Assembly: GCA_016214955.1 (NCBI GenBank)
Contig: JACRMN010000022.1
Coordinates: 62,001-126,000, forward strand
Reading direction: 5' to 3'
DNA from: Deltaproteobacteria bacterium
Lineage (GTDB): Bacteria; Myxococcota; Myxococcia; Myxococcales; Anaeromyxobacteraceae
DNA: 64,000 bases
Below are positions 1-64,000 of this stretch, in pieces (position 1 is the first letter of the stretch; the number at the start of each line of letters is the position of its first letter). The notes below the pieces were generated by a model. That model saw only the letters and a list, made by a program, of their open reading frames with translations, was not told the DNA's origin and ran no database searches. The position numbers were made by a program, and so were the translations under genes.

Positions 1-64
1 TTGTCACGGAGCGGACAGGAGGGCGCCCGTCGGGGCGCCGGCGAGCCGCCAGCCGCGAAAAACC

Positions 65-93
65 TTGACCTTTCGCGCCTGTTTCTTTAGATT
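65..93 (+). promoter_or_regulatory. Putative sigma70-type promoter of the Fic-fold gene
   Basis: TTGACC (65-70) and TAGATT (88-93) are separated by 17 bases in a locally AT-rich stretch, unlike the GC-rich surroundings. This places a start site near 100 and a leader of about 75 nt before the ATG at 177. Called by eye; the -10 is imperfect. Confidence 0.4.
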
Positions 94-176
94 CCGCCAT
101 CCCCGCCACGGCGGGTTATTTTGTTTGTAAATACGCGGCCTTACGCTTGTGGCGAAGGCACGAGAAGAGGGCAGCG

Positions 177-944
177 ATGCGCAGCCGTTACGTCGACGTG
201 GATGACGCCTCCGAGGATTTCCGCGAGCTCCTCGCGGACGAACCCGAGATCGCCAAGGATTTCCTGGTCCGGTACGAGCTCTCCTGGCTCTACCACGACT
301 GCGCCCTCGAGGGCGTCGTCCTCTCGAACCAGGAGCTGGCCATGGCACTCGCCCGCCAGCCCGTGGCCGAGGCCACCTCGGTCAACCTCTTCCGCGAGGT
401 CCAGAACCACAAGGCGGCCATCGACCTCGTCCGCGCCGAGGCGGCCGGCAAGAAGCTCCGCATCAACCTGACGCTGGTGAAGAAGATCTACGAGACGCTG
501 GGCGCCGGCATCGAGAGCAAGGCGGTTGCCGAGTACCGCAAGGAGATCCCGCTCCACCGCGCCTACTTCCACGAGATCGCCCAGCCGGCCAAGATCGCCT
601 TCCAGCTCGGAAAGGTGCTCGACGCCTGCGATTCCTCCGACTTCCGCGCCCTGCACCCGGTCCAGCAGGCGGCGCGCATCGGCCACGGCTTCATGCAGGT
701 CTACCCCTTCACCGAGAACTCCGGGAAGGTGGCCCGCATGCTGTCCAACCTGGTGCTGCTGCACAGCGGCTACCTGCCGTGCGTCATCCACGCCACCGAC
801 CGGCAGCGCTACTACGAATCGCTGCGCGGCGCCGAGACGGTCCTGCGGGAGCTGATGCTCGACTCGCTGGGCAACGCCCTCGCCAACGGCGAGAAGTACG
901 TCCGCGAGGCCATGGCCCACCGGGCCAAGAAGGCCGCCCGCTAG
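177..944 (+). CDS. Fic/DOC-fold protein with degenerate catalytic motif
   Basis: This 255-residue protein has the layout of a Fic domain. Fic enzymes transfer AMP or related groups to target hydroxyls using a motif HxFx(D/E)GNGRxxR. Here the matching segment, near residues 176-187, reads YPFTENSGKVAR. The catalytic His is Tyr176, the GN pair is NS and the first Arg is Lys, while Phe, Glu, the second Gly and the last Arg are kept. That predicts loss of normal AMPylation, so it may be a pseudoenzyme or have changed chemistry. The ATG at 177 is preferred over TTG at 147 because GAAGAGG lies just upstream. It stands alone, followed by a hairpin and then nfo on the same strand. Fold assignment is moderate; activity is unknown. 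Confidence 0.6.
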   Translation: MRSRYVDVDDASEDFRELLADEPEIAKDFLVRYELSWLYHDCALEGVVLSNQELAMALARQPVAEATSVNLFREVQNHKAAIDLVRAEAAGKKLRINLTLVKKIYETLGAGIESKAVAEYRKEIPLHRAYFHEIAQPAKIAFQLGKVLDACDSSDFRALHPVQQAARIGHGFMQVYPFTENSGKVARMLSNLVLLHSGYLPCVIHATDRQRYYESLRGAETVLRELMLDSLGNALANGEKYVREAMAHRAKKAAR

Positions 945-989
945 CCGATACCCCTTCGGGGTGATATCGCCCGCCCTCCCGGGGGAAGA

Positions 990-1018
990 CGGGCCCGCCA
1001 TGGCAGCCGGCGGGCCCG
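990..1018 (+). terminator. Hairpin between the Fic-fold gene and nfo
   Basis: Ten-base perfect arms (CGGGCCCGCC / GGCGGGCCCG) flank a 9-base loop just after the stop codon at 944. No T-run follows, so intrinsic termination is only suggested. Confidence 0.4.
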
Positions 1019-1037
1019 TGGTGTATCAACCCCCCCG

Positions 1038-1862
1038 ATGATCCTGGGAGCGCACGAAGGCGTCGCCGGCGGGCTCTCGACCGCCTTCGCCCGGGCCGAG
1101 GAGGACGGGGCCGACGCGCTCCAGATCTTCACCAAGAGCGCCCGCGGCTGGGCCGCCAGGCCCCTCGAGGCCGAGGAGGTGGAGCGCTTCCGCAAGGAGG
1201 CCAGGCGGACCCGCAAGCCGGTGGCAGCCCACTCCTCCTACCTCATCAACGCCGCCTCCGGCGACGCGACCATCCGCAGGAAGAGCTGGGCGGCCCTCGC
1301 GGAGGAGCTGGGGCGCTGCCGCGACCTGGGCATCCCGCATCTCATCTTCCACCCCGGCGCCAACCCCGACGTCCCGGCCGGGGTGAAGCTGGCTGCCGAG
1401 GGCATGGCCCGGGCGCTCACCGAGGTCGGGGGGCCGGTGAAGCTCCTCGTCGAGACCACCGCCGGCCAGGGCAGCTCGCTCGGCTGGCGCTTCGAGCAGG
1501 TGGCCGGCATCCGGGCCGCCGTCCCGGGGGCCCTGCGCCGCCGGGTGGGCGTGTGCGTGGACACCTGCCACCTCTTCGCCGCCGGCTACGACCTGCGCAC
1601 CGCCGAGGGGTATGCGTCCACCTTCCGCGAGCTCGACCGGACGGTGGGGCTCGAGCACGTGAAGGCCTTCCACCTCAACGACTGCAGGAAGCCGCTCGGC
1701 TGCCGGGTGGACCGGCACGAGCACATCGGCGAGGGCGAGATGGGGCTCGAGCCCTTCCGCTTCCTGGTGAACGACCAGCGCTTCGCCGATCACCCCGCCT
1801 TCCTGGAGACCGAGCTGCGCTTCAAGGAGAACCTCCAGGTGCTCCGCTCGCTCCGCCGATGA
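1038..1862 (+). CDS. nfo: Endonuclease IV (AP endonuclease)
   Basis: This 274-residue protein is a typical-length endonuclease IV, which cleaves 5' to abasic sites in base-excision repair using three zinc ions in a TIM barrel. Visible metal-ligand segments include HPGAN, VETTAGQG, CVDTCHLFAAGYD and, near the C-terminus, HLND followed by DRHEHIGEGEMG. All are intact, so the enzyme should be active. Its stop codon overlaps the ATG of the next gene (ATGA at 1859-1862), implying translational coupling with the DHH phosphoesterase. Confidence 0.93.
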   Translation: MILGAHEGVAGGLSTAFARAEEDGADALQIFTKSARGWAARPLEAEEVERFRKEARRTRKPVAAHSSYLINAASGDATIRRKSWAALAEELGRCRDLGIPHLIFHPGANPDVPAGVKLAAEGMARALTEVGGPVKLLVETTAGQGSSLGWRFEQVAGIRAAVPGALRRRVGVCVDTCHLFAAGYDLRTAEGYASTFRELDRTVGLEHVKAFHLNDCRKPLGCRVDRHEHIGEGEMGLEPFRFLVNDQRFADHPAFLETELRFKENLQVLRSLRR

Positions 1863-2968
1863 CCGCCTCCCCGCCCCCCCCTGCCGCGCGCCGGCCCCGC
1901 GCTCCGCGCCGCGACGCCCGCCGCGCCGCCGCCGACCCCTCGGCCGACAGGCTGACCCGCATCCTGCGCTACGCCCGCGGCCACCGCCGCGCGCTGGTGC
2001 TGACCCACGACTTCCCCGACCCTGACGCCCTGGCCTCGGCCGTGGCGCTGGCCCACTTGCTGGAGCGGCTCGCCGGCGTGCCCACGGTGGTGGCCTACGG
2101 CGGCATCGTCGGCCGCGCCGAGAACCGGGCGCTCATCCGCGTGCTCAAGCTGCCGGTGGTGCCGGTCTCGCGGGTGGACTTCGACGAGCACGACCTGGTG
2201 TGCATGGTGGACACCCAGCCCGAGCAGGGCAACCACTCCCTGCCGGCCCGGATCTTCCCCGACGTGGTCATCGACCACCACCCGGAGCGGCCCGAGACGC
2301 GCCTGGTGCCGGTGGCCGACGTCGGCCGGCCCATGGGCTCGACCTCGACCCTGCTGGCCGGCTACTTCCGCGCCGCCGGGGCGGTGCTGCCGCCGCGCAT
2401 CGCCACTGCGCTCTACTACGGCATCAAGGCCGACACCCGCGACCTGGGGCGCGAGACCACGCCGCAGGACGTGGCCACCTACCTCTGGCTCTTCCCCATG
2501 GTGGACAAGGAGGCGCTGGTGCAGGTGGAGCAGCCGCGCCTGCCGCCGGACTACTTCCACCTCTTCCACGCCGCCATCGAGCGGGTGCGCATCTACGGCC
2601 ACGGCGCCGTCTGCGACGTGGGCGAGGTGTACGCGCCCGACGTGGTGGCGGAGGTGGCCGAGCGCTTCCTCTTCCTCGACGGGGTGAAGTGGTCGCTGGC
2701 CTTCGGGAGCTACCGCGACAACCTCTACTTCAGCCTGCGGGTCACCGACCGGCGCCAGAACGCCGGCCGGCTCATCCGCGACGTCATCGAGAAGAAGGGC
2801 GGGGTCGCCGGCGGTCACGGCTCCATGGCCGGCGCCCGCGTGCCCATGCGCGGCCTCAAGCCGGCGCGGCGGCGCGCCCTGCGCCGCGAGCTGACGCGGG
2901 CCTTCCTGGCCGCCTTCGGCCAGCGCCGCCCGCGGCGCCCGCGGAAGCTGGTCTCGGCCGGGCCGTGA
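1859..2968 (+). CDS. DHH-family phosphoesterase (NrnA-like)
   Basis: This 369-residue protein has the two-domain plan of DHH/DHHA1 phosphoesterases, which degrade nano-RNAs, cyclic-dinucleotide breakdown products or pAp. The DHH domain shows THDFPDPDALAS near residue 47, a metal-binding MVDT segment, and the family signature VIDHHPE. A later DTRDLGRETT carries another conserved Asp. The C-terminal DHHA1 substrate-binding glycine loop is GGVAGGHGSMAG. The first 30 residues are Ala/Arg/Pro-rich and probably disordered. It overlaps nfo by four bases and the cysteine desulfurase by four bases (GTGA). Whether its main substrate is oligoribonucleotide or pAp cannot be read from the sequence. Confidence 0.85.
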   Translation: MTASPPPPAARRPRAPRRDARRAAADPSADRLTRILRYARGHRRALVLTHDFPDPDALASAVALAHLLERLAGVPTVVAYGGIVGRAENRALIRVLKLPVVPVSRVDFDEHDLVCMVDTQPEQGNHSLPARIFPDVVIDHHPERPETRLVPVADVGRPMGSTSTLLAGYFRAAGAVLPPRIATALYYGIKADTRDLGRETTPQDVATYLWLFPMVDKEALVQVEQPRLPPDYFHLFHAAIERVRIYGHGAVCDVGEVYAPDVVAEVAERFLFLDGVKWSLAFGSYRDNLYFSLRVTDRRQNAGRLIRDVIEKKGGVAGGHGSMAGARVPMRGLKPARRRALRRELTRAFLAAFGQRRPRRPRKLVSAGP

Positions 2969-4104
2969 CCTACCTCGACCACAACGCCATCACCCCGATG
3001 CGGCCCGAGGCCCTGGAGGCGGTGCGGGCAGCCCTCCCGGTGTACGGCAACCCCTCCTCGGTGCACGCCGCCGGCCGCGCCGCCCGCGACCTCCTCGACC
3101 AGGCGCGCGAGCGGGTGGCCCGCGCCCTCTCGGCCCGCCCGGCAGAGGTGGTGTTCACTGCTGGTGCCACCGAGTCGGCGGCCCTCGCCATCCGCGGGGC
3201 CCTGGCCGCCGCGCCACCGGGGCGCAGCGAGCTCGTGGTCACGGCCGTCGAGCACCCCTGCGTCCACGACCTCGCCAGGTTGCTCGCCGCCGGCGGCACC
3301 GCGGTCCACGCCGTGCCCGTGGACCGCGAGGGGCGGCTCGACCTCGACCGGCTGCGCGCGGTGGTGAGCGACCGCACCGCGCTCGTCTGCGCCATGCTCG
3401 CCAACAACGAGACCGGGGTGCTCTTCCCGGTGGGCGAGGTGGCCGCCGCCGCCCGGCAGCACGGCGCCCTCTACTTCTGCGACGCCGTCCAGGCGGTGGG
3501 GAAGCTCCCGCTCGACCTGCGCACGCTGGGCGCCGACATGGTCGCCCTGTCGGGCCAGAAGCTCGGCGGCCCGCGGGGCGCGGGCGCGCTGCTGGTGCGC
3601 GACGGCGTGCGGCTCTCGCCCTTGCTGGGCGGACACCAGGAGCGCGGCCGCCGCTCCGGCACCGAGAACCTGCCCGGCATCGCCGGCCTCGGCGCCGCCA
3701 TCGAGGCGGCCACCGCGCGGCGCGACGAGGAGATGGCGCGGGTGGGGGCGCTGCGCGACAGGCTCCAGGCCGGCCTCCTCGCCGCGGTGCCGGGCGCGCG
3801 GGTGAACGGCGCCGGCTCGCCGCGCCTCCCCACCACCCTCTCCATCACCTTCCCCGGCGCCGACGGCGAGGCGCTCCTCATGGCGCTCGACCTCGAGGGC
3901 GTGTGCGCCAGCGCCGGGGCCGCCTGCACCTCCGGCTCCACGAGGCCCTCCCACGTGCTCTCGGCCATGGGGCTCACCGTGGACGAGGCCCGGGCCACGC
4001 TGCGCCTCTCGCTGGGCTGGTGCTCGGCCGCCGAGGACGTGGACCGCGCCCTCGCCCTGCTGCCGCCGCTGGTGGAGCGGGTGCGGAGGGCGATCGGGGC
4101 GTAG
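2965..4104 (+). CDS. Cysteine desulfurase (NifS/IscS family)
   Basis: This 379-residue class V PLP-dependent enzyme releases sulfur from L-cysteine for Fe-S clusters or thiolation. The N-terminus TYLDHNAITPM and GNPSSVHAAGR are typical. The PLP lysine is K199 in SGQKLGGPRGAG, and the persulfide-forming cysteine is C321 in GAACTSGSTRPSHVL, so both catalytic residues are present. The GTG start overlaps the stop of the DHH gene, which puts it in a three-gene coupled run with nfo. No IscU or IscA gene is adjacent, so its dedicated pathway is unclear; NifS and IscS cannot be told apart here. Confidence 0.92.
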   Translation: MTYLDHNAITPMRPEALEAVRAALPVYGNPSSVHAAGRAARDLLDQARERVARALSARPAEVVFTAGATESAALAIRGALAAAPPGRSELVVTAVEHPCVHDLARLLAAGGTAVHAVPVDREGRLDLDRLRAVVSDRTALVCAMLANNETGVLFPVGEVAAAARQHGALYFCDAVQAVGKLPLDLRTLGADMVALSGQKLGGPRGAGALLVRDGVRLSPLLGGHQERGRRSGTENLPGIAGLGAAIEAATARRDEEMARVGALRDRLQAGLLAAVPGARVNGAGSPRLPTTLSITFPGADGEALLMALDLEGVCASAGAACTSGSTRPSHVLSAMGLTVDEARATLRLSLGWCSAAEDVDRALALLPPLVERVRRAIGA

Positions 4105-4647
4105 CACGTCGAAGCGGCGCGGGCCTCCGGGCCTTCACCGTCCGTCCTCGCGCCCGCCTCCGTGGCGGGCTTCCGGGCCTTCTTCCCCGTCCTCGGCCCG
4201 CGTCTTCACGGCTTCCGAGGGGGCGGCGGGCGCCGTCCGCTGCAGCCGGGCATCGCCGTGCGCCACTGTGAGCGCCCACCTCGCCATCTCGGCCGTGGCA
4301 CGACCGGCGATGCATGCCGCTCCGGGCTGGCGGCGATTCCGACCGCACGCGCGGCTCCTCCGGGCGGGGAAGAAGGCCCGTACGCCCGCGCATCCTGTAC
4401 GCACCGCCACACAGCCACACAGCCGCGCAGCCGCGCAGCCGGCGCGCCGGCCGGAGGCGCCTCCGCAGGGCGCAAGGGAGCACCTTCCATCCGCGCGGCT
4501 CGCGTGCCCGTCCGCGTCGAGCAGCCCACCGTGGCGCGGCAATGCCGATGGGCAACGCGCTTCGTCCGCGCCCGGTGTCTGCGAGACGCCCCGCGCCGAG
4601 GTCGTTCGCGCGGCTTCGTGCAGCCCCCGCCCGAGGACTTGGCGCCG

Positions 4648-4764
4648 GAGGCCGGCGCGTCCGGCGGAGCGGCGTGTGCAGCACGGCAGGCGGAGGCCGG
4701 CGCGTCCGGCGGAGCGGCGTGTGCAGCACGGCAGGCGGAGGCCGGCGCGCCCGGCGGAGCGGCG
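4648..4764. repeat. 45-bp tandem repeat, about 2.6 copies
   Basis: Units begin at 4648, 4693 and 4738, each starting GAGGCCGGCGCG. The first two copies are identical over 45 bases; the third changes one base early (T to C) and breaks off after about 27 bases, at GGAGCGGCG. The unit length is a multiple of three, so it reads in phase as a 15-residue repeat, but no credible gene carries it. Confidence 0.85.
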
Positions 4765-4808
4765 CCCTTCGACACCGGGCCTGCTTCGCAGGCCCTCCGC
4801 TCAGGGCG
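4763..4808. repeat. REP-like palindromic element with nested hairpin
   Basis: An outer inverted repeat CGCCCT (4763-4768) / AGGGCG (4803-4808) encloses a perfect inner hairpin GGGCCTGC-TTC-GCAGGCCC (4777-4795). The ends (CCCTTCGACA ... GCTCAGGGCGAACGG) resemble a short palindrome that is scattered through many GC-rich proteobacterial genomes; here an extra hairpin sits in its centre. It lies between convergent genes and could also act as a terminator. Confidence 0.6.
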
Positions 4809-4819
4809 AACGGGGTTCT

Positions 4820-5251
4820 CTAGCGGCACGCGTCGGCGCGCGTCGAGCCCACGGGCGCGAGCAGCACCTCGAGCTCGAAGCAGAACCTGTCCTCAGGAAC
4901 GCAGGGCCTCTGGCTGACGCCTGCGGGCACGTCCTCCGACCGGATGGGCACCCGGCAGGCCTGGTAGCCGTCTGCGGAGATGGTGGCCACCGGTAGGCCG
5001 TCCGGGCGGACGAACGGGAGCGGGCCCATTCCTCCGAACCGGTAGATGAGCTGGAGGAAGCCGTCCGCATCCGTCTGGGCACTGACGGCCGCGCCGTTCA
5101 TGGGCCGGAGCGGCACCACCTCGACGCGCGCACCCTGAAGCGGCGCGACCGTCTCGCCCAGGGCGCCGCGCACGGTTCCGCGGATGCGGTACTCGCCGTC
5201 GTACACGCAGCCCGAGAGCAGGAGGGCCGCCACCACCGGCGCCGGCCGCAC
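4820..5251 (-). CDS. Small predicted lipoprotein
   Basis: The 143-residue product begins with a short hydrophobic signal ending in the lipobox LLSGC at about residues 11-15, so it should be a lipidated outer-envelope protein. The rest contains a segment resembling a carboxypeptidase-regulatory-like beta fold (RGTVRGALGETVAPLQGARVEV, with a later ADGFLQL and ISADGYQAC), and four cysteines near the C-terminus. The GTG start at 5251 is chosen because GGAGGGG lies directly upstream, within the end of the kinase gene, three bases away; the two genes are probably co-transcribed. No specific function is evident. Confidence 0.65.
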   Translation of the reverse strand: MRPAPVVAALLLSGCVYDGEYRIRGTVRGALGETVAPLQGARVEVVPLRPMNGAAVSAQTDADGFLQLIYRFGGMGPLPFVRPDGLPVATISADGYQACRVPIRSEDVPAGVSQRPCVPEDRFCFELEVLLAPVGSTRADACR

Positions 5252-5253
5252 CG

Positions 5254-6162
5254 CTACCCCTCCGCCCCGAACAGCCCGCGCACCACCGCGGCGATGGCCA
5301 GCTCCGTCCCGATGTGCGGGTTGTAGCGCCCCTCCAGGAGCGAGGCGAACTCCGCCGCCGAGCCGAGCCTGTCGGCCGGCCCCAGGGCCCGCAGCACCAG
5401 CTCGTCCATCTCGAAGGGGATCTCCGGGCGCAGGCTCGAGGGGGCGCGGCGCTCGCCCGAGAGGATCTTCCGCGCCACCTCGCGGGCGTCCGGGCCCATG
5501 AACGCCGGCTCGTTGGTGAGCAGCTCGAAGAACAGCGCCCCCAGGGCGAAGACGTCGGTCTGCGGCCCCACCGGCTCGCCGCGGAGCTGCTCCGGCGAGA
5601 GGTAGCGGATCTTCCCGTAGGCCGCCTGCCCCTTGCCCTCGCCCGCCGCCCGCGCCACGCCGAAGTCGCCCAGCTTCACCTCGCCCAGCCGCGAGATGAA
5701 GACGTTCTGCGGGGAGACGTCGCAGTGCACGATGCCCAGCGGCTGGCCCCGGAAGTCCCGCGAGCGGTGGGCGTGGTGCAGCGCCTCGGCCAGCACCTGG
5801 GCCAGGTAGGCGGCGAAGTCGATGGGCAGCAGGATGCTCCGCGAGGCGCAGCGCGAGAGGATCTGGCGCAGGTTGCGGCCGTCCACGAACTCCATGGCGA
5901 TGAACGGGCCGCTGTCGCACATGCCGGCGTCGTAGATCTCGACGATGTGCGGGTGGCGCAGGCGGCTGGTCACCATGGCCTCGCGGCCGAAGGCCCGCAC
6001 CTGCTCCGGGTCGCTCGCCACCTCGGGGAGGAGCAGCTTCAGCGCCACCACCCGGCCGGCCTTCGGCCCCCCGGTGCTCCGCGCCTTCCACACCTCGGCC
6101 ATACCGCCGCGCCCGAGGAGCGACTCGATCTCGTAGCCCGGCACCCGGCGCGCGCCGCTCAC
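5254..6162 (-). CDS. Eukaryotic-type serine/threonine protein kinase
   Basis: This 302-residue protein is a complete Hanks-type kinase catalytic domain with no transmembrane segment, so it is probably cytosolic. The glycine loop GRGGMAEVW is near residue 18, the ATP lysine is K42 in VALK, the catalytic loop is HCDVSPQN with D148 (HCD in place of HRD), the metal site is D166 of DFG, and the activation segment ends in SPE rather than APE. The HCDxSPxN/SPE form is common in myxobacterial kinases. The C-terminal 30 residues add no sensor domain. It is coupled to a small lipoprotein gene downstream and follows a TPR gene with a 37-base gap, which may be a partner. Substrate unknown. Confidence 0.9.
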   Translation of the reverse strand: MSGARRVPGYEIESLLGRGGMAEVWKARSTGGPKAGRVVALKLLLPEVASDPEQVRAFGREAMVTSRLRHPHIVEIYDAGMCDSGPFIAMEFVDGRNLRQILSRCASRSILLPIDFAAYLAQVLAEALHHAHRSRDFRGQPLGIVHCDVSPQNVFISRLGEVKLGDFGVARAAGEGKGQAAYGKIRYLSPEQLRGEPVGPQTDVFALGALFFELLTNEPAFMGPDAREVARKILSGERRAPSSLRPEIPFEMDELVLRALGPADRLGSAAEFASLLEGRYNPHIGTELAIAAVVRGLFGAEG

Positions 6163-6199
6163 CGGGCCCCCCCCCGGGCCGCCGGGCGCCGCGCCCCGC

Positions 6200-7036
6200 T
6201 CACATCCGGTCCCGCAGCGCCCGGTACTCGCGCGTGGTCCGCAGCGACGACAGGTCGGAGTCGCCGTCGATGCCCTCGGCGGTGGCGTAGCCGTTCATGG
6301 CCGCGATCTGCAGGTAGCGCAGCGCCAGCGTCCGCTCGCCCTGCAGGGCGTAGACGCAGGCCATGTTGTAGTAGGCGTCGCCGAAGTCCGGGTCCACCCC
6401 CAGGGCCTTCTTGTACCAGCCCAGCGCCTGGGCGAGGTCGTTGCGCATGCGCCAGGTGACGCCCACGCCGTTGTAGGCCTCGGGGATGCCGGGGTCGGCC
6501 TCGATGGCCTCGAGGAAACGCTCCCGCGCCTTCTCGAAGGCCCCCTCGTTGAGCCAGGCGGCGCCGTCGCGCAGGAGCTCCCGGGCCCTGGCCCGGCGCG
6601 CCTCCCGGTCGGTGGCCGCCGGCGGGGGCGGGGGCGGCGGCGCGGTGCGCGCCCGGGTGAGGGTGATGCCGCCGTTCTTGCCGAGCGGGGTCTTGCAGCT
6701 CGAGGCCTTGAGGTGGACGGCGCCGGAGAGCTTGCCCTGCCCCACCAGGAGGAGCGCCGTGCCCCACTCCTCGCCCGGGCAGCCCGGACCTCGGGCGCAG
6801 ACGCGGAGCTGTCCCGAGAGCGAGTCGTCGAGGAGCGTGGCCTTCAGCACCGCGGCCCCTTCCTGGAAGCCGCAGGCCGCCGAGCGCTCGGCCAGCGTGC
6901 CGGTGACGGCGGCGCCGTCGCGGGCGACGCGGATGCGGCCCAGCGGCGAGTCCCAGAGCCCGGCGGCGTCGGGGGGCGCGGCGGCGCCGGCCGCGACCGG
7001 GGCGATGGCTGCGGCCAGGAGGAGGGCGCGTCGCAC
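6200..7036 (-). CDS. Secreted TPR-repeat protein with N-terminal beta domain
   Basis: The 278-residue product has a signal peptide (MRRALLLAAAIAP, cleavage near residue 20). The next 110 residues form a lipocalin/DUF2147-like beta domain starting with AAGLWDSPLGRIRV. A run of eight prolines follows near residue 135. The C-terminal half holds about three tetratricopeptide repeats, including FLEAIEADPGIPEAYNGVG and YKKALGVDPDFGDAYYNMA. TPRs mediate protein contacts, so this may be an envelope scaffold. It lies 37 bases upstream of the kinase gene on the same strand, suggesting an operon. DUF2147 similarity is by eye only. Confidence 0.7.
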   Translation of the reverse strand: MRRALLLAAAIAPVAAGAAAPPDAAGLWDSPLGRIRVARDGAAVTGTLAERSAACGFQEGAAVLKATLLDDSLSGQLRVCARGPGCPGEEWGTALLLVGQGKLSGAVHLKASSCKTPLGKNGGITLTRARTAPPPPPPPAATDREARRARARELLRDGAAWLNEGAFEKARERFLEAIEADPGIPEAYNGVGVTWRMRNDLAQALGWYKKALGVDPDFGDAYYNMACVYALQGERTLALRYLQIAAMNGYATAEGIDGDSDLSSLRTTREYRALRDRM

Positions 7037-7083
7037 GGGCCGAATCTTATCGCAACGGAACCGAGGTCCTCGCTCGGGGTCGC

Positions 7084-7112
7084 TTGACTCCTGTCGGTCG
7101 CCTGGTTACGAT
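7084..7112 (+). promoter_or_regulatory. Sigma70-type promoter upstream of 6S RNA
   Basis: TTGACT (7084-7089) and TACGAT (7107-7112) are separated by exactly 17 bases, one of the best housekeeping promoter matches in the window. Transcription would begin near 7119, about 50 nt before the closing stem of the 6S RNA, implying a precursor with a 5' leader. The leader has a GAAATC/GATTTC inverted repeat near 7121-7137. Confidence 0.6.
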
Positions 7113-7169
7113 CCCCATCAGAAATCTTCGTGATTTCGGATGTTTGTCGCTCTTTGGCGCACATGCAGC

Positions 7170-7365
7170 CTGCCCCCTGCCGGGTTCGTGATTCGGCTTC
7201 GAGTCGTTTGGGCCGACTTTGTGAAAAGAGGAGCGCCCGGCCGTCTCCATGCGCAAGCTCCCATGCAGCGAGGGAGAAGCCTACGGAGCACGGCATCTCC
7301 GGGTGCCCCACCTGCTAAACGCAGGTCCAAACAACCGAGCCACACGGCCTACGCGGGGGGCTTTT
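7170..7365 (+). ncRNA. ssrS: 6S RNA
   Basis: 6S RNA mimics an open promoter and binds the housekeeping RNA polymerase; its gene typically lies just upstream of the 5-formyl-THF cyclo-ligase gene, as here. About 190 nt fold into one long imperfect hairpin. GCCCCCTGC (7172-7180) pairs with GCGGGGGGC (7353-7361) to close the molecule. Inner arms GCGCCCGG / CCGGGTGC, CCGT / ACGG and CTCC / GGAG pair nearer the apex. A small hairpin ACCTGC-TAAAC-GCAGGT lies on the 3' side of the central bubble, a known 6S feature. A T-rich run (7362-7370) follows as terminator. The exact 5' end is uncertain because the promoter predicts a longer precursor. Confidence 0.82.
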
Positions 7366-7396
7366 CTTTTCTCCGGCGCGAGCCGACCTTTCCCTG

Positions 7397-7966
7397 ATGA
7401 CCGCCGACGCCAAGACCGCCCTGCGCCGGCGCGTGCTCGCCGCCCGCAACGGCCTCTCCGCCGCCGACCGCGAGGAGCGCTCGCGCGCCGTGGCCGAGCG
7501 GGTGGCGGCGCTCCGGGCCTTCGAGGAGGCGCGCAGCGTGGCGCTCTACGCCCCGCTGGGCGCCGAGGTGGACACCGCCGAGATCGAGCGGCGCGCCCGC
7601 GCCGCCGGCAAGCAGGTGGCCTGGCCGCGCATCGGCGCCGGGCGGGTGCTGGGCTTCGCCTGCTGCGCCCGCGACGAGCTCCGGCCCGGGCCGCGCGGCG
7701 CGCTGGAGCCGCCGCCGGGCTCGCCGCCGCTCGAGGCCGGCGACCTCGACCTGGTCTGCGTGCCCGGCGTGGCCTTCGACTCCGCGCTGCGTCGCCTGGG
7801 ACGCGGCGGCGGCCACTACGACGCCACGCTGCCCGCCGCCTGGCGGGCCCGCAAGGTGGGGCTGGCCTTCGAGGTCCAGATCGTCGGCGCCGTCCCCGCC
7901 GAGCCGCACGACGCCCCGGTCGACCTGGTGGTCACCGAGGCGCGCGTGCTCCAGCGGGCGGGTTGA
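7397..7966 (+). CDS. fau: 5-formyltetrahydrofolate cyclo-ligase
   Basis: The 189-residue product matches the usual length of this enzyme, which converts 5-formyl-THF to 5,10-methenyl-THF with ATP. The start MTADAKTALRRRVLAARNGLS and the C-terminal nucleotide/folate motif GRGGGHYDATL are characteristic. The gene follows the 6S RNA, as in many proteobacteria, and probably shares its transcript by readthrough past the T-run at 7362-7370. The next gene starts 34 bases downstream. Confidence 0.9.
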   Translation: MTADAKTALRRRVLAARNGLSAADREERSRAVAERVAALRAFEEARSVALYAPLGAEVDTAEIERRARAAGKQVAWPRIGAGRVLGFACCARDELRPGPRGALEPPPGSPPLEAGDLDLVCVPGVAFDSALRRLGRGGGHYDATLPAAWRARKVGLAFEVQIVGAVPAEPHDAPVDLVVTEARVLQRAG

Positions 7967-8000
7967 CACCACGGCGCGTCCGGGCTTTGCTCCGCCCCCC

Positions 8001-8792
8001 GTGCGACTCCTCTTCCTCGGCGACGTCTTCGGCAAGCCCGGCCGCGAGGCGGTGAAGCGGCTGGTGCCGCGGCTCATCGCCGGCCGCGCCATCGACCTGG
8101 TGGTGGCCAACGCCGAGAACAGCGCCAGCGGCATCGGGGTCACGCCCGAGTCGGCCGACGAGCTGCTGGCGGCCGAGGTGGACCTGCTCACCAGCGGCAA
8201 CCACATCTGGGCGAAGCGCGAGATCCTCCCCTACCTCGACAGGTCCGGCTGCCGGCTGCTGCGCCCCGCCAACTACCCCAGGGGCGCGCCCGGGCGCGGC
8301 CGCACCGTCATCTCCACCCCCGACGGCCGCAAGCTCGGGGTGGTGAACCTCGAGGGCCGGGTCTTCATGAAGAACCTCGACGACCCCTTCGCGGTGGGGC
8401 TGGCCGAGGTGGAGGCGCTGCGGGCCGAGGGCGTGCGCTGCATCCTGGTGGACATGCACTGCGAGGCCACCAGCGAGAAGAACGCCATGGGCTGGTTCCT
8501 CGACGGCAAGGTCTCGGCGGTGCTGGGCACCCACACCCACGTGCAGACAGCCGACGCCCGGGTGCTGCCCGGCGGCACCGCCTTCGTCACCGACGTGGGG
8601 ATGTGCGGCCCCTGGGACTCGGTCATCGGCGTGAAGAAGGAGCTGGTGCTGCAGCGCTTCCTGCAGCAGCGGCCAGTGAGCTTCGAGCCCGCCAAGCGGG
8701 AGACCCACCTGCAGGGCGCCATCGTCGAGATCGACGAGGCCACCGGCAAGGCGCTGGGCATCGAGCGCGTGCAGGAGCGGCTGCCGGACTGA
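8001..8792 (+). CDS. YmdB-family metallophosphoesterase
   Basis: This 263-residue protein belongs to the YmdB/TIGR00282 family of binuclear metallophosphoesterases that hydrolyse 2',3'-cyclic nucleotides in Bacillus. Metal-binding residues are visible as GDVFG (D8), NAEN (E39, N40), SGNHIW (N67, H68), the DMHCEATSEK segment and GTHTHVQTAD. The GTG at 8001 is the start that puts LLFLGDVFGKPG at the N-terminus, as expected for the family. It sits downstream of fau in the same direction. The in vivo role in this organism is not known. Confidence 0.85.
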   Translation: MRLLFLGDVFGKPGREAVKRLVPRLIAGRAIDLVVANAENSASGIGVTPESADELLAAEVDLLTSGNHIWAKREILPYLDRSGCRLLRPANYPRGAPGRGRTVISTPDGRKLGVVNLEGRVFMKNLDDPFAVGLAEVEALRAEGVRCILVDMHCEATSEKNAMGWFLDGKVSAVLGTHTHVQTADARVLPGGTAFVTDVGMCGPWDSVIGVKKELVLQRFLQQRPVSFEPAKRETHLQGAIVEIDEATGKALGIERVQERLPD

Positions 8793-8831
8793 GCCGGATC
8801 GGCTCGCCTCTCGACTCCGGCCGCCTCGCGG

Positions 8832-10109
8832 CTACCCCTCGGCCACCAGCAGCGCGTAGTTCCGCTTGCCCTTCTGCAGGAGCAGGTAGCTGCCGCAGAG
8901 CAGCGCCTCGCCCTGGATCCGGTCCTCGGCGGCGGCGATGGGAGCGCCGTTGAGCGAGAAGCCCTTGCCCTGGATGCCGCGGCGGGCGTCGCCCTTGGAG
9001 GTGGCCAGGCCGCACTTCACCAGCGCGTCGGCGGCGGTGAGCGCCAGGAGCTCGGCCCGCGCCAGGCGGGTGGTGGGGATCTCGCCGGCCAGCACCGCGA
9101 AGGTGGCGGGCGTGGCGGCCCGGAGGTCGGCGCCGCCGAAGAGGATGCGGCTCGCCTCGACAACGCCCTTGCGCGTCTCGGCGCCGTGGATGCGGTCGGT
9201 CATCTCCTCGGCCAGCCGGCGCTGGGCGGTCCGCTTGCCCGGGTCCCGCTGGTGGTCGGAGAGGAGCGAGCCGATCTCCTCCAGGGAGAAGAAGGTGAAG
9301 TACTTGAGCCAGCGCTCCACGTCGCGGTCGTCGCTGTTGAGCCAGAACTGGAAGAACTTGTAGGGCGAGGTCTTCCGGGGGTCGAGGTAGACGGCCCCCT
9401 CCTCGCTCTTGCCGAACTTGGCGCCCGAGGCGGTGGTGAGGAGCGGCAGCGTCAGGCCGTGGGCGGCGGCCCCCTCCTTGCGCGAGATGAGCTCGGCGCC
9501 GGCGGTGATGTTGCCCCACTGGTCGCTGCCGCCCATCTGCAGCTCGCAGCGCTCCGTCTTCCAGAGGTGCCAGAAGTCGTACGCCTGGATCAGCATGTAG
9601 GTGAACTCGGTGTAGGAGATGCCGGTCTCCATCCGGTTCTTCACCGAGTCCTTGGCCAGCATGTAGTTGACGGTGAAGTGCTTGCCGGCGTCGCGCAGGA
9701 ACTCCATGAGCCCGAGCGGCCGCAGCCAGTCGGCGTTGTTGCGCACCCGGGCGGCGTTCTCGCCCTCGAAGGAGAGGAAGCGGGTGAGCTGGGCCCGCTG
9801 GCAGGCGACGTTGTGGTCGATCTGCTCCAGCGACAGCACCGGCCGCTCGCTGCGCTTGCCCGAGGGGTCGCCCACCATGCCGGTGCCGCCGCCGACGATG
9901 ACGATGGGCGTGCCGCCGCAGCGCTGCAGCCAGGCCAGCGCCATCACCGGCACCAGGTTGCCCACGTGGAGCGAGTCGGCGGTGGGGTCGAAGCCGACGT
10001 AGCCGGTGATGGGTCCCTGGGCCAGGCGCTCGGCGAGGCCGGGGGTGACGTCCTGGACGAAGTTGCGCGCCGAGAGCTCGTCGACGAAGGTGGGGCGTGG
10101 GGCGGACAT
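8832..10109 (-). CDS. tyrS: Tyrosyl-tRNA synthetase
   Basis: The 425-residue product charges tRNA-Tyr. The class I HIGH motif appears as HVGN at residues 48-51 and the KMSKS loop as KFGKS at residues 231-235, the form of the E. coli-like bacterial enzyme. Tyrosine-recognition residues lie in [13 protein letters not shown] and in [10 protein letters not shown] with GGSDQWGN. The C-terminal S4-like RNA-binding domain contains [16 protein letters not shown]. Length and domains are complete. It is convergent with the YmdB-like gene. Confidence 0.96.
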
Positions 10110-10143
10110 GGGGCGGCGAGCTTAGGGGCGCGGGGCCGCGGTT

Positions 10144-10755
10144 TCAAGCGCGGCGTCCGGCGCGCAGCCCCTTCCCCACCACGTACACCTCGTAGGAGGA
10201 CTCGCGGGTGGCCTGGGGGCGGGCCACGTCCACCCGCTCGAAGACCGCGGCCACCTCATTCTTGAAGACCGGGAAGTCGCCGCCCATGAAGACCTTGGCC
10301 ACGAAGTTGCCGCCGGGCTTGAGCGTGTGCACCGCCACCCCCAGCGCCATGCGGCACAGCTCCAGCGAGCGGGCCTCGTCGGTCACCTTGATGCCGATGG
10401 TCTTGGGGGCCATGTCGCTGGTGACGAGGTCGAAGGGGTCGGGGTACAGGGCCCGGATGCGCTCCAGCGCGTCGGGCGCCAGCAGGTCGAGCACCGCGGT
10501 GCGGACCCAGCGCTTGCCCAGGTTGCGGATGGGCTCCAGGTCCACCCCCACCACCACGCCCTTCTCCCCCGTCAGCTCCGCCAGCACCTGGAGGAAGCCG
10601 CCCGGAGCCGCCCCCAGGTCGAGCACCGCCTGGCCGCGCGAGAGCAGGTGGTGGCGCTTCACGATCTCGTCGATCTTGAAGGCCGAGCGGGCGCGCAGCC
10701 CCTGCTCCTTGGCGCGGCGGTAGTAGAAGTCCTTGGGGTCGTAGGGCTTGGTCAT
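10144..10755 (-). CDS. rlmE: 23S rRNA 2'-O-ribose methyltransferase (RrmJ/FtsJ)
   Basis: This 203-residue SAM-dependent enzyme methylates U2552 of 23S rRNA in the A-loop. The SAM site is LDLGAAPGGFLQVL. The catalytic K-D-K-E set is recognisable: a Lys in the N-terminal RARSAFKIDEI, Asp in TSDMAP, Lys in GGNFVAKVF and Glu in ESSYEVY. The ATG at 10755 is preferred over the longer open frame because MTKPYDPKDFYYRRAKEQG is the typical start. It lies upstream of tyrS with a 34-base gap, so the two may be co-transcribed. Confidence 0.93.
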   Translation of the reverse strand: MTKPYDPKDFYYRRAKEQGLRARSAFKIDEIVKRHHLLSRGQAVLDLGAAPGGFLQVLAELTGEKGVVVGVDLEPIRNLGKRWVRTAVLDLLAPDALERIRALYPDPFDLVTSDMAPKTIGIKVTDEARSLELCRMALGVAVHTLKPGGNFVAKVFMGGDFPVFKNEVAAVFERVDVARPQATRESSYEVYVVGKGLRAGRRA

Positions 10756-10831
10756 GGGAGCGGCGGGATCGGGGGAATTGCCCGCCGGCCTCACGGGCAC
10801 TATCCTCGCCGCGTTCTCCCCGTCAAGCGGC

Positions 10832-11215
10832 ATGCCCTCCCCGAGAGCCCTCCTGGTGTCCCTGCCCGTGGCCCTCGCGGGCGCGTGGGCCCTGGCGAGC
10901 GGCACGATGCGGGTGGAGGAGCTGCGCCGCGAGATGTCGCGCATCGACGCCGCCGGCCGCGCCGAGGGCGAGTCCTTCCTCAAGACCTTCGAGGGCGCCC
11001 ACGCCGACAAGCAGCTCCAGCACTTCGACGAGCGGCGCCGGCTGGCCCTGGAGCAGGCCCGCGCCCGCCGCGATCAGCTTCTCGGGGTGCTGGGCCTGGT
11101 GGCCTCGGCGCTGCTGCTCGCCGGCATCACCATCGTGGGCCGCATCGGCGCCGAGGTGACGCGGGAGCGGGCGCGCGCCGAGCGGCCGCCACCCGGGGCC
11201 GGACCGGGCGGATAG
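10832..11215 (+). CDS. Small membrane protein with coiled-coil region
   Basis: The 127-residue product has two hydrophobic segments, at about residues 8-23 (LVSLPVALAGAWALA) and 82-103 (LLGVLGLVASALLLAGITIV). Between them lies a charged, probably coiled-coil helix rich in Arg, Glu, Gln and Ala (residues 28-80). The tail is Arg- and Pro-rich. This suggests a helical hairpin with the charged part on one side of the inner membrane. It is divergent from rlmE. No family recognised; the ATG at 10832 is the first plausible one. Confidence 0.6.
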   Translation: MPSPRALLVSLPVALAGAWALASGTMRVEELRREMSRIDAAGRAEGESFLKTFEGAHADKQLQHFDERRRLALEQARARRDQLLGVLGLVASALLLAGITIVGRIGAEVTRERARAERPPPGAGPGG

Positions 11216-11312
11216 AGCACCGCCGCGGTCGGGAATGCCTTCTCGTCCCGCGCCCTTGTGACGTCGCGGGCCGCGCGCAGCGGCCTTGACGGGATGCGAG
11301 CCGGAGCGGTAA

Positions 11313-11666
<354 letters not shown>

Positions 11667-11707
11667 CTGCCCCGAAGGTCCGCGCCTCGCGCGGGACCTG
11701 CGCCGGT

Positions 11708-11748
11708 GCCCCGCACGCCCTAAGAGGAGTGCGGGGCATCCGCTTTTT
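11708..11748 (+). terminator. Rho-independent terminator of the ferredoxin gene
   Basis: Perfect 9-base arms GCCCCGCAC (11708-11716) and GTGCGGGGC (11729-11737) are followed by a TTTTT run at 11744-11748. Confidence 0.85.
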
Positions 11749-11787
11749 CACCGCTCGAAGCCTTCTCCGCTCGAAAGAGGCTCACGC

Positions 11788-13431
11788 ATGGCCACGCTCA
11801 CCGGCGGCCGCCTGGTCGCCCGGATGCTGAAGAAGGAGGGGGTGACCACCGCCTTCACCCTCTCCGGCCTCCACATCGCACCCATCCTGGCCGGCTGCGT
11901 GGACGAAGGCATCCGGCTGGTGGACACGCGACACGAGCAGGCGGCGGCCCACGCGGCCGACGCCTGGGCGCGGCTCACCCGCGGCGTGGGCGTGGCCATC
12001 GTCACCGCCGGCCCGGGCGTCACCGACGCCATCACCGGCGTGGCCAACGCCTGGGCCGCCAACGTGCCGCTGCTCCTGCTCGGCGGCGCCGCGCCCATCT
12101 TCAACCTGGGGCGCGGCTCGCTCCAGGAGATGCCGCAGACCCAGCTCTTCCAGGGAATCACGAAGTGGTCCGACCGCGTGCCCACCGCCGAGCTGGTGCC
12201 GGGCTACCTGGCCAAGGCCTTCCGGGTGGCGCGCGCCGGGCGCCCCGGCCCGGTGTTCCTGGAGATCCCCTGGGACGTGCTCTCCAACGGCGCCGACGAG
12301 GAGCTGGCCGAGGCCCAGCGGCTCTACCGCACCGACGCCCGCCAGCCGGGCGACCCGGCGAAGATCGAGGAGGCGCTCCGGCTCCTGGCCGCCGCCGAGC
12401 GGCCGGTGGTGCTGGCCGGCTCGGCCGTCTACTGGGACGGCGCCGCCGAGACACTCGACCGGCTGGCGCGCAAGACCGGCGTGCCCGTGTACCTGAACGG
12501 CATGGGGCGCGGCTGCCTGCCGGTGGACCACCCCTCCTTCCTGCAGCTCTCGCGCAAGGAGGCGCTGGGGAAGGCCGACGTGGTGCTGGCGGTGGGCACG
12601 CCGCTCGACTTCCGCGTGGGCTACGGCGCCGAGCCCACCTTCGCCGCCGGCGCCCGGGTCATCCAGGTGGACGTGGAGGGGGCGGAGATCGGCCGCAACC
12701 GGCCCATCGAGGTGGGCTTGCTGGGCGACGCCCGGAGCGTGCTCTCGCAGCTCGAGGAGGGCGCGGCGCAGCGCTGGGGCGGGAGCATGTGGCTGGCGGC
12801 GCTGCGGCTCGCCGAGAGCCAGAAGAAGGAGAAGCAGCAGGAGTACGAGCAGAGCGGCCAGAAGCCCATCCACCACTTCCGGCTGGCCCAGGCCATCGAT
12901 CGGGTGGCGGGCAAGCAGGACGTCACCTACGTGGCCGACGGCGGCAACGTGGTGGCGGTGGCCGCCAAGGTGCTGCGGGTGCCGGGGCCGGGCCGCTGGC
13001 TCGACCCGGGGCCGCTCGGCTGCCTGGGCGTGGGCGCCCCCTTCGCCATCGCCGCCAAGCTGCTGGCCCCGGAGCGGCCGGTCTGCGTCATCCAGGGCGA
13101 CGGCTCCTTCGGCCTCAACGGCATGGACTTCGAGACCGCGGTCCGCTTCAAGCTGCCCATGGTGATCGTGGTCGGCAACGACGCCGCCTGGGGCCAGATC
13201 CTCATCCCGCAGCGGGCCATGCACGGCGCCGAGGCGGCGACGCGGCTCGCCCCCACCCGCTACGACCGCATCGTCGAGGCCATGGGGGGCCAGGGCGAGC
13301 ACGTCGAGGACCCCTGGGACCTGGAGCCGGCGCTGGAGCGGGCCTTCGCCTCCGGCGCGGTCTACTGCGTGGACGTGGCCATCGACCCCGAGGCCGCCGC
13401 CGCCTCCGGGGCAGCCGGCTACGCCGTCTAG
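11788..13431 (+). CDS. Thiamine-diphosphate enzyme (acetolactate synthase / 2-hydroxyacyl-CoA lyase-like)
   Basis: The 547-residue product has the three-domain plan of ThDP-dependent decarboxylases and ligases. The N-terminal PYR domain carries the ThDP-activating glutamate E50 in DTRHEQAAAHAAD and the GVAIVTAGPGVTD segment. The middle domain follows at about residues 185-330. The C-terminal PP domain shows the cofactor motif GDGSFGLNGMDFETA ending in VGNDAAWG. The sequence looks nearer to oxalyl-CoA decarboxylase/2-hydroxyacyl-CoA lyase than to IlvB, but substrate cannot be fixed by eye. No small regulatory ilvN-type gene follows; instead an isochorismatase-like hydrolase lies 33 bases downstream, probably in the same operon. 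Confidence 0.8.
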   Translation: MATLTGGRLVARMLKKEGVTTAFTLSGLHIAPILAGCVDEGIRLVDTRHEQAAAHAADAWARLTRGVGVAIVTAGPGVTDAITGVANAWAANVPLLLLGGAAPIFNLGRGSLQEMPQTQLFQGITKWSDRVPTAELVPGYLAKAFRVARAGRPGPVFLEIPWDVLSNGADEELAEAQRLYRTDARQPGDPAKIEEALRLLAAAERPVVLAGSAVYWDGAAETLDRLARKTGVPVYLNGMGRGCLPVDHPSFLQLSRKEALGKADVVLAVGTPLDFRVGYGAEPTFAAGARVIQVDVEGAEIGRNRPIEVGLLGDARSVLSQLEEGAAQRWGGSMWLAALRLAESQKKEKQQEYEQSGQKPIHHFRLAQAIDRVAGKQDVTYVADGGNVVAVAAKVLRVPGPGRWLDPGPLGCLGVGAPFAIAAKLLAPERPVCVIQGDGSFGLNGMDFETAVRFKLPMVIVVGNDAAWGQILIPQRAMHGAEAATRLAPTRYDRIVEAMGGQGEHVEDPWDLEPALERAFASGAVYCVDVAIDPEAAAASGAAGYAV

Positions 13432-13464
13432 GTGCTAGATTCGGCGCTCCCGCGAGGAGGACCC

Positions 13465-14013
13465 GTGAAGACTCCCAGGCTCGACCGCAAGAACGCCGCC
13501 GTGGTGGTGATCGACATCCAGGAGCGGCTGGTGCCGGTGATGTGGAACTTCGCCCCGGTGGAGAAGTACGCCAAGGCGCTCATCCAGGCGGGCAGGGAGC
13601 TGGGCCTGCCCGTGCTCTGCACCGAGCAGTATCCCAAGGGGCTCGGCCCCACCCACGCGCCCATCCGCGAGCTCTTGCCCTCGCCGCCGCTCGTGAAGAT
13701 GCACTTCTCCTGCGGCGCCGACCCGGGCTTCGTGAAGGCGCTGCGCGACACCGGCAGGAAGCAGGTGGTGGTGGCGGGCATGGAGACCCACGTCTGCGTC
13801 TTCCAGACCTGCCGCGATCTCGTGGACCAGGGGTACGAGGTCTTCCTCTGCGTCGACGCCGTCACCAGCCGGATGGAGGAGCACCGGCGCGTGGCCATCG
13901 AGCAGATGCGCGGGTTCGGGGTGGTGGTGACCTCGGCCGAGACCGTCATCTTCGACCTGCTCCACGAGGCCGGCACCCCCGAGTTCAAGCGGGTTTCGCC
14001 CTTCGTGAAATAG
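13465..14013 (+). CDS. Isochorismatase-family cysteine hydrolase
   Basis: This 182-residue protein has the catalytic triad of the isochorismatase/nicotinamidase superfamily: D17 in VVIDIQERL, K78 in LVKMHFSC and C111 in GMETHVCVFQT. Members hydrolyse vinyl ethers, amides or carbamates; the ETHVC form occurs in many uncharacterised bacterial members. The GTG at 13465 is chosen because GAGGAGG lies 4-10 bases upstream. It closely follows the ThDP enzyme, suggesting a joint catabolic role, but no pathway can be named. The next element is tRNA-Pro. Confidence 0.83.
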   Translation: MKTPRLDRKNAAVVVIDIQERLVPVMWNFAPVEKYAKALIQAGRELGLPVLCTEQYPKGLGPTHAPIRELLPSPPLVKMHFSCGADPGFVKALRDTGRKQVVVAGMETHVCVFQTCRDLVDQGYEVFLCVDAVTSRMEEHRRVAIEQMRGFGVVVTSAETVIFDLLHEAGTPEFKRVSPFVK

Positions 14014-14081
14014 CAGCGGGGTCGCGGAGCCCCGTTGACCCTGTATCGCCGCGGTGTTACCTATCCCCTCCCCGCAGTTCC

Positions 14082-14158
<77 letters not shown>

Positions 14159-14162
14159 TCTG

Positions 14163-14213
14163 AAGGCCCCGACGTGGCTCCGGTCTCCGGAACGCGTCGG
14201 GGCCTTCTCTTTT
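14163..14213 (+). terminator. Rho-independent terminator after tRNA-Pro
   Basis: Perfect 12-base arms AAGGCCCCGACG (14163-14174) and CGTCGGGGCCTT (14195-14206), then CTCTTTT. Confidence 0.88.
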
Positions 14214-14642
14214 CGGGTCCGCGGGGCCCAGCAGCAAGGCAGCGGCAACGGGACGGGACTCCCGGGGCGGCAAGCCGAGAGTGAGCCAGTTCAGGCCGGC
14301 GCGCAGGTTCGGCCCCGCGGGCGGGCCTTGCGGTCTATCCGGCGCGCGTGTCTCGTCGCGGCCGCCTCTTCCTGGGCCCTGTCTCGTCGGCCTCCTCGAA
14401 CAGGGGCCTTCGCTCTTCCGGCCTCCGCCCCCAGCGCTCAATCCGCCGTCGCGCTGACCATGGACGACAACAGCGACGAGTGGAACCCTCGCCGTGAAGG
14501 ATGCGGAACCACCAGGGCGCCGCCGGTCGAGCCCGAGGGTCCTCGGCCAACGCTCGACGCGCTCGGCGGGAGGGAGCCGAGGCATCTCGCTCCGCGAGCT
14601 CGATGAGCGGTGTGGGGATTCCGCAGGACCCCGGGAGGGCAC
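14214..14642. other. Intergenic region before the serine protease gene
   Basis: No gene or RNA is recognisable in these 429 bases. Short direct repeats of TCTCGTCG occur near 14350 and 14382. The open frames are Arg/Pro-rich shadows. The upstream terminator makes this the likely promoter region of the protease gene, but no clear promoter hexamers were seen. Confidence 0.5.
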
Positions 14643-16043
14643 ATGTGGACGACTCGCGCGTGCAAGCTGGCATGTCTCGGCGGAGCCCTGGCCCTGGCGG
14701 CCTGTTCTGGCGGCGGCGACAGCCTGCCCCGAGGCCACACCATCGGCGGATCGGTCGCAGGCCTCTCCGGAAGCGGACTGGTGCTGGCCACGGGCGGGCA
14801 AGCGAACCTGCCGGTGTCGGCGGGTCAGGCAGCCTTCACCTTTGCGAGCGCGGTCCCGGCGGGGACGGCGTACGAGGTCACGGTCGCCACCCAGCCGAGC
14901 ACACCCCGGCAGACCTGCCTGGTGGTCGGTGGCAAAGGCACGGTGGGAGACGCGAACGTCACCGGCATCACCGTCATCTGCACTGCCGCCCCGGACGACT
15001 ACACGAGCATCACCACCGGGCCTCGCGCGGTGATCCAGCTCATCGATGGCCACGGGAGGTACTGCAGCGGCACGGCCTTCGTGGCCGCCCGGGTGCCAGC
15101 CGCCCCGGTCTACGTCCTCACCGCCGGCCACTGCTACGCCATCACCTTCGCCGATGAGGTGTTCGCCGACGTGGCCAACGATGCCGGGATCGCCGCCCAC
15201 TTCAACGGCTTCGTGGATGCACCGCCGGAGCAGCGCTTCTCCGTACCGGTGAGCACCGTCCGCTACTCGACGATGTGGGGTCAGGACCTCTCCCTGCTCG
15301 AGCTCGCGGCCACCCAGGCCGAGCTCTCGGCGCTCGGGGTCGAGCTGCCCACCCTGGCCGCGCAACCCCCGACCAGCGGAGTGGTCTTCACGTACGGCTA
15401 CCGCGACGACGACCCGCTCATGCGGCGCACGGACTGCGTGCTCGGCCCCCGTACCTGGCTCAAGGAGACCGTGTGGAGCTGGTGGGCGCCGTTCCGGGGA
15501 GAGTGCCCCACCACGTACATCCGGGCGGGCGCCAGCGGCTCCCCGGTCTTTGCCGTCGATACGAGCGAGTTCTTCGGTGTGGTGAACACCGTGAGCGAGG
15601 AGCTCTTGGCCCCGCTCTGCGAGCTGAACTACCCGTGCGAGCTGCGGCCCGTCGGCGCGGAGAACGTTCCACTCCGCGCGTACTTCCAGGACGCCACCCG
15701 GCTGCACGGCTGCTTCACTGCGGACGGGCTCTTCGACAGGGCGCTGTCCGAGTGCGGCCTGCCCGGCTCCACCTTCGGCCTGCAGGCGGCGGGGCAGGCC
15801 AACCAGCTCGCCGTCACCGCCAATACCGCTGGAGTCGCCGCCGGGGCCTACCGGTGGAAGGTGACGCCGCTCGCAACCTTCGACCCGGTCGACGCGGCAG
15901 GCTACAGCGCACCCAGCACCAGCCCGACCATCCTCTTCACGCCGCCCGCAGCGCGTTACGTGGTCTCGGCGGTGAGCGACACGGAGTACGCTCCTGCGGG
16001 GCTCGATCCGCTCGCGGTCCATGCGGTGATCAGGTGGCAATGA
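14643..16043 (+). CDS. Secreted trypsin-like serine protease lipoprotein
   Basis: The 466-residue product starts with a lipoprotein signal (MWTTRACKLACLGGALALAAC, lipid cysteine C21). Residues 35-112 form a beta-rich segment beginning IGGSVAGLSGSGLVL, a repeat often placed N-terminally in myxobacterial surface proteins. A chymotrypsin-fold protease domain follows, with H163 in LTAGHC, D215 in GQDLSLLEL and S298 in GASGSP, in the expected order. The last 90 residues are an extra beta domain. GGAGGG precedes the ATG. It is convergent with two LuxR-type regulators. Probably an active extracellular protease; substrate unknown. Confidence 0.82.
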   Translation: MWTTRACKLACLGGALALAACSGGGDSLPRGHTIGGSVAGLSGSGLVLATGGQANLPVSAGQAAFTFASAVPAGTAYEVTVATQPSTPRQTCLVVGGKGTVGDANVTGITVICTAAPDDYTSITTGPRAVIQLIDGHGRYCSGTAFVAARVPAAPVYVLTAGHCYAITFADEVFADVANDAGIAAHFNGFVDAPPEQRFSVPVSTVRYSTMWGQDLSLLELAATQAELSALGVELPTLAAQPPTSGVVFTYGYRDDDPLMRRTDCVLGPRTWLKETVWSWWAPFRGECPTTYIRAGASGSPVFAVDTSEFFGVVNTVSEELLAPLCELNYPCELRPVGAENVPLRAYFQDATRLHGCFTADGLFDRALSECGLPGSTFGLQAAGQANQLAVTANTAGVAAGAYRWKVTPLATFDPVDAAGYSAPSTSPTILFTPPAARYVVSAVSDTEYAPAGLDPLAVHAVIRWQ

Positions 16044-16101
16044 GGCAGCGTCGCGAGGAGGCACCACCGCCATGCAGCGAGAGGGATTCGGTCTGGAATC
16101 C

Positions 16102-17142
16102 CTAGGTGCGCCACCGCGCGTCAGCTCGTTGCTGTGAGGCGGCACCGCTCCCGATGCCCACCGCCCGCCCGAAGGCGAGCATCTCCGGCCTGGTGCGCAG
16201 CCCGAGCTTCCGCCTTGCCGAGGCGAGGTGGGCCGCCACCGTCGAGGGCGCGAGCCCGAGCAGGTAGGCCACGTACTTGTTGGAGTGCCCGAGCGCCGCG
16301 TGCGCAAGCACGCTGCGCTCCCGGTCGGTGAGGGCGCGCGGGTCGTACACCCGCGGCTCGTTGCGCCGGGCGAGGACGATGCGCCGCCCGTCTGACTCGC
16401 AGCGGTCGACGAGCGTCCAGCGCCCGTCGACGAGCCCGGTCCAGAGGTCGGCCGCCTCCTCCGGTGACGCTCGGCGCAGCGAGCCGCGCGCCCGCTCCAC
16501 CCGGCGCACGGCCGCGGCCAGGCTCTCGCGGACGTCGGCGCCGCGCGCCTCCGACGCCGCATGGTGCACCCGGCCGCCGGGGTCCAGCACTGCCTCGACC
16601 TCGGCGCCAGGTGACGGTGCCTGCCGGATCCGGTCGCGCAGGCGCAGCGCGGTGGTGAGGTGCGCGGAGAGGAGGCGGAGCCCGTGGACGGTGCGCGGCG
16701 GGAGGCGGCGCTGGCCGCGGAAGGGGATGCCGATGTCGAGGAGCGCCTGCCCGGGAGCCCCGGCGAGGATCCCCCACGAGTCGTCGTGGCCCTGGGAGGC
16801 GAAGAGGAGCCGGGTGAGCTGCTCCGCCAGCCATCCGCTGCGCCTGGCGCTGGCCAGCGCGCGCCTCACGACGGGCCAGGGGTGGAAGATGCGCCGGACC
16901 TGGCCGGCCGGGGCCCTGGCGAGGAGGCTGTCGAGCGTGGTGCTCCAGCTGCGATCGTGTCCGCGCTGGGCAGTGGCGCGCCCCCGCAGCCCTCCCGCGG
17001 GCGTTCCCTCGTGGATGCGCGCCGTGAGTCCTTCGCCGAGGTCGAGCGATGCGAGCGCCTCGAGCAGCCTCGAGAGCCACTCCTCGTCATCGCCGGCGGG
17101 CGCATAGCAGGCCTCTACGGCGGCGATGAGGTCGAAGGTCAC
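16102..17142 (-). CDS. LuxR-family transcriptional regulator with large N-terminal domain
   Basis: The 346-residue product ends in a LuxR-type helix-turn-helix (about residues 267-325) beginning ALTDRERSVLAHAALGHSNK, with recognition helix PSTVAAHLASARRKL. The N-terminal 260 residues resemble no domain I can name with confidence; they could be a GAF-like sensor, as in other stand-alone LuxR proteins. No receiver-type phosphorylation site is seen. Its GTG start overlaps the stop of the upstream regulator gene (GTGA at 17139-17142), so the two are translationally coupled. Confidence 0.75.
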   Translation of the reverse strand: MTFDLIAAVEACYAPAGDDEEWLSRLLEALASLDLGEGLTARIHEGTPAGGLRGRATAQRGHDRSWSTTLDSLLARAPAGQVRRIFHPWPVVRRALASARRSGWLAEQLTRLLFASQGHDDSWGILAGAPGQALLDIGIPFRGQRRLPPRTVHGLRLLSAHLTTALRLRDRIRQAPSPGAEVEAVLDPGGRVHHAASEARGADVRESLAAAVRRVERARGSLRRASPEEAADLWTGLVDGRWTLVDRCESDGRRIVLARRNEPRVYDPRALTDRERSVLAHAALGHSNKYVAYLLGLAPSTVAAHLASARRKLGLRTRPEMLAFGRAVGIGSGAASQQRADARWRT

Positions 17143-17462
17143 GGATCCTCGCGGCCGGCGGCGAGCCAGGCCTGCAGGGCCGCCCGGCCCTCGAGGCCGA
17201 GCTTGCGGTACACCGACGAGAGCTGCTTCGAGACCGTGTGGACGCCGCAGCCGCGCCGTCGCGCGATCTCCGCGTTCGACACGCCTGCACCGGCGAGCCC
17301 GGCCACGGTGCGCTCCGCCGCGGTCAGCACACTCGGAAGTGGCCGCGCCAGCGCCCGCTCTTCGAGGATCGCGTACTCCTCGCCGTCCGCAGCGAAGAAC
17401 CACGCCTCGCGCGATGGGAGGTCGTCGGCCGCTCGACCGTTTCGCCCAGTGCGTTCCGGCAC
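17139..17462 (-). CDS. Short LuxR-type DNA-binding protein
   Basis: This 107-residue protein is little more than a LuxR helix-turn-helix: LTAAERTVAGLAGAGVSNAE followed by the recognition helix VHTVSKQLSSVYRKLGL, with about 47 residues before it. It lacks any sensor or receiver domain. It is coupled by a four-base overlap to the larger LuxR protein, so the two may act together, perhaps as a heterodimer in which only one partner senses a signal. The GTG start has no strong Shine-Dalgarno; an ATG alternative is not available in frame. Confidence 0.7.
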   Translation of the reverse strand: MPERTGRNGRAADDLPSREAWFFAADGEEYAILEERALARPLPSVLTAAERTVAGLAGAGVSNAEIARRRGCGVHTVSKQLSSVYRKLGLEGRAALQAWLAAGREDP

Positions 17463-17765
17463 GCCTGTCCCCCTGAAGACTTCACGGTACCCATCCGGCT
17501 GGGGCTGCGGAGGTCACCGCCCGCTTTCAGCCCAAGCAGGCACCCTCGATGTGGGCTGCGACGCTTGGTCGCGTGTCGGGTGCGCCCAAAGCGTGGTCGC
17601 GCTGGCCATGGACAGACGCGGCGCCAGGGAGCCAGGATTCCCGGGAGAGGCGCATATTCACTAATGGTTGATTCATGGGACCGCCAGGGGCGGTATGAGT
17701 GCAGGCGAGGCAGTATGTTCCTCCGAGGCGGGAGCCGCTGGCGGTCCTTGTGCGGGGAGTCGGCG
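17463..17765. other. Divergent intergenic region between LuxR pair and LRR-like lipoprotein
   Basis: About 300 bases between divergent genes should hold both promoters. The only AT-rich stretch is near 17650-17685 (TATTCACTAATGGTTGATTC), a plausible promoter or regulator site. In-frame codons upstream of 17766 would allow a longer lipoprotein start (for example ATG at 17715), but the signal peptide argues for 17766. Confidence 0.45.
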
Positions 17766-18398
17766 ATGCGTCACACCGTGGCCTGTATGGGCCTGGTCAC
17801 CGCGTTCTCCATTGCGGGAGGGCTGGCCGGTTGCACGACCCAGTCGAGCGAGACGGGCCTCACCATCACCGATGCCTGCGACGTTGTTCAGGCAACCGAC
17901 CACGGCGACGGAACGTCGGCTGTCGTCTGTCTCGATGGGACGAAAGAGCTCGTCTGCACGAAACCCGACTGCAGCGGGATTGGCTACTGGTGGGGACTGA
18001 GGGGGACGGACTTCACGAGAGCGAACCTGCCCTTCCTCTCAGTGCTTCCCTTTGGGCCCGAGAAGTGGGGCACCGCGATCAGCGGGAACCTCTCACTGAA
18101 GAGCGTCAACCTGCCAGCGCTGACCACCGTGGCGAACCTGAGCATCCAGGGGAACCCCGCCCTGGCGAGCCTGAGCTTCCCTGCACTGACCTCGGCTGAC
18201 CTGCTGACCGTCGACGGCAACGCGGCCCTGGCGACGTTGAACGCCCCGAACTTCTCCAGGGTTGGATACGACCTGACGATCACCGGCAACCCATCTCTCC
18301 CGCAGTGTCGGGCCGAAGCGATCCTGGCTCAGCTCGTCGGATTCACGGGCACCGCGACCATCTCCGGCAACGACACCACGGTGAGCTGCACGCGGTAG
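17766..18398 (+). CDS. Lipoprotein with LRR/receptor-L-domain-like repeats
   Basis: The 210-residue product begins with a lipoprotein signal ending in LAGC (cysteine near residue 20). From about residue 95 it has repeated units such as NLSLKSVNLPALTTVANLSI, QGNPALASLSFPALTSADLL and DGNAALATLNAPNFSRVGYD, each of about 20-23 residues. This is the right-handed solenoid pattern of receptor L-domains and leucine-rich repeats. Two pairs of cysteines lie before the solenoid and one near each end. It is probably a surface binding protein. It lies between the divergent LuxR pair and the FG-GAP esterase gene. Confidence 0.68.
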   Translation: MRHTVACMGLVTAFSIAGGLAGCTTQSSETGLTITDACDVVQATDHGDGTSAVVCLDGTKELVCTKPDCSGIGYWWGLRGTDFTRANLPFLSVLPFGPEKWGTAISGNLSLKSVNLPALTTVANLSIQGNPALASLSFPALTSADLLTVDGNAALATLNAPNFSRVGYDLTITGNPSLPQCRAEAILAQLVGFTGTATISGNDTTVSCTR

Positions 18399-18430
18399 CT
18401 GTCCCCCTGCGCAGCGCTCTGGGAGGACTC

Positions 18431-20695
18431 ATGGCGCCATCTCGGGAGCACCAGCCGTCATCAGGCACGGTCCAGCGTCCGTTCCCCGTCCGCCGGACTC
18501 GCCCCGCCCCGCCCTGGCGGGCCCGGCCGGGCGCCCTCGCGCTCGGCTTCCTCCTGGCATGCGGCAGCGGCGAGAAGGCGAAGACCAGCCCCCCTTCGCT
18601 GCCCGTGGTAGTCCCCGCGGACACGAGCGGGCTTGCGCTCCTGCCAGCGGGCGGGGTCGCCGTGCGGTACGGCGCCGACCACACCACCGTCGCCGTCGGG
18701 GACCTGAATGGCGATGGTCGGCCGGATCTCGCGGTCGTCTACCACACGGCGAGCCGGGTCGGCGTGTTCCTCGGCCAGGTAGCCGGCACCTTCGCGGCGG
18801 CATCGGAGCTCACCACCGGGGCTCGCCCATGGAAGGTCGCGATGGGGGACTTCAACGGGGACGCGAGGCCCGACCTCGTCACCGCCAATGGTGAGGCGGG
18901 TTCCGTCAGCGTCTTCCTCGGAATCGGGGATGGTACCTTCGGAGCCAAGGCGGACTTCCCGGCCGGGGCCGACGCCGGTTGGGTGGAGGTCGCCGACTTC
19001 AATGGCGACGGGGCCCTCGACCTGGTCGTGGGCGGATCACCCTACGGGTTCGGCTCCTACTTGCTCACCGGATACCGGGGCCCCAGCACGGCCGGAGTCC
19101 TCCTGGGGAACGGTGACGGAACGTTCCGGGCCGTTGCCAGCGTGCTCACGGGCACGAGCCCAACCGTGGTGGCGGTCGGCGACCTCGACGGCGACGGGAA
19201 GCTCGACCTCGTCGTGGCGACGAGCGGCGCCGGCGGGCTGAGCGTGCTGATGGGCAGGGGGGATGGAACCTTCGCGAGCAAGGGAGTCCTCGCCTCCGGC
19301 CCGAGTCCGGTCACCGTGGCTCTCGGGGATCTCAACGGAGACGGGAGACTCGATGCGGTCACCACCGATCTGGTCTCCAGCACCTTGAGCGCCTTCATGG
19401 GAAAGGGCGACGGGACCTTCTCCCCTCGGGTGGACTACCAGACCCCCAGCGCTCCCGTGGGACTCACCATCGGGGACCTGGACGGCGACGGCCACGCAGA
19501 CGTCGCCTTCACCACGCTCGCTACCACAACCCGGGGCCCCTGGGAGATCAGCGTCTTCTTCGGGAAGGGCGATGGGACGTTCCGAGGCGCGGTCCGCTCC
19601 TCGCTGGGCGTCAATGATCCGTGCTTCGTGACCCTTGCTGACCTCGATGCCGACGGCCGGCCCGAGATCACCGCGGCGAACATGGGGTTCCTGGACTACC
19701 TCGACTACCCGGCCCGCTACTTCCCGGTTGGCTTCTACCGTGTGACAGGCGGAGCTCCGTTAACGGTCACCCCTCCGACTGCCGGCGGCGTCAGCCCGGG
19801 AGGCCGTCCTATCCGCTTCGCCGCGAGCTCGGGCGGCACGCCTCGCACCGTCAGCTGGAGCCTGTCGCCCGCCGTCGGAACGCTCTCCGCAAACTCCGGC
19901 ACCAGCGTGGAGTACACGCCGCCTGCCGAGCCTGCATCGCCCCCACAGGCGGTTGAGCTCGTCGCCGACGCTGGGAGTGAGCAGGTCAGGGTCGCCATCT
20001 TCCTGTCCACTCAGGTCGAGCGCCCACTCGGCAGCACCTCGGCCCCCAGCGGCTTCCTCGAGTACCTCCCGCCGGGCTATGACGACGGCCTGCCGCGGCC
20101 CCTGCTCGTCTTCCTCCAGGGGAGCGCAGGAAACGGGGACGGCGTGACGACGCTCTCGAGCAACCTCACGACATGGGGCGTCCCGGCCATGCTGGCCCAC
20201 GGGGGTTGGCCGGCCGAGTACCCCTTCGTCGTGCTGTCCCCGCAGCATGTCGGGCCCAGCTGGGCCCCGGCGGCCGAGCTGGAGGTCTTCCTCGACTGGG
20301 CGATGGCAAGCTACCGGGTCGACCCGAAGCAGGTGTACCTCACTGGCCTCTCCTGGGGAGCCTTCACGGCCTGGGACTACTTGAAGTCCTTCCGGGACTC
20401 CCGGGTGGCTGCGGCGGTCCTCATCGCGGGAGATCCCCGTATCGGCGCGACCTACGACGTGTGTCCGGTGGGCGCGGTCGCCATCTGGACCCTCCACGGC
20501 ACGTCGGACGACGCCGTTCCCGTTCAGGGTGAGCGCGACGCCATGAATCGCCTGATCGCCTGCCCTGCGCCCCCGCGCAGGGAAGCAATCCTCACGCTCA
20601 TCCCGGGCGGCAGCCACTACGTCTTCGATGACATCTACCTGGGCCGACTCGGGTACGACGTCTTCGGGTGGCTGCTGGCGCACCCGAAGCCCTGA
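18431..20695 (+). CDS. FG-GAP/VCBS-repeat lipoprotein fused to an alpha/beta-hydrolase (esterase)
   Basis: The 754-residue product has a lipoprotein-like signal ([11 protein letters not shown], near residue 45). Residues about 85-430 hold seven FG-GAP/VCBS repeats with calcium-binding loops such as [60 protein letters not shown] and [10 protein letters not shown], which predict an integrin-alpha-like beta-propeller. An Ig-like stretch follows. The last 200 residues are an esterase/PHB-depolymerase-like hydrolase with S641 in GLSWGA, D693 in GTSDDAV and H729 in GGSHYVF. The combination suggests a cell-surface enzyme held to its substrate by the propeller. The long Arg/Pro-rich N-terminus before the signal may mean the true start is further in. 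Confidence 0.75.
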
Positions 20696-20844
20696 AAGGT
20701 CTCGTCGAACACCGGGCAACCAGCCGCCGACCGAACGTCCCCGCGAACGTCCCCTCCGCACCGCCGCCGCGCCTTTCTTCCCTGACTGCGCGCCTCGCGG
20801 GCGCCCGGGGCGTGGCGCGGGCGATGCACAGGTGGCGCGTGAAG

Positions 20845-20861
20845 CCGATGCAATGCATCGG
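20845..20861. promoter_or_regulatory. Inverted repeat upstream of the LTXXQ gene
   Basis: CCGATGCA-A-TGCATCGG is a perfect 8-base inverted repeat with one central base, 43 bases before the ATG at 20905. The compact symmetry is typical of an operator for a dimeric regulator, although a stem-loop in the leader is also possible. Confidence 0.45.
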
Positions 20862-20904
20862 GGCGCGCCCGCCCACGGCGCCAGATCCCTCGGCCGGAGG
20901 AACC

Positions 20905-21783
20905 ATGAGACGACTTGGATGGAACGGATTCACCGTGATGGCAGCGCTGGGGGTCACCGCCTGCACCGCGTCCACGACCGCGGGCATGACCACCACCGAG
21001 GCCTGGCAGGCCGACGAAACGGCGGCCGGCGAGCTCCGCGAGCACCACCGGCACCACCACCGCGGCGGCGTCATGCAGTTCGTCGCCATGAGCCTCGACA
21101 CGCTGGGCCCCGACGACGCCAAGCGCCCCCAGGTCGAGCAGCTGCAGCGCGATCTTCACGGCTGCATGGCCCCCACCAGCGCCACCCACGGCAGGCTGCT
21201 CCAGGCCGTGGCCGAGGGCGTGGCCGCCGGCGCCATCGACGCGGTCCGGGTCGGCGCCGTCATCGCCGAGCTGGACCCGGCCGAGCTCGCCATCCAGGAG
21301 TGCGGGGCCGAGACGCTCAACCGGCTCCACGCCATCCTCTCGCCGTCCGAGCGGGCCGAGCTGACGGAGAAGGTGCAGGCGCACTGGGCGGTCTGGCGCG
21401 AGGTCAACCCCGACGGCGGCGCCACCGGAACCAGCCCGGGCGGCCGGCTTCCGGCGCTCACCGCCGAGCTGAGCCTCTCGCAGGACCAGGTCACGCGGAT
21501 CTCGGCGGCGCTCCAGCTGTCGGGCGAAGGGCGAGGCCGCCGCTTCGACCGCGCCCGCGCCGAAGGCGGCCTGAACGCCTTCGCCGAGGCCTTCGCGCGC
21601 GATCCGTTCGACGCCAGGGCGCTGCCCCGGGGCTCGAGCATGGGCCTGGCGCACCACGGCGCCTCCCGGATGGCCTCCTTCTACGAGACCGTGACCCCGC
21701 TCCTGACGCAGCCGCAGCGCGCGACCCTGGCCCAGCACCTCCGCGAGCACGCGAGCCACACCCCAACCCTCTCGCTCAACTAG
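20905..21783 (+). CDS. Periplasmic LTXXQ/CpxP-like lipoprotein, His-rich
   Basis: This 292-residue product has a lipoprotein signal ([13 protein letters not shown], cysteine near residue 20) and then a histidine cluster ([10 protein letters not shown], about residues 47-56). Two helical halves follow with CpxP/Spy-type features: segments like [20 protein letters not shown] and [18 protein letters not shown] match the LTXXQ pattern. Such proteins sense envelope stress or bind metals and unfolded proteins. CGGAGG lies 5 bases before the ATG. A small Tyr/Trp/Arg-rich secreted protein follows 9 bases downstream, probably in the same operon. Metal binding is inferred from the His cluster only. Confidence 0.68.
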
Positions 21784-21792
21784 AGGCCTCCC

Positions 21793-22131
21793 ATGACCCG
21801 AACGCTCCTGAAGACGCTGAAGCTCGCGCTGTGCACCGCAACCGTCGGCCTGGGCCTGGCCGCCGCCCCTCCCGCCATGGCGCAGGTCGAGGTCAGCATC
21901 ACCCCGCCCGCCTGGTACGTCGCCACCAACCGGCCCGTGTACTACGAGGGCCGCGCCAACTACTGGTACGGGAATCGCTGGCACTACCGGGAAGGGCGCA
22001 ACTGGCGCAGCTACCGCGACGAGCCCCGCTCCTTGCGCGACCGCCGCTGGGGCCGCGACCACCAGCGCTACTACGGCCGCGCCCACCGGGGCGGCTACCA
22101 CGACCACCAGGGCAACTACCAGCGGCGGTAG
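21793..22131 (+). CDS. Small secreted Tyr/Trp/Arg/His-rich protein
   Basis: The 112-residue product has a clear Sec signal peptide (residues 1-30, ending PPAMAQ). The mature 82 residues are extremely rich in Tyr, Trp, Arg and His, with motifs such as [29 protein letters not shown] and a basic tail [21 protein letters not shown]. No cysteine is left after the signal. The gene starts 9 bases after the LTXXQ gene, so the two probably work together in the envelope. Function unknown; an RNA-, polysaccharide- or metal-binding role is only a guess. Confidence 0.68.
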
Positions 22132-22442
22132 CACCGCCGCACGACGGCCGGGGCCGGGCAGCCGCCCGCGCCCCGGCCCGCAGCACCGGGTGGTGCGGCG
22201 CGCCTCCCCACCCCGGCAGGCCTCGCGTTCGAGCCTGCCGTCCTGGCCCGACGCGGCCGAGCCTCCCGCCCGCCGGTAGCCAAACCGCCGGAAGGCGAGT
22301 AGGGTGCGCCCCCTCGATGGTCGCCTGGGTTCCCGGTGACCGATCGCGCGGCCGCCGCTGGAATCCCAGCCGGCCGGAACCAGGGGCCGCGGCGCTCCGG
22401 TCGGATCCGGAGAGCCGCGGGCCCCGACACCGAAGGACGGGA
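22132..22442. other. Intergenic region before infA
   Basis: These 311 bases hold no convincing gene. GC-rich short inverted repeats are abundant just after the preceding stop codon (for example near 22150-22200) and could end the LTXXQ operon. The infA promoter should lie here but is not obvious. Confidence 0.45.
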
Positions 22443-22661
22443 ATGAGCGAGAAGGAAGCTGGCATCGAGGTGACGGGCAAGGTGGAAGAGGCGAGCGGCG
22501 GCATGTATCGCGTCAAGGTGGATCAGGGTCCAACGGTCCTCGCCTACGCCTCCGGGAAGATGAAGCGCTTCCACATCCGCATCATCACGGGCGACCGCGT
22601 CAAGGTGGAGCTGTCGCCGTACGACCTGACCCGCGGCCGCATCACCTACCGGGACAAGTAG
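22443..22661 (+). CDS. infA: Translation initiation factor IF-1
   Basis: The 72-residue product is a single S1/OB-fold protein that binds the ribosomal A site during initiation. The family pattern is clear: [20 protein letters not shown], then [20 protein letters not shown] and [18 protein letters not shown]. Length is exactly that of bacterial IF-1. It stands alone here, not in a ribosomal-protein operon. GC-rich arms (22661-22668 with 22688-22695) form a hairpin right after the stop. Confidence 0.94.
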
Positions 22662-22708
22662 GGCGCGCGCAGGCGGACGCTGTAACGGCGCGCCCGTTCG
22701 CGGGTCCG

Positions 22709-23656
22709 ATGCGCATGACCCGCTTCCGCAGCGACGTTTCCGAGAGCGAAGTGACCCCGGAGGGGCTCTGGCTCCGCCGGCGTGAGTTCCTCCAGCTTGG
22801 GGCCGCCGGCGCCATCGGCGCGATCCTCCCTGCGGCGGGGCGCGCCGGGGAACCGACGGGCGAGCGGCTGCCCACGGTGCGGCGCGTGGAGCTGGCCTCA
22901 GGCGAGACCCCGACCCGCTGGGACGACGTCACCGGCTACAACAACTTCTACGAGCTGGGCACCGACAAGGGGGACCCGAGGAGCAACGCCTCGGCGCTCC
23001 GCACCTCGCCCTGGACGGTGCGCATCGACGGCGAGGTGAAGCAGCCCCTGACGGTGGACCTCGACGACCTCCTGCGCTGGTTCCCGCTGGAGGAGCGCGT
23101 CTACCGCATGCGCTGCGTCGAGGCCTGGTCGATGGTGATCCCCTGGGTGGGCTTTCCCCTCTCCTCGCTGGTGAAGCGCGCCGAGCCGAGCAGCCGCGCC
23201 CGCTACGTCGCCTTCACCAGCGTCCTCGACCGCGAGCGCCTCCCCGGCCAGCGCCGCGACGTCCTGGCCTGGCCCTACGTGGAGGCGCTGCGCCTCGACG
23301 AGGCCACCCATCCGCTCGCCCTCATCGCCGTTGGCCTGTACGGCCGCGTGCTGCCGCCGCAGAACGGCGCGCCGTTGCGCCTGGTCGTGCCCTGGAAGTA
23401 CGGCTTCAAGGGGGCCAAGTCGATCGTGCGCATCTCCTTCACCTCCGAGCAGCCGCGCACCACCTGGAACCTGGCCGCACCCCGCGAGTACGGCTTCTAC
23501 GCCAACGTCAACCCCGCGGTGGATCACCCGCGCTGGAGCCAGGCGAGGGAGCGCCGCATCGGCGAGCTCCGCAAGCGCCCCACCCTGCCGTTCAACGGCT
23601 ACGGCACCGAGGTGGCGAGCCTGTACGCGGGCCTCGACCTGGCGAGGAACTTCTGA
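22709..23656 (+). CDS. msrP: Protein-methionine-sulfoxide reductase, molybdopterin subunit
   Basis: This 315-residue protein is MsrP (YedY), the periplasmic molybdoenzyme that reduces methionine sulfoxide in proteins. The twin-arginine signal is [15 protein letters not shown] (R23-R25). The conserved cysteine that ligates molybdenum is C136 in [15 protein letters not shown]. The C-terminal segment [15 protein letters not shown] is also typical. Its membrane partner msrQ follows with a two-base gap, so they form an operon. Molybdate for the cofactor could come from the ModABC system encoded about 7 kb downstream, and TatA is also in this window. Confidence 0.93.
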
Positions 23657-23658
23657 TC

Positions 23659-24291
23659 ATGGTGCCGCCTCGCCGCTGGCTCGTTCCCTTCACCGTGGCC
23701 GCCGGATCGGTGCCGCTCGGCAAGCTGGCCTTCGAAGGCCTGACGGGCGGCCTCGGGGCCAACCCCATCGCCGAGGCCCTCAACCGGCTCGGCTTCTGGA
23801 CCTTGACGCTGCTCACCCTCACCCTGGCCGCCACCCCGGCGCACGACTGGCTGGGGCTCGCCTGGCCGGCGCGCATCCGGCGGGCCCTCGGCCTCCTCAC
23901 CTTCGCCTACGCGACGCTGCACCTCTCCTGCTACGCCGCGGTGGACCAGCTCTTCGACCTCGACGCCATCCTCGCCGACGTGGCGAAGCGCCCCTTCATC
24001 GCCATCGGGCTGGTCGCCTTCCTGCTCCTCGTTCCCCTGGCGGTCACCTCGACGGACCGCGCCGTGCGGCGCCTCGGCTTCCGGCGCTGGAAGGCGCTGC
24101 ACCGGCTGACCTACGCAGTCGCGCTCGCCGGGATCGTCCACTACCTCTGGCGCGTGAAGATCGACCTGCGCCGGCCGGTGATCTTCGCGGTGGTCCTCGG
24201 CGCCCTGGCGCTCCTGCGGATCCTGCCGCGGCCGTCCCGGGCCCGGGAGACCTCCCGGGCTGGCGCCGCCGGGCGCCGCGGCGCCGGGTAG
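23659..24291 (+). CDS. msrQ: MsrQ heme-binding membrane subunit
   Basis: This 210-residue inner-membrane protein passes electrons from the quinone pool to MsrP. It has about five hydrophobic segments of the ferric-reductase-like (FRD) type. Histidines expected to bind heme lie in the membrane segments, including TLHLSCYAAV, KALHRLTYAV and AGIVHYLWRVK. The gene starts immediately after msrP. The last 25 residues are a Arg/Ala-rich cytoplasmic tail. Confidence 0.9.
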   Translation: MVPPRRWLVPFTVAAGSVPLGKLAFEGLTGGLGANPIAEALNRLGFWTLTLLTLTLAATPAHDWLGLAWPARIRRALGLLTFAYATLHLSCYAAVDQLFDLDAILADVAKRPFIAIGLVAFLLLVPLAVTSTDRAVRRLGFRRWKALHRLTYAVALAGIVHYLWRVKIDLRRPVIFAVVLGALALLRILPRPSRARETSRAGAAGRRGAG

Positions 24292-24433
24292 CGCAGCGCC
24301 ACCTCTCACTTCCCTGCGCCTCCCGGGCCCCGCGCGGGTCCGCCCCCCGCGGGGCCCTGCCACATCCGTGAGCGTCTTCGCCCCTCGCGGCGCGTGATGC
24401 TCGGGGCCTCTCCTTCCAGGGAAGGTCCCACGC

Positions 24434-25975
24434 ATGGCCCATCTCTCCCGCTCGGGCGCGCTCGCCGGCGCCCTCCTCGCCGCTGTCGCACTCCTCGGCG
24501 CGTCGCCCGCGGCAGCTTCTTCTCCGGTCCCGAGCCGCTGCGAGGCGCTCACCGCCCGGCTCGCCGGCGAGCTGACCGACGTCGTCTGCTTCGAGAGCAC
24601 CGACCTCACCACCCAGAACGACGCCACCACCCCGGCCGACAACTCGCTTCCCGGGCTGCCGGCCTTCGCGTTCACGCCGCGCACCGACCGCGGCGTCATC
24701 GCCCCCAGCGCCGCCAAGCGCCCGCCCATCGCCCGCGCCGTTCCGGGGGTGCAGCTCCAGGCCCGCTTCGCCGGCGATCCCACCGGTCAGGGGCGCTTCC
24801 TCCTCCGCCTGCCCGACGGCTGGAACGGGCGCCTGGTGGTGGCCGGCGCCTCGGGCACGCGCAGCGAGTTCAACGGCGACTTCGCCTGGAGCGACTTCGT
24901 CCTGCAGCAGGGCTACGCCTACGCCTCGCAGAACAAGGGCGTGCTCAACCTCCGCCTCGTCGGCGTCTCGGCCACGCCGCCGGCCGCCGACCCCCTCGCC
25001 TGCCGGCTCAACCCGGCCTCCCCGGTGTGGGTCCACTTCTACGACAACGACGCCGACCAGCCCTTCACCCGCTGGGCCGAGACCATGGCCCACGCCGCAG
25101 CGGTGGCGCGCCGGGGCGCCGGCGTCCACTACGGCCGCAGCCCGCGCCACACCTACGCGGTCGGCACCTCCAACGGCGGCTACCAGGTCCGTCGCGCCGT
25201 CGAGTCCTACCCGCACCTCTTCGACGGCGGCGTGGACTGGGAGGGCACCTACGTGGACGCCGGCGTGCCCAACCTGCTCTCCGACCTCCCGCCGGCGGTG
25301 CTCAATTACCCCGACTACGTGGCCAGCGGCCACGACCCCGCCTCCACCGCCGCCCGCAACATCGCGGCGGCCGGCTACCCGCCCGACCTCACCGCCACCT
25401 CGCCCTCGCTCTGGGATCGCTACAGCGGCTCCTTCTGGGAGGTGACCGCGTGCCAGTGGCAGAAGCGGCTCGACCCCGGCTACGACACCTACGGCTCGGG
25501 CGTGGGCGGCTACAACTACGTGGCCCGCCTCTCCACCTCCGACGTGGCCGCCGGGCTCTCCGCCTTCGCCACCACCGGCCGCATCCGACGGCCGCTCATC
25601 ACGCTGGCCGGCACCATGGACGGCCTCCTGCCCATCGACAGGCACGCCCGCGCCTATGCACGCAAGGTGCGGGCCTGGAGCGAGGAGCAGGAGCGGGGCC
25701 GCGGCCGCGGCCGCGGCCGCGAGGACGATGGCGACGGCCGGCCGGTGCCCTACCGGCTCTACGAGGTGCAGAACGCCGGCCACATCGAGACCTACGCCGA
25801 CGTTCACCCGGAGATCGAGCTGCTGATGCCCCACGCCCAGCGCGCCTTCGAGCTCCTGGTGCAGAGCGTGGAGCACGGCGCGGCGCTGCCGCCCGACCAG
25901 TGCGTCCCCCGCGGCGGCGCCATCTCGTCGGCACCGGCCCAGCCCGGCCACTGTGCCCGGCTGCTGGAGCCGTAG
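24434..25975 (+). CDS. Secreted alpha/beta-hydrolase, tannase/feruloyl esterase or 3HB-oligomer-hydrolase-like
   Basis: The 513-residue product begins with a Sec signal peptide (residues 1-28, ending ASPAAAS). The hydrolase core has a nucleophile elbow GTSNGGYQVRRA with S246, a possible acid in AGTMDGLLPI and a possible histidine in NAGHIETYAD, in the right order. The overall plan resembles tannase/feruloyl esterases or extracellular 3-hydroxybutyrate oligomer hydrolases, but the family cannot be settled by eye. A (GGCCGC)4 tract encodes [10 protein letters not shown] between the acid and histidine segments and looks like a recent expansion. It stands alone. Confidence 0.68.
   Translation: MAHLSRSGALAGALLAAVALLGASPAAASSPVPSRCEALTARLAGELTDVVCFESTDLTTQNDATTPADNSLPGLPAFAFTPRTDRGVIAPSAAKRPPIARAVPGVQLQARFAGDPTGQGRFLLRLPDGWNGRLVVAGASGTRSEFNGDFAWSDFVLQQGYAYASQNKGVLNLRLVGVSATPPAADPLACRLNPASPVWVHFYDNDADQPFTRWAETMAHAAAVARRGAGVHYGRSPRHTYAVGTSNGGYQVRRAVESYPHLFDGGVDWEGTYVDAGVPNLLSDLPPAVLNYPDYVASGHDPASTAARNIAAAGYPPDLTATSPSLWDRYSGSFWEVTACQWQKRLDPGYDTYGSGVGGYNYVARLSTSDVAAGLSAFATTGRIRRPLITLAGTMDGLLPIDRHARAYARKVRAWSEEQERGRGRGRGREDDGDGRPVPYRLYEVQNAGHIETYADVHPEIELLMPHAQRAFELLVQSVEHGAALPPDQCVPRGGAISSAPAQPGHCARLLEP
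25697..25720. repeat. (GGCCGC)4 hexanucleotide repeat inside the esterase gene
   Basis: Four exact copies of GGCCGC keep the reading frame and encode alternating Arg-Gly. Because the unit is six bases, changes in copy number would lengthen or shorten the loop without a frameshift. Confidence 0.9.
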
Positions 25976-26105
25976 GCCCAGCGGCCGAATTCGCCCGTCG
26001 TCTCGCGCCCTTCGCCCCCTGGCGGCCCGCGCCCCGCGCGGCGCCGCCGGGCGCCCAGATCTTCCGCGCGGCCCGTGCGTTCACCTCCCCAGGAGGAGAA
26101 CGACA

Positions 26106-26945
26106 ATGAAGCCGCTCGCCCTGACCCTCGCTGCCCTGGCCCTCGCCACACCCGCCACCCGCGCCCTCGCCGACGCCGACCGCGCCGGCCCCTACTCGTT
26201 CGAGCTCACCGACGAGTCCGGCTACCGGCTCCCCACCTACCAGCACCAGGGGCGCACCTACGTGCTCGGCCGCATGGGCGAGCGCTACCTGCTCCGCGTG
26301 CGCAACGACTCGGCCCAGCGCATCGAGGTGGTGGCCTCGGTGGACGGGCGCGACGTGCTCGACGGGCTCCCCGCCTCGCCCGGGAAGCGCGGCTACCTGG
26401 TGGAGGCGCACGGGGCCGTGACCATCGACGGCTTCCGCCTCTCGCAGGAGTCGGTGGCCGCCTTCCGCTTCTCCTCGGTGTCGCGCTCCTACGCCGCCCG
26501 CATGGGCGACGCCCGCGACGTCGGGGTCGTCGGCGTCGCCGTCTTCCAGGAGAAGCAGCGCCTCCCGCGCTTCCCGGTCTACGAGAAGCACACCTTCCCC
26601 CCGGCGCCCGCCCCCCAGGCCCGCCGCGGGGAGGCCGAGGTCCTCTCCGGCGACGCCGCGCCTTCCGCCTCCGCGCCCGAGGCCAGGTCCTCGCGCGCCC
26701 CCGAGCGCCCCGGCCTGGGCACCGAGTTCGGCGAGGAGCACGACTCGCGCGTCGAGCAGGTGGAGTTCGTGCGCGCCGGCGGGCGGCCAGCGGCCGTCCT
26801 GACGGTGCGTTACGACGATCGCCGCGGCCTCGCAGCCCTGGGCATCGATCTCGACGGCCGGGTGGCGGGCCGCGACCGCTGGCTGCGCCAGACGGCCGAG
26901 CCCTTCCGCGGCTGGGCACGGCCGCCTCCGGGCTGGGGCCGGTAG
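26106..26945 (+). CDS. Secreted hypothetical protein
   Basis: The 279-residue product has a signal peptide (residues 1-22, ending ATRALA). The mature N-terminal domain (FELTDESGYRLPTYQHQGRTYVLGRMGERYLLRVRN, residues about 30-165) looks beta-rich; it includes an ERYLLRVRNDSAQRIEVVASVDG segment that recurs in secreted bacterial proteins of unknown role. A Pro/Ala/Ser-rich linker (about 165-205) leads to a second beta segment RPAAVLTVRYDDRRGLAALGIDL. AGGAGGA precedes the ATG. It is convergent with the cysteine-rich lipoprotein gene. Not recognised. Confidence 0.6.
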   Translation: MKPLALTLAALALATPATRALADADRAGPYSFELTDESGYRLPTYQHQGRTYVLGRMGERYLLRVRNDSAQRIEVVASVDGRDVLDGLPASPGKRGYLVEAHGAVTIDGFRLSQESVAAFRFSSVSRSYAARMGDARDVGVVGVAVFQEKQRLPRFPVYEKHTFPPAPAPQARRGEAEVLSGDAAPSASAPEARSSRAPERPGLGTEFGEEHDSRVEQVEFVRAGGRPAAVLTVRYDDRRGLAALGIDLDGRVAGRDRWLRQTAEPFRGWARPPPGWGR

Positions 26946-26968
26946 CCCTCCCCGGACCTCGAGGCACC

Positions 26969-26999
26969 GGCCGGCTGCGCCCCCGGGGCGCGGCCGGCC
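26969..26999. terminator. Bidirectional hairpin between convergent genes
   Basis: GGCCGGC-TGCGCCCC pairs with GGGGCGC-GGCCGGCC across a tiny loop, between the stop codons at 26945 and 27015. No T-run on either side, so its role as terminator is likely but not certain. Confidence 0.5.
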
Positions 27000-27014
27000 T
27001 CGCCTCCCGACGGG

Positions 27015-29378
27015 CTACTCCAGGCAGGTGCAGCCGGTCATGGTCCCGGTGCAGACCTCGCCCACGTCGTTGCCGCAGAAGCCGACGCAGCAGGGCACGG
27101 TGGTGCTGCAGGGCGCGCCCATGTCGGCGCAGACGGTGGCCGAGCCGCAGGTGCCGCTGGTGGCGCCGGGCGGAACGTTGCACACCGTCCCGGCGCAGCA
27201 GTCGGCGTCGGCGGTGCAGGCGCCGCCCGAGGCCACGCAGGGCGTGGCGCACACGTGGCCGTTCGGGTCGCAGAAGTGGGAGCAGCACTGGCCGTCGGAG
27301 GTGCAGGCGGTGCCGCTGGGCACGCAGGCAACGCAGGTCGCACCGACGCAGAGCGTGCTGCAGCACTCGCCGCCGGCGGCGCAGCCCTGGCCGGTGGCGG
27401 TGCACCCGGAGGTGGGCTGGCCGCACTTCCACCCCCCGGCGCCGTCGTCGATGCAGGAGCCGGGGGCGCAGCAGGAGGTGTCGCCGGCCCCGCTGCAGGG
27501 GGCGTTGGCCGCCAGGCAGCTTCCGCCCGGGGCGCAGTGCAGCACGCCGCTGGCGTCGGGGACGCAGGGGGAGCCGTCGCAGCACTGGTCGCGGAACTGG
27601 CAGACGCTGGCCGGCCCGGTGCCCGGCGGGATGCAGCAGGCCGGGTTGCCGGGGTCGTAGCCGGTGGGGCACTGGGTGCAGTCGTTGTTGGGGCAGCCGC
27701 CGAAGCAGCGGTAGATCCCGTTGCCGTCGGGCTTGCACACCGCCTTCTTGCCGTCGCAGCAGTTCTGCGAGGCGTTGACGGCGCCGCTGCCGCCGCAGAT
27801 GTTGCCCGGAGGATTGCAGGCGGTGCCGCCGGTGCAGCGGAAGTCGTCCTTGGTGCTGGTGTCGTTGTCGGGCGGCGCCGGGTGCCTGCCGGCCCGATCG
27901 CAGAAGACGCCGTAGGGGTTGCTGGAGGTGTGGAGCGCGTCGGGCGAGCCACCGCAGCAGGCCGCGGTGGAGTCGCAGTAGTCGCCGGTCATGCGGCAGC
28001 CGCTGGCGGGCTGGCAGACCTTGGCGCCCGAGCCCATGTCCAGGCACAGCCGCGTGCAGCAGTTGGTGCCGCTGTCACAGGGATTGCCGTCCTGGGTGCA
28101 GCTCCCGGGCATCTGCTGGCAGCGGCCGGGGCTGGAGAGGCTGGTGTCGCAGACGCCGGAGCAGCACTCCTCGTTGCGGTAGCAGACGTCGAAGTAGGCG
28201 TGGCAGGTGAAGGAGGAGGTGCAGACCCCGCCCTGGCAGCTGGCCGAGCAGCAGTCGGCGCCGGTGGCGCAGGCGTTCCCCAGGGTGGTGCAGCCGCTGC
28301 CGCCGGGCAGGGCCGCGCAGGCGCCGCCGGTGCAGAGGCCGCTGCAGCACTCGGTGGCGGCGGCACAGGTGGCCGCCAGCTGCTTGCAGGTCGAGGTGGA
28401 GCAGGTGCCGGCGGTGCACTGCAGGCTGCAGCACTCGCCGGAGCTGGTGCAGGGCTCACCGCTGGCGGCGCAGAAGGCGCCGGCCAGGCAGGTGCCGCCG
28501 CTGCCGCAGAAGGCGCTGCAGCAGTCGGCGCCGCCCTGGCAGGCGGCCCCGTTGGCGGCGCACTGGGTGGAGGGGTTGGCGCAGGCGCCGCCCTGGCACA
28601 GGCCGGAGCAGCAGTCCTGGCTCTGGCCGCAGGCGCCCGCCAGCTCGAGGCAAGTGCCGGATGGCGCGGTGCAGAGGCCGTTGGCGCAGGCGTTGGTGCA
28701 GCAGTCGGCCTTGGCGGCACAGGCGGCCCCGGCGGCGCCGCAGCTCCCGGCGGCCGCGCACAGGTCGCCGGCGCAGGCCAGCGAGCAGCACTGCGACGGG
28801 AGCGTGCAGGGCTGGCCGGTGGCGGTGCAGGTGGCCGGCGCGGCGCAGACGTTCCCGGTTCCGCAGACCAGCCCCACGCAGCAGTCGGCGTCGCCGGCGC
28901 AGGCCCCGCTCGCCGGGCTGCAGGAGGCGGGCGCGGTGCAGACGTTGGCGAGGCAGGAGTCGGCGGCGTTGCAGCAGGGCAGGCTGCCCGAGCAGGCCTC
29001 GCCGGTGGCGCCGCAGCGTGCCGGCGCCACGCAGGTGCCGCCGGTGCAGGTGTCGGCGCCGCTGCAGCAGGGCACGGACCCCGAGCAGAGGCCGCCGGTG
29101 GGGCCGCAGGTGGCTGGCGCGGTGCAGGTCCCGGACTGGCAGGTGTCGGCCGCGCTGCAGCAGGGGTGCGCGGCGCAGCTCGAGCCGGTGCCGGAGCAGG
29201 TGGTCGGCGCGGTGCAGGTGCCGGCGACACAGACCTCGCCCGTACAGCAGGCCTGGCCGGCGCCGCAGGAGCCGCCGGTCGGGCAGGAGGGCGGCGCCGC
29301 GGGCTCGGTCCGCGACTTCCCGCAGCCCCCGGCGATGGCGAGCCCGAGCAGGACGGCGACCAGGCTGTGGCGCAACAT
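27015..29378 (-). CDS. Giant cysteine-rich lipoprotein with tandem knottin-like modules
   Basis: The 787-residue product starts with a lipoprotein signal (VAVLLGLAIAGGC, lipid cysteine C19). The mature part contains 139 cysteines by my count (about 18%), including 23 CC pairs. They fall in tandem modules of about 30-36 residues with order C-x6-C-x4/5-CC-x3/5-C-x4/5-C, for example CGPTGGLCSGSVPCCSGADT and CAANGAACQGGADCCSAFCG. That C-C-CC-C-C order is the six-cysteine framework of inhibitor-cystine-knot mini-proteins such as conotoxins. The middle (about residues 490-640) diverges and has longer loops. Between cysteines the residues are Ala/Gly/Ser/Thr. A surface stalk, metal binder, adhesin or inhibitor array are possible; none is shown. 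No adjacent disulfide isomerase. Confidence 0.78.
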   Translation of the reverse strand: MLRHSLVAVLLGLAIAGGCGKSRTEPAAPPSCPTGGSCGAGQACCTGEVCVAGTCTAPTTCSGTGSSCAAHPCCSAADTCQSGTCTAPATCGPTGGLCSGSVPCCSGADTCTGGTCVAPARCGATGEACSGSLPCCNAADSCLANVCTAPASCSPASGACAGDADCCVGLVCGTGNVCAAPATCTATGQPCTLPSQCCSLACAGDLCAAAGSCGAAGAACAAKADCCTNACANGLCTAPSGTCLELAGACGQSQDCCSGLCQGGACANPSTQCAANGAACQGGADCCSAFCGSGGTCLAGAFCAASGEPCTSSGECCSLQCTAGTCSTSTCKQLAATCAAATECCSGLCTGGACAALPGGSGCTTLGNACATGADCCSASCQGGVCTSSFTCHAYFDVCYRNEECCSGVCDTSLSSPGRCQQMPGSCTQDGNPCDSGTNCCTRLCLDMGSGAKVCQPASGCRMTGDYCDSTAACCGGSPDALHTSSNPYGVFCDRAGRHPAPPDNDTSTKDDFRCTGGTACNPPGNICGGSGAVNASQNCCDGKKAVCKPDGNGIYRCFGGCPNNDCTQCPTGYDPGNPACCIPPGTGPASVCQFRDQCCDGSPCVPDASGVLHCAPGGSCLAANAPCSGAGDTSCCAPGSCIDDGAGGWKCGQPTSGCTATGQGCAAGGECCSTLCVGATCVACVPSGTACTSDGQCCSHFCDPNGHVCATPCVASGGACTADADCCAGTVCNVPPGATSGTCGSATVCADMGAPCSTTVPCCVGFCGNDVGEVCTGTMTGCTCLE

Positions 29379-29579
29379 GGAGGTACCCTCGCTCCCGCAC
29401 CCGGATTACAGCATGACCCGCGCCGCGCCGCCCTGCTCGCGGCGCTGCCGGTGTGGGGTTCCGGCGCACATGAGCCGATCCGCCGCAGCCGGCGGGCGGG
29501 CGCCCTTCGGAGCCGCGCTTCCATGCAGCGGCTGCCGGGACCGCGGGCACGGAGCGCCAGGCGCCCGGGCGCCGGGCCG

Positions 29580-30452
29580 TCAGGCGTCGTAGCGGATGTC
29601 GCCGGCGCCGGCGGCATCGTAGCCGGCGATGGCGCCCACCTCGGCGCGGAAGGCCGCTCCCTGGGCGGCCTCGCAGAGCCGCACCACGCGCCGGTCGCCC
29701 AGGTCGCGGGCCTTGACGATGAGCCCGTAGGCCTCGGTGGCGAGCGGCAGGAAGGGCAGCCCCAGCCGCTCACCCCAGGCGCGGGAGGCGAGCCCGGCGT
29801 CGGCGCGGCCGGCGGCCACGGCGCAGGCCACCTCGAGGTGCGAGTCGAGGAGCAGCGCGCGGCGGTGCACCCGCTCCGGGCTTTGCCCTTCGCGCCGGAG
29901 CGCCGCGTCCAGGTAGGAGCGCAGCCCCGCGGAGGGCGGGCGCGACGCCAGCCGCAGCCGGCCCAGCTCCTTGAGCCGCGGCGCCCGGCCGCCGGCGCGC
30001 CCCACCAGGCCCACCTCGCGGCTCACCAGGTGGATGCGGGCGATCCGGTCGGCACCGAGGTGCGAGGGGAACCCGCCGGCGTGCGCCCCGGCAGCGAGGA
30101 CGGCGCCGGCACGGAGCAGCTCGGCGCCGCTGCGGTTGTCGGCCTGGACGAAGCCGGCCAGCGGCGGGCCCCGGAGGTTGGCGAGGCGCAGCAGCGCCAG
30201 CACGGCGATGTCGCCGTTGGCGGCCACCAGGGAGGGCGGGCCGGCGTCGGGCGCCGGGACGAGCCGCTCGGCGGCCGCTGGGCCTTCCTCGCCGCCGCCC
30301 GACCAGGCGAGCACGTCGGCGCGGGAGAAGCGCCACTCGCCACCCACGCGGCGGGCCGGCAGCCCCTTCCTGAGAAGCCGGTAGACGTGCTTGGGGTGGA
30401 CGCGCAGCAGCGCGGCGACCTCCCGGGTCCGGAGCAGGGGCTCGGCTGCCAT
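29580..30452 (-). CDS. Transcriptional regulator: excisionase-type HTH plus molybdate-type PBP domain
   Basis: The 290-residue product joins an N-terminal excisionase/MerR-like helix-turn-helix (LLRTREVAALLRVHPKHVYR, ending GEWRFSRADVLAW) to a periplasmic-binding-protein-like domain (residues about 75-285, related to the PF12727 group). Such HTH-PBP proteins regulate molybdate or tungstate transport in several anaerobes. The divergent modABC operon starts 148 bases away, supporting a role as its Mo sensor in place of ModE, which is not seen in the window. ATG at 30452 chosen over an upstream in-frame ATG because MAAEPLLRTREVAALL is a typical start. Confidence 0.75.
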   Translation of the reverse strand: MAAEPLLRTREVAALLRVHPKHVYRLLRKGLPARRVGGEWRFSRADVLAWSGGGEEGPAAAERLVPAPDAGPPSLVAANGDIAVLALLRLANLRGPPLAGFVQADNRSGAELLRAGAVLAAGAHAGGFPSHLGADRIARIHLVSREVGLVGRAGGRAPRLKELGRLRLASRPPSAGLRSYLDAALRREGQSPERVHRRALLLDSHLEVACAVAAGRADAGLASRAWGERLGLPFLPLATEAYGLIVKARDLGDRRVVRLCEAAQGAAFRAEVGAIAGYDAAGAGDIRYDA

Positions 30453-30560
30453 GGGCGCCGGATGATACCAGCGCCCCGGGGCCGCCCGGGCCGTCAAGCG
30501 GCCGGAGCCGCGGCCCGCCCCTTGCAGCGTCTTGGCTGAAGGATCCGGGTATGGTGTACC

Positions 30561-30579
30561 TTGTTGATCCCTATTGTTG
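30561..30579. promoter_or_regulatory. Direct repeat in the regulator/modA intergenic region
   Basis: TTGTTG occurs at 30561-30566 and 30574-30579, a 13-base period, just upstream of modA in the only AT-rich part of the divergent region. It could be part of a regulator site or promoter. Weak evidence. Confidence 0.25.
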
Positions 30580-30599
30580 CCTTTGGGAGCTCACCGACG

Positions 30600-31364
30600 A
30601 TGAAGCGCTTCCTCCTCGCCGCCGCCCTGCTGGCCGCCGCCCACGCCGGTGCCGCCGGGCCCCGGCGCCACCTCGCCGCGGCGGCCGCCGCCAGCCTCAA
30701 GGCCGCGGCCGAGGAGCTGAGTCGGGGCTTCGAGGCCGAGCAGCCGGGCGTGGAGGTGGCGCTGACGCTGGGCGCCTCCGGGACCTTCTTCGCGCAGATC
30801 CAGAACGGCGCCCCGTTCGATCTCTTCCTCTCCGCCGACCGCGAGTACCCTCGGAAGGTGGTGGCCGCCGGCCTCGCGTCCGCCGACGACGAGAAGGTCT
30901 ACGCCTTCGGCAAGCTGGTGGCCTGGCTCCCGCCCGGCTCGGCGCTCGACCTGCGGAGCCGCGGCCTCGTCGCCCTTGCCGATCCCTCCGTGAAGCGGAT
31001 CGCCCTCGCCAACCCGGCGGTGGCCCCCTTCGGCCGCGCCGCCGAGGCCGCCCTCCGCGCCGCCGGCGTCCACGACGCGGTGAAGGCGAAGCTGGTCCTG
31101 GGCACCAGCGCCTCCCAGGCGGCCCAGTTCGCCACCACCGGCGCCGCCGACGTCGCCTTCCTCCCCATGTCGCTCACCTTCGGCGGGGAGCTCGCCGGCG
31201 GCAGGGTGGTCGCCGTCCCGGAGGAGCTCTACCCGCGCATCGAGCAGTCGGGCGTGGTCCTCGGCTCGGCCAGGGAGCCGGCCCTGGCCCGCGCCTTCCT
31301 GGCCTTCGTCACCGGGGCGAAGGGGCGCGCCATCCTCGCCAGGTACGGCTACGGCCTCCCCTGA
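30600..31364 (+). CDS. modA: Molybdate ABC transporter, substrate-binding protein
   Basis: The 254-residue product has a signal peptide (residues 1-18) and the type II periplasmic-binding fold of ModA. Characteristic segments are AAAASLKAAAEELSRGFEAE, TLGASGTFFAQIQNGAPFDL, FLSADREYPRKVV and, later, LGTSASQAAQFATTGAADVAF. The oxyanion is bound by conserved Ser and backbone NH groups in the ASLK and GASGT loops, both present. It is the first gene of modABC; modB starts four bases after its stop codon. Tungstate transport is an alternative substrate choice. Confidence 0.9.
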   Translation: MKRFLLAAALLAAAHAGAAGPRRHLAAAAAASLKAAAEELSRGFEAEQPGVEVALTLGASGTFFAQIQNGAPFDLFLSADREYPRKVVAAGLASADDEKVYAFGKLVAWLPPGSALDLRSRGLVALADPSVKRIALANPAVAPFGRAAEAALRAAGVHDAVKAKLVLGTSASQAAQFATTGAADVAFLPMSLTFGGELAGGRVVAVPEELYPRIEQSGVVLGSAREPALARAFLAFVTGAKGRAILARYGYGLP

Positions 31365-31367
31365 CCC

Positions 31368-32042
31368 GTGGACCCCTCCGCCCTCCTCCTCTCGGCCGAG
31401 CTGGCCGCCCTGACCACGGTGGTGCTGCTCGCCGTGGGGCTGCCGCTCGCCTGGTGGCTCGTCCAGAGCCGCTTCCCCGGCAAGTTCCTGGTGGAGGCGG
31501 TGGTGGCGCTGCCGCTGGTGCTCCCGCCCACGGTCCTCGGCTTCTACCTGCTCACCGGGCTCGGGCCGCACAGCGCGGCGGGCCGGCTCTTCACCGCCGT
31601 GGCCGGCCACCCCTTCCCCTTCTCCTTCGAGGGGCTGCTCCTCGCCTCGGTGCTCTACAGCCTGCCCTTCGCCGTGCAGCCCTTCGCCGGCGCGCTGGCG
31701 GGCGTGGACCGTCGCCTGGTGGAGGCCTCCCACACGCTCGGCGTCTCGCCGCTCGCCACCTTCTTCCGCGTGACGCTCCCCCTCGCCTGGCCCGGCGTGC
31801 TGGCTGGCGCGGTCCTGACCTTCGCCCACACCCTCGGCGAGTTCGGCGTGGTGCTGATGGTGGGCGGCAACATCCCCGGCCGGACCCGCACCCTCGCGGT
31901 GGCCATCTTCGACCACGTCGAGGCGCTGGAGTACGGCGCCGCCCACCGCACCGCCGCCCTGCTCCTCGCCGTCTCCTTCGCGGTGCTGGCCCTCGTCTAC
32001 GCCCTGCAGCGCCGCCCCTCCTTCCGATGGAACGATCGCTGA
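31368..32042 (+). CDS. modB: Molybdate ABC transporter, permease
   Basis: The 224-residue membrane protein has about five transmembrane helices and the ABC-permease EAA loop ASHTLGVSPLATFFRVTLPL followed by HTLGEFGVVLMVGGNIPGRT, the ModB signature. It forms the membrane channel with ModA and ModC. The GTG start lies 3 bases after the modA stop, and the last 16 bases overlap modC, so the three proteins are made in step. Confidence 0.93.
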   Translation: MDPSALLLSAELAALTTVVLLAVGLPLAWWLVQSRFPGKFLVEAVVALPLVLPPTVLGFYLLTGLGPHSAAGRLFTAVAGHPFPFSFEGLLLASVLYSLPFAVQPFAGALAGVDRRLVEASHTLGVSPLATFFRVTLPLAWPGVLAGAVLTFAHTLGEFGVVLMVGGNIPGRTRTLAVAIFDHVEALEYGAAHRTAALLLAVSFAVLALVYALQRRPSFRWNDR

Positions 32043-33118
32043 CCTTCCGGCTGCTGCGCCGCTTCCCCCGGGGGCCCACCGTGGCCGCCGAGGCCCGGCT
32101 GCCGCTCGACGCCGCACCGGTGACGGTGCTCCTCGGCCCCTCGGGCTCGGGCAAGACGACGGTGCTGCGGTCGCTCGCCGGCCTGGATCGGCCCGACGAG
32201 GGCGCCATCGACTTCGCCGGCCAGACCTGGTTCGACGCCGCCCGCGGCCTCCACCTCCCACCCCAGGCCCGCGGCGTCGGGCTGCTCTTCCAGGACCACG
32301 CCCTCTTCCCCCACCTCTCGGTGCGGGCCAACCTGGCCTACGGCCTCCACCGGCTCCCGGCAGGCGAGCGGGCGGCGCGGGTGGCGGAGGTGGCCGGGCG
32401 GCTGGGCGTCGAGGCGCTGCTCGACCGCCGGCCGGCGCAGCTCTCCGGCGGCCAGCGGCAGCGGGTGGCCCTGGCGCGGGCCCTGGCGCCGCGGCCGCGG
32501 CTCCTGCTCCTCGACGAGCCGCTCTCGGCGCTCGACGCCCCCACCCGCGAGGCGCTGCGCGGTGAGCTGCGCCACCTGCTGGAGCAGAGCGGCGTACCGG
32601 CCATCGTCGTCACCCACGACCGCGTCGAGGCCCTGGCCCTCGGCGACCGGCTGGCGGTGCTGGCCGGCGGCGCCATCCGCCAGATCGGGCCGGTGCACGA
32701 GGTCTTCTCCCAGCCGGTGGACGCCGTGGTGGCGCTGGCGGTGGGCACCGAGAACGTCTTCCCGGCGCGGCTGCTGCGGCGCGAGGCCGGGCTGGTGGTG
32801 GTGGGAGCCGGGCCGGTGGAGCTGGTGGCGGTGGACCCGGGCGGACTGGCGGGCGAGGCCTACGCCTGCGTCCGCGCCGAGGAGGTGGTGCTGGAGCCTC
32901 CCGTCGGGGGCGACAGCTCCGCCCGCAACCGGCTCCACGGCGCGGTGGCCTGGCGCCGCGACGAGGGTCCGCTGGTGCGCGTGGCGGTGGACTGCGGGCT
33001 GCGCCTGGTGGCGCTCGTCACCCGCGCCAGCGCCGAGCGGCTCGGGCTGCAGCCGGGGCGGCCGGTGGCCGCCTCGGTGAAGGCGCCGAGCGTCCGGGTC
33101 GTGCCGCGGCAGGACTAG
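32027..33118 (+). CDS. modC: Molybdate ABC transporter, ATPase
   Basis: The 363-residue ATPase has Walker A GPSGSGKTT (residues 37-45), Q-loop LFQDHALFPHLSV, signature LSGGQRQRVALARAL, Walker B LLLLDEPLSALDAP and the switch histidine VVTHD. The last 70 residues look like a TOBE/Mop-type molybdate-binding domain, as in ModC (NRLHGAVAWRRDEG ... SVKAPSVRVVP). The ATG at 32027 lies inside modB, a 16-base overlap. A 16-base perfect palindrome lies just downstream. Confidence 0.93.
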   Translation: MERSLTFRLLRRFPRGPTVAAEARLPLDAAPVTVLLGPSGSGKTTVLRSLAGLDRPDEGAIDFAGQTWFDAARGLHLPPQARGVGLLFQDHALFPHLSVRANLAYGLHRLPAGERAARVAEVAGRLGVEALLDRRPAQLSGGQRQRVALARALAPRPRLLLLDEPLSALDAPTREALRGELRHLLEQSGVPAIVVTHDRVEALALGDRLAVLAGGAIRQIGPVHEVFSQPVDAVVALAVGTENVFPARLLRREAGLVVVGAGPVELVAVDPGGLAGEAYACVRAEEVVLEPPVGGDSSARNRLHGAVAWRRDEGPLVRVAVDCGLRLVALVTRASAERLGLQPGRPVAASVKAPSVRVVPRQD

Positions 33119-33131
33119 ATCGGGCTTCGGA

Positions 33132-33147
33132 ATCCGGGATCCCGGAT
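33132..33147. repeat. Perfect 16-base palindrome between convergent genes
   Basis: ATCCGGGATCCCGGAT is a perfect inverted repeat with no spacer, 14 bases after the modC stop and 33 bases before the stop of the convergent serine hydrolase. It has no T-run, so it may act as an mRNA 3' end or protein site rather than a classical terminator. Confidence 0.6.
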
Positions 33148-33179
33148 CGCGACCTGGCGGTGTGGGCGCCCGGAGCCGC

Positions 33180-34499
<1,320 letters not shown>

Positions 34500-34692
34500 G
34501 CGCGGTCCTTTCGACACGGAAAGTGAACGGCGGCCCGGACGGTAACAAGATCGAGCGCGCCCCGGAACGCCCCCACCCGGGACCAGATGGGCCGCTCCCG
34601 CCGGGGACCGCCGCCCGCCGCCGGCCGTGGGCCAGGCCGCCCGGCGCTCCGTCTTGACCGCGGGGCCGGCCTCCTCTACTCCTGCGCTGCAC

Positions 34693-35817
34693 ATGGTCGA
34701 TCCCCTGGCGCCGCTGCTCGCCGACGGCATCGTCGACGAGGTCCTCTCCCGGCTGAAGAGCGGCAAGGAGGCCGATCTGTGGCTGGTTCGCCACGGCGCC
34801 GAGATCGTGGCCGCCAAGGTGTACAAGGCCCGCCAGGCCCGCAGCTTCCGCAACCGCTCCGCCTACCAGGAGGGGCGCCAGGTCCGCGACTCCCGCACCC
34901 AGCGGGCCATGGACAGGGGCAGCCGGTTCGGGAAGGCGGCCGAGGAGGAGGCCTGGAAGAGCAAGGAGGCCGACGCGCTCCACGCCCTGCACGCCGCCGG
35001 CGTGCGGGTGCCCCGGCCGGTGCTCTTCTACGAGGGCGTGCTCCTCATGGAGCTGGTGGTGGACGAGGCCGGCCATCCGGCCCCGCGGCTGGTGGACGCC
35101 CGGGTGGCGCGGGAGCGGGCGGCGGCGCTCTACGCCGACCTGCGGGGACAGGCCATCCGCATGCTCACCTGCGATCTCATCCACGGCGACCTCTCGCCCT
35201 ACAACGTGCTGCTGGGGCGCGACGGCCCGGTGGTCATCGACTTTCCCCAGGTGATCGGGGCCGCGCACAACAGCCAGGCCGAGGGCTTCTTCCGCCGCGA
35301 CCTGGAGAACCTGCGCCGCTTCTTCGCCGCGCTCGACCCGGCGCTGCTCCGCGCCGCCGGCGACGCCCGCGAGATCTGGCGCGCCTACGTGCGGCGCGAG
35401 CTCACCCCCGACTTCGCTCCCACCGGCCGCGCCGAGGAACCGCCCCAGCGCCAGCCGCGCGAGGAGCAGCGCGGCCCGGCGCGGGGCGAGGGCCACCCGC
35501 GGGCGGGCGCGCCTCAGCGGCAGCGGCAGCGGGAGCGGGCACCGCACCCGCAGGGGCCGCAGCAGCACGCCCGGCACCGGCCCGAGCGCGGCGGCCGCCC
35601 CGGCCCGGGACCCGAGGTGATCCGGGTCGGGCGCCCGGCGCCCGGGGCGACCCCGGCACCCGGCCACGCCCTGCCGCAGCACGGTGCCTCGCGCCCCGCT
35701 CCTCCCCAGGGCGGCGCGGGCCACGGCGCTCCGCAGCGCGGCCCGCCGGCCTCGGGCGCGCCCGGCGCCGAGGGGGCGCCCGGCCATCGCCGCCGTCGTC
35801 GCCGCCGCCGCCGCTGA
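34693..35817 (+). CDS. RIO-family protein kinase with long basic disordered tail
   Basis: The N-terminal 250 residues of this 374-residue protein form a RIO1-like kinase: SGKEADLW near residue 23, ATP lysine K42 in AAKVYKA, catalytic loop LIHGDLSPYNVLL with D166 and N171, and metal Asp D183 in VIDFPQ. RIO kinases act in ribosome maturation in archaea and eukaryotes; bacterial roles are largely unknown. The last 120 residues are Pro/Arg/Gln/Gly-rich, probably disordered, and end in a run of ten arginines, which suggests binding to RNA or ribosomes. ATG at 34693 follows the weak upstream region; a longer start at 34627 is less likely. Confidence 0.83.
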   Translation: MVDPLAPLLADGIVDEVLSRLKSGKEADLWLVRHGAEIVAAKVYKARQARSFRNRSAYQEGRQVRDSRTQRAMDRGSRFGKAAEEEAWKSKEADALHALHAAGVRVPRPVLFYEGVLLMELVVDEAGHPAPRLVDARVARERAAALYADLRGQAIRMLTCDLIHGDLSPYNVLLGRDGPVVIDFPQVIGAAHNSQAEGFFRRDLENLRRFFAALDPALLRAAGDAREIWRAYVRRELTPDFAPTGRAEEPPQRQPREEQRGPARGEGHPRAGAPQRQRQRERAPHPQGPQQHARHRPERGGRPGPGPEVIRVGRPAPGATPAPGHALPQHGASRPAPPQGGAGHGAPQRGPPASGAPGAEGAPGHRRRRRRRRR

Positions 35818-36007
35818 CGCCGCTGCCACCGCCCCGCGGATCCACCCGGGATGCGGGGTGGATCCTACACTTGCCGTGCGGGGCGAAGACCACCCGGCGC
35901 GCCCGCGCCCATCGAGGTGGCCCCGCGGCGCGGCGGCTTATCGGACCAGGCCCCCCGTGCCGAGGGGAGGGCAGGCGCCGGAGGACCAGGCGTCCCCCGG
36001 GAGCCCC

Positions 36008-37345
36008 GTGGACCCAGCCCTCACCGCCGCAGGAGCGTGCAGTCCGGCCCGTCCCGCCCCGAGCAGGCGCGCCTGGAGCGCGCCGCTCGTGATCCTGGTC
36101 TCCCTGCTGGCGGCCGAGTTCCTCGTGATGGTCGCCGTGCTGCCCCACCTCGTCCGGCTCGACCCGCTGGTGGAGGGGATCGTCGACGCGCTGCTGGTGA
36201 GCGTGGTCATCTCGCCGGTGCTCTACTTCGCGCTGGTGCGCCCGCTGGAGCGGCAGCTCGACGGCCAGGCAGCCGCCGAGCGCGAGATCTCCGCCGCCAA
36301 CCTGCGCCTGGCCGCGGCGGTTCGCGCGCTGGAGGAGCGCAGCGCCGAGACGGCCGTCCTCGCCGAGATGGACGACCTGCTGCAGAGCTCGCGCAGCTTG
36401 CCGGAGGCGTACCAGGTGGTGGCCCGCGCCGGCGAGCGGCTCTTCCGGGACGCGAGCGGCGGGGTGCTGGTGCTCGCCAACTCCCGCAACGTCTCCGAGC
36501 TGTCGGCTCGCTGGGGCGCCGCCGCCCCGCCCTGCGCCGCCGAGCGCTGCACGCCCGAGGAGTGCTGGGCATTGCGCCGCGGCCAGCTCCACCTGGTGAG
36601 CGGGGAGGGGCTGGGCGTCCCCTGCGCCGCCGGCGACTCCTCGCGTCCCCACGCCTGCGCCCCCATGGTGGCGCAGGGAGAGGCGCTGGGCGTCGTCACC
36701 GTCGACACCGGACCGGACGCCACGACGGCCTCGCAGCGCGAGAAGCTCGTCACCTTCACCCGCCACCTGGCCCTCTCCCTCGCCAACCTCCGGCTCCACG
36801 AGACCCTGCACCGCCAGTCGGTGAGCGACCCGCTCACCGGCCTGTTCAACCGGCGATACCTGCAGGTGACGATGGAGCGGGAGATGGCGCGGGCCCGCCG
36901 CCGCCAGGCGCCGGTCAGCCTGCTGATCCTCGACGTGGATCACTTCAAGCGCTTCAACGACGACTTCGGACACGAGACCGGCGACCTGGTGCTGCAGGAG
37001 GTGGCGCGCCTGCTGAAGCGCGGCACCCGTGCCGAGGACATCGTCTGCCGCTACGGCGGCGAGGAGTTCGTGGTGGTCATGCCCGAGGCCTCGCTGGCGG
37101 TGGGCGCCGAGCGCGCCGAGAACCTGCGGGCCCAGGTGGAGCAGCTGCGCATCGCCCCCCGCGGCGAGACCCTGCGAGCCGCCACCATCTCGCTGGGCGT
37201 GGCCTGCTTCCCGGAGCACGGCGAGGAGATCGCCGACCTGCTCAAGGTCGCCGACGCGGCGCTCTACCGGTCCAAGGCCGGGGGACGCAACCGGGTCACC
37301 GTCGCGCCCGCCGGCGCGGCCCCCGCCGTCGTCCCCGCTGCCTGA
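36008..37345 (+). CDS. Membrane diguanylate cyclase (GAF-GGDEF)
   Basis: The 445-residue product has two transmembrane helices (residues about 25-45 and 55-75), a linker helix, a GAF-like domain (about 110-265, with C/CxxxxC cysteine-containing segments CAAERCTPEEC) and a GGDEF domain. The active-site motif is GGEEF at residues 350-354 and the product-inhibition I-site R341-A-E-D344 lies five residues upstream, so it should make cyclic di-GMP and be feedback-controlled. Other kept residues are DPLTGLFNRRYL and DVDHFKRFND. The cysteine-rich patch might bind a metal. GTG start at 36008 is chosen for GGGAG upstream; the longer open frame upstream is Pro/Arg-rich. Confidence 0.85.
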   Translation: MDPALTAAGACSPARPAPSRRAWSAPLVILVSLLAAEFLVMVAVLPHLVRLDPLVEGIVDALLVSVVISPVLYFALVRPLERQLDGQAAAEREISAANLRLAAAVRALEERSAETAVLAEMDDLLQSSRSLPEAYQVVARAGERLFRDASGGVLVLANSRNVSELSARWGAAAPPCAAERCTPEECWALRRGQLHLVSGEGLGVPCAAGDSSRPHACAPMVAQGEALGVVTVDTGPDATTASQREKLVTFTRHLALSLANLRLHETLHRQSVSDPLTGLFNRRYLQVTMEREMARARRRQAPVSLLILDVDHFKRFNDDFGHETGDLVLQEVARLLKRGTRAEDIVCRYGGEEFVVVMPEASLAVGAERAENLRAQVEQLRIAPRGETLRAATISLGVACFPEHGEEIADLLKVADAALYRSKAGGRNRVTVAPAGAAPAVVPAA

Positions 37346-37354
37346 GATGAGGTC

Positions 37355-37549
37355 TCAGCGGCTCCGCGGCCCCGGCGCCACGCCCGGGAGCGCCGGGTAG
37401 TCGAGCCTGCGCGCCTCGCGCCGGCCCGCCGCCCGCGCCCGGCTCTCGGTGCAGAAGGTGGCGAAGCGCCGCCCGTCCACCGAGACCCGCCAGCGCGTCG
37501 GCTCAAGCCGTTCGATGGAGACCGTGTGCCTGCCGACCGCGACCGTCAT
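37355..37549 (-). CDS. Small hypothetical protein
   Basis: A 64-residue product (or 71 if it starts at 37570) reads TVAVGRHTVSIERLEPTRWR, then VSVDGRRFATF and an Arg-rich tail. The alternating pattern suggests a small beta-sheet protein. It is convergent with the diguanylate cyclase gene, and no strong ribosome-binding site is seen. It may be real because it fills the gap and its third codon positions look coding, but this is uncertain. Confidence 0.4.
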   Translation of the reverse strand: MTVAVGRHTVSIERLEPTRWRVSVDGRRFATFCTESRARAAGRREARRLDYPALPGVAPGPRSR

Positions 37550-37847
37550 GCCCGGTGAGCTCATCGACATCGAATAGCACCGCGCGCGCCCGCGGGCCAC
37601 GGGCCTGCCGGGAGCCGGCCGCCGCGGCAGCGACCCGATGGCCAGGCGCGGAGCGCTCCGCGGGATTAAGTCCTCGCTGACACCGCACGCCGGTCCCGCG
37701 CCGGAGTGGGGTGGCGCGGGTCGCGCCGGTCCCGTGCGACGGACCCGGGGGCTGTCCCTCCGGCGTCGAAAGGCGTACAACGCTGTCCTCACAACTCGCG
37801 CCGACTTCCGTTCGCTTCGAGCGGTCGCTGACTGCGAAGGAGCGACC

Positions 37848-38840
37848 ATGAGCGAGCTGACCCGCGGCACGCTGGTGCTGCATACCTCCCTCGGAATGGG
37901 CCGGGTGGTGGCCGTCGAGCCCGACGCCATCCACGTCTTCTTCCCGGAGAGCGCCAAGCGCTTCGCGGCCAAGCTGCGCTGGCCCCTGGCCAAGCCCATG
38001 CTTCGCACCGAGGGGCTGGAGCCGGATCCCTGGCTCGAGGGGCTCACCTCCTTCGCGCTCGACGAGGCCTCCGGCCGCTACGCGCTCAACGGCAACTGGC
38101 TGACCCACGACCAGGCGGTGGCCGACTTCCTGGAGCGCACCCCCGGCGGCTTCGCCGCGTCCGGGCGCACCGCCCGCTGGCGCAGCGCGCGCGAGGGCTG
38201 GGTCGAGCTGCTGGGCGGCGGGAAGGGCGAGGCCCTGCTGGCCGCGGGCGACGTCGGCGAGATCGTGAGCCGGCTGCGCAAGGTGGAGCGGCTCGTGGCC
38301 GCCGTCGCCGGCGTGGTGGAGGGCGGCGCGCTGGAGCTGGCGCTGGCCGACCCCGCGCTGACGGGCCCCTGGCTCGAGGCGCTCTTCGAGCTGCTCTCGG
38401 TCCCCTCGCCGAGCCGGGCCCGCTTCGACAAGCTCTTCGCCGCCACCGCGGCGCTGCCGGCGCCGGCGGGCACCGCCTGGACGCTGGCGACCCTGTTCCC
38501 TTTCCTGGCCGACCCGGAGAAGCACGTCCTCCTGCGGCCCAAGGCCACGCGCGGCGCCGCCGAGCGGCTGGGCTGCGACATCCGCTACGACGCCGCGCCC
38601 AACTGGGCCACCTACGCGACCCTGCGGTCTGTCGCCGGCAAGCTGCTGGAGCGGCTGCAGGTCATCGGGGCTCGCGACCAGGCCGACGTCGAGACCTTCC
38701 TGCACGGGCTGTCGGTGCGCCGCCCCGCCGGGCGCGCCGAGGCCGAGAGCGCCGCGGCCCCCAGGGCCCCCCGCGCCCCCCGCGCCAAGGCGGCGCGGGC
38801 CGCCGGGCGCCCGCGCGGCAAGGCGCGGGCAGAGGGCTAG
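37848..38840 (+). CDS. Hypothetical protein with KOW/DUF3553-like N-terminus and basic tail
   Basis: The first 45 residues of this 330-residue protein (GTLVLHTSLGMGRVVAVEPDAIHVFFP) resemble the DUF3553/KOW-like fold that begins several nucleic-acid-linked proteins. The middle is a helical domain of unknown type. The last 30 residues are Ala/Arg/Pro/Lys-rich, like histone H1 or AT-hook tails (KAARAAGRPRGKA), and suggest DNA or RNA binding. GAAGGAG precedes the ATG. No neighbour in the same operon gives a clear clue. Confidence 0.6.
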   Translation: MSELTRGTLVLHTSLGMGRVVAVEPDAIHVFFPESAKRFAAKLRWPLAKPMLRTEGLEPDPWLEGLTSFALDEASGRYALNGNWLTHDQAVADFLERTPGGFAASGRTARWRSAREGWVELLGGGKGEALLAAGDVGEIVSRLRKVERLVAAVAGVVEGGALELALADPALTGPWLEALFELLSVPSPSRARFDKLFAATAALPAPAGTAWTLATLFPFLADPEKHVLLRPKATRGAAERLGCDIRYDAAPNWATYATLRSVAGKLLERLQVIGARDQADVETFLHGLSVRRPAGRAEAESAAAPRAPRAPRAKAARAAGRPRGKARAEG

Positions 38841-39025
38841 CCGCACGTACGTTCCTGCCCGCGGCGTCGAGGGGTCCCTGCCTGCGCGGAGGGCTCCTTC
38901 GCCCCTGGCGACGGCGGGGGTCGAGGCCCGCGCACCGGCCCTTCCCGTCCGTGACCCCCCGGTGACGCGCTCGCGGCATCACCTGGACCGAACCGGGCGC
39001 TACGTCCGGCGCTCCTGGAGCCGTG

Positions 39026-40129
39026 ATGGCCGCCGCCCTCAGCAGAGTGGACTTCCCCCCCGCCGGCCCCCTCCACGCAGAGCTGAGGCGCGCCGTGGAG
39101 GAACACCTGGCGCGCTCGGGCCGCCCGGCGCGCGGCGGCCCGGCCGTCGCCGCCAAGACGGCGGCGATCCTCGCCTGGCTGGCCGGCTCCTACCTGGCGC
39201 TGCTGCTGCTTCCGGTGCCCGGCTGGGCGGCGGCACTGCTGGCCCTCTCGGTGGGCCTGGCCATCGCCGGCGTCGGGTTCAACGTCATGCACGACGCCAA
39301 CCACGGCACCCTCTCCTCCCGGCCGGCCGTCAACCGCGCCTTCGCCTTCGCCGCCGACCTCATCGGCGGCAGCTCCTGGCTCTGGCGCCACAAGCACAAC
39401 GTCCTGCACCACACCTGGCCCAACGTGGCGGGGATGGACACCGACGGCGACGCCGGCTTCCTCCTCCGGCTCACGCCGCAGCAGCCGCGCCGCTCCTTCC
39501 ACCGCTGGCAGCACCTCTACGCCTGGGTGCTCTACGGGGTCTTCGCGCTCAAGTGGTGGCTCTACGACGACCTGCGCGAGCTGCTCACCGGGCGCATCGG
39601 CGGCCACGCCTTCCCGCGGCCGCGGGGCGGCGCCCTCGCCGCGCTGCTCCTCGGCAAGGCCGCCTTCCTGGGCTGGGCCTTCGTCGTCCCGCTCCTGCTC
39701 CACCCCACCTTCTGGCTCGTGCCGCTGTGGCTCCTGGCCTCGGCGGCCGCGGGCGTGACCCTGGCGGCCGTCTTCCAGCTCGCCCACTGCGTGGCCGAGG
39801 TGGACCACCCCCGCGGGCGCGAGGGGGAGCGGCTGCCGCTGGGCTGGGCCGAGCTCCAGCTCGCCACCACCACCGACTTCGCCCGCGGCCGGCGCCTGCT
39901 CTCCTGGTACGTGGGCGGCCTCAACTACCAGGTGGAGCACCACCTCTTCCCCGGCATCTGCCACGTGCGCTACCCGGAGCTGGCGCCCATCGTCGAGCGC
40001 ACCTGCCGCGCCCACGGCATCCCCTACCGCGCCCAGCCCACGCTCCGGGCGGCCCTGGCGGCGAACGCGCGCTGGCTCCGCGAGCTCGGCGCCGGCGACC
40101 CGGCGCCCGCGGCGCAGGCCGCCGCCTGA
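39026..40129 (+). CDS. Fatty acid desaturase (membrane di-iron)
   Basis: The 367-residue membrane protein has the three histidine boxes of acyl-lipid desaturases: HDANH, HKHNVLHH and QVEHHLFP. The QxxHH third box and lack of a cytochrome b5 domain resemble linoleoyl-CoA/delta-6-type bacterial desaturases. Hydrophobic segments are at about residues 45-90, 150-165 and 200-245. It would introduce a double bond into membrane acyl chains with di-iron, oxygen and a separate electron donor. ATG at 39026 is used; a GTG lies one codon earlier. Preceded by a 180-base gap. Confidence 0.88.
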   Translation: MAAALSRVDFPPAGPLHAELRRAVEEHLARSGRPARGGPAVAAKTAAILAWLAGSYLALLLLPVPGWAAALLALSVGLAIAGVGFNVMHDANHGTLSSRPAVNRAFAFAADLIGGSSWLWRHKHNVLHHTWPNVAGMDTDGDAGFLLRLTPQQPRRSFHRWQHLYAWVLYGVFALKWWLYDDLRELLTGRIGGHAFPRPRGGALAALLLGKAAFLGWAFVVPLLLHPTFWLVPLWLLASAAAGVTLAAVFQLAHCVAEVDHPRGREGERLPLGWAELQLATTTDFARGRRLLSWYVGGLNYQVEHHLFPGICHVRYPELAPIVERTCRAHGIPYRAQPTLRAALAANARWLRELGAGDPAPAAQAAA

Positions 40130-40227
40130 GCCCCGTCTTCCCCGCCGTGCAATCGCGCGGCGAACCTGCTACCAAGCCCCACCCCGCCGCGGGCATCCGT
40201 GCCTCGCCGGCACCTGCCGAGGACTCC

Positions 40228-41592
<1,365 letters not shown>

Positions 41593-41949
41593 GCTGGGCG
41601 GCGAGGGAGCCCGCGGGCCCCCTCGCCTCGCCCGCCGCGTCCCGCGACTACTTCTTCTCGGTAGAGCCTACATCACGGCTCACGATCCGGGGTCGGCCGG
41701 GGCGATGCCGAATGGCGCCCTGGCGTGGCCGATGGCTGGGGGCCTGCGGCCCGGCCCGGCGGAGCGGCCACTTCTTCTCTCGTTCCCGGCTCGTGCTCGG
41801 CCGTCTGGTAGGAAATCTCGGCACCGCGGCGGTCTCCGAGGGGGCGAGCGGCCGGGCCCCCGGCGCGGAACTCGGCGTCCTTGCCCGGGTGAGCACCTTG
41901 CGCTCTTATCTGTGGCGCGGTGCGCGAGAGGCGCACGGGGGGAGGCCGC
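41593..41949. other. Intergenic region before the outer-membrane protein gene
   Basis: These 357 bases show a hairpin, GGCGAGGG (41600-41607) with CCCTCGCC (41620-41627), right after the helicase stop, likely its terminator though without a T-run. The rest has no convincing gene. A promoter near TTGCGC...TTATCT (about 41897-41911) is possible. Confidence 0.5.
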
Positions 41950-43251
41950 ATGCGGGGGTCGATCGGTCGTGGTCTTGTCGTGGCTGCTCTGTTCCTCACG
42001 GCGACGGCTGCGGGAGCGGCGCCGCCGCGCCTCGCCATCGGGCCGGTGCGCGGGGACGCGAAGCGCGCGCTGACGCGCCAGCTCTCGCGGGCCCTGTGCG
42101 GCACGTTCGAGTGCGTGCCCTGGGCCGAGGTCACCAAGAAGGGGAAGCTCGACACGGCGCTCCTGCGCAAGCAGGGAGCTGTCGGCGCGCTCGCGGGCGT
42201 CCTCTCCACCCGCACCGGGCGGGTGCTGAACCTCGACCTCGTCACCCGAGGCCCCAGGCCGGCCCAGAGCTGGCGGCTACCGGTCAACGCCCGCGGGCTG
42301 CTGGACGCCGACTCCCTGGACCTCGTGAAGCGCGAGGTCGAGGGGCGCTTCGGCGTCGCCGCACCGCCCCCGGTGGCGGCCCCTCCGCGCGCGCCCGCCA
42401 CGGTCCCGCTCCCGCCGCCGCCGGTGGCGCGCCCGCCCGCGGCCGCGGCGCCCACCCCGGTTCCGGTGCCGGTTCCTGCCCCGGCCACGCGCCCGGTGCC
42501 GGCGTCTCGCCCGCCTGCCGAGGCCGCCGCGCCGGCGGCTGGCGCGCAGTGGCTCGTGGCCGCCGAGCTGGGCGTATTCCTCGCCAAGCGCGACCTCACC
42601 TACTCGGGCGCCAGCGGGCCGCTCCTCGAGCACCACATCCCCGGCATGGGCGGGCCCGCCGCCCGCCTCGAGCTCTTCCCCCTGGCGAGCCAGGCCGGCG
42701 CGCTGCGCGGCCTCGGCCTCTCGGCCGACTACGCCCGCTCCGTCCTCCTCGAGACCAAGAGCACCACGGGGACCAAGCTCTCCACCACCGCCCAGCGCAT
42801 CGGCGCTGCCGTGGTGTGGCGCGCTCCGCCCCTCGGCTCCGCCGGCCTCGTGCTCACCCCCTCGGTAGGCTACGAGAATCGCCAGCTCGCGGTCTCGGGG
42901 GGGCTGGCCGGCCTTCCCGACACCAAGCTCTCCGGGCTGCGCGGCGGCCTCGCCCTGGAGCTTCCCGTCGCCCCCCGCTTCACCCTCCTCATCGACGTCG
43001 CCTACCTGCGCTGGCTCACCGCGCGGGAGCTGGTGAAGGGCACGCCGGCCTTCTTCGGCGGCGGCAGCGCCTGGGGCCTCGACGCCTCGGGCGGCCTGGG
43101 GGTGCGGCTCTTCGGCCCGTTCTCGATCCGGGCGCTGGTCGGCTACAGCCTCACCCGCTACTCGCTGAAGTCGCCGACCGGCGCCTACCAGGCGACCGCC
43201 GCCTCCGACGCGGTGCTGCGTGGCAGCGCCACGCTCCGCGCCGAGCTCTGA
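41950..43251 (+). CDS. Predicted outer-membrane beta-barrel with Pro-rich linker
   Basis: The 433-residue product has a signal peptide (residues 1-24, ending AAGAA). The N-terminal 110 residues contain an alpha/beta domain (AIGPVRGDAKRALTRQLSRA ... NLDLVTR) reminiscent of periplasmic proteins that add up enzyme or protease contributions. A long Pro/Ala/Val linker (about 145-205) follows. The last 220 residues alternate aromatic and small residues as in an outer-membrane barrel and end in AEL-stop rather than an aromatic residue. GGAGG precedes the ATG at 41950. Family not identified. Confidence 0.55.
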   Translation: MRGSIGRGLVVAALFLTATAAGAAPPRLAIGPVRGDAKRALTRQLSRALCGTFECVPWAEVTKKGKLDTALLRKQGAVGALAGVLSTRTGRVLNLDLVTRGPRPAQSWRLPVNARGLLDADSLDLVKREVEGRFGVAAPPPVAAPPRAPATVPLPPPPVARPPAAAAPTPVPVPVPAPATRPVPASRPPAEAAAPAAGAQWLVAAELGVFLAKRDLTYSGASGPLLEHHIPGMGGPAARLELFPLASQAGALRGLGLSADYARSVLLETKSTTGTKLSTTAQRIGAAVVWRAPPLGSAGLVLTPSVGYENRQLAVSGGLAGLPDTKLSGLRGGLALELPVAPRFTLLIDVAYLRWLTARELVKGTPAFFGGGSAWGLDASGGLGVRLFGPFSIRALVGYSLTRYSLKSPTGAYQATAASDAVLRGSATLRAEL

Positions 43252-43370
43252 GACGCCATCACGTTCGGTGAACAGGGTGGCCCCCGAAGGGCCCCGTTCG
43301 CCCCCGAAAATGGACTTCTCCGGGTGACTTCCTGCGCGCCCCTGCCGCAGTGTGCCACTCCATTTTCTGC

Positions 43371-43384
43371 GTGACGTAAATCAA
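43371..43384. promoter_or_regulatory. Partial FNR/DNR-type box
   Basis: GTGACGTAAATCAA matches TTGAT-N4-ATCAA at 8 of 10 symmetrical positions, with a perfect right half-site. It lies about 100 bases upstream of the better box at 43472-43485 and could be a second site for the same regulator. Confidence 0.4.
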
Positions 43385-43471
43385 TCGCATCGCCAATTCG
43401 GCTCCCTCCGTGTCGACTGAACACATTGGTTTTACATCGTTTTTTTCGTGGGTCCTGCCAGATTTGGCACA

Positions 43472-43485
43472 TTGATCATGATCAA
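43472..43485. promoter_or_regulatory. Perfect FNR/CRP-type box upstream of the hydrogenase operon
   Basis: TTGATCATGATCAA is a 14-base perfect palindrome that matches the FNR consensus TTGAT-N4-ATCAA exactly. FNR is an oxygen-labile Fe-S regulator that activates anaerobic genes. If this were a class II site (centred at -41.5), transcription would begin near 43520, with the AT-rich GATTTT (43507-43512) as the -10. The hydrogenase start codon is at 43561. Confidence 0.75.
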
Positions 43486-43560
43486 GCAGCAATTGCGCGA
43501 GGCGTTGATTTTTCACGCAGCGGCGTGGCACTTTGAACGCCTTCCCTGGAGGCCCCGCAC

Positions 43561-44682
43561 ATGTTCGAAATCGCGACGCGCGGTCATGACCCGGCAACGG
43601 ACGACGCCTTCGGTCGCCGCGACTTCCTCAAGGTGTGCACCCTGGCCGCCGCCGCGGTCGGCCTCCCCGCCAGCGCCGCCGAGAAGATGGCCCAGAAGGC
43701 CTCGTCGGGCGCGAAGCCCGCGCTCATCTGGCTCCACTTCCAGGAGTGCACCGGCTGCTCCGAGTCCCTGCTCCGCACCAGCGCCCCCGACGTGGGCGAG
43801 CTCATCCTCTCCCTGGTCTCGCTCGACTACCACGAGACCCTCATGGCCGCCGCCGGCCACCAGGCGGAGAAGACGCTCCACGACGCCATCGCCCGATCGA
43901 AGGGCAAGTACATCTGCATCATCGAGGGCGCCATCCCCACCAAGGCCAGCGGCGCCTTCTGCAAGGTGGGCGGCCGCACCGCAGTGGACATCGTCAACGA
44001 GACCGCGGCCAGCGCCGGCGCCATCATCGCCATCGGCTCCTGCGCCAGCTTCGGCGGCATCCCGGCCGCCGACCCCAACCCCACTGGCGCCCAGGGGGCG
44101 CCCCAGGTGCTGGCCGGCAAGACCGTGGTCACCCTGCCCGGCTGCCCCGCCAACCCCTACAACCTGCTGGGCACGGCGCTGCAGTACGCCACCTTCGGCA
44201 CCCTGCCGGCCCTCGACGAGCTGGGGCGGCCCAAGTTCGCCTACGGCCGCGTCATCCACGAGGACTGCCCGCGGCGCGCCCACTTCGACGCCGGCCGCTT
44301 CGCCCAGCGCTTCGGCGACGAGGGGCACCGGCAGGGCTACTGCCTCTACAAGCTGGGCTGCAAGGGGCCGGCGACCCACGCCAACTGCTCGCTCAACCAC
44401 TTCGTGGAGGTGCCCGGCGCCTGGCCCATCGGCATCGGCCACCCCTGCTTCGGTTGCACCGAGCAGAAGCTGGCCTTCCGCGCCCCGCTCCACTCCACCG
44501 TCGACGCCAAGGACTTCCCGCCGCTCACCGGCCCCGGCACCTATCCGCCCATCACCGCCGAGCGCGGGGGCATCTCGCCCCTGGCCACCGGCCTCGCCGG
44601 CCTGGCGGTGGGCGCCGCCGCCGCCGGCGGCTACGTGGCCTCCCGCAAGATCTCCCCCGACGGAGAGAAGAAGGAGGAGTGA
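43561..44682 (+). CDS. hybO: [NiFe] hydrogenase small subunit (group 1)
   Basis: The 373-residue product carries the electron-transfer Fe-S clusters of an uptake hydrogenase. A twin-arginine signal RRDFLKVCTLAAAAVG (R19, R20) sends the folded dimer through the Tat system. The proximal-cluster motif CTGC is at C63 and C66, with later ligands in IGSCASFGG and LPGCPANPYN; medial/distal ligands lie in HEDCPRRAHF, KLGCKGPATHANCSLNH and HPCFGCTEQKLAF. The C-terminus has one transmembrane helix (about 338-362), which anchors it to the cytoplasmic membrane. Gene order small-HybA-HybB-large matches the Hyb-type (group 1c) enzyme of E. coli. Oxygen tolerance cannot be concluded from this. Confidence 0.95.
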   Translation: MFEIATRGHDPATDDAFGRRDFLKVCTLAAAAVGLPASAAEKMAQKASSGAKPALIWLHFQECTGCSESLLRTSAPDVGELILSLVSLDYHETLMAAAGHQAEKTLHDAIARSKGKYICIIEGAIPTKASGAFCKVGGRTAVDIVNETAASAGAIIAIGSCASFGGIPAADPNPTGAQGAPQVLAGKTVVTLPGCPANPYNLLGTALQYATFGTLPALDELGRPKFAYGRVIHEDCPRRAHFDAGRFAQRFGDEGHRQGYCLYKLGCKGPATHANCSLNHFVEVPGAWPIGIGHPCFGCTEQKLAFRAPLHSTVDAKDFPPLTGPGTYPPITAERGGISPLATGLAGLAVGAAAAGGYVASRKISPDGEKKEE

Positions 44683-44684
44683 CC

Positions 44685-45587
44685 GTGAAGCTCTCGCGCC
44701 GGGAACTGCTCACCGGTCTGGCCGCCGCCGGGGCCGCGGCCGCGGTCCCCTCCCCCGCGGAGGCCCGCGACCGCAAGGTCGCCGAGGCCGGGTCGGTGGG
44801 GATGCTCTACGACTCCACGCTCTGCATCGGCTGCCGCGCCTGCGTGGTGAAGTGCAAGGAGGCCAACCAGCTTCCCCAGGACCGCGCCACCCTCAACGGC
44901 GCGCCCTACGACGCCCCGCCCGACCTCAACGGCACCACCAAGAACGTCATCAAGCTGGCCGCTGCCGGGGGCCGCAGCGCGTTCATGAAGTCGCAGTGCA
45001 TGCACTGCGTGGACCCGGCCTGCGTCTCGGTCTGCATGATCGGGGCGCTCGCCAAGAACGCCTCCACCGGCATCGTCACCTACGACAAGGACGGCTGCGT
45101 CGGCTGCCGCTACTGCCAGGTGGCCTGCCCGTTCAACGTGCCCAAGTTCAACTGGGACAAGGCGGCACCGCAGATCGTGAAGTGCGAGCTTTGCCGGCAC
45201 CGCGGCGAGCCGAAGAAGCCGGGGGTGCGGCAGATCGCCGACCCGGCCTGCTGCGAGGTCTGCCCCCGCGGCGCCGTCGTCTACGGCAAGCGCAGCGACC
45301 TGCTCCAGGAGGCGCAGCGCCGGCTCAAGACCCAGCCCGATCGCTACGAGGCCAAGGTGTACGGCGACCAGGACGCCGGGGGCACCCAGGTGCTCTACCT
45401 CACCGCCAAGGGCGTGCCCTTCCGCGCCCTGGGGCTCCCCGACGTGGGCGACGAGGCCGCACCGGCGCTCTCCGAGAGCATCTCGCACGGCATCTACTAC
45501 GGCATGGTGGCTCCGGTGGCCCTCTTCGGCGCGGCGCTCCTCACCATCCGCAAGAACCGCAAGCAGGCCGACGAGGAGGGCGCCTAG
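44685..45587 (+). CDS. hybA: HybA-like periplasmic ferredoxin of hydrogenase
   Basis: This 300-residue protein links the small subunit to the membrane partner. It has a Tat signal (SRRELLTGLAAAGAA), four [4Fe-4S] motifs, including CIGCRACVVKCKEAN, CMHCVDPACVSVC and CVGCRYCQVACPF, then KCELCRHR ... CCEVCPRGAV, and a C-terminal membrane anchor (about 270-290, GMVAPVALFGAALLTI). Start: the in-frame GTG at 44685 is seven bases after AAGGAGG. The stop of hybO overlaps the region just upstream. Confidence 0.92.
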   Translation: MKLSRRELLTGLAAAGAAAAVPSPAEARDRKVAEAGSVGMLYDSTLCIGCRACVVKCKEANQLPQDRATLNGAPYDAPPDLNGTTKNVIKLAAAGGRSAFMKSQCMHCVDPACVSVCMIGALAKNASTGIVTYDKDGCVGCRYCQVACPFNVPKFNWDKAAPQIVKCELCRHRGEPKKPGVRQIADPACCEVCPRGAVVYGKRSDLLQEAQRRLKTQPDRYEAKVYGDQDAGGTQVLYLTAKGVPFRALGLPDVGDEAAPALSESISHGIYYGMVAPVALFGAALLTIRKNRKQADEEGA

Positions 45588-46778
45588 ATGAGCCACCCCA
45601 AGCCCACTCCCGTCGGCGGCAAGCTGCTCACCCCGTTCTTCGGCGTCCTGCTCCTCTTCTGGGCGCTGGGCACCGCGGCCGGTACCGTCCGCTTCCTGCA
45701 GGGACTGGGCGCCGCCTCGGCCATGAACGACGGCTACCCCTGGGGCATCTGGATCGCCGTGGACGTCGTGGTCGGCACGGCCCTGGGCAGCGGCGGCTTC
45801 GCCGTGGCCCTGCTGGTCTACATCCTCAACCGCGGCAAGTTCCACCCGCTGGTCCGGCCAGCGCTGCTCACCAGCGCGCTGGGCTACACCGCCGGCGCCA
45901 CCGCCATCGTCTTCGACGTGGGGCGCTACTGGAACCTGTGGAAGGTCCCCCTGGCCTACAACGGCCGCTACAACTGGACCTCGGGCCTGCTCGAGGTGGC
46001 GCTCTGCGTGATGGCCTACACCGCGGTGCTGTGGGTCGAGATCTCGCCGGCCTTCCTGGAGCGCTGGAAGGAGCAGCCCGGCCCGCTGCAGGGGCTGGCC
46101 CGGTTCGCCCTGCCGCTGGTGGAGAAGGCCTTCCCCGTGGTGCTGGCCTTCGGCGTCGTGCTCCCGGCCATGCACCAGTCCACCCTGGGCTCGCTCTTCC
46201 TGGTGTCGGTGACCAAGCTCCACAAGCTCTGGCACACGCCGTTCCTGCCGGCGCTGTTCCTGGTCTCCTGCGTGGGCATGGGGTACGCCGCGGTGGTGGT
46301 GGAGTCGGTCTTCTCGGCGCGCGCCTTCCGCCGGCCGCTGGAGACCCGGATGCTCTCCGACCTGGCGGGCATCATGGCCGGCCTCACCGCCGTCTTCCTG
46401 GGCCTGCGCCTCGTCGACATCGTGCTGCGCGGGAGGCTGGGCCTGGCCTTCGCCCTCGACTTCCACGCCCTGGTCTTCTGGCTGGAGGTGGCGCTGGCGG
46501 CGGTGGCGGCCGGGATGCTCTGGACCTCGCGCGGCACCCGCGACGCCGGGGCCCTGCTGCGCGGCGCCTTCGCCGTCATGGCGGCCGGCGGCCTGTACCG
46601 AGTCGACGTCTACTTGACCGCCTTCGACCCGGGGAACGGCTGGCGCTACTTCCCGTCGGTGGGCGAGATCCTCGTCACCCTGGGCATCGTGGCCGTGGAG
46701 ACCATGGTCTACATCTACATCGTCAGGAAGTACCCCATCCTCGCCGGCGCCCCCGCTCCGGCCGGAGGCCGTGCATGA
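45588..46778 (+). CDS. hybB: HybB-like integral membrane subunit (NrfD family)
   Basis: The 396-residue protein has about ten transmembrane helices and the NrfD/PsrC-like fold. It should take electrons from HybA and reduce the quinone pool, coupling hydrogen oxidation to respiration. It starts immediately after the hybA stop and overlaps hybC by four bases (ATGA), so the operon is translationally coupled. Segments such as GYPWGIWIAVDVVVGTALGSGG near the N-terminus and AFDPGNGWRYFPSVGEILVT near the C-terminus are typical of HybB. Confidence 0.92.
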   Translation: MSHPKPTPVGGKLLTPFFGVLLLFWALGTAAGTVRFLQGLGAASAMNDGYPWGIWIAVDVVVGTALGSGGFAVALLVYILNRGKFHPLVRPALLTSALGYTAGATAIVFDVGRYWNLWKVPLAYNGRYNWTSGLLEVALCVMAYTAVLWVEISPAFLERWKEQPGPLQGLARFALPLVEKAFPVVLAFGVVLPAMHQSTLGSLFLVSVTKLHKLWHTPFLPALFLVSCVGMGYAAVVVESVFSARAFRRPLETRMLSDLAGIMAGLTAVFLGLRLVDIVLRGRLGLAFALDFHALVFWLEVALAAVAAGMLWTSRGTRDAGALLRGAFAVMAAGGLYRVDVYLTAFDPGNGWRYFPSVGEILVTLGIVAVETMVYIYIVRKYPILAGAPAPAGGRA

Positions 46779-48475
46779 GCCGGATCACCATCGACCCCAT
46801 CACCCGCATCGAGGGCCACCTCCGCATCGACGTGGAGGTGGACGGCGGCAAGGTGAAGAACGCCTGGTCCTCGGGCACGATGTGGCGCGGCATCGAGATC
46901 ATCCTGCAGCAGCGCGATCCGCGGGACGCCTGGATCTTCACCCAGCGCATCTGCGGCGTCTGCACCACCGTGCACGCCATCACCTCGGTGCGGGCGGTGG
47001 AGAACGCGCTCAACCTCGAGATCCCGCCCAACGCGCAGTACATCCGCAACCTGATCATCGCCGCCCACGCGCTGCACGATCACATCGTGCACTTCTACCA
47101 CCTGGCGGCGCTCGACTGGGTCGACGTCCCCAGCGCCCTCAAGGGCGACCCGGTGGCCACCTCCAGGCTGGCCGAGAGCCTCTCGCCCTGGCAGGGGAAC
47201 TCGGCCAAGGCGCTGGCGGCCACCAAGGAGAAGCTGGCCGGCTTCGTGGCCGGCGGACAGCTCGGCATCTTCACCAACGGCTACTGGGGCCACGCGGCGA
47301 TGAAGCTCCCGCCCGACGTGAACCTGCTGGCCGTGCACCACTACCTGCAGGCCCTGGAGTACCAGCGCAAGGCGCTGCAGGTGGTGGCCATCCTCGGCTC
47401 CAAGACCCCCAACATCCAGAACCTGGCGGTCGGCGGGGTCGCCAACGCCATCAACCTCGACAGCCCGTCCACCCTCAACATGGAGAAGCTGTACAAGGTG
47501 AAGGACCTGCTCGACGAGGTCTCGGCCTTCGTGCAGCAGGTCTACTTCCCCGACGTGGCGGCGGTGGGCGCCCTCTACGCCGGCTGGGCCCAGTACGGCG
47601 CCGGGGTCACCAACTACCTCTCGGTGCCCGACCTGCCCCTCGACACCAAGGGCACCAGGTTCGACCTGCCCGGCGGGACGATCATGAAGGCCGACCTCTC
47701 GACCTTCAAGCCCATCGGCGCCTTCGGCGACCCCTACTTCCGCGACGGCGTCACCGAGACGGTGGCCCACGCCTGGTACGGGGGCGAGCAGAAGCCGCTG
47801 CACCCCTTCGCCGGCGAGACGGTGCCCCAGCCCGGCGACTGGAGCGAGAAGGGCAAGTACTCCTGGGTGAAGGCCCCGCGCTTCAAGGGCGAGCCCATGC
47901 AGGTGGGGCCGCTGGCCCAGGTGCTGGCCGGCCTGGCCAGCAACCACGAGCCCACGGTGCGCTGGGCCACCAAGTTCCTCGACACCGCCGGGGCGGTGGC
48001 CAAGACCAAGCTGGGGCCGGCCATCCTCCACTCCACCCTGGGCCGCATCGCCGCCCGCTGCATCCGCACGGCGGTCATCAACGAGCTGGCCCTCAAGCAC
48101 TGGAAGCTCCTGGTCGAGAACATCGGCAAGGGCGACGTGGCCATCTTCAACGAGCCCACCTTCCCCGCCGGCGAGATCCGCGGCTTCGGCTTCCACGAGG
48201 CGCCGCGCGGCACCCTCTCCCACTGGACGGTGATCCGGGACGGGAAGATCCAGAACTACCAGGCGGTGGTGCCCTCCACCTGGAACGCCGGCCCCCGCGA
48301 CGAGAACGAGAAGCTCGGCCCCTACGAAGCCTCCCTCATCGGGAACCCCATCGCCGACCCGGAGCGCCCCCTCGAGGCGCTGCGGACGGTCCACTCCTTC
48401 GACCCGTGCCTCGCCTGCGCCATCCACACGGTGGACGCCGAGGGGAACGAGCTGGCGCGGGTGAAGGTCCTCTAG
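46775..48475 (+). CDS. hybC: [NiFe] hydrogenase large subunit (group 1)
   Basis: The 566-residue subunit holds the NiFe centre. The N-terminal cysteine pair is C60 and C63 in RICGVCTTVHAI and the C-terminal pair is C545 and C548 in DPCLACAIH; H551 is followed by a 15-residue extension (TVDAEG...VKVL) that an endopeptidase such as HybD normally removes after nickel insertion. All four metal ligands are present, so the enzyme should be functional. The ATG overlaps the hybB stop. No hyp or hybD gene is in this window; the next element is a strong terminator. The maturation proteins must be encoded elsewhere. Confidence 0.96.
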   Translation: MSRITIDPITRIEGHLRIDVEVDGGKVKNAWSSGTMWRGIEIILQQRDPRDAWIFTQRICGVCTTVHAITSVRAVENALNLEIPPNAQYIRNLIIAAHALHDHIVHFYHLAALDWVDVPSALKGDPVATSRLAESLSPWQGNSAKALAATKEKLAGFVAGGQLGIFTNGYWGHAAMKLPPDVNLLAVHHYLQALEYQRKALQVVAILGSKTPNIQNLAVGGVANAINLDSPSTLNMEKLYKVKDLLDEVSAFVQQVYFPDVAAVGALYAGWAQYGAGVTNYLSVPDLPLDTKGTRFDLPGGTIMKADLSTFKPIGAFGDPYFRDGVTETVAHAWYGGEQKPLHPFAGETVPQPGDWSEKGKYSWVKAPRFKGEPMQVGPLAQVLAGLASNHEPTVRWATKFLDTAGAVAKTKLGPAILHSTLGRIAARCIRTAVINELALKHWKLLVENIGKGDVAIFNEPTFPAGEIRGFGFHEAPRGTLSHWTVIRDGKIQNYQAVVPSTWNAGPRDENEKLGPYEASLIGNPIADPERPLEALRTVHSFDPCLACAIHTVDAEGNELARVKVL

Positions 48476-48497
48476 GCCTGGCGGGCGGGGATCCCGG

Positions 48498-48538
48498 CCC
48501 CGGCGCCTCCCGTGAGCGGGGAGGCGCCGGGGTTTCTT
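48498..48538 (+). terminator. Rho-independent terminator of the hydrogenase operon
   Basis: Arms CCCCGGCGCCTCCC (48498-48511) and GGGGAGGCGCCGGGG (48518-48532), a GTGAGC loop, then TTTCTT. It ends the hybOABC transcript 22 bases after the hybC stop. Confidence 0.88.
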
Positions 48539-48632
48539 CGTTGGACCCTGGGACGCGAACGGAAGTGACCGGCGCGGCGGGCCCGGGGTATGCTCCGCCC
48601 CCGCGCCGATCAACCCACCGGGGGTCGCAGAC

Positions 48633-49913
48633 GTGCCCATGAACCGCACCGTCAAGGCCGAGGAGGCCGTCTCGGTCATCAAGTCGGGCGACCGGGTCTT
48701 CGTCCACAGCATCGCCGCCGCGCCGCGCCGCCTCATCGAGGCCATGACGGCCCGGGCGCCGGACCTGCGGGTGGTCGAGGTGGTCTCCATCCACACCGAG
48801 GGAGCGGCACCCTACGCCGCCCCGGAGATGGCCCGGAGCTTCCGGGTCAACTCGCTCTTCGTCGGCGCCAACGTGCGCCACGCGGTGCAGGAGGGGCGCG
48901 CCGACTACCTGCCGGTCTTCCTCTCCGAGGTTCCCCAGCTCTTCCGCGGCGGGGTGCTGCCGCTCGACGTGGCCCTCGTCCAGGTCTCGCCCCCCGACCG
49001 GCACGGCTACTGCTCGCTGGGCGTGTCGGTCGACGCCACCCGGGCGGCGGTGCAGACCGCCCGCACCGTCATCGCCCAGGTGAACCCCAACATGCCGCGC
49101 ACCCACGGCGACGGGCTCATCCACGAGGACCAGATCGACTGGCTGGTGGAGGGAGCCGACCCCATCCCCGAGCCGGCCGAGCACCCCATCACCGACGAGG
49201 AGCGGGCCATCGGCCGCCACTGCGCCGAGCTGGTGGAGGACGGCTCCACCCTGCAGATCGGCATCGGCTCCCTGGCCAACGCCACCCTGGCGGCCCTCAA
49301 GGACCACCAGCGGCTCGGCGTGCACACCGAGATGCTCTCCGAGGGCGTGGTGGATCTGGTGGAGAAGGGCGTCATCACCGGCGAGTCCAAGCGCACGCAC
49401 CCCGGAAAGATCGTGGCCACCTTCGCGCTGGGGAAGAAGAAGCTCTACGACTTCCTCGACGACAACCCGCTGGTGGCCATGCTCGACGTGGCCTACGTCA
49501 ACGACACCGCCGTCATCCGCCGCAACCCCAAGGTGGCCGCCATCAACAGCGCCATCGAGGTGGACCTGACCGGCCAGGTGTGCGCCGACTCCATCGGCGA
49601 CCACCAGTTCTCCGGCGTGGGCGGGCAGATGGACTTCATCCGCGGCGCCGCCCTCTCCGAGGGGGGCAAGCCCATCATCGCCCTGCCGTCGGTGACCCAC
49701 CACGGCGACTCGCGCATCGTCTCGTTCCTGAAGCCGGGGGCGGGGGTGGTGACGACGCGGGCCCACGTGCATTTCGTCGTCACCGAGTACGGCATCGCCG
49801 ACCTCTGGGGCAAGAACCTGCGCCAGCGAGCGGCGGCCCTCATCGGCATCGCCCACCCGTCGCACCGCGACGCGCTGGCGGCCGAGGCACGTCGCCGCTT
49901 CGGCTCCTGGTAG
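48633..49913 (+). CDS. Acetyl-CoA hydrolase/transferase (4-hydroxybutyrate CoA-transferase-like)
   Basis: The 426-residue product belongs to the family of class I CoA-transferases of the acetyl-CoA hydrolase/transferase type. A glutamate that forms the acyl-CoA thioester is expected in the GVHTEMLSEGVVDL segment (about residues 230-243). The C-terminal domain shows GVGGQMDFIRGA and HVHFVVTEYGIADLWGKNLRQR, typical of the ACH2 domain. It moves CoA between acetate/butyrate-like acids. Start at GTG 48633 has GGGGG seven to twelve bases upstream; ATG at 48639 is the alternative. It follows the hydrogenase terminator, so it is probably separately regulated. Confidence 0.87.
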   Translation: MPMNRTVKAEEAVSVIKSGDRVFVHSIAAAPRRLIEAMTARAPDLRVVEVVSIHTEGAAPYAAPEMARSFRVNSLFVGANVRHAVQEGRADYLPVFLSEVPQLFRGGVLPLDVALVQVSPPDRHGYCSLGVSVDATRAAVQTARTVIAQVNPNMPRTHGDGLIHEDQIDWLVEGADPIPEPAEHPITDEERAIGRHCAELVEDGSTLQIGIGSLANATLAALKDHQRLGVHTEMLSEGVVDLVEKGVITGESKRTHPGKIVATFALGKKKLYDFLDDNPLVAMLDVAYVNDTAVIRRNPKVAAINSAIEVDLTGQVCADSIGDHQFSGVGGQMDFIRGAALSEGGKPIIALPSVTHHGDSRIVSFLKPGAGVVTTRAHVHFVVTEYGIADLWGKNLRQRAAALIGIAHPSHRDALAAEARRRFGSW

Positions 49914-49917
49914 CCCG

Positions 49918-50163
49918 CTACCCCTTCGCCAGCTCCCCCAGCGCCGCCAGCACCGCCGCCAGGCCTCGGTGGAGGCCGGCCCCGTCCCGGAGCGCCGGCG
50001 TCTCCGTCCCGCCGCCCAGGGCGGCGAGCCGCGCGGCATGGCTCTCGTAGAAGACGTTCTGGAGCTCGACCCGGCCCACCAGGCCGAGCGCCGCCAGGGC
50101 GCGGCGGGCCGCGGCCGAGTCGGCCTCGTCGATGCGGTGGAAGAGCTCGGGGCGATCGGCCAC
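49918..50163 (-). CDS. Small glutaredoxin/GST-N-like protein lacking catalytic cysteine
   Basis: The 81-residue product (PELFHRIDEADSAAARRALA ... GLVGRVELQNVFYES, then TETPALRDG) has the outline of a glutaredoxin or GST N-terminal domain, including a cis-Pro-like TPAL and a C-terminal ALGEL helix. The place of the redox cysteines is taken by DEADS, and no Cys is present at all, so it is not a classical redox enzyme. Starts at GTG 50163, 14 bases after the lpxC stop, in the same direction. Similarity is by eye and weak. Confidence 0.45.
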   Translation of the reverse strand: MADRPELFHRIDEADSAAARRALAALGLVGRVELQNVFYESHAARLAALGGGTETPALRDGAGLHRGLAAVLAALGELAKG

Positions 50164-50177
50164 GCGGCCGCCGCGGC

Positions 50178-51101
50178 TCAGGCGTGGCTCTCGACCGCGC
50201 CCAGCGCCGGCAGCCGGATGCGCAGCGGCTCCAGCTCGGCCTCGGCGCTCACCCGGACGACGCGGTGGGAGCCCGGGGTGGCCAGCACCTTGCGGACCAG
50301 CGCCTGGTTCATGGCGTGGCCGCTCTTCACCGCCGTCAGCGCGCCGATGATGGGCATGCCGATGAGGGTGAGATCCCCGATGGCGTCGAGCACCTTGTGG
50401 CGCGCAAACTCGTCGGGGAAGCGCAGCCCCTCGGGGTTGAGGATGGAGAAGTCGTCGACAACGATGGCGTTGTCGAGGCTCCCGCCCTGGGCCAGCCCCT
50501 TCGACTTCATGTACTCGATGTCCCGCAGGAAGCAGAAGGTGCGGGCCGGCGCCAGCTCGCGGGCGAAGCGCCGGTCGGAGAAGCGGAACTCGAAGGTCTG
50601 GTCGGTGACCAGCGGGTGGTCGAAGTCCACGGTGAAGCGGATCGTCATCTCGGCCGCCGGGTCCAGGCGTGCCAGCTTGCCGCCTTCGCGGATCTCGACC
50701 GGCTGGTCGATGACCAGGAAGCGCTTGCCGGCCCGCTGCTTCTCGATGCCGCCCTCCTGCACCAGCCAGACGAAAGGCGCGGCCGAGCCGTCGAGGATGG
50801 GGATCTCGGGGCCGTCCACCTCGACGCGGCAGTTGTCGATGCCGAGGCCGGTGAGGGCGGCGAGCACATGCTCCACGGTGGCGACGCGGGCATTGCCCAC
50901 CGCCAGCGAGGTGGAAAGGATGGTGTCGGTGACCAGGTCGGCGCGGGCCGGGATCTCGACCCCCAGGTCCATGCGGACGAAGGTGATGCCGCTGTCGGCG
51001 GGCGCCGGCGCCAGCGTCAGGGTCGCGGGCTTGCCCGAGTGCAGGCCCACGCCGGTGACGCTCACGCGCTTGGCGATGGTTCTCTGGTTCCAGTTGGCCA
51101 T
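50178..51101 (-). CDS. lpxC: UDP-3-O-acyl-N-acetylglucosamine deacetylase
   Basis: This 307-residue zinc deacetylase makes the first committed step of lipid A synthesis. Zinc ligands lie in VEHVLAAL (H78) and HKVLDAIGDL (His and Asp), and the catalytic His in KSGHAMNQALV. The gene proves a lipopolysaccharide-type outer membrane. The ATG at 51101 is chosen because MANWNQRTIAKRVSVTGVGLHSG is the usual start; a 45-residue longer frame upstream is Arg/Ser-rich and unlikely. A hairpin lies just upstream. Confidence 0.95.
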   Translation of the reverse strand: MANWNQRTIAKRVSVTGVGLHSGKPATLTLAPAPADSGITFVRMDLGVEIPARADLVTDTILSTSLAVGNARVATVEHVLAALTGLGIDNCRVEVDGPEIPILDGSAAPFVWLVQEGGIEKQRAGKRFLVIDQPVEIREGGKLARLDPAAEMTIRFTVDFDHPLVTDQTFEFRFSDRRFARELAPARTFCFLRDIEYMKSKGLAQGGSLDNAIVVDDFSILNPEGLRFPDEFARHKVLDAIGDLTLIGMPIIGALTAVKSGHAMNQALVRKVLATPGSHRVVRVSAEAELEPLRIRLPALGAVESHA

Positions 51102-51418
51102 GTCGTCTTCGCTCGCCTGCCTGCCCCCTTCGGGCAGGATTCCGTGGTCGGGCTCAGAGGAGCAACAAGCGTGCCTTCTCGCCGCGCTCCCGCGCCCTCG
51201 GCGCACACCGGAGCCCACACCACCAACGTGCTGACTTCTCGATGCTTTACCTCATGTCCGGCACCGGGTTCCGGCCGCACACTCCTGGATTCCCCCGAGA
51301 TCCCGCTACCTGACTGACAGGATGCCCGACACGGCGCGACACCGATGTCGCGGTCCTTGCCGCGTCCGCCGGGCCACCCCTATGCCGGCAGGCGACCGCG
51401 GAGGGCGCACCTCATAAC
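51102..51418. other. Divergent region between lpxC and the rhomboid gene
   Basis: These 317 bases lie between the divergent lpxC and rhomboid starts and should hold their promoters. A CCTGCCC-CCTTC-GGGCAGG hairpin (51120-51138) falls 19 bases before the lpxC ATG and would form in its mRNA leader. GACACGGCGCGACACCGATGTCGC near 51328-51351 is another imperfect inverted repeat. No gene is apparent. Confidence 0.5.
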
Positions 51419-52129
51419 ATGGCGCGGGTGATTCCGCTCCGCGACGACCTCCCGACCTCGCGCCCACCGGTGCTCACCGTGGGGCTCATCGCCGCCAACG
51501 TGGCCGTGTTCCTCTGGCAGGTGCTGGGGGTGGGAATGGAGGCCTCTGTGGCCTGGGGCGGCCTGGTCCCGGCCCGGCTCCTCGGGCTCGTCCCGCCCCC
51601 CGACCCCGCCGGCCTGCCCGCGGTCGCCACGCTGCTCAGCAGCATGTTCCTGCACGGCAGCTTCGCCCACATCGGCGGGAACATGCTCTTCCTGTGGGTC
51701 TTCGGGAACAACGTCGAGGATGCCCTGGGCAGGCCCCGCTACCTGGCCTTCTACCTGCTCACCGGCATCGGCGCCGCCGCCGCCCAGACCGGCGCGGCGC
51801 TGGTGGCCGGCAACCGCGACCTGCTCATCCCCATGGTCGGCGCCTCGGGCGCCATCTCCGGCGTGCTGGCCGCCTACCTGGTGATGTTCCCGCGGGCGCG
51901 GGTGCTGACGCTGGTGCCCATCTTCGTCTTCATCCGCTTCGTGCAGCTCCCCGCCTCGCTCTTCCTCGGCCTCTGGTTCGTCTTCCAGCTCCTCGGGGCC
52001 TTCCTCGGCGACGGCGGCGGCGGCGTGGCCTTCATGGCGCACGTGGGCGGCTTCGTGGCCGGGCTGCTCCTGGTGCTGGCGTGGCGCCCCCGGCGGCGCG
52101 CCCGCGGCGCCCGAGCCGCGGCGCCCTAG
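51419..52129 (+). CDS. Rhomboid-family intramembrane serine protease
   Basis: The 236-residue membrane protein has about six transmembrane helices. The catalytic serine lies in GASGAISG and the histidine in MAHVGGFVAG; the oxyanion HGSFAHIGGNMLFLWVFGN holds the conserved HxxxN. It should cut membrane proteins within the bilayer. The last 25 residues are an Arg/Ala-rich cytoplasmic tail. Its stop overlaps that of ruvB (convergent, four bases). Substrate unknown. Confidence 0.9.
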   Translation: MARVIPLRDDLPTSRPPVLTVGLIAANVAVFLWQVLGVGMEASVAWGGLVPARLLGLVPPPDPAGLPAVATLLSSMFLHGSFAHIGGNMLFLWVFGNNVEDALGRPRYLAFYLLTGIGAAAAQTGAALVAGNRDLLIPMVGASGAISGVLAAYLVMFPRARVLTLVPIFVFIRFVQLPASLFLGLWFVFQLLGAFLGDGGGGVAFMAHVGGFVAGLLLVLAWRPRRRARGARAAAP

Positions 52130-53154
52130 AACAGGCCTCCCTGCTGCTTGCCGGGCCGCTCCCGCCCCAGGTGGTCCCAGGCGGCGGCCAGCGCCACCCG
52201 GCCCCGCGGCGTGCGGGCCAGGAAGCCCTCGCGCACCAGGAAGGGCTCGTAGACGTCCTCGATGGTGCCGGGCTCCTCGCCCACGGAGGCCGCCACCGCC
52301 TCCACGCCCACCGGACCGCCGCCGAAGGTGTCGATGACGGTGGCCAGGATGCGCCGGTCCATGGCGTCGAGGCCGCGCCCGTCCACCTCGAGGCGGGAGA
52401 GGGTGAGGTCGACGATGGCCTTGTCGAGCCGCCCGGTGCCCTCCACCTGGGCGAAGTCGCGGGCCCTCTGCAGCAGCCGGATGGCGATGCGGGGCGTGCC
52501 CCGGGCCCGGCGGGCCAGCTCCTCGGCGCCGGCTCGCTCGGCGGGCAGGCCCAGCTTGCGGGCGGCCCGCTCGGCGATCTCGCGCAGCTCCTCGGGCCGG
52601 TAGTAGTCGAGCCGCTCCTGGATGGGGAAGCGATCGCGCAGCGGGCTGGCGAGCAGGCCGGTGCGGGTGGTGGCCCCGACCAGGGTGAAGCGCTCCAGCC
52701 GCATCTCCATGGTCTGGGCGCCGAGGCCGGCCCCCAGCACCACGTCGAAGCGGAAGTCCTCCATGGCCGGGTAGAGCGCCTCCTCCACCGCCGGCGAGAG
52801 CCGGTGGATCTCGTCGATGAAGAGGATGTCCCGCGGCTGCAGCGCCGTGAGCAGGCCGGCCAGGTCGCCCTTCTTCACCAGCGCCGGGCCGCTGGTGACG
52901 TGGAGCGACACCCCCAGCTCGCGCGCCAGGATGTGGGCCAGCGAGGTCTTGCCCAGGCCCGGGGGGCCGGAGAGCAGCACGTGGTCGAGGGCCTCGGCCC
53001 GCTCGCGGGCCGCCCGGGCGTAGACCCGGAAGTTGGCCACCAGCTTCTCCTGCCCGACGTACTCCTCGAAGGTGGCCGGGCGCAGCGACTGCTCCAGGCG
53101 GGCCTCGCCCTCCTGGGCCTCGGCGGCGACCTCGCGGAGCGGCGGACGGACCAT
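52126..53154 (-). CDS. ruvB: Holliday junction helicase RuvB
   Basis: The 342-residue AAA+ motor drives branch migration with RuvA. Walker A is GPPGLGKTSL (residues 63-72), Walker B DEIHRL, sensor 1 GATTR and the arginine-finger LRDRF. The C-terminal winged-helix domain (VGVEAVAASVGEEPGTIEDV ... EGFLARTPRGRVA) binds DNA. It follows ruvA by 34 bases on the same strand. Confidence 0.96.
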   Translation of the reverse strand: MVRPPLREVAAEAQEGEARLEQSLRPATFEEYVGQEKLVANFRVYARAARERAEALDHVLLSGPPGLGKTSLAHILARELGVSLHVTSGPALVKKGDLAGLLTALQPRDILFIDEIHRLSPAVEEALYPAMEDFRFDVVLGAGLGAQTMEMRLERFTLVGATTRTGLLASPLRDRFPIQERLDYYRPEELREIAERAARKLGLPAERAGAEELARRARGTPRIAIRLLQRARDFAQVEGTGRLDKAIVDLTLSRLEVDGRGLDAMDRRILATVIDTFGGGPVGVEAVAASVGEEPGTIEDVYEPFLVREGFLARTPRGRVALAAAWDHLGRERPGKQQGGLF

Positions 53155-53188
53155 GGCTCGACCTTAGCAGGCGGGACCGACGCGCCGC

Positions 53189-53776
53189 TCACCCGCGCAG
53201 CAGCTTCAGGGCCTCGCGCAGCAGGTCGTCGAGCGGCCGGTCGGCGCGGTCGCGCAGCGCCTCGGCGGCCTGCTCGGCCTGCGGCTGCTTGTAGCCCAGG
53301 CCCACCAGCGCCGTGGCCAGCTGCTCCAGCGCGCCCTGCGGCCCCTTCGGGCGCGGCGCCGCCGCCCGGGCCAGGGAGAGCAGCTTGTCCTTCAGCTCCA
53401 CCACCAGCCGCTCGGCGGTCTTCTTGCCCACGCCCGGCACCCTGGTGAGCCGGGCCACGTCGCCGTCGGCCACCGCCCGGGCCAGCTCGCGGGCCTCGAT
53501 GCCGGAGAGGATGTTCTGGGCGGCGCGCGGCCCCACGTTCTTCACGGCCACCAGCTCGTGGAAGACCGCCTCCTCCTCCTCGCTGGCGAAGCCGTAGAGC
53601 TGGAGCGCGTCCTCGCGCACGTGGGTGTGGATGCGGAGCGCCACCTTCTCGCCCACCGGTGGCAGGGCGGAGAGCGCCACCTGCGAGAGCGAGACCCGGT
53701 AGCCGACGCCGCCCACGTCCAGCACCGCGTGGTCGGCCCCCTTCTCGGCCACGGTGCCCGCCAGCCGGGCGATCAC
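53189..53776 (-). CDS. ruvA: Holliday junction-binding protein RuvA
   Basis: The 195-residue protein forms the tetramer that binds four-way DNA junctions. Domain order is OB-fold ([23 protein letters not shown]), the two HhH motifs ([16 protein letters not shown] and [21 protein letters not shown]) and the small C-terminal domain that contacts RuvB ([14 protein letters not shown]). The GTG start overlaps the ruvC stop (GTGA), so ruvCAB is coupled. Confidence 0.94.
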
Positions 53777-54318
53777 CGGCCGGCCCCGTAGCGGCGCACC
53801 GAGGGGCGGAGCAGCGCCGCCGCCTGGGCCTGGCGCCGCCGCACCAGGGCGACCGCCGGGCCGCGACGCGCCAGGTGGCAGACGGCCGCCGCCAGGGCGT
53901 CGGCCTCGTCGGGCAGGCCGGCCTCGACGCCGAGCAGGGCGCGGGCGGTGCGGACCATCTGCGCCTTGTCGGCCTGGCCGCTCCCGGTGAAGGCGCGCTT
54001 CACCTCGGAGGGCGCGTACTCGAACACCGGCAGGCCGGCCGCGGCCGCCGCCGCCAGCGCCACGCCGCGGGCCTGGCCCAGCACCAGCGCCGAGCGGGCC
54101 GAGGCGCCGCAGAAGGCGGTCTCCACCGAGACCGCGTCGGCTCCCGACTCGCGCAGCACCGCCGTGAGCTCCACGAAGATCCGGCCCAGGCGCTCGGCCA
54201 GCGGGCGAGCGCCCGGCTCGACCGTGCCGGAGCGGCGGGCCACCAGGCGCGAGCCCACCCGCTCGACCACGCCGAAGCCGCAGCGTCGGGAACCGGGATC
54301 GATGCCGAGGACGATCAC
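53773..54318 (-). CDS. ruvC: Holliday junction endonuclease RuvC
   Basis: The 181-residue resolvase cuts Holliday junctions. Acidic catalytic residues are D7 in [11 protein letters not shown]66 in VSVETAFCG, and two Asp residues in [15 protein letters not shown], in the family order. It is the first gene of the ruvCAB operon; the kinase gene upstream of it ends about 35 bases away. Confidence 0.95.
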
Positions 54319-54354
54319 CGGGGCATCTTGGCAGAGGGCTGAACCGGCGTCCAG

Positions 54355-55824
54355 CTACGGGCGCAGCCACTCAGAAGGAGGCGGCGGCCTCGCCGGCGCT
54401 CCGGGCAGCGTCGGCCGGGCGGGCGCGGGCGTGGACGCGGAGGTCGGCTCCGCCGCCGAGGGCAGGAGCAGCCGGGCGGTGGTGCCGCGCCCACGCTCGC
54501 TCGACAGCTCGATCTCGCCGCCCATGACCTGGACCAGGGCGTGGCAGACGGCCAGCCCCAGGCCCGTGCCCTGCCCCACCTCGCGCGTCGTGTAGAAGGG
54601 GTCGAAGACCCGCGGCAGGAGCTCCGCCGGGATGCCGCTGCCGTCGTCCACCACCTCCACGGCGATGCGCCCCTCGCCCGCGGCGCGGACGCGGACCGCG
54701 ACGCTGCCGGCGCCAGGCGCGGGGAGGGACTGGATGGCGTTCTGCAACAGGTGGCCGAGCACGCGCCGGAGCTGGCTCCGAGAGGCCGTGGCCCGCGGCG
54801 CGGCGTGGGCCTCGACCTGGAAGCGGCCGCGCTCGCGCAGCGGCGCGGGTAGCGCCTCCCAGGCCTCCCGCGCCACGGCGCCGACCTCGAGGCTCCCGGC
54901 CTGGTCGCGCGCCTCGGCGAAGGCCTGCAGCTCGCGGACGATGCGGGCCACCCGCTCGGCGCCGGCCGCGGCGTCGGCCAGGGCCTCGGCGGTGTCGCGC
55001 AGCTCGGCCCTGCCGGCCACCTCCCGGGCGGCGAAGGCCAGGCCGGAGCGCACCGCGGCCAGCGGGTTGTTGACCTCGTGGGCCATGCCGGCCGCCAGGG
55101 TGCCGAGCGAGGCCATGCGCTCTGCCTTGCCGAGCTGCTCCTTCAGCCGCCGGGCCTCGGTGACGTCGGTCATGACCCCGACCACGCCGGTGCGCCGCCC
55201 CTCGTCGTCGCGCAGCGGCATGGCGACCGCGTGCACCCAGGCCGGGGTGCCGTCGACGCCGATGCGGAACTCGCCGCGGAAGGGCTCGTCGGCCTCCATG
55301 GCCGCGCGCCAGGAGGCCACCACCCGGCGCCTGTCGGCGGGCAGCACCGCCGCCAGCCAGCCGCCGGCCAGGAGCCGCTCGGGCGGCAGGCCGGTCAGGG
55401 CGCAGAGCATCTCGTTGAGGTAGACGAGCCGCTCGGCGGCGTCGCACTGGAAGATGCCGGCGGGCGTCCGGCTGGTGAGCAGCTCGATCTGCGCCTGGGC
55501 GGCGCGCAGCGCCTCCTCGCGGCGGCGCTCCTCGGCGACGTCCCGCTGCACGCCGGCCGCGACCTGCACCTCCTCGCCCGCTCCCGGCGGGCGGGTCACC
55601 TGCGGCCGCCGGACCCCCTGCCGGTGCCACCGGGCCAGCAGCCCCGCCGCGGTGCCGAGGGAGAGCACCGCGATGAGGATGGCCACGCCGCGGTGCACCT
55701 CGGGATGCGGCAGCGGGAAGAGCTCGAGCAGCAACAGGGCCAGCGGCCCGGCCACGGCGAGGAGCGCCAGCACCGCCGGGGGGCGCAGCGACTCGTCCTC
55801 TCTGGCCTGTCGTGCGGCCCGCAC
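54355..55824 (-). CDS. PAS-domain membrane sensor histidine kinase
   Basis: The 489-residue product has two N-terminal transmembrane helices (about 15-35 and 43-65), a short linker, a PAS/PAC domain (about 105-225, with [19 protein letters not shown] and [14 protein letters not shown]), then a HisKA helix with the phosphorylated His in [15 protein letters not shown] and a HATPase domain with NAIQSL, DDGSGIP and [13 protein letters not shown]. The C-terminal 30 residues are Pro/Ser-rich. No receiver domain or cognate response regulator gene is adjacent, so its partner is elsewhere. Its signal is not predictable. Confidence 0.92.
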
Positions 55825-55920
55825 GGCATGGCCAGTCGCAAGATGCGCGCCTGCCGGTAAACGCCCAACCGCGCGGATCCGCGCGCCAGCAGCCGGGGCC
55901 CGGCAGACCCGGGGCGCCGG

Positions 55921-57168
55921 CTACCGGGCCGGGTGGGCAGGGGCGGGGCCGCCCGGGGCCAGGGCGGAGAGCAAGCCGGCCGCGAGCGCCAGCGCGGCGC
56001 CGAAGAGGAGCGCGCCGCGGTAGCCGGCGTGGAAGGCGGCGGCGTCGGGCGCGGGTCCGGCGCGCCAGCGGAAGAGCGCGCCAGCCGCGGCGATGCCCAG
56101 CACCATGCCGCCGTTGCGGGCGATGGCCAGCAGCCCGCCGCCGGCGCCCAGCCGCTCCCGCGGCAGCGCCCCCATGACGGCGCTGTTGTTGGGCGGCTGG
56201 AAGAGACCCATGCCCAGCCCCAGCGCCGCCTGGCGCACGCCGAAGGAGAGGAGCGAGGAGCCGGGCGGGAGCAGCGCCAGGCCGCCGAGGCCCCCGGCCA
56301 CCAGCAGCATCCCGGCAGCCCCCGGCGCGCTGCGGGGAAAGCGATCGGCCAGCCAGCCCGCCACGGGCGAGGCCACCGAGAGCGCCAGCGGCACGATCAT
56401 CATCATGGCCCCCAGCTCGCGCGGGCCGAGCCCCATGCGCTCGGCCAGGAAGAAGGGGTTGAGGAGCGTGGCGGTGAAGAGCGAGGCGTAGGAGAGGAAG
56501 CCGGCCAAGATGCCGAGCCGGAAGGTGCGCCGCGAGAAGAGGGAAAGGTCGACGAGCGGGCTCCGCCGGTGTCCCGGCTCCGGCAGCAGCGGCGGGAGCA
56601 CGCGCGCCGCCCAGATGGCGCCGGCCACGCCGATGGGAAGGTTCACCAGGAACACCCAGCGCCAGGAGAGGTGCTCCACCAGGAAGCCACCCAGCGGCGG
56701 CCCGGCGGTGAGCCCCACCGCCACCACGCTCGTCACCGCGCCCAGGGCCCGGCCGCGCAGCGTCACCGGGAAGAGCGCCGTGACCACCGCCGGCCCCATG
56801 GCCATCATCGCCGAGGCGCCGAGCGCCTGGACCACCCGGGCGCCCACCAGGCTGGGGAGGCCGGGGGCGGCGCCGCACAGGCCCGAGCCCAGGGTGAAGA
56901 CCAGCAGGCCGCCGGTGAAGACGCGGCGGTGCCCGGCCTCGTCGCCGAGCCGCCCGGCGAGCAGCAGGCAGAAGGTGACGGTGAGGAGGTAGGCGGTGAC
57001 GATCCACTCCGCCCCGCCGATGGTGGTGCCGAGCTCGGTCCGCATCGTTGGCAGGGCCACGTTGACGATGCTGCCGTCCACCGTGGCCATGAAGGTGCCC
57101 ACCGCCACGGCGGAGAAGGGCACCCAGGGAGAGCGCGGCAGCGGCCGGTCCATGGCGAGCCCGCTCAT
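55921..57168 (-). CDS. MFS transporter, DHA2-type (EmrB/QacA-like)
   Basis: The 415-residue membrane protein has about 12 transmembrane helices and MFS motifs: motif A in LLAGRLGDEAGHRRVF, motif C-like AVGLTAGPPLGGFLVEHLSW, and the helix-5 antiporter region. It would export drugs or other hydrophobic compounds by proton antiport. ATG at 57168 keeps VGTFMATVDGSIVNVALP near the N-terminus, as in the family, while a longer open frame upstream is not coding. It is divergent from rtcB. Confidence 0.85.
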   Translation of the reverse strand: MSGLAMDRPLPRSPWVPFSAVAVGTFMATVDGSIVNVALPTMRTELGTTIGGAEWIVTAYLLTVTFCLLLAGRLGDEAGHRRVFTGGLLVFTLGSGLCGAAPGLPSLVGARVVQALGASAMMAMGPAVVTALFPVTLRGRALGAVTSVVAVGLTAGPPLGGFLVEHLSWRWVFLVNLPIGVAGAIWAARVLPPLLPEPGHRRSPLVDLSLFSRRTFRLGILAGFLSYASLFTATLLNPFFLAERMGLGPRELGAMMMIVPLALSVASPVAGWLADRFPRSAPGAAGMLLVAGGLGGLALLPPGSSLLSFGVRQAALGLGMGLFQPPNNSAVMGALPRERLGAGGGLLAIARNGGMVLGIAAAGALFRWRAGPAPDAAAFHAGYRGALLFGAALALAAGLLSALAPGGPAPAHPAR

Positions 57169-57201
57169 ACCACGGCGCCGCGCGGGGTATGCTCGCCGGC
57201 C

Positions 57202-58647
57202 ATGGGCCTCCCGCTCCGCCGCGTCGAGGGCGACCTCTGGGAGATTCCGCGCCACGGCCGCATGAAGGTGCCGGCCCGCATCTTCTCGGCCGGCCCGCCG
57301 GTGCCGGACGACCCGGCGCTCCAGCAGGTGGTCCACGTGGCCCACCTGCCCGGCATCCTGCGCTTCGCGCTGGCCATGCCCGACTTCCACCCCGGCTACG
57401 GCTTCCCCATCGGCGGCGTGGCGGCGGTGGACGCCGAGCGCGGCGCCGTCTCCCCCGGCGGCGTGGGCTACGACATCAACTGCGGCGTGCGGCTGGTGGC
57501 CACCGCCCTCGAGGCCGCCCCTCTCCGCCCCCTGCTGGCGACGCTGGCCGCGGCCCTGTTCGCCGAGGTGCCGGCGGGGGTGGGCGCCTGCGACGCCCTG
57601 CCCCGCCTCTCGCCGCGCGAGCTCCGCGAGGTGCTGGTCCAGGGGGCGCGCTGGGCGGTGGCCCGCGGCTTCGGGGCGGAGGGCGACGACGTCGAGCGCT
57701 GCGAGGAGGGCGGGCGGCTCGCCGGTGCCGACCCGGAGGGGGTGGGCGAGCGGGCCCGGCAGCGGGGGAGCGAGCAGCTCGGGACGCTGGGCAGCGGCAA
57801 CCACTTCCTGGAGCTCGACGAGGTGGCCGAGGTGCTGGACGAGGGGACGGCCGCCGCCTTCGGCCTCTTCCCCGGCCAGCTCGTCTTCCAGATCCACTCC
57901 GGCTCACGCGGTCTGGGCCACCAGGTGTGCCAGGACGCGTTGGCCGCCCTGGCGCGGCGACAGCGCGACTTCGGCCCCGACTACGCGGCGCTCCCGGATC
58001 CGCAGCTCGCCGCCGCGCCGGTGGAGAGCGACGAGGGGCGCGCCTACCTCTCGGCCATGGCGGCGGCCGCCAACTTCGCCTGGGCCAACCGGCAGGTGAT
58101 GACCGGCCTGGCGCTGCGGGCGCTGCGGCGCGCCCTCGGCCTCTCCGAGGGGGAGCTGCGGGCGCGCCTCGTCTACGACGTCTGCCACAACGTGGCCAAG
58201 CGCGAGGAGCACGAGGTGGAGGGTCGGCGGCGCGCGGTGCTGGTGCACCGCAAGGGGGCGACCCGCTCCTTCGGCCCCGGCGACGAGCGGGTGCCGGCCT
58301 GCTACCGGGCGGTGGGCCAGCCGGTGCTGGTGCCCGGCGACATGGGGCGGTCCTCCTTCGTGCTCTGCGGGGCGCCGGGGGCCATGCGGGAGAGCTTCGG
58401 CTCCTGCGCCCACGGCGCCGGCCGGCTGCTCTCGCGCCACCAGGCGCTGCGGGCCGCCCGCGGCCGCTCGGTGGGGCGCGAGCTGCGGGAGCAGGGGGTG
58501 GAGGTGCTGAGCCGCGACCACCGCACCCTGGCCGAGGAGATGCCCGAGGCCTACAGGGACGTCTCCCGGGTGGTGGCGGTGGTGGCCGCGGCCGGGCTGG
58601 CCACCCTGGTGGCGCGGCTGCGCCCCCTGGCGGTGGTGAAGGGGTAG
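57202..58647 (+). CDS. rtcB: RNA ligase/repair protein RtcB
   Basis: The 481-residue protein ligates RNA ends with 2',3'-cyclic phosphate or 3'-phosphate using GTP and Mn. Metal-binding residues are seen in GYDINCGVR (D91, C94), GSGNHFLEL and IHSGSRGLGHQ; the histidine guanylylated in the reaction lies in SCAHGAGRLLSR. All are present. No archease or RtcA is adjacent, and no RtcR/sigma-54-type regulator is beside it, unlike in E. coli. It stands near a divergent MFS gene. Confidence 0.93.
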   Translation: MGLPLRRVEGDLWEIPRHGRMKVPARIFSAGPPVPDDPALQQVVHVAHLPGILRFALAMPDFHPGYGFPIGGVAAVDAERGAVSPGGVGYDINCGVRLVATALEAAPLRPLLATLAAALFAEVPAGVGACDALPRLSPRELREVLVQGARWAVARGFGAEGDDVERCEEGGRLAGADPEGVGERARQRGSEQLGTLGSGNHFLELDEVAEVLDEGTAAAFGLFPGQLVFQIHSGSRGLGHQVCQDALAALARRQRDFGPDYAALPDPQLAAAPVESDEGRAYLSAMAAAANFAWANRQVMTGLALRALRRALGLSEGELRARLVYDVCHNVAKREEHEVEGRRRAVLVHRKGATRSFGPGDERVPACYRAVGQPVLVPGDMGRSSFVLCGAPGAMRESFGSCAHGAGRLLSRHQALRAARGRSVGRELREQGVEVLSRDHRTLAEEMPEAYRDVSRVVAVVAAAGLATLVARLRPLAVVKG

Positions 58648-58704
58648 CCCGGCACGCCCCGCCCGCGCCCTGCCGGCGAGCCCGCCTCCGGCTAGGCTCC
58701 CGGG

Positions 58705-60861
58705 GTGATCGACCCCCTCCCTGGCTCCGCCCCCCATCCCCCTCCCCTCGCCGAGGCGCTGGCCCACGCCGTCGCCGGGCGCGGCCCGGGCTTCGTGCCC
58801 CGCACCCGCCACCGCCAGGGGAACCGGCCGCGCTACACCAACCGGCTGGCGCTGGAGTCCTCGCCCTACCTGCTGCAGCACGCCCACAACCCGGTGGACT
58901 GGCGCCCCTGGGGTGACGAGGCCTTCGCCGATGCCCGGCAGAGCGGCCGCCCGGTGTTCCTCTCGGTGGGCTACTCCACCTGCCACTGGTGCCACGTGAT
59001 GGAGGAGGAGTCGTTCGAGGACCCGGAGATCGCGGCCTTCCTCAATCACCACTTCGTCCCGGTGAAGGTGGACCGGGAGGAGCGGCCCGACGTGGACGCC
59101 GTCTACATGACCGCGGTCCAGGCCCTCTCCGGCGGCGGCGGCTGGCCCATGAGCGTCTGGCTCAACGCCGACCGCGAGCCCTTCTTCGGCGGGACCTACT
59201 TCCCGCCCCGCGACGGCGACCGCGGCGCCCCGGTGGGCTTCCTCTCGGCGCTGCGCCAGATCGACGCCCTGTGGAGGACCGACCCGCTGCGCATCTCCAA
59301 GGCGGCCGGCGCCCTGGCGGGTGCGGTCCGGATAGCGCTGGGCGGCGCCGCCGGGCAGGCCGAGGGGATCCCCGGGCCGACCGCGGTGGACGCGGCGGTG
59401 CGAGGCTACGTCCAGCGCTTCGACGACGACCACGGCGGCCTTGCCGGCGCCCCCAAGTTCCCCTCCAGCTTGCCGGTGCGGCTCCTGCTCCGCCACCACC
59501 GGCGCACCGGCGACGCCGCCTCGCTCCACATGGCGACGCTCTCGCTCACCCGCATGGCCGCCGGAGGCATCCACGACCAGCTCGCCGGCGGATTCCACCG
59601 CTACTCCACCGACTCCCGCTGGCTGGTGCCCCACTTCGAGAAGATGCTCTACGACAACGCGCTCCTGGCGGTGGCCTATGCCGAGGCCTACCAGGTCACC
59701 GGCCGGCCCGACTTCGCCCGGGTGGTGCGGAGCACGCTCGACTGGATGTTGCGGGAGATGGCGCTCCCCGAGGGCGGGCTGTGCTCCGCCACCGACGCCG
59801 ACTCCGAGGGCGAGGAGGGGCGCTTCTTCGTCTGGAGCGCGCGGGAGGTCGAGGAGCGGCTCGGGGAGGAGGCAGCCCGCTTCGCCGCCTTCCACGGCGT
59901 GACCGCCGAGGGCAACTTCGAGGGGCACAACGTCCTCCACGTGCCGCGGCCCGACGAGGCCGAGTGGCAGGCGCTGGCCCCGGCCCGGGAGAAGCTCCGG
60001 CTGCTGCGCGAGGGGCGGCCCCACCCGCTCCGGGACGACAAGGTGCTGGCCGCCTGGAACGGGCTGGCGCTCTCGGCCCTGGCGTTCGGCGGCCGGGTGC
60101 TGGGCGAGCCTCGCCATGTCGAGGCGGCGCGGCGCGGCGCGGCCTTCCTGCTCTCCACCCTGCGGCCCGGCGGGCGGCTGCGCCGCTCCTGGAACGCCGG
60201 CCGCCTCGGCCCGGCCGCCTTCCTCGAGGACCACGCCTTCCTCTGCCGCGGCCTCCTCGACCTGCACGAGGCCACCCTCGAGCCCCGCTGGCTCTCCGAG
60301 GCGCTGGCCCTGGCCGGCGAGCAGGAGCGGCTCTTCGCCGACCCGGCAGGCGGCTGGTTCTCGACGCCCGCCGACGGCGAGGCCCTCATCGCCCGGCAGA
60401 AGCCCACCCACGACGGCGCCGAGCCCTGCGGGGCCTCGGTGGCCGTCCACTCGGCGCTCCGGCTGGCCGCGCTCACCGGCGACGACCGCTGGCGCCAGGT
60501 GGCCGACGGCGCCCTCCGGGCGCACGGCGCCTCGCTCGCGGAGCACCCCATGGCGCTCGCCGAGATGCTGCTGGCGGTGGAGCTCCGCCACGCGCACCCG
60601 CGCGAGCTGGTGCTGGTGTGGCCCGGCGGCGATCCGCCGGAGGCGCTGCTGGGGCCGCTGCGCACCACCTTCCTGCCGGACGCGGTGCTCACCGGCGCGA
60701 GCGAGGGGGCGCCGCTGGCCGAGCTGGCGCGGCTGGCCCCCATCGCCGAGGGCAAGGTGGCGGCGGGCGGCAAGCCCACCGCCTACGTCTGCCGCCAGGG
60801 CGCCTGCGGCCTGCCGGCCACCGACGCCGCCGGCCTCCTGCGCCAGCTCGACGAGCCCTGA
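58705..60861 (+). CDS. YyaL-type protein with thioredoxin-like and (alpha/alpha)6 barrel domains
   Basis: The 718-residue product matches the YyaL/spermatogenesis-associated-protein-20 family. The thioredoxin-like N-terminus has the CxxC variant C93-H-W-C96 in [18 protein letters not shown], preceded by [19 protein letters not shown], the hallmark of the family. The rest (about residues 240-700) resembles a glycosyl-hydrolase-like alpha/alpha barrel ([47 protein letters not shown]). A role in redox-linked protein quality or sugar processing is proposed for relatives, not shown. GTG start; GGGG lies close before it. Confidence 0.9.
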
Positions 60862-60869
60862 GCCCTACT

Positions 60870-61667
60870 TCACGGCTGGAACACCAGCGGCAGGCCGCCC
60901 TTGCCGCCGCCGACGATGATGACCTTGGTGTTCTGGCTCTCGGCGATCTTCTGGGTGGCCTCGATGCCCTTGTACTGGAGGTACTCGGGGGTCAGGCCCT
61001 GGCGCACGATGCTCTGGTACTTGTTGATGCCCTCGGCCTCGATCTGCTTGCGCTGGGCCTCCTGCCGCTCCTTGTCGAGCGTGAACTTCATCTTCTGGGA
61101 GCGCTGCTCCTCGGCCAGCTTGTCGCCGATGGCCTGCTGGATGGCGGCGGGCAGCTCGACGTCGCGCACCAGGATGGCCTCGACGACCACCGGGCGCCCC
61201 TCCAGCGCCTTCTTCACCTCGTCGTAGATGTTGCGCTCGATCTCCTCTCTCTTGGTCGAGTAGATCTCCTCGGGCGAGTAGCGGCCGAAGACCTTGCGCG
61301 CCTCGGAGCGCACCACCGGCGCCACCAGGATGTCGGAGTAGTTGGGGCCGATGGTGGTCTGGAGCTCGAAGAGGTGGTCGGCCTCGGGGCGGAAGCGGAC
61401 CGAGGCGTCCACCTTCAGCGTCAGGCCGTTGTTGGAGAGGATGTGGAGCGTCTCCTTGAACTCGCGCACCCGCAGGTCGTAGGGGATGACGCTGTTCCAG
61501 ATGGGCATGAGGTGCATGCCCTCGCTGAGCAGCTTCTTGCTGGTGCCGCTCCCCAGGGTCTCGAAGACGATGGCGCGGTGTCCCGACTGGACCACCGGGC
61601 AGCGGCAGCCCTCCAGGAACGGGGCGGTGACGAGCATCAGAAACAGCAGTGTGGTGGTCCGGCGCAT
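60870..61667 (-). CDS. SPFH/prohibitin-like lipoprotein
   Basis: The 265-residue product has a lipoprotein signal ending in FLEGC (cysteine near residue 21). The remainder is an SPFH (Band 7) domain, with RAIVFETLGSG, SVIPYDLRVREFKETLHIL and RFRPEADHLFELQ, then a coiled-coil helix (KMKFTLDKERQEAQRKQIEAEGINK) and the end IVRQGLTPEYLQYKGIEATQKIAE. Most SPFH proteins use an N-terminal membrane helix; a lipid anchor is unusual and would put the ring on the outer or periplasmic face. The ATG at 61667 is preferred to a longer frame. Confidence 0.82.
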   Translation of the reverse strand: MRRTTTLLFLMLVTAPFLEGCRCPVVQSGHRAIVFETLGSGTSKKLLSEGMHLMPIWNSVIPYDLRVREFKETLHILSNNGLTLKVDASVRFRPEADHLFELQTTIGPNYSDILVAPVVRSEARKVFGRYSPEEIYSTKREEIERNIYDEVKKALEGRPVVVEAILVRDVELPAAIQQAIGDKLAEEQRSQKMKFTLDKERQEAQRKQIEAEGINKYQSIVRQGLTPEYLQYKGIEATQKIAESQNTKVIIVGGGKGGLPLVFQP

Positions 61668-61818
61668 GGGCTCCTCCGTTGTCGAGGGGCGGAGTGTACC
61701 CGCGAAGCCGCCGCCGTGCGCCCCGCGGGGGCGGGGCGGGGGCCAGATCGTTGACACCCCGGAAATCCCGACGATAACCTCGTCCCGGCCGGGTGTTCCG
61801 GCGCCCCTGGGAGGCCTC

Positions 61819-62850
61819 ATGCGCCGTTCGCTGGCGCCGCTCGCCGTCGCAGCCGCCATGCTCCGCGCCGCCCCGGCGGCCGCCGACCCGATGGACCTGA
61901 ACCTGGAGCGCCTCGGCGCCCCGGCCGGCTCCATCTGGCTGGCCATCAACCAGCAGTGCGTCGCCGCGGGCAAGTGCACCGGCGTCGCCCTCTCGGCCGG
62001 CGAGGCCGCCAACCTGGCGCGCGAGTCGCAGCAGCGCTACCGCACCCTGGCCATGCAGCTCGGCCTCGGGCTCACCGCCTTCGTCCTCGACGATCCCACC
62101 ACCGGCGGCGCGGTGGGCTTCGAGTTCAGCCTCGAGGCCGGTCAGACCGCCATCCGCCACCCCCAGGCCGGTGCCTCGCCGGCCCCCTTCGGCCCGGCCT
62201 TCGCCGTCTGGCCGGTGCGGGGCGACGACCCCTCGGCGCTGCGCACCTTCGCGCTCCACGTGCAGAAGGGGCTCCCCTACTCCTTCGATGTCGGCGGCCG
62301 GCTCATCTACGTGGACCAGAGCCAGATGATGGCGGCCCAGGCCGAGCTGCGCTGGGCGCTCAACGAGAACTACGGCCCGGCCTGGCTGCCCGACGTGGCG
62401 CTGCGCGGCGCCTACACCCGGCTCCTGGGCCAGCGCGACCTCACCCTGGGGGTCATCGACTTCGACGCGGTGTTCGGCAAGCGCTTCGGCGTGGGAGGCT
62501 CGGTGCGCCTCACCCCCTACGGCGCGGTGCGCTTCAGCATGGTCGCGGCCCAGACGACACCCATCGACTTCGGCCCCACCGCCGGCACCTGCCAGACCAC
62601 CACCTGCTTCCCCGACGCCCGGTCGCCCGGCGAGGCGCTGGCCACCACCGCGCCTTTCGCCGACGTGAAGTACGCCGACCACCGCATCTTCCGGTACGCG
62701 GTGGGGGGGAAGCTGAACGCCGGCCGCTTCGCCATGGCCCTCGAGCTCACCTACTACCCGGGCCAGCGGCTCGAGGGCCACGATCAGCTCGCCGAGGTGC
62801 TGCTCCCCGACTCGCTGGGCGGCGCGCTGCGGCTGGGCCTCGACTTCTAG
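61819..62850 (+). CDS. Predicted outer-membrane beta-barrel protein
   Basis: The 343-residue product has a signal peptide (residues 1-22, ending AAPAAA). Two cysteines near residues 47 and 53 may form a disulfide (NQQCVAAGKC). The mature part alternates hydrophobic and polar residues in strand-like units (LTAFVLDDPTTGGAVGFEFSLE, FALHVQKGLPYSFDVGGRL, VGGSVRLTPYGAVRFSMV) and ends in LRLGLDF, with terminal Phe, the typical outer-membrane insertion signal. A disulfide-like TCQTTTCF occurs in a loop. GGGAGG precedes the ATG. Function unknown. Confidence 0.65.
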   Translation: MRRSLAPLAVAAAMLRAAPAAADPMDLNLERLGAPAGSIWLAINQQCVAAGKCTGVALSAGEAANLARESQQRYRTLAMQLGLGLTAFVLDDPTTGGAVGFEFSLEAGQTAIRHPQAGASPAPFGPAFAVWPVRGDDPSALRTFALHVQKGLPYSFDVGGRLIYVDQSQMMAAQAELRWALNENYGPAWLPDVALRGAYTRLLGQRDLTLGVIDFDAVFGKRFGVGGSVRLTPYGAVRFSMVAAQTTPIDFGPTAGTCQTTTCFPDARSPGEALATTAPFADVKYADHRIFRYAVGGKLNAGRFAMALELTYYPGQRLEGHDQLAEVLLPDSLGGALRLGLDF

Positions 62851-62853
62851 GCG

Positions 62854-63615
62854 CTACCCGGTCGCCTGCTCCAGTGCCCGGCGCGCCACTCCCGGCACGT
62901 TGGAGATCACCGCCGCAGCGCCGGCCCGCGCCAGCCGCGCCACCTCGCCCGGCTCGTCCACCGTCCAGACGGCGACCGCCAGGCCGCGGCGCCGCCAGGC
63001 GGCGATGCGCTCGTCGCTTGCCAGGGCCCGGTCGGGGTGGACCGCCGCCGGCAGGAGCAGGGCGCCGAGCCTGTCGCGCAGCGCCCAGCGCTGGTCGCGG
63101 GCGAAGAGCAGCCCCACCGGCACCCGCGGCGCCAGCAGCCGGAAGGCGGCCAGCAGCGAGTAGTCGAAGGAAGAGACGAGCACCCGCTCCTCGGCGCGGA
63201 GCGCCGTCACCAGCCGGGCCACCGCCGCCGCCAGCCGCGGGTCGCCCAGGCCGGCCGCCTTGAGCTCGATGTTCACGACCGCGTGGGGAAAGGCCTCCAG
63301 CACCTCGCCCAGCGCGGGGATGCGGGCGCCGCGGTGGGCCGCTCCCTTCCAGGCCCCGGCGTCGAGCTGGCGCAGCCGGGCCAGCGGCTCGTCGGTCACC
63401 CGCAGCGGCACCCCGGCGGTGCGCGCGGCGGTGGCGTCGTGGATCACCACCGGCTCGCCGCTCTGGCAGCGCCAGACGTCGAGCTCGAAGCCGTCGGCCC
63501 CCTGGGCCAGCGCCAGGTGGAAGGCGGCCAGCGTGTTCTCGGGCGCGTCGCGGCTGGCGCCGCGGTGGCCGAGCACCAGCGGGCGGCCGGGGGCGCGCGG
63601 CGGCGGCAGCGACAT
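62854..63615 (-). CDS. Glycerophosphodiester phosphodiesterase (GDPD)
   Basis: The 253-residue protein breaks glycerophosphodiesters to glycerol-3-phosphate and an alcohol. Catalytic/metal residues are visible in GHRGA (H17, R18), ENTLAAF (E26), GADGFELDVW (Glu and Asp) and VVIHDATAARTAG. Length fits UgpQ-like cytosolic enzymes; no signal peptide is seen. It is convergent with the outer-membrane protein gene, four bases apart. Confidence 0.93.
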   Translation of the reverse strand: MSLPPPRAPGRPLVLGHRGASRDAPENTLAAFHLALAQGADGFELDVWRCQSGEPVVIHDATAARTAGVPLRVTDEPLARLRQLDAGAWKGAAHRGARIPALGEVLEAFPHAVVNIELKAAGLGDPRLAAAVARLVTALRAEERVLVSSFDYSLLAAFRLLAPRVPVGLLFARDQRWALRDRLGALLLPAAVHPDRALASDERIAAWRRRGLAVAVWTVDEPGEVARLARAGAAAVISNVPGVARRALEQATG

Positions 63616-63677
63616 GGGGGCTCCCGGCGCCGGCGGGCGATGGCGTCGCCCGGATCCGGCGGTTATGCTAGCTTCGC

Positions 63678-63923
63678 ATGCGCATGGGCATCGGCGAAAT
63701 CCTGGTCATCCTGGTGGTGGTGCTGCTCATCTTCGGCGCCAACAAGATCCCGCAGCTGGGCGACGCGCTCGGCAAGGGCATCCGCAACTTCAAGAAGGCC
63801 ACCAAGGAAGACGACGCCATCGACGTGACGCCCAAGCCGGACGCGGCCCAGCGGGGCCAGATTCCCTCCGGCGCCGCGACCGGCAGCACCGCCTCCCAGG
63901 CCCGCTCCGATCGCAAGGCCTAG
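63678..63923 (+). CDS. tatA: Tat translocase subunit TatA
   Basis: The 81-residue product has the TatA plan: an N-terminal transmembrane helix ([17 protein letters not shown]), the hinge, then the amphipathic helix with [20 protein letters not shown] and an acidic tail. The FG-x-N-K-I-P-Q motif is seen. It forms the pore of the Tat system that exports folded proteins; three Tat substrates (MsrP, HybO, HybA) are encoded in this window. An in-frame ATG two codons later is an alternative start. No tatC is within the window. Confidence 0.93.
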
Positions 63924-64000
63924 GCCTCTTCCTCCTCCTCCCGCTGGCGCAGCTCCAGCAGCCGCCTGGCGGCGGCGCGGACCAGCGCGTGCAGCGCGCC
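63920..64000 (-). CDS. Partial gene at the window edge (3' end)
   Basis: On the minus strand an open frame of 26 codons runs in from the window end and stops with TAG at 63922-63920, reading [20 protein letters not shown] with an acidic end (EEEEEA). Its amphipathic, Arg/Glu-rich composition is typical of a helical C-terminus. It overlaps the tatA stop by about four bases (CTAG), as seen for convergent genes here. The gene itself lies beyond the window; existence is only suggested. Confidence 0.4.

Follow-up and report, generated by a model that had tools for sequence, protein, structure and literature searches.

The 64,000-nucleotide stretch of Anaeromyxobacteraceae DNA analysed here (the window) carries, behind a tRNA-Pro gene, five neighbouring genes that include two LuxR-type regulators. 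We consider it probable that this block is accessory DNA in a variable slot, where a conserved LuxR pair, which may regulate jointly, lies beside a protease gene that would have arrived as separate cargo. The first-pass annotation had proposed a single module acquired by transfer. Its acquired or accessory character is supported by the tRNA-Pro slot, a near-empty site in the sister species G001, the codon use and the differing cargo of relatives, but the unity of the module is not. The features are as follows.

14082..14158, + strand: tRNA-Pro, anticodon GGG (ARAGORN); left edge of the variable slot, identical in sequence in G001
14159..22442, no strand: variable slot between tRNA-Pro and IF-1
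14643..16043, + strand: trypsin-like lipoprotein, converging on the LuxR genes; its N-terminal domain is common in myxobacterial secreted proteins
16102..17142, − strand: LuxR-type regulator (LuxR-large) with a GAF-like domain, a middle alpha/beta part and an HTH
17139..17462, − strand: HTH-only LuxR (LuxR-small), overlapping the larger LuxR gene by 4 bp
17766..18398, + strand: small repeat (LRR-like) lipoprotein, divergent from the LuxR pair; a further in-frame ATG is at 17715
18431..20695, + strand: lipoprotein with FG-GAP repeats and an alpha/beta-hydrolase esterase domain
20905..21783, + strand: Spy/Metal_resist-like envelope protein
21793..22131, + strand: small secreted basic protein, no Pfam hit
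22443..22661, + strand: IF-1 (translation initiation factor), second copy; right edge, common to G001

A variable slot behind tRNA-Pro(GGG)

In G001, which belongs to the same genus, an isochorismatase-like gene, tRNA-Pro and IF-1 follow one another directly. The distance from tRNA-Pro to IF-1 is 64 bp there vs 8284 bp in the window, so that a close relative carries a near-empty site, a difference that would fit either gain here or loss in G001. In the alignment of the two, homology runs through the tRNA end and resumes shortly 5' of IF-1, and the IF-1 of the window shares 97% identity with the one at this site in G001. Both G000 and G001 also have one further IF-1 copy elsewhere; the G002 copy and the other G001 copy align with the region of the other copy in G000. 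To the left of tRNA-Pro lie TyrRS-like, FtsJ-like, ferredoxin-like, TPP enzyme and isochorismatase-like genes, which are grouped again in relatives, with some of them uncalled at some loci. Synteny with G001 is also broken to the right of IF-1, so the variability on that side exceeds the block. MsrP was considered as a right flank and rejected, being distant from the isochorismatase-like gene in the complete genomes G003 and G004.

Behind tRNA-Pro the cargo differs in G002, G004, G008, G009 and G010. The BREX genes PglZ, BrxD and BrxHI lie near the same tRNA in G004 (L143 1-7040), and a tyrosine integrase (Phage_integrase, E 1.8e-14) follows tRNA-Pro(GGG) in G008. No DNA similarity was detected at E 1e-3 between the block and the slot regions from ten relatives. 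Because the G001 site is near-empty and unrelated genes stand behind tRNA-Pro in the other relatives, we regard the block as accessory cargo. The slot itself is mosaic, as the Spy-like gene (20905) and the small gene (21793) are nearer to the backbone in codon use.

The G008 locus (L153 3147-5043) also contains a small HTH gene, and its called integrase ORF overlaps the tRNA on the opposite strand.

No integrase is present among the called genes between tRNA-Pro and IF-1 in the window, and we therefore make no claim of a mobile element. A search at the far edge in the window for a direct repeat matching the 3' end of the tRNA found none; with neither an integrase nor a duplicated tRNA 3' end, no recent site-specific integration is visible. 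Rapid gene turnover at tRNA-associated integration hotspots and genomic islands is described in PMC5635113. The present slot resembles such islands in its variable cargo by a tRNA beside conserved genes and in the G008 integrase at the same tRNA. Unlike them, it is small and has neither an integrase nor a flanking direct repeat in the window.

Codon use and the ancestry of the block

The looser codon choice and GC bias remarked on earlier were borne out. GC3 is 0.887 for the protease gene, 0.919 for LuxR-large, 0.852 for LuxR-small, 0.846 for the LRR-like gene and 0.858 for the FG-GAP gene, vs an own-genome background of 0.970 +/- 0.023 (331 sampled genes), and all five genes fall at or below the 2.4th percentile. 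The background came from 400 kb of sampled sequence of the same genome, in which genes were called with a home-made program biased towards high GC3, so that the low tail of the background is somewhat understated. In a caller-free check, 14159-20700 had a GC content of 70.9%, the 3.5th percentile of same-length windows. LuxR genes of the same family in relatives, at the loci examined, are also comparatively low in GC3 (0.84-0.93); codon use alone therefore does not show that the five genes share a single event.

This last observation would also suit an ancestral block in the genus that was deleted in G001, with the deviating codons reflecting weak expression and fast evolution of envelope genes and regulators rather than transfer. 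The nearest relative of the FG-GAP/esterase gene is indeed in the same genus, and the lack of an integrase and att repeat fits as well. However, the Spy-like protein has no match in any of 24 relatives, other block genes are missing from relatives or located elsewhere, and in the gene tree the window LuxR groups with those of G014 and G010 (other genera) rather than with that of same-genus G002. We judge ancestry followed by loss to be quite unlikely. The LuxR tree, taken by itself, would fit transfer or paralogy alike.

A LuxR pair conserved as a two-gene unit

The reading of 16102-17462 as a LuxR pair, with one member devoid of a sensor, holds with small corrections to the gene calls. Both genes have GerE hits over the curated cut-off (E 4e-12 for the larger and E 5e-8 for the smaller). 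An AlphaFold2 model of LuxR-large, built with 49 sequences, has a mean pLDDT of 86 and resolves the N-terminal domain, the middle alpha/beta part and the HTH. In this model, residues 3-175 adopt a GAF fold (Z up to 14.0 over 154 aligned residues, at an rmsd of 2.8 A); the middle part was barely covered by the fold search. Among the fold matches, GAF domains were the best and whole AHL receptors matched at low TM-score; Pfam hit no AHL autoinducer-binding domain in the LuxR genes at E up to 1. The GAF domain also matched phytochromes, which was read as a likeness of fold only, and a bilin is not claimed. PMC7862692 discusses myxobacterial LuxR receptors of the AHL type.

At E 1e-8, 13 of 79 genomes, with the own genome counted, contain relatives of LuxR-large. 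A scan of named genomes yielded 59 LuxR loci, mostly in Myxococcota, with some in Pseudomonadota and one in Nitrospirales. A same-strand HTH-only gene adjoins the LuxR gene at 42 of 58 loci, other hits numbering 8 in 744 kb. Its usual position is upstream at Anaeromyxobacter-type loci and downstream at the others, an order that is clustered on the tree, yet has switched several times. The neighbours of the pair are diverse across loci. The GAF-LuxR and HTH-only genes thus form a conserved two-gene unit that recurs in unrelated neighbourhoods.

In G002 the pair also stands behind a tRNA pair (Val, Asp), together with a secreted protein (L100 3258-5635). The same Val/Asp slot in G001 (L296 2984-6720) holds, as judged by eye from the sequence, genes for a catalase-peroxidase-like protein and a LysR-type regulator. 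Within the family, 2 of about 10 LuxR-pair loci are near a tRNA, which may be chance.

Similar secreted proteins of 164-176 residues occur near the LuxR pair in G000:C12, G002 and G015. Those at L100 3662-4156, L102 1758-2261 and L105 7509-8039 end in TRSKISYKLP, TRAKISYKLP and TRGKGSYRLP. None of this type was noticed, by eye, in the gene list of the window block.

Lipoproteins and predicted protease of the block

The secreted protease said to converge on the regulators is a lipoprotein with a predicted trypsin-like domain. The His-Asp-Ser motifs TAGHC, DLSLLEL and GASGSP are readable in it, and Trypsin_2 scores just below the curated cut-off (E 1.3e-5; 26.4 vs 27.6 bits). At the cut-off used, matches in relatives arise mainly through its N-terminal domain, and the protease domain, searched in a 195-genome phylum set, matches nothing in the 194 genomes other than its own.

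For the small divergent gene the assignment as a lipoprotein, the repeats (about 22 residues each) and the orientation stand, and the LRR label is weakly supported. No Pfam profile, LRR included, hits the protein; its single-sequence model has regularly spaced strands at low confidence (mean pLDDT 43), and relatives match the repeat and C-terminal part only.

The FG-GAP/esterase lipoprotein was recovered as described, with its start more likely at 18431 than at 18305. A lipobox is followed by about 7 FG-GAP repeats and then by an alpha/beta hydrolase, in which the motifs GLSWG, HGTSDD and GGSHY are present. The esterase domain (residues 497-751) matches the phospholipase/carboxylesterase of PDB 4q82 (E 4e-44); unlike 4q82, it is the C-terminal partner of FG-GAP repeats in a lipoprotein fusion. 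G002 has one extended relative and G015 has a relative of the esterase part; many further matches cover the FG-GAP repeats only.

These data bear on the proposal that the block was acquired as a unit for signal-controlled surface degradation or predation, with the LuxR pair switching on the lipoprotein, esterase and protease together. The arrangement is compact with a divergent promoter region, three of the products are predicted lipoproteins, two of them with hydrolase domains, and the codon deviation is common to all five genes. Against this, the LuxR pair and the FG-GAP/esterase gene are on different contigs in both G002 and G015, the kind of separation in relatives that the first-pass annotation had named as refuting its proposal. 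Conserved synteny did not appear, as no searched relative has the full set together. Secreted genes, called by a home-made signal-peptide heuristic, are not significantly enriched beside LuxR loci (22% vs 17% further away; Fisher p 0.25). A shared dyad motif upstream of the LuxR pairs was no more frequent than in shuffled sequence, by a single simple word-count method on eight sequences, which yielded no binding site. We therefore consider a single module unlikely.

Proposed regulation and significance

For the accessory block with its conserved LuxR pair, domain content and gene order suggest the following. The GAF domain of LuxR-large would bind a small ligand, and the overlapping LuxR genes would be co-translated. 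The two proteins may act jointly on DNA and regulate their own expression, and possibly control the divergent genes for the lipoprotein and the FG-GAP/esterase; the products of these two genes would be attached to the envelope.

LuxR-large shares the GerE HTH and GAF fold of LuxR-type factors with a GAF-like sensor, but differs from them in the adjoining HTH-only partner, which looks obligate. VisN and VisR of rhizobia are adjacent paired LuxR-type regulators that are thought to act jointly. The present genes likewise adjoin each other, and they resemble the VisN and VisR models at the HTH level only. Unlike VisN/VisR, one partner here has no sensor domain, and the joint action of the pair is our proposal.

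A limited literature search found no description of a GAF-LuxR and HTH-only pair, which hints weakly at novelty. It is conceivable, though doubtful, that the pair is an undescribed switch widespread in Myxococcota, in which the sensorless protein pairs on DNA with the one that senses a ligand. Such a switch would travel from one tRNA-side slot to another, its secreted targets differing between slots. The analysis brings to light a widely conserved two-gene LuxR unit and provides a concrete accessory-gene slot behind tRNA-Pro(GGG) in Anaeromyxobacter-type genomes.
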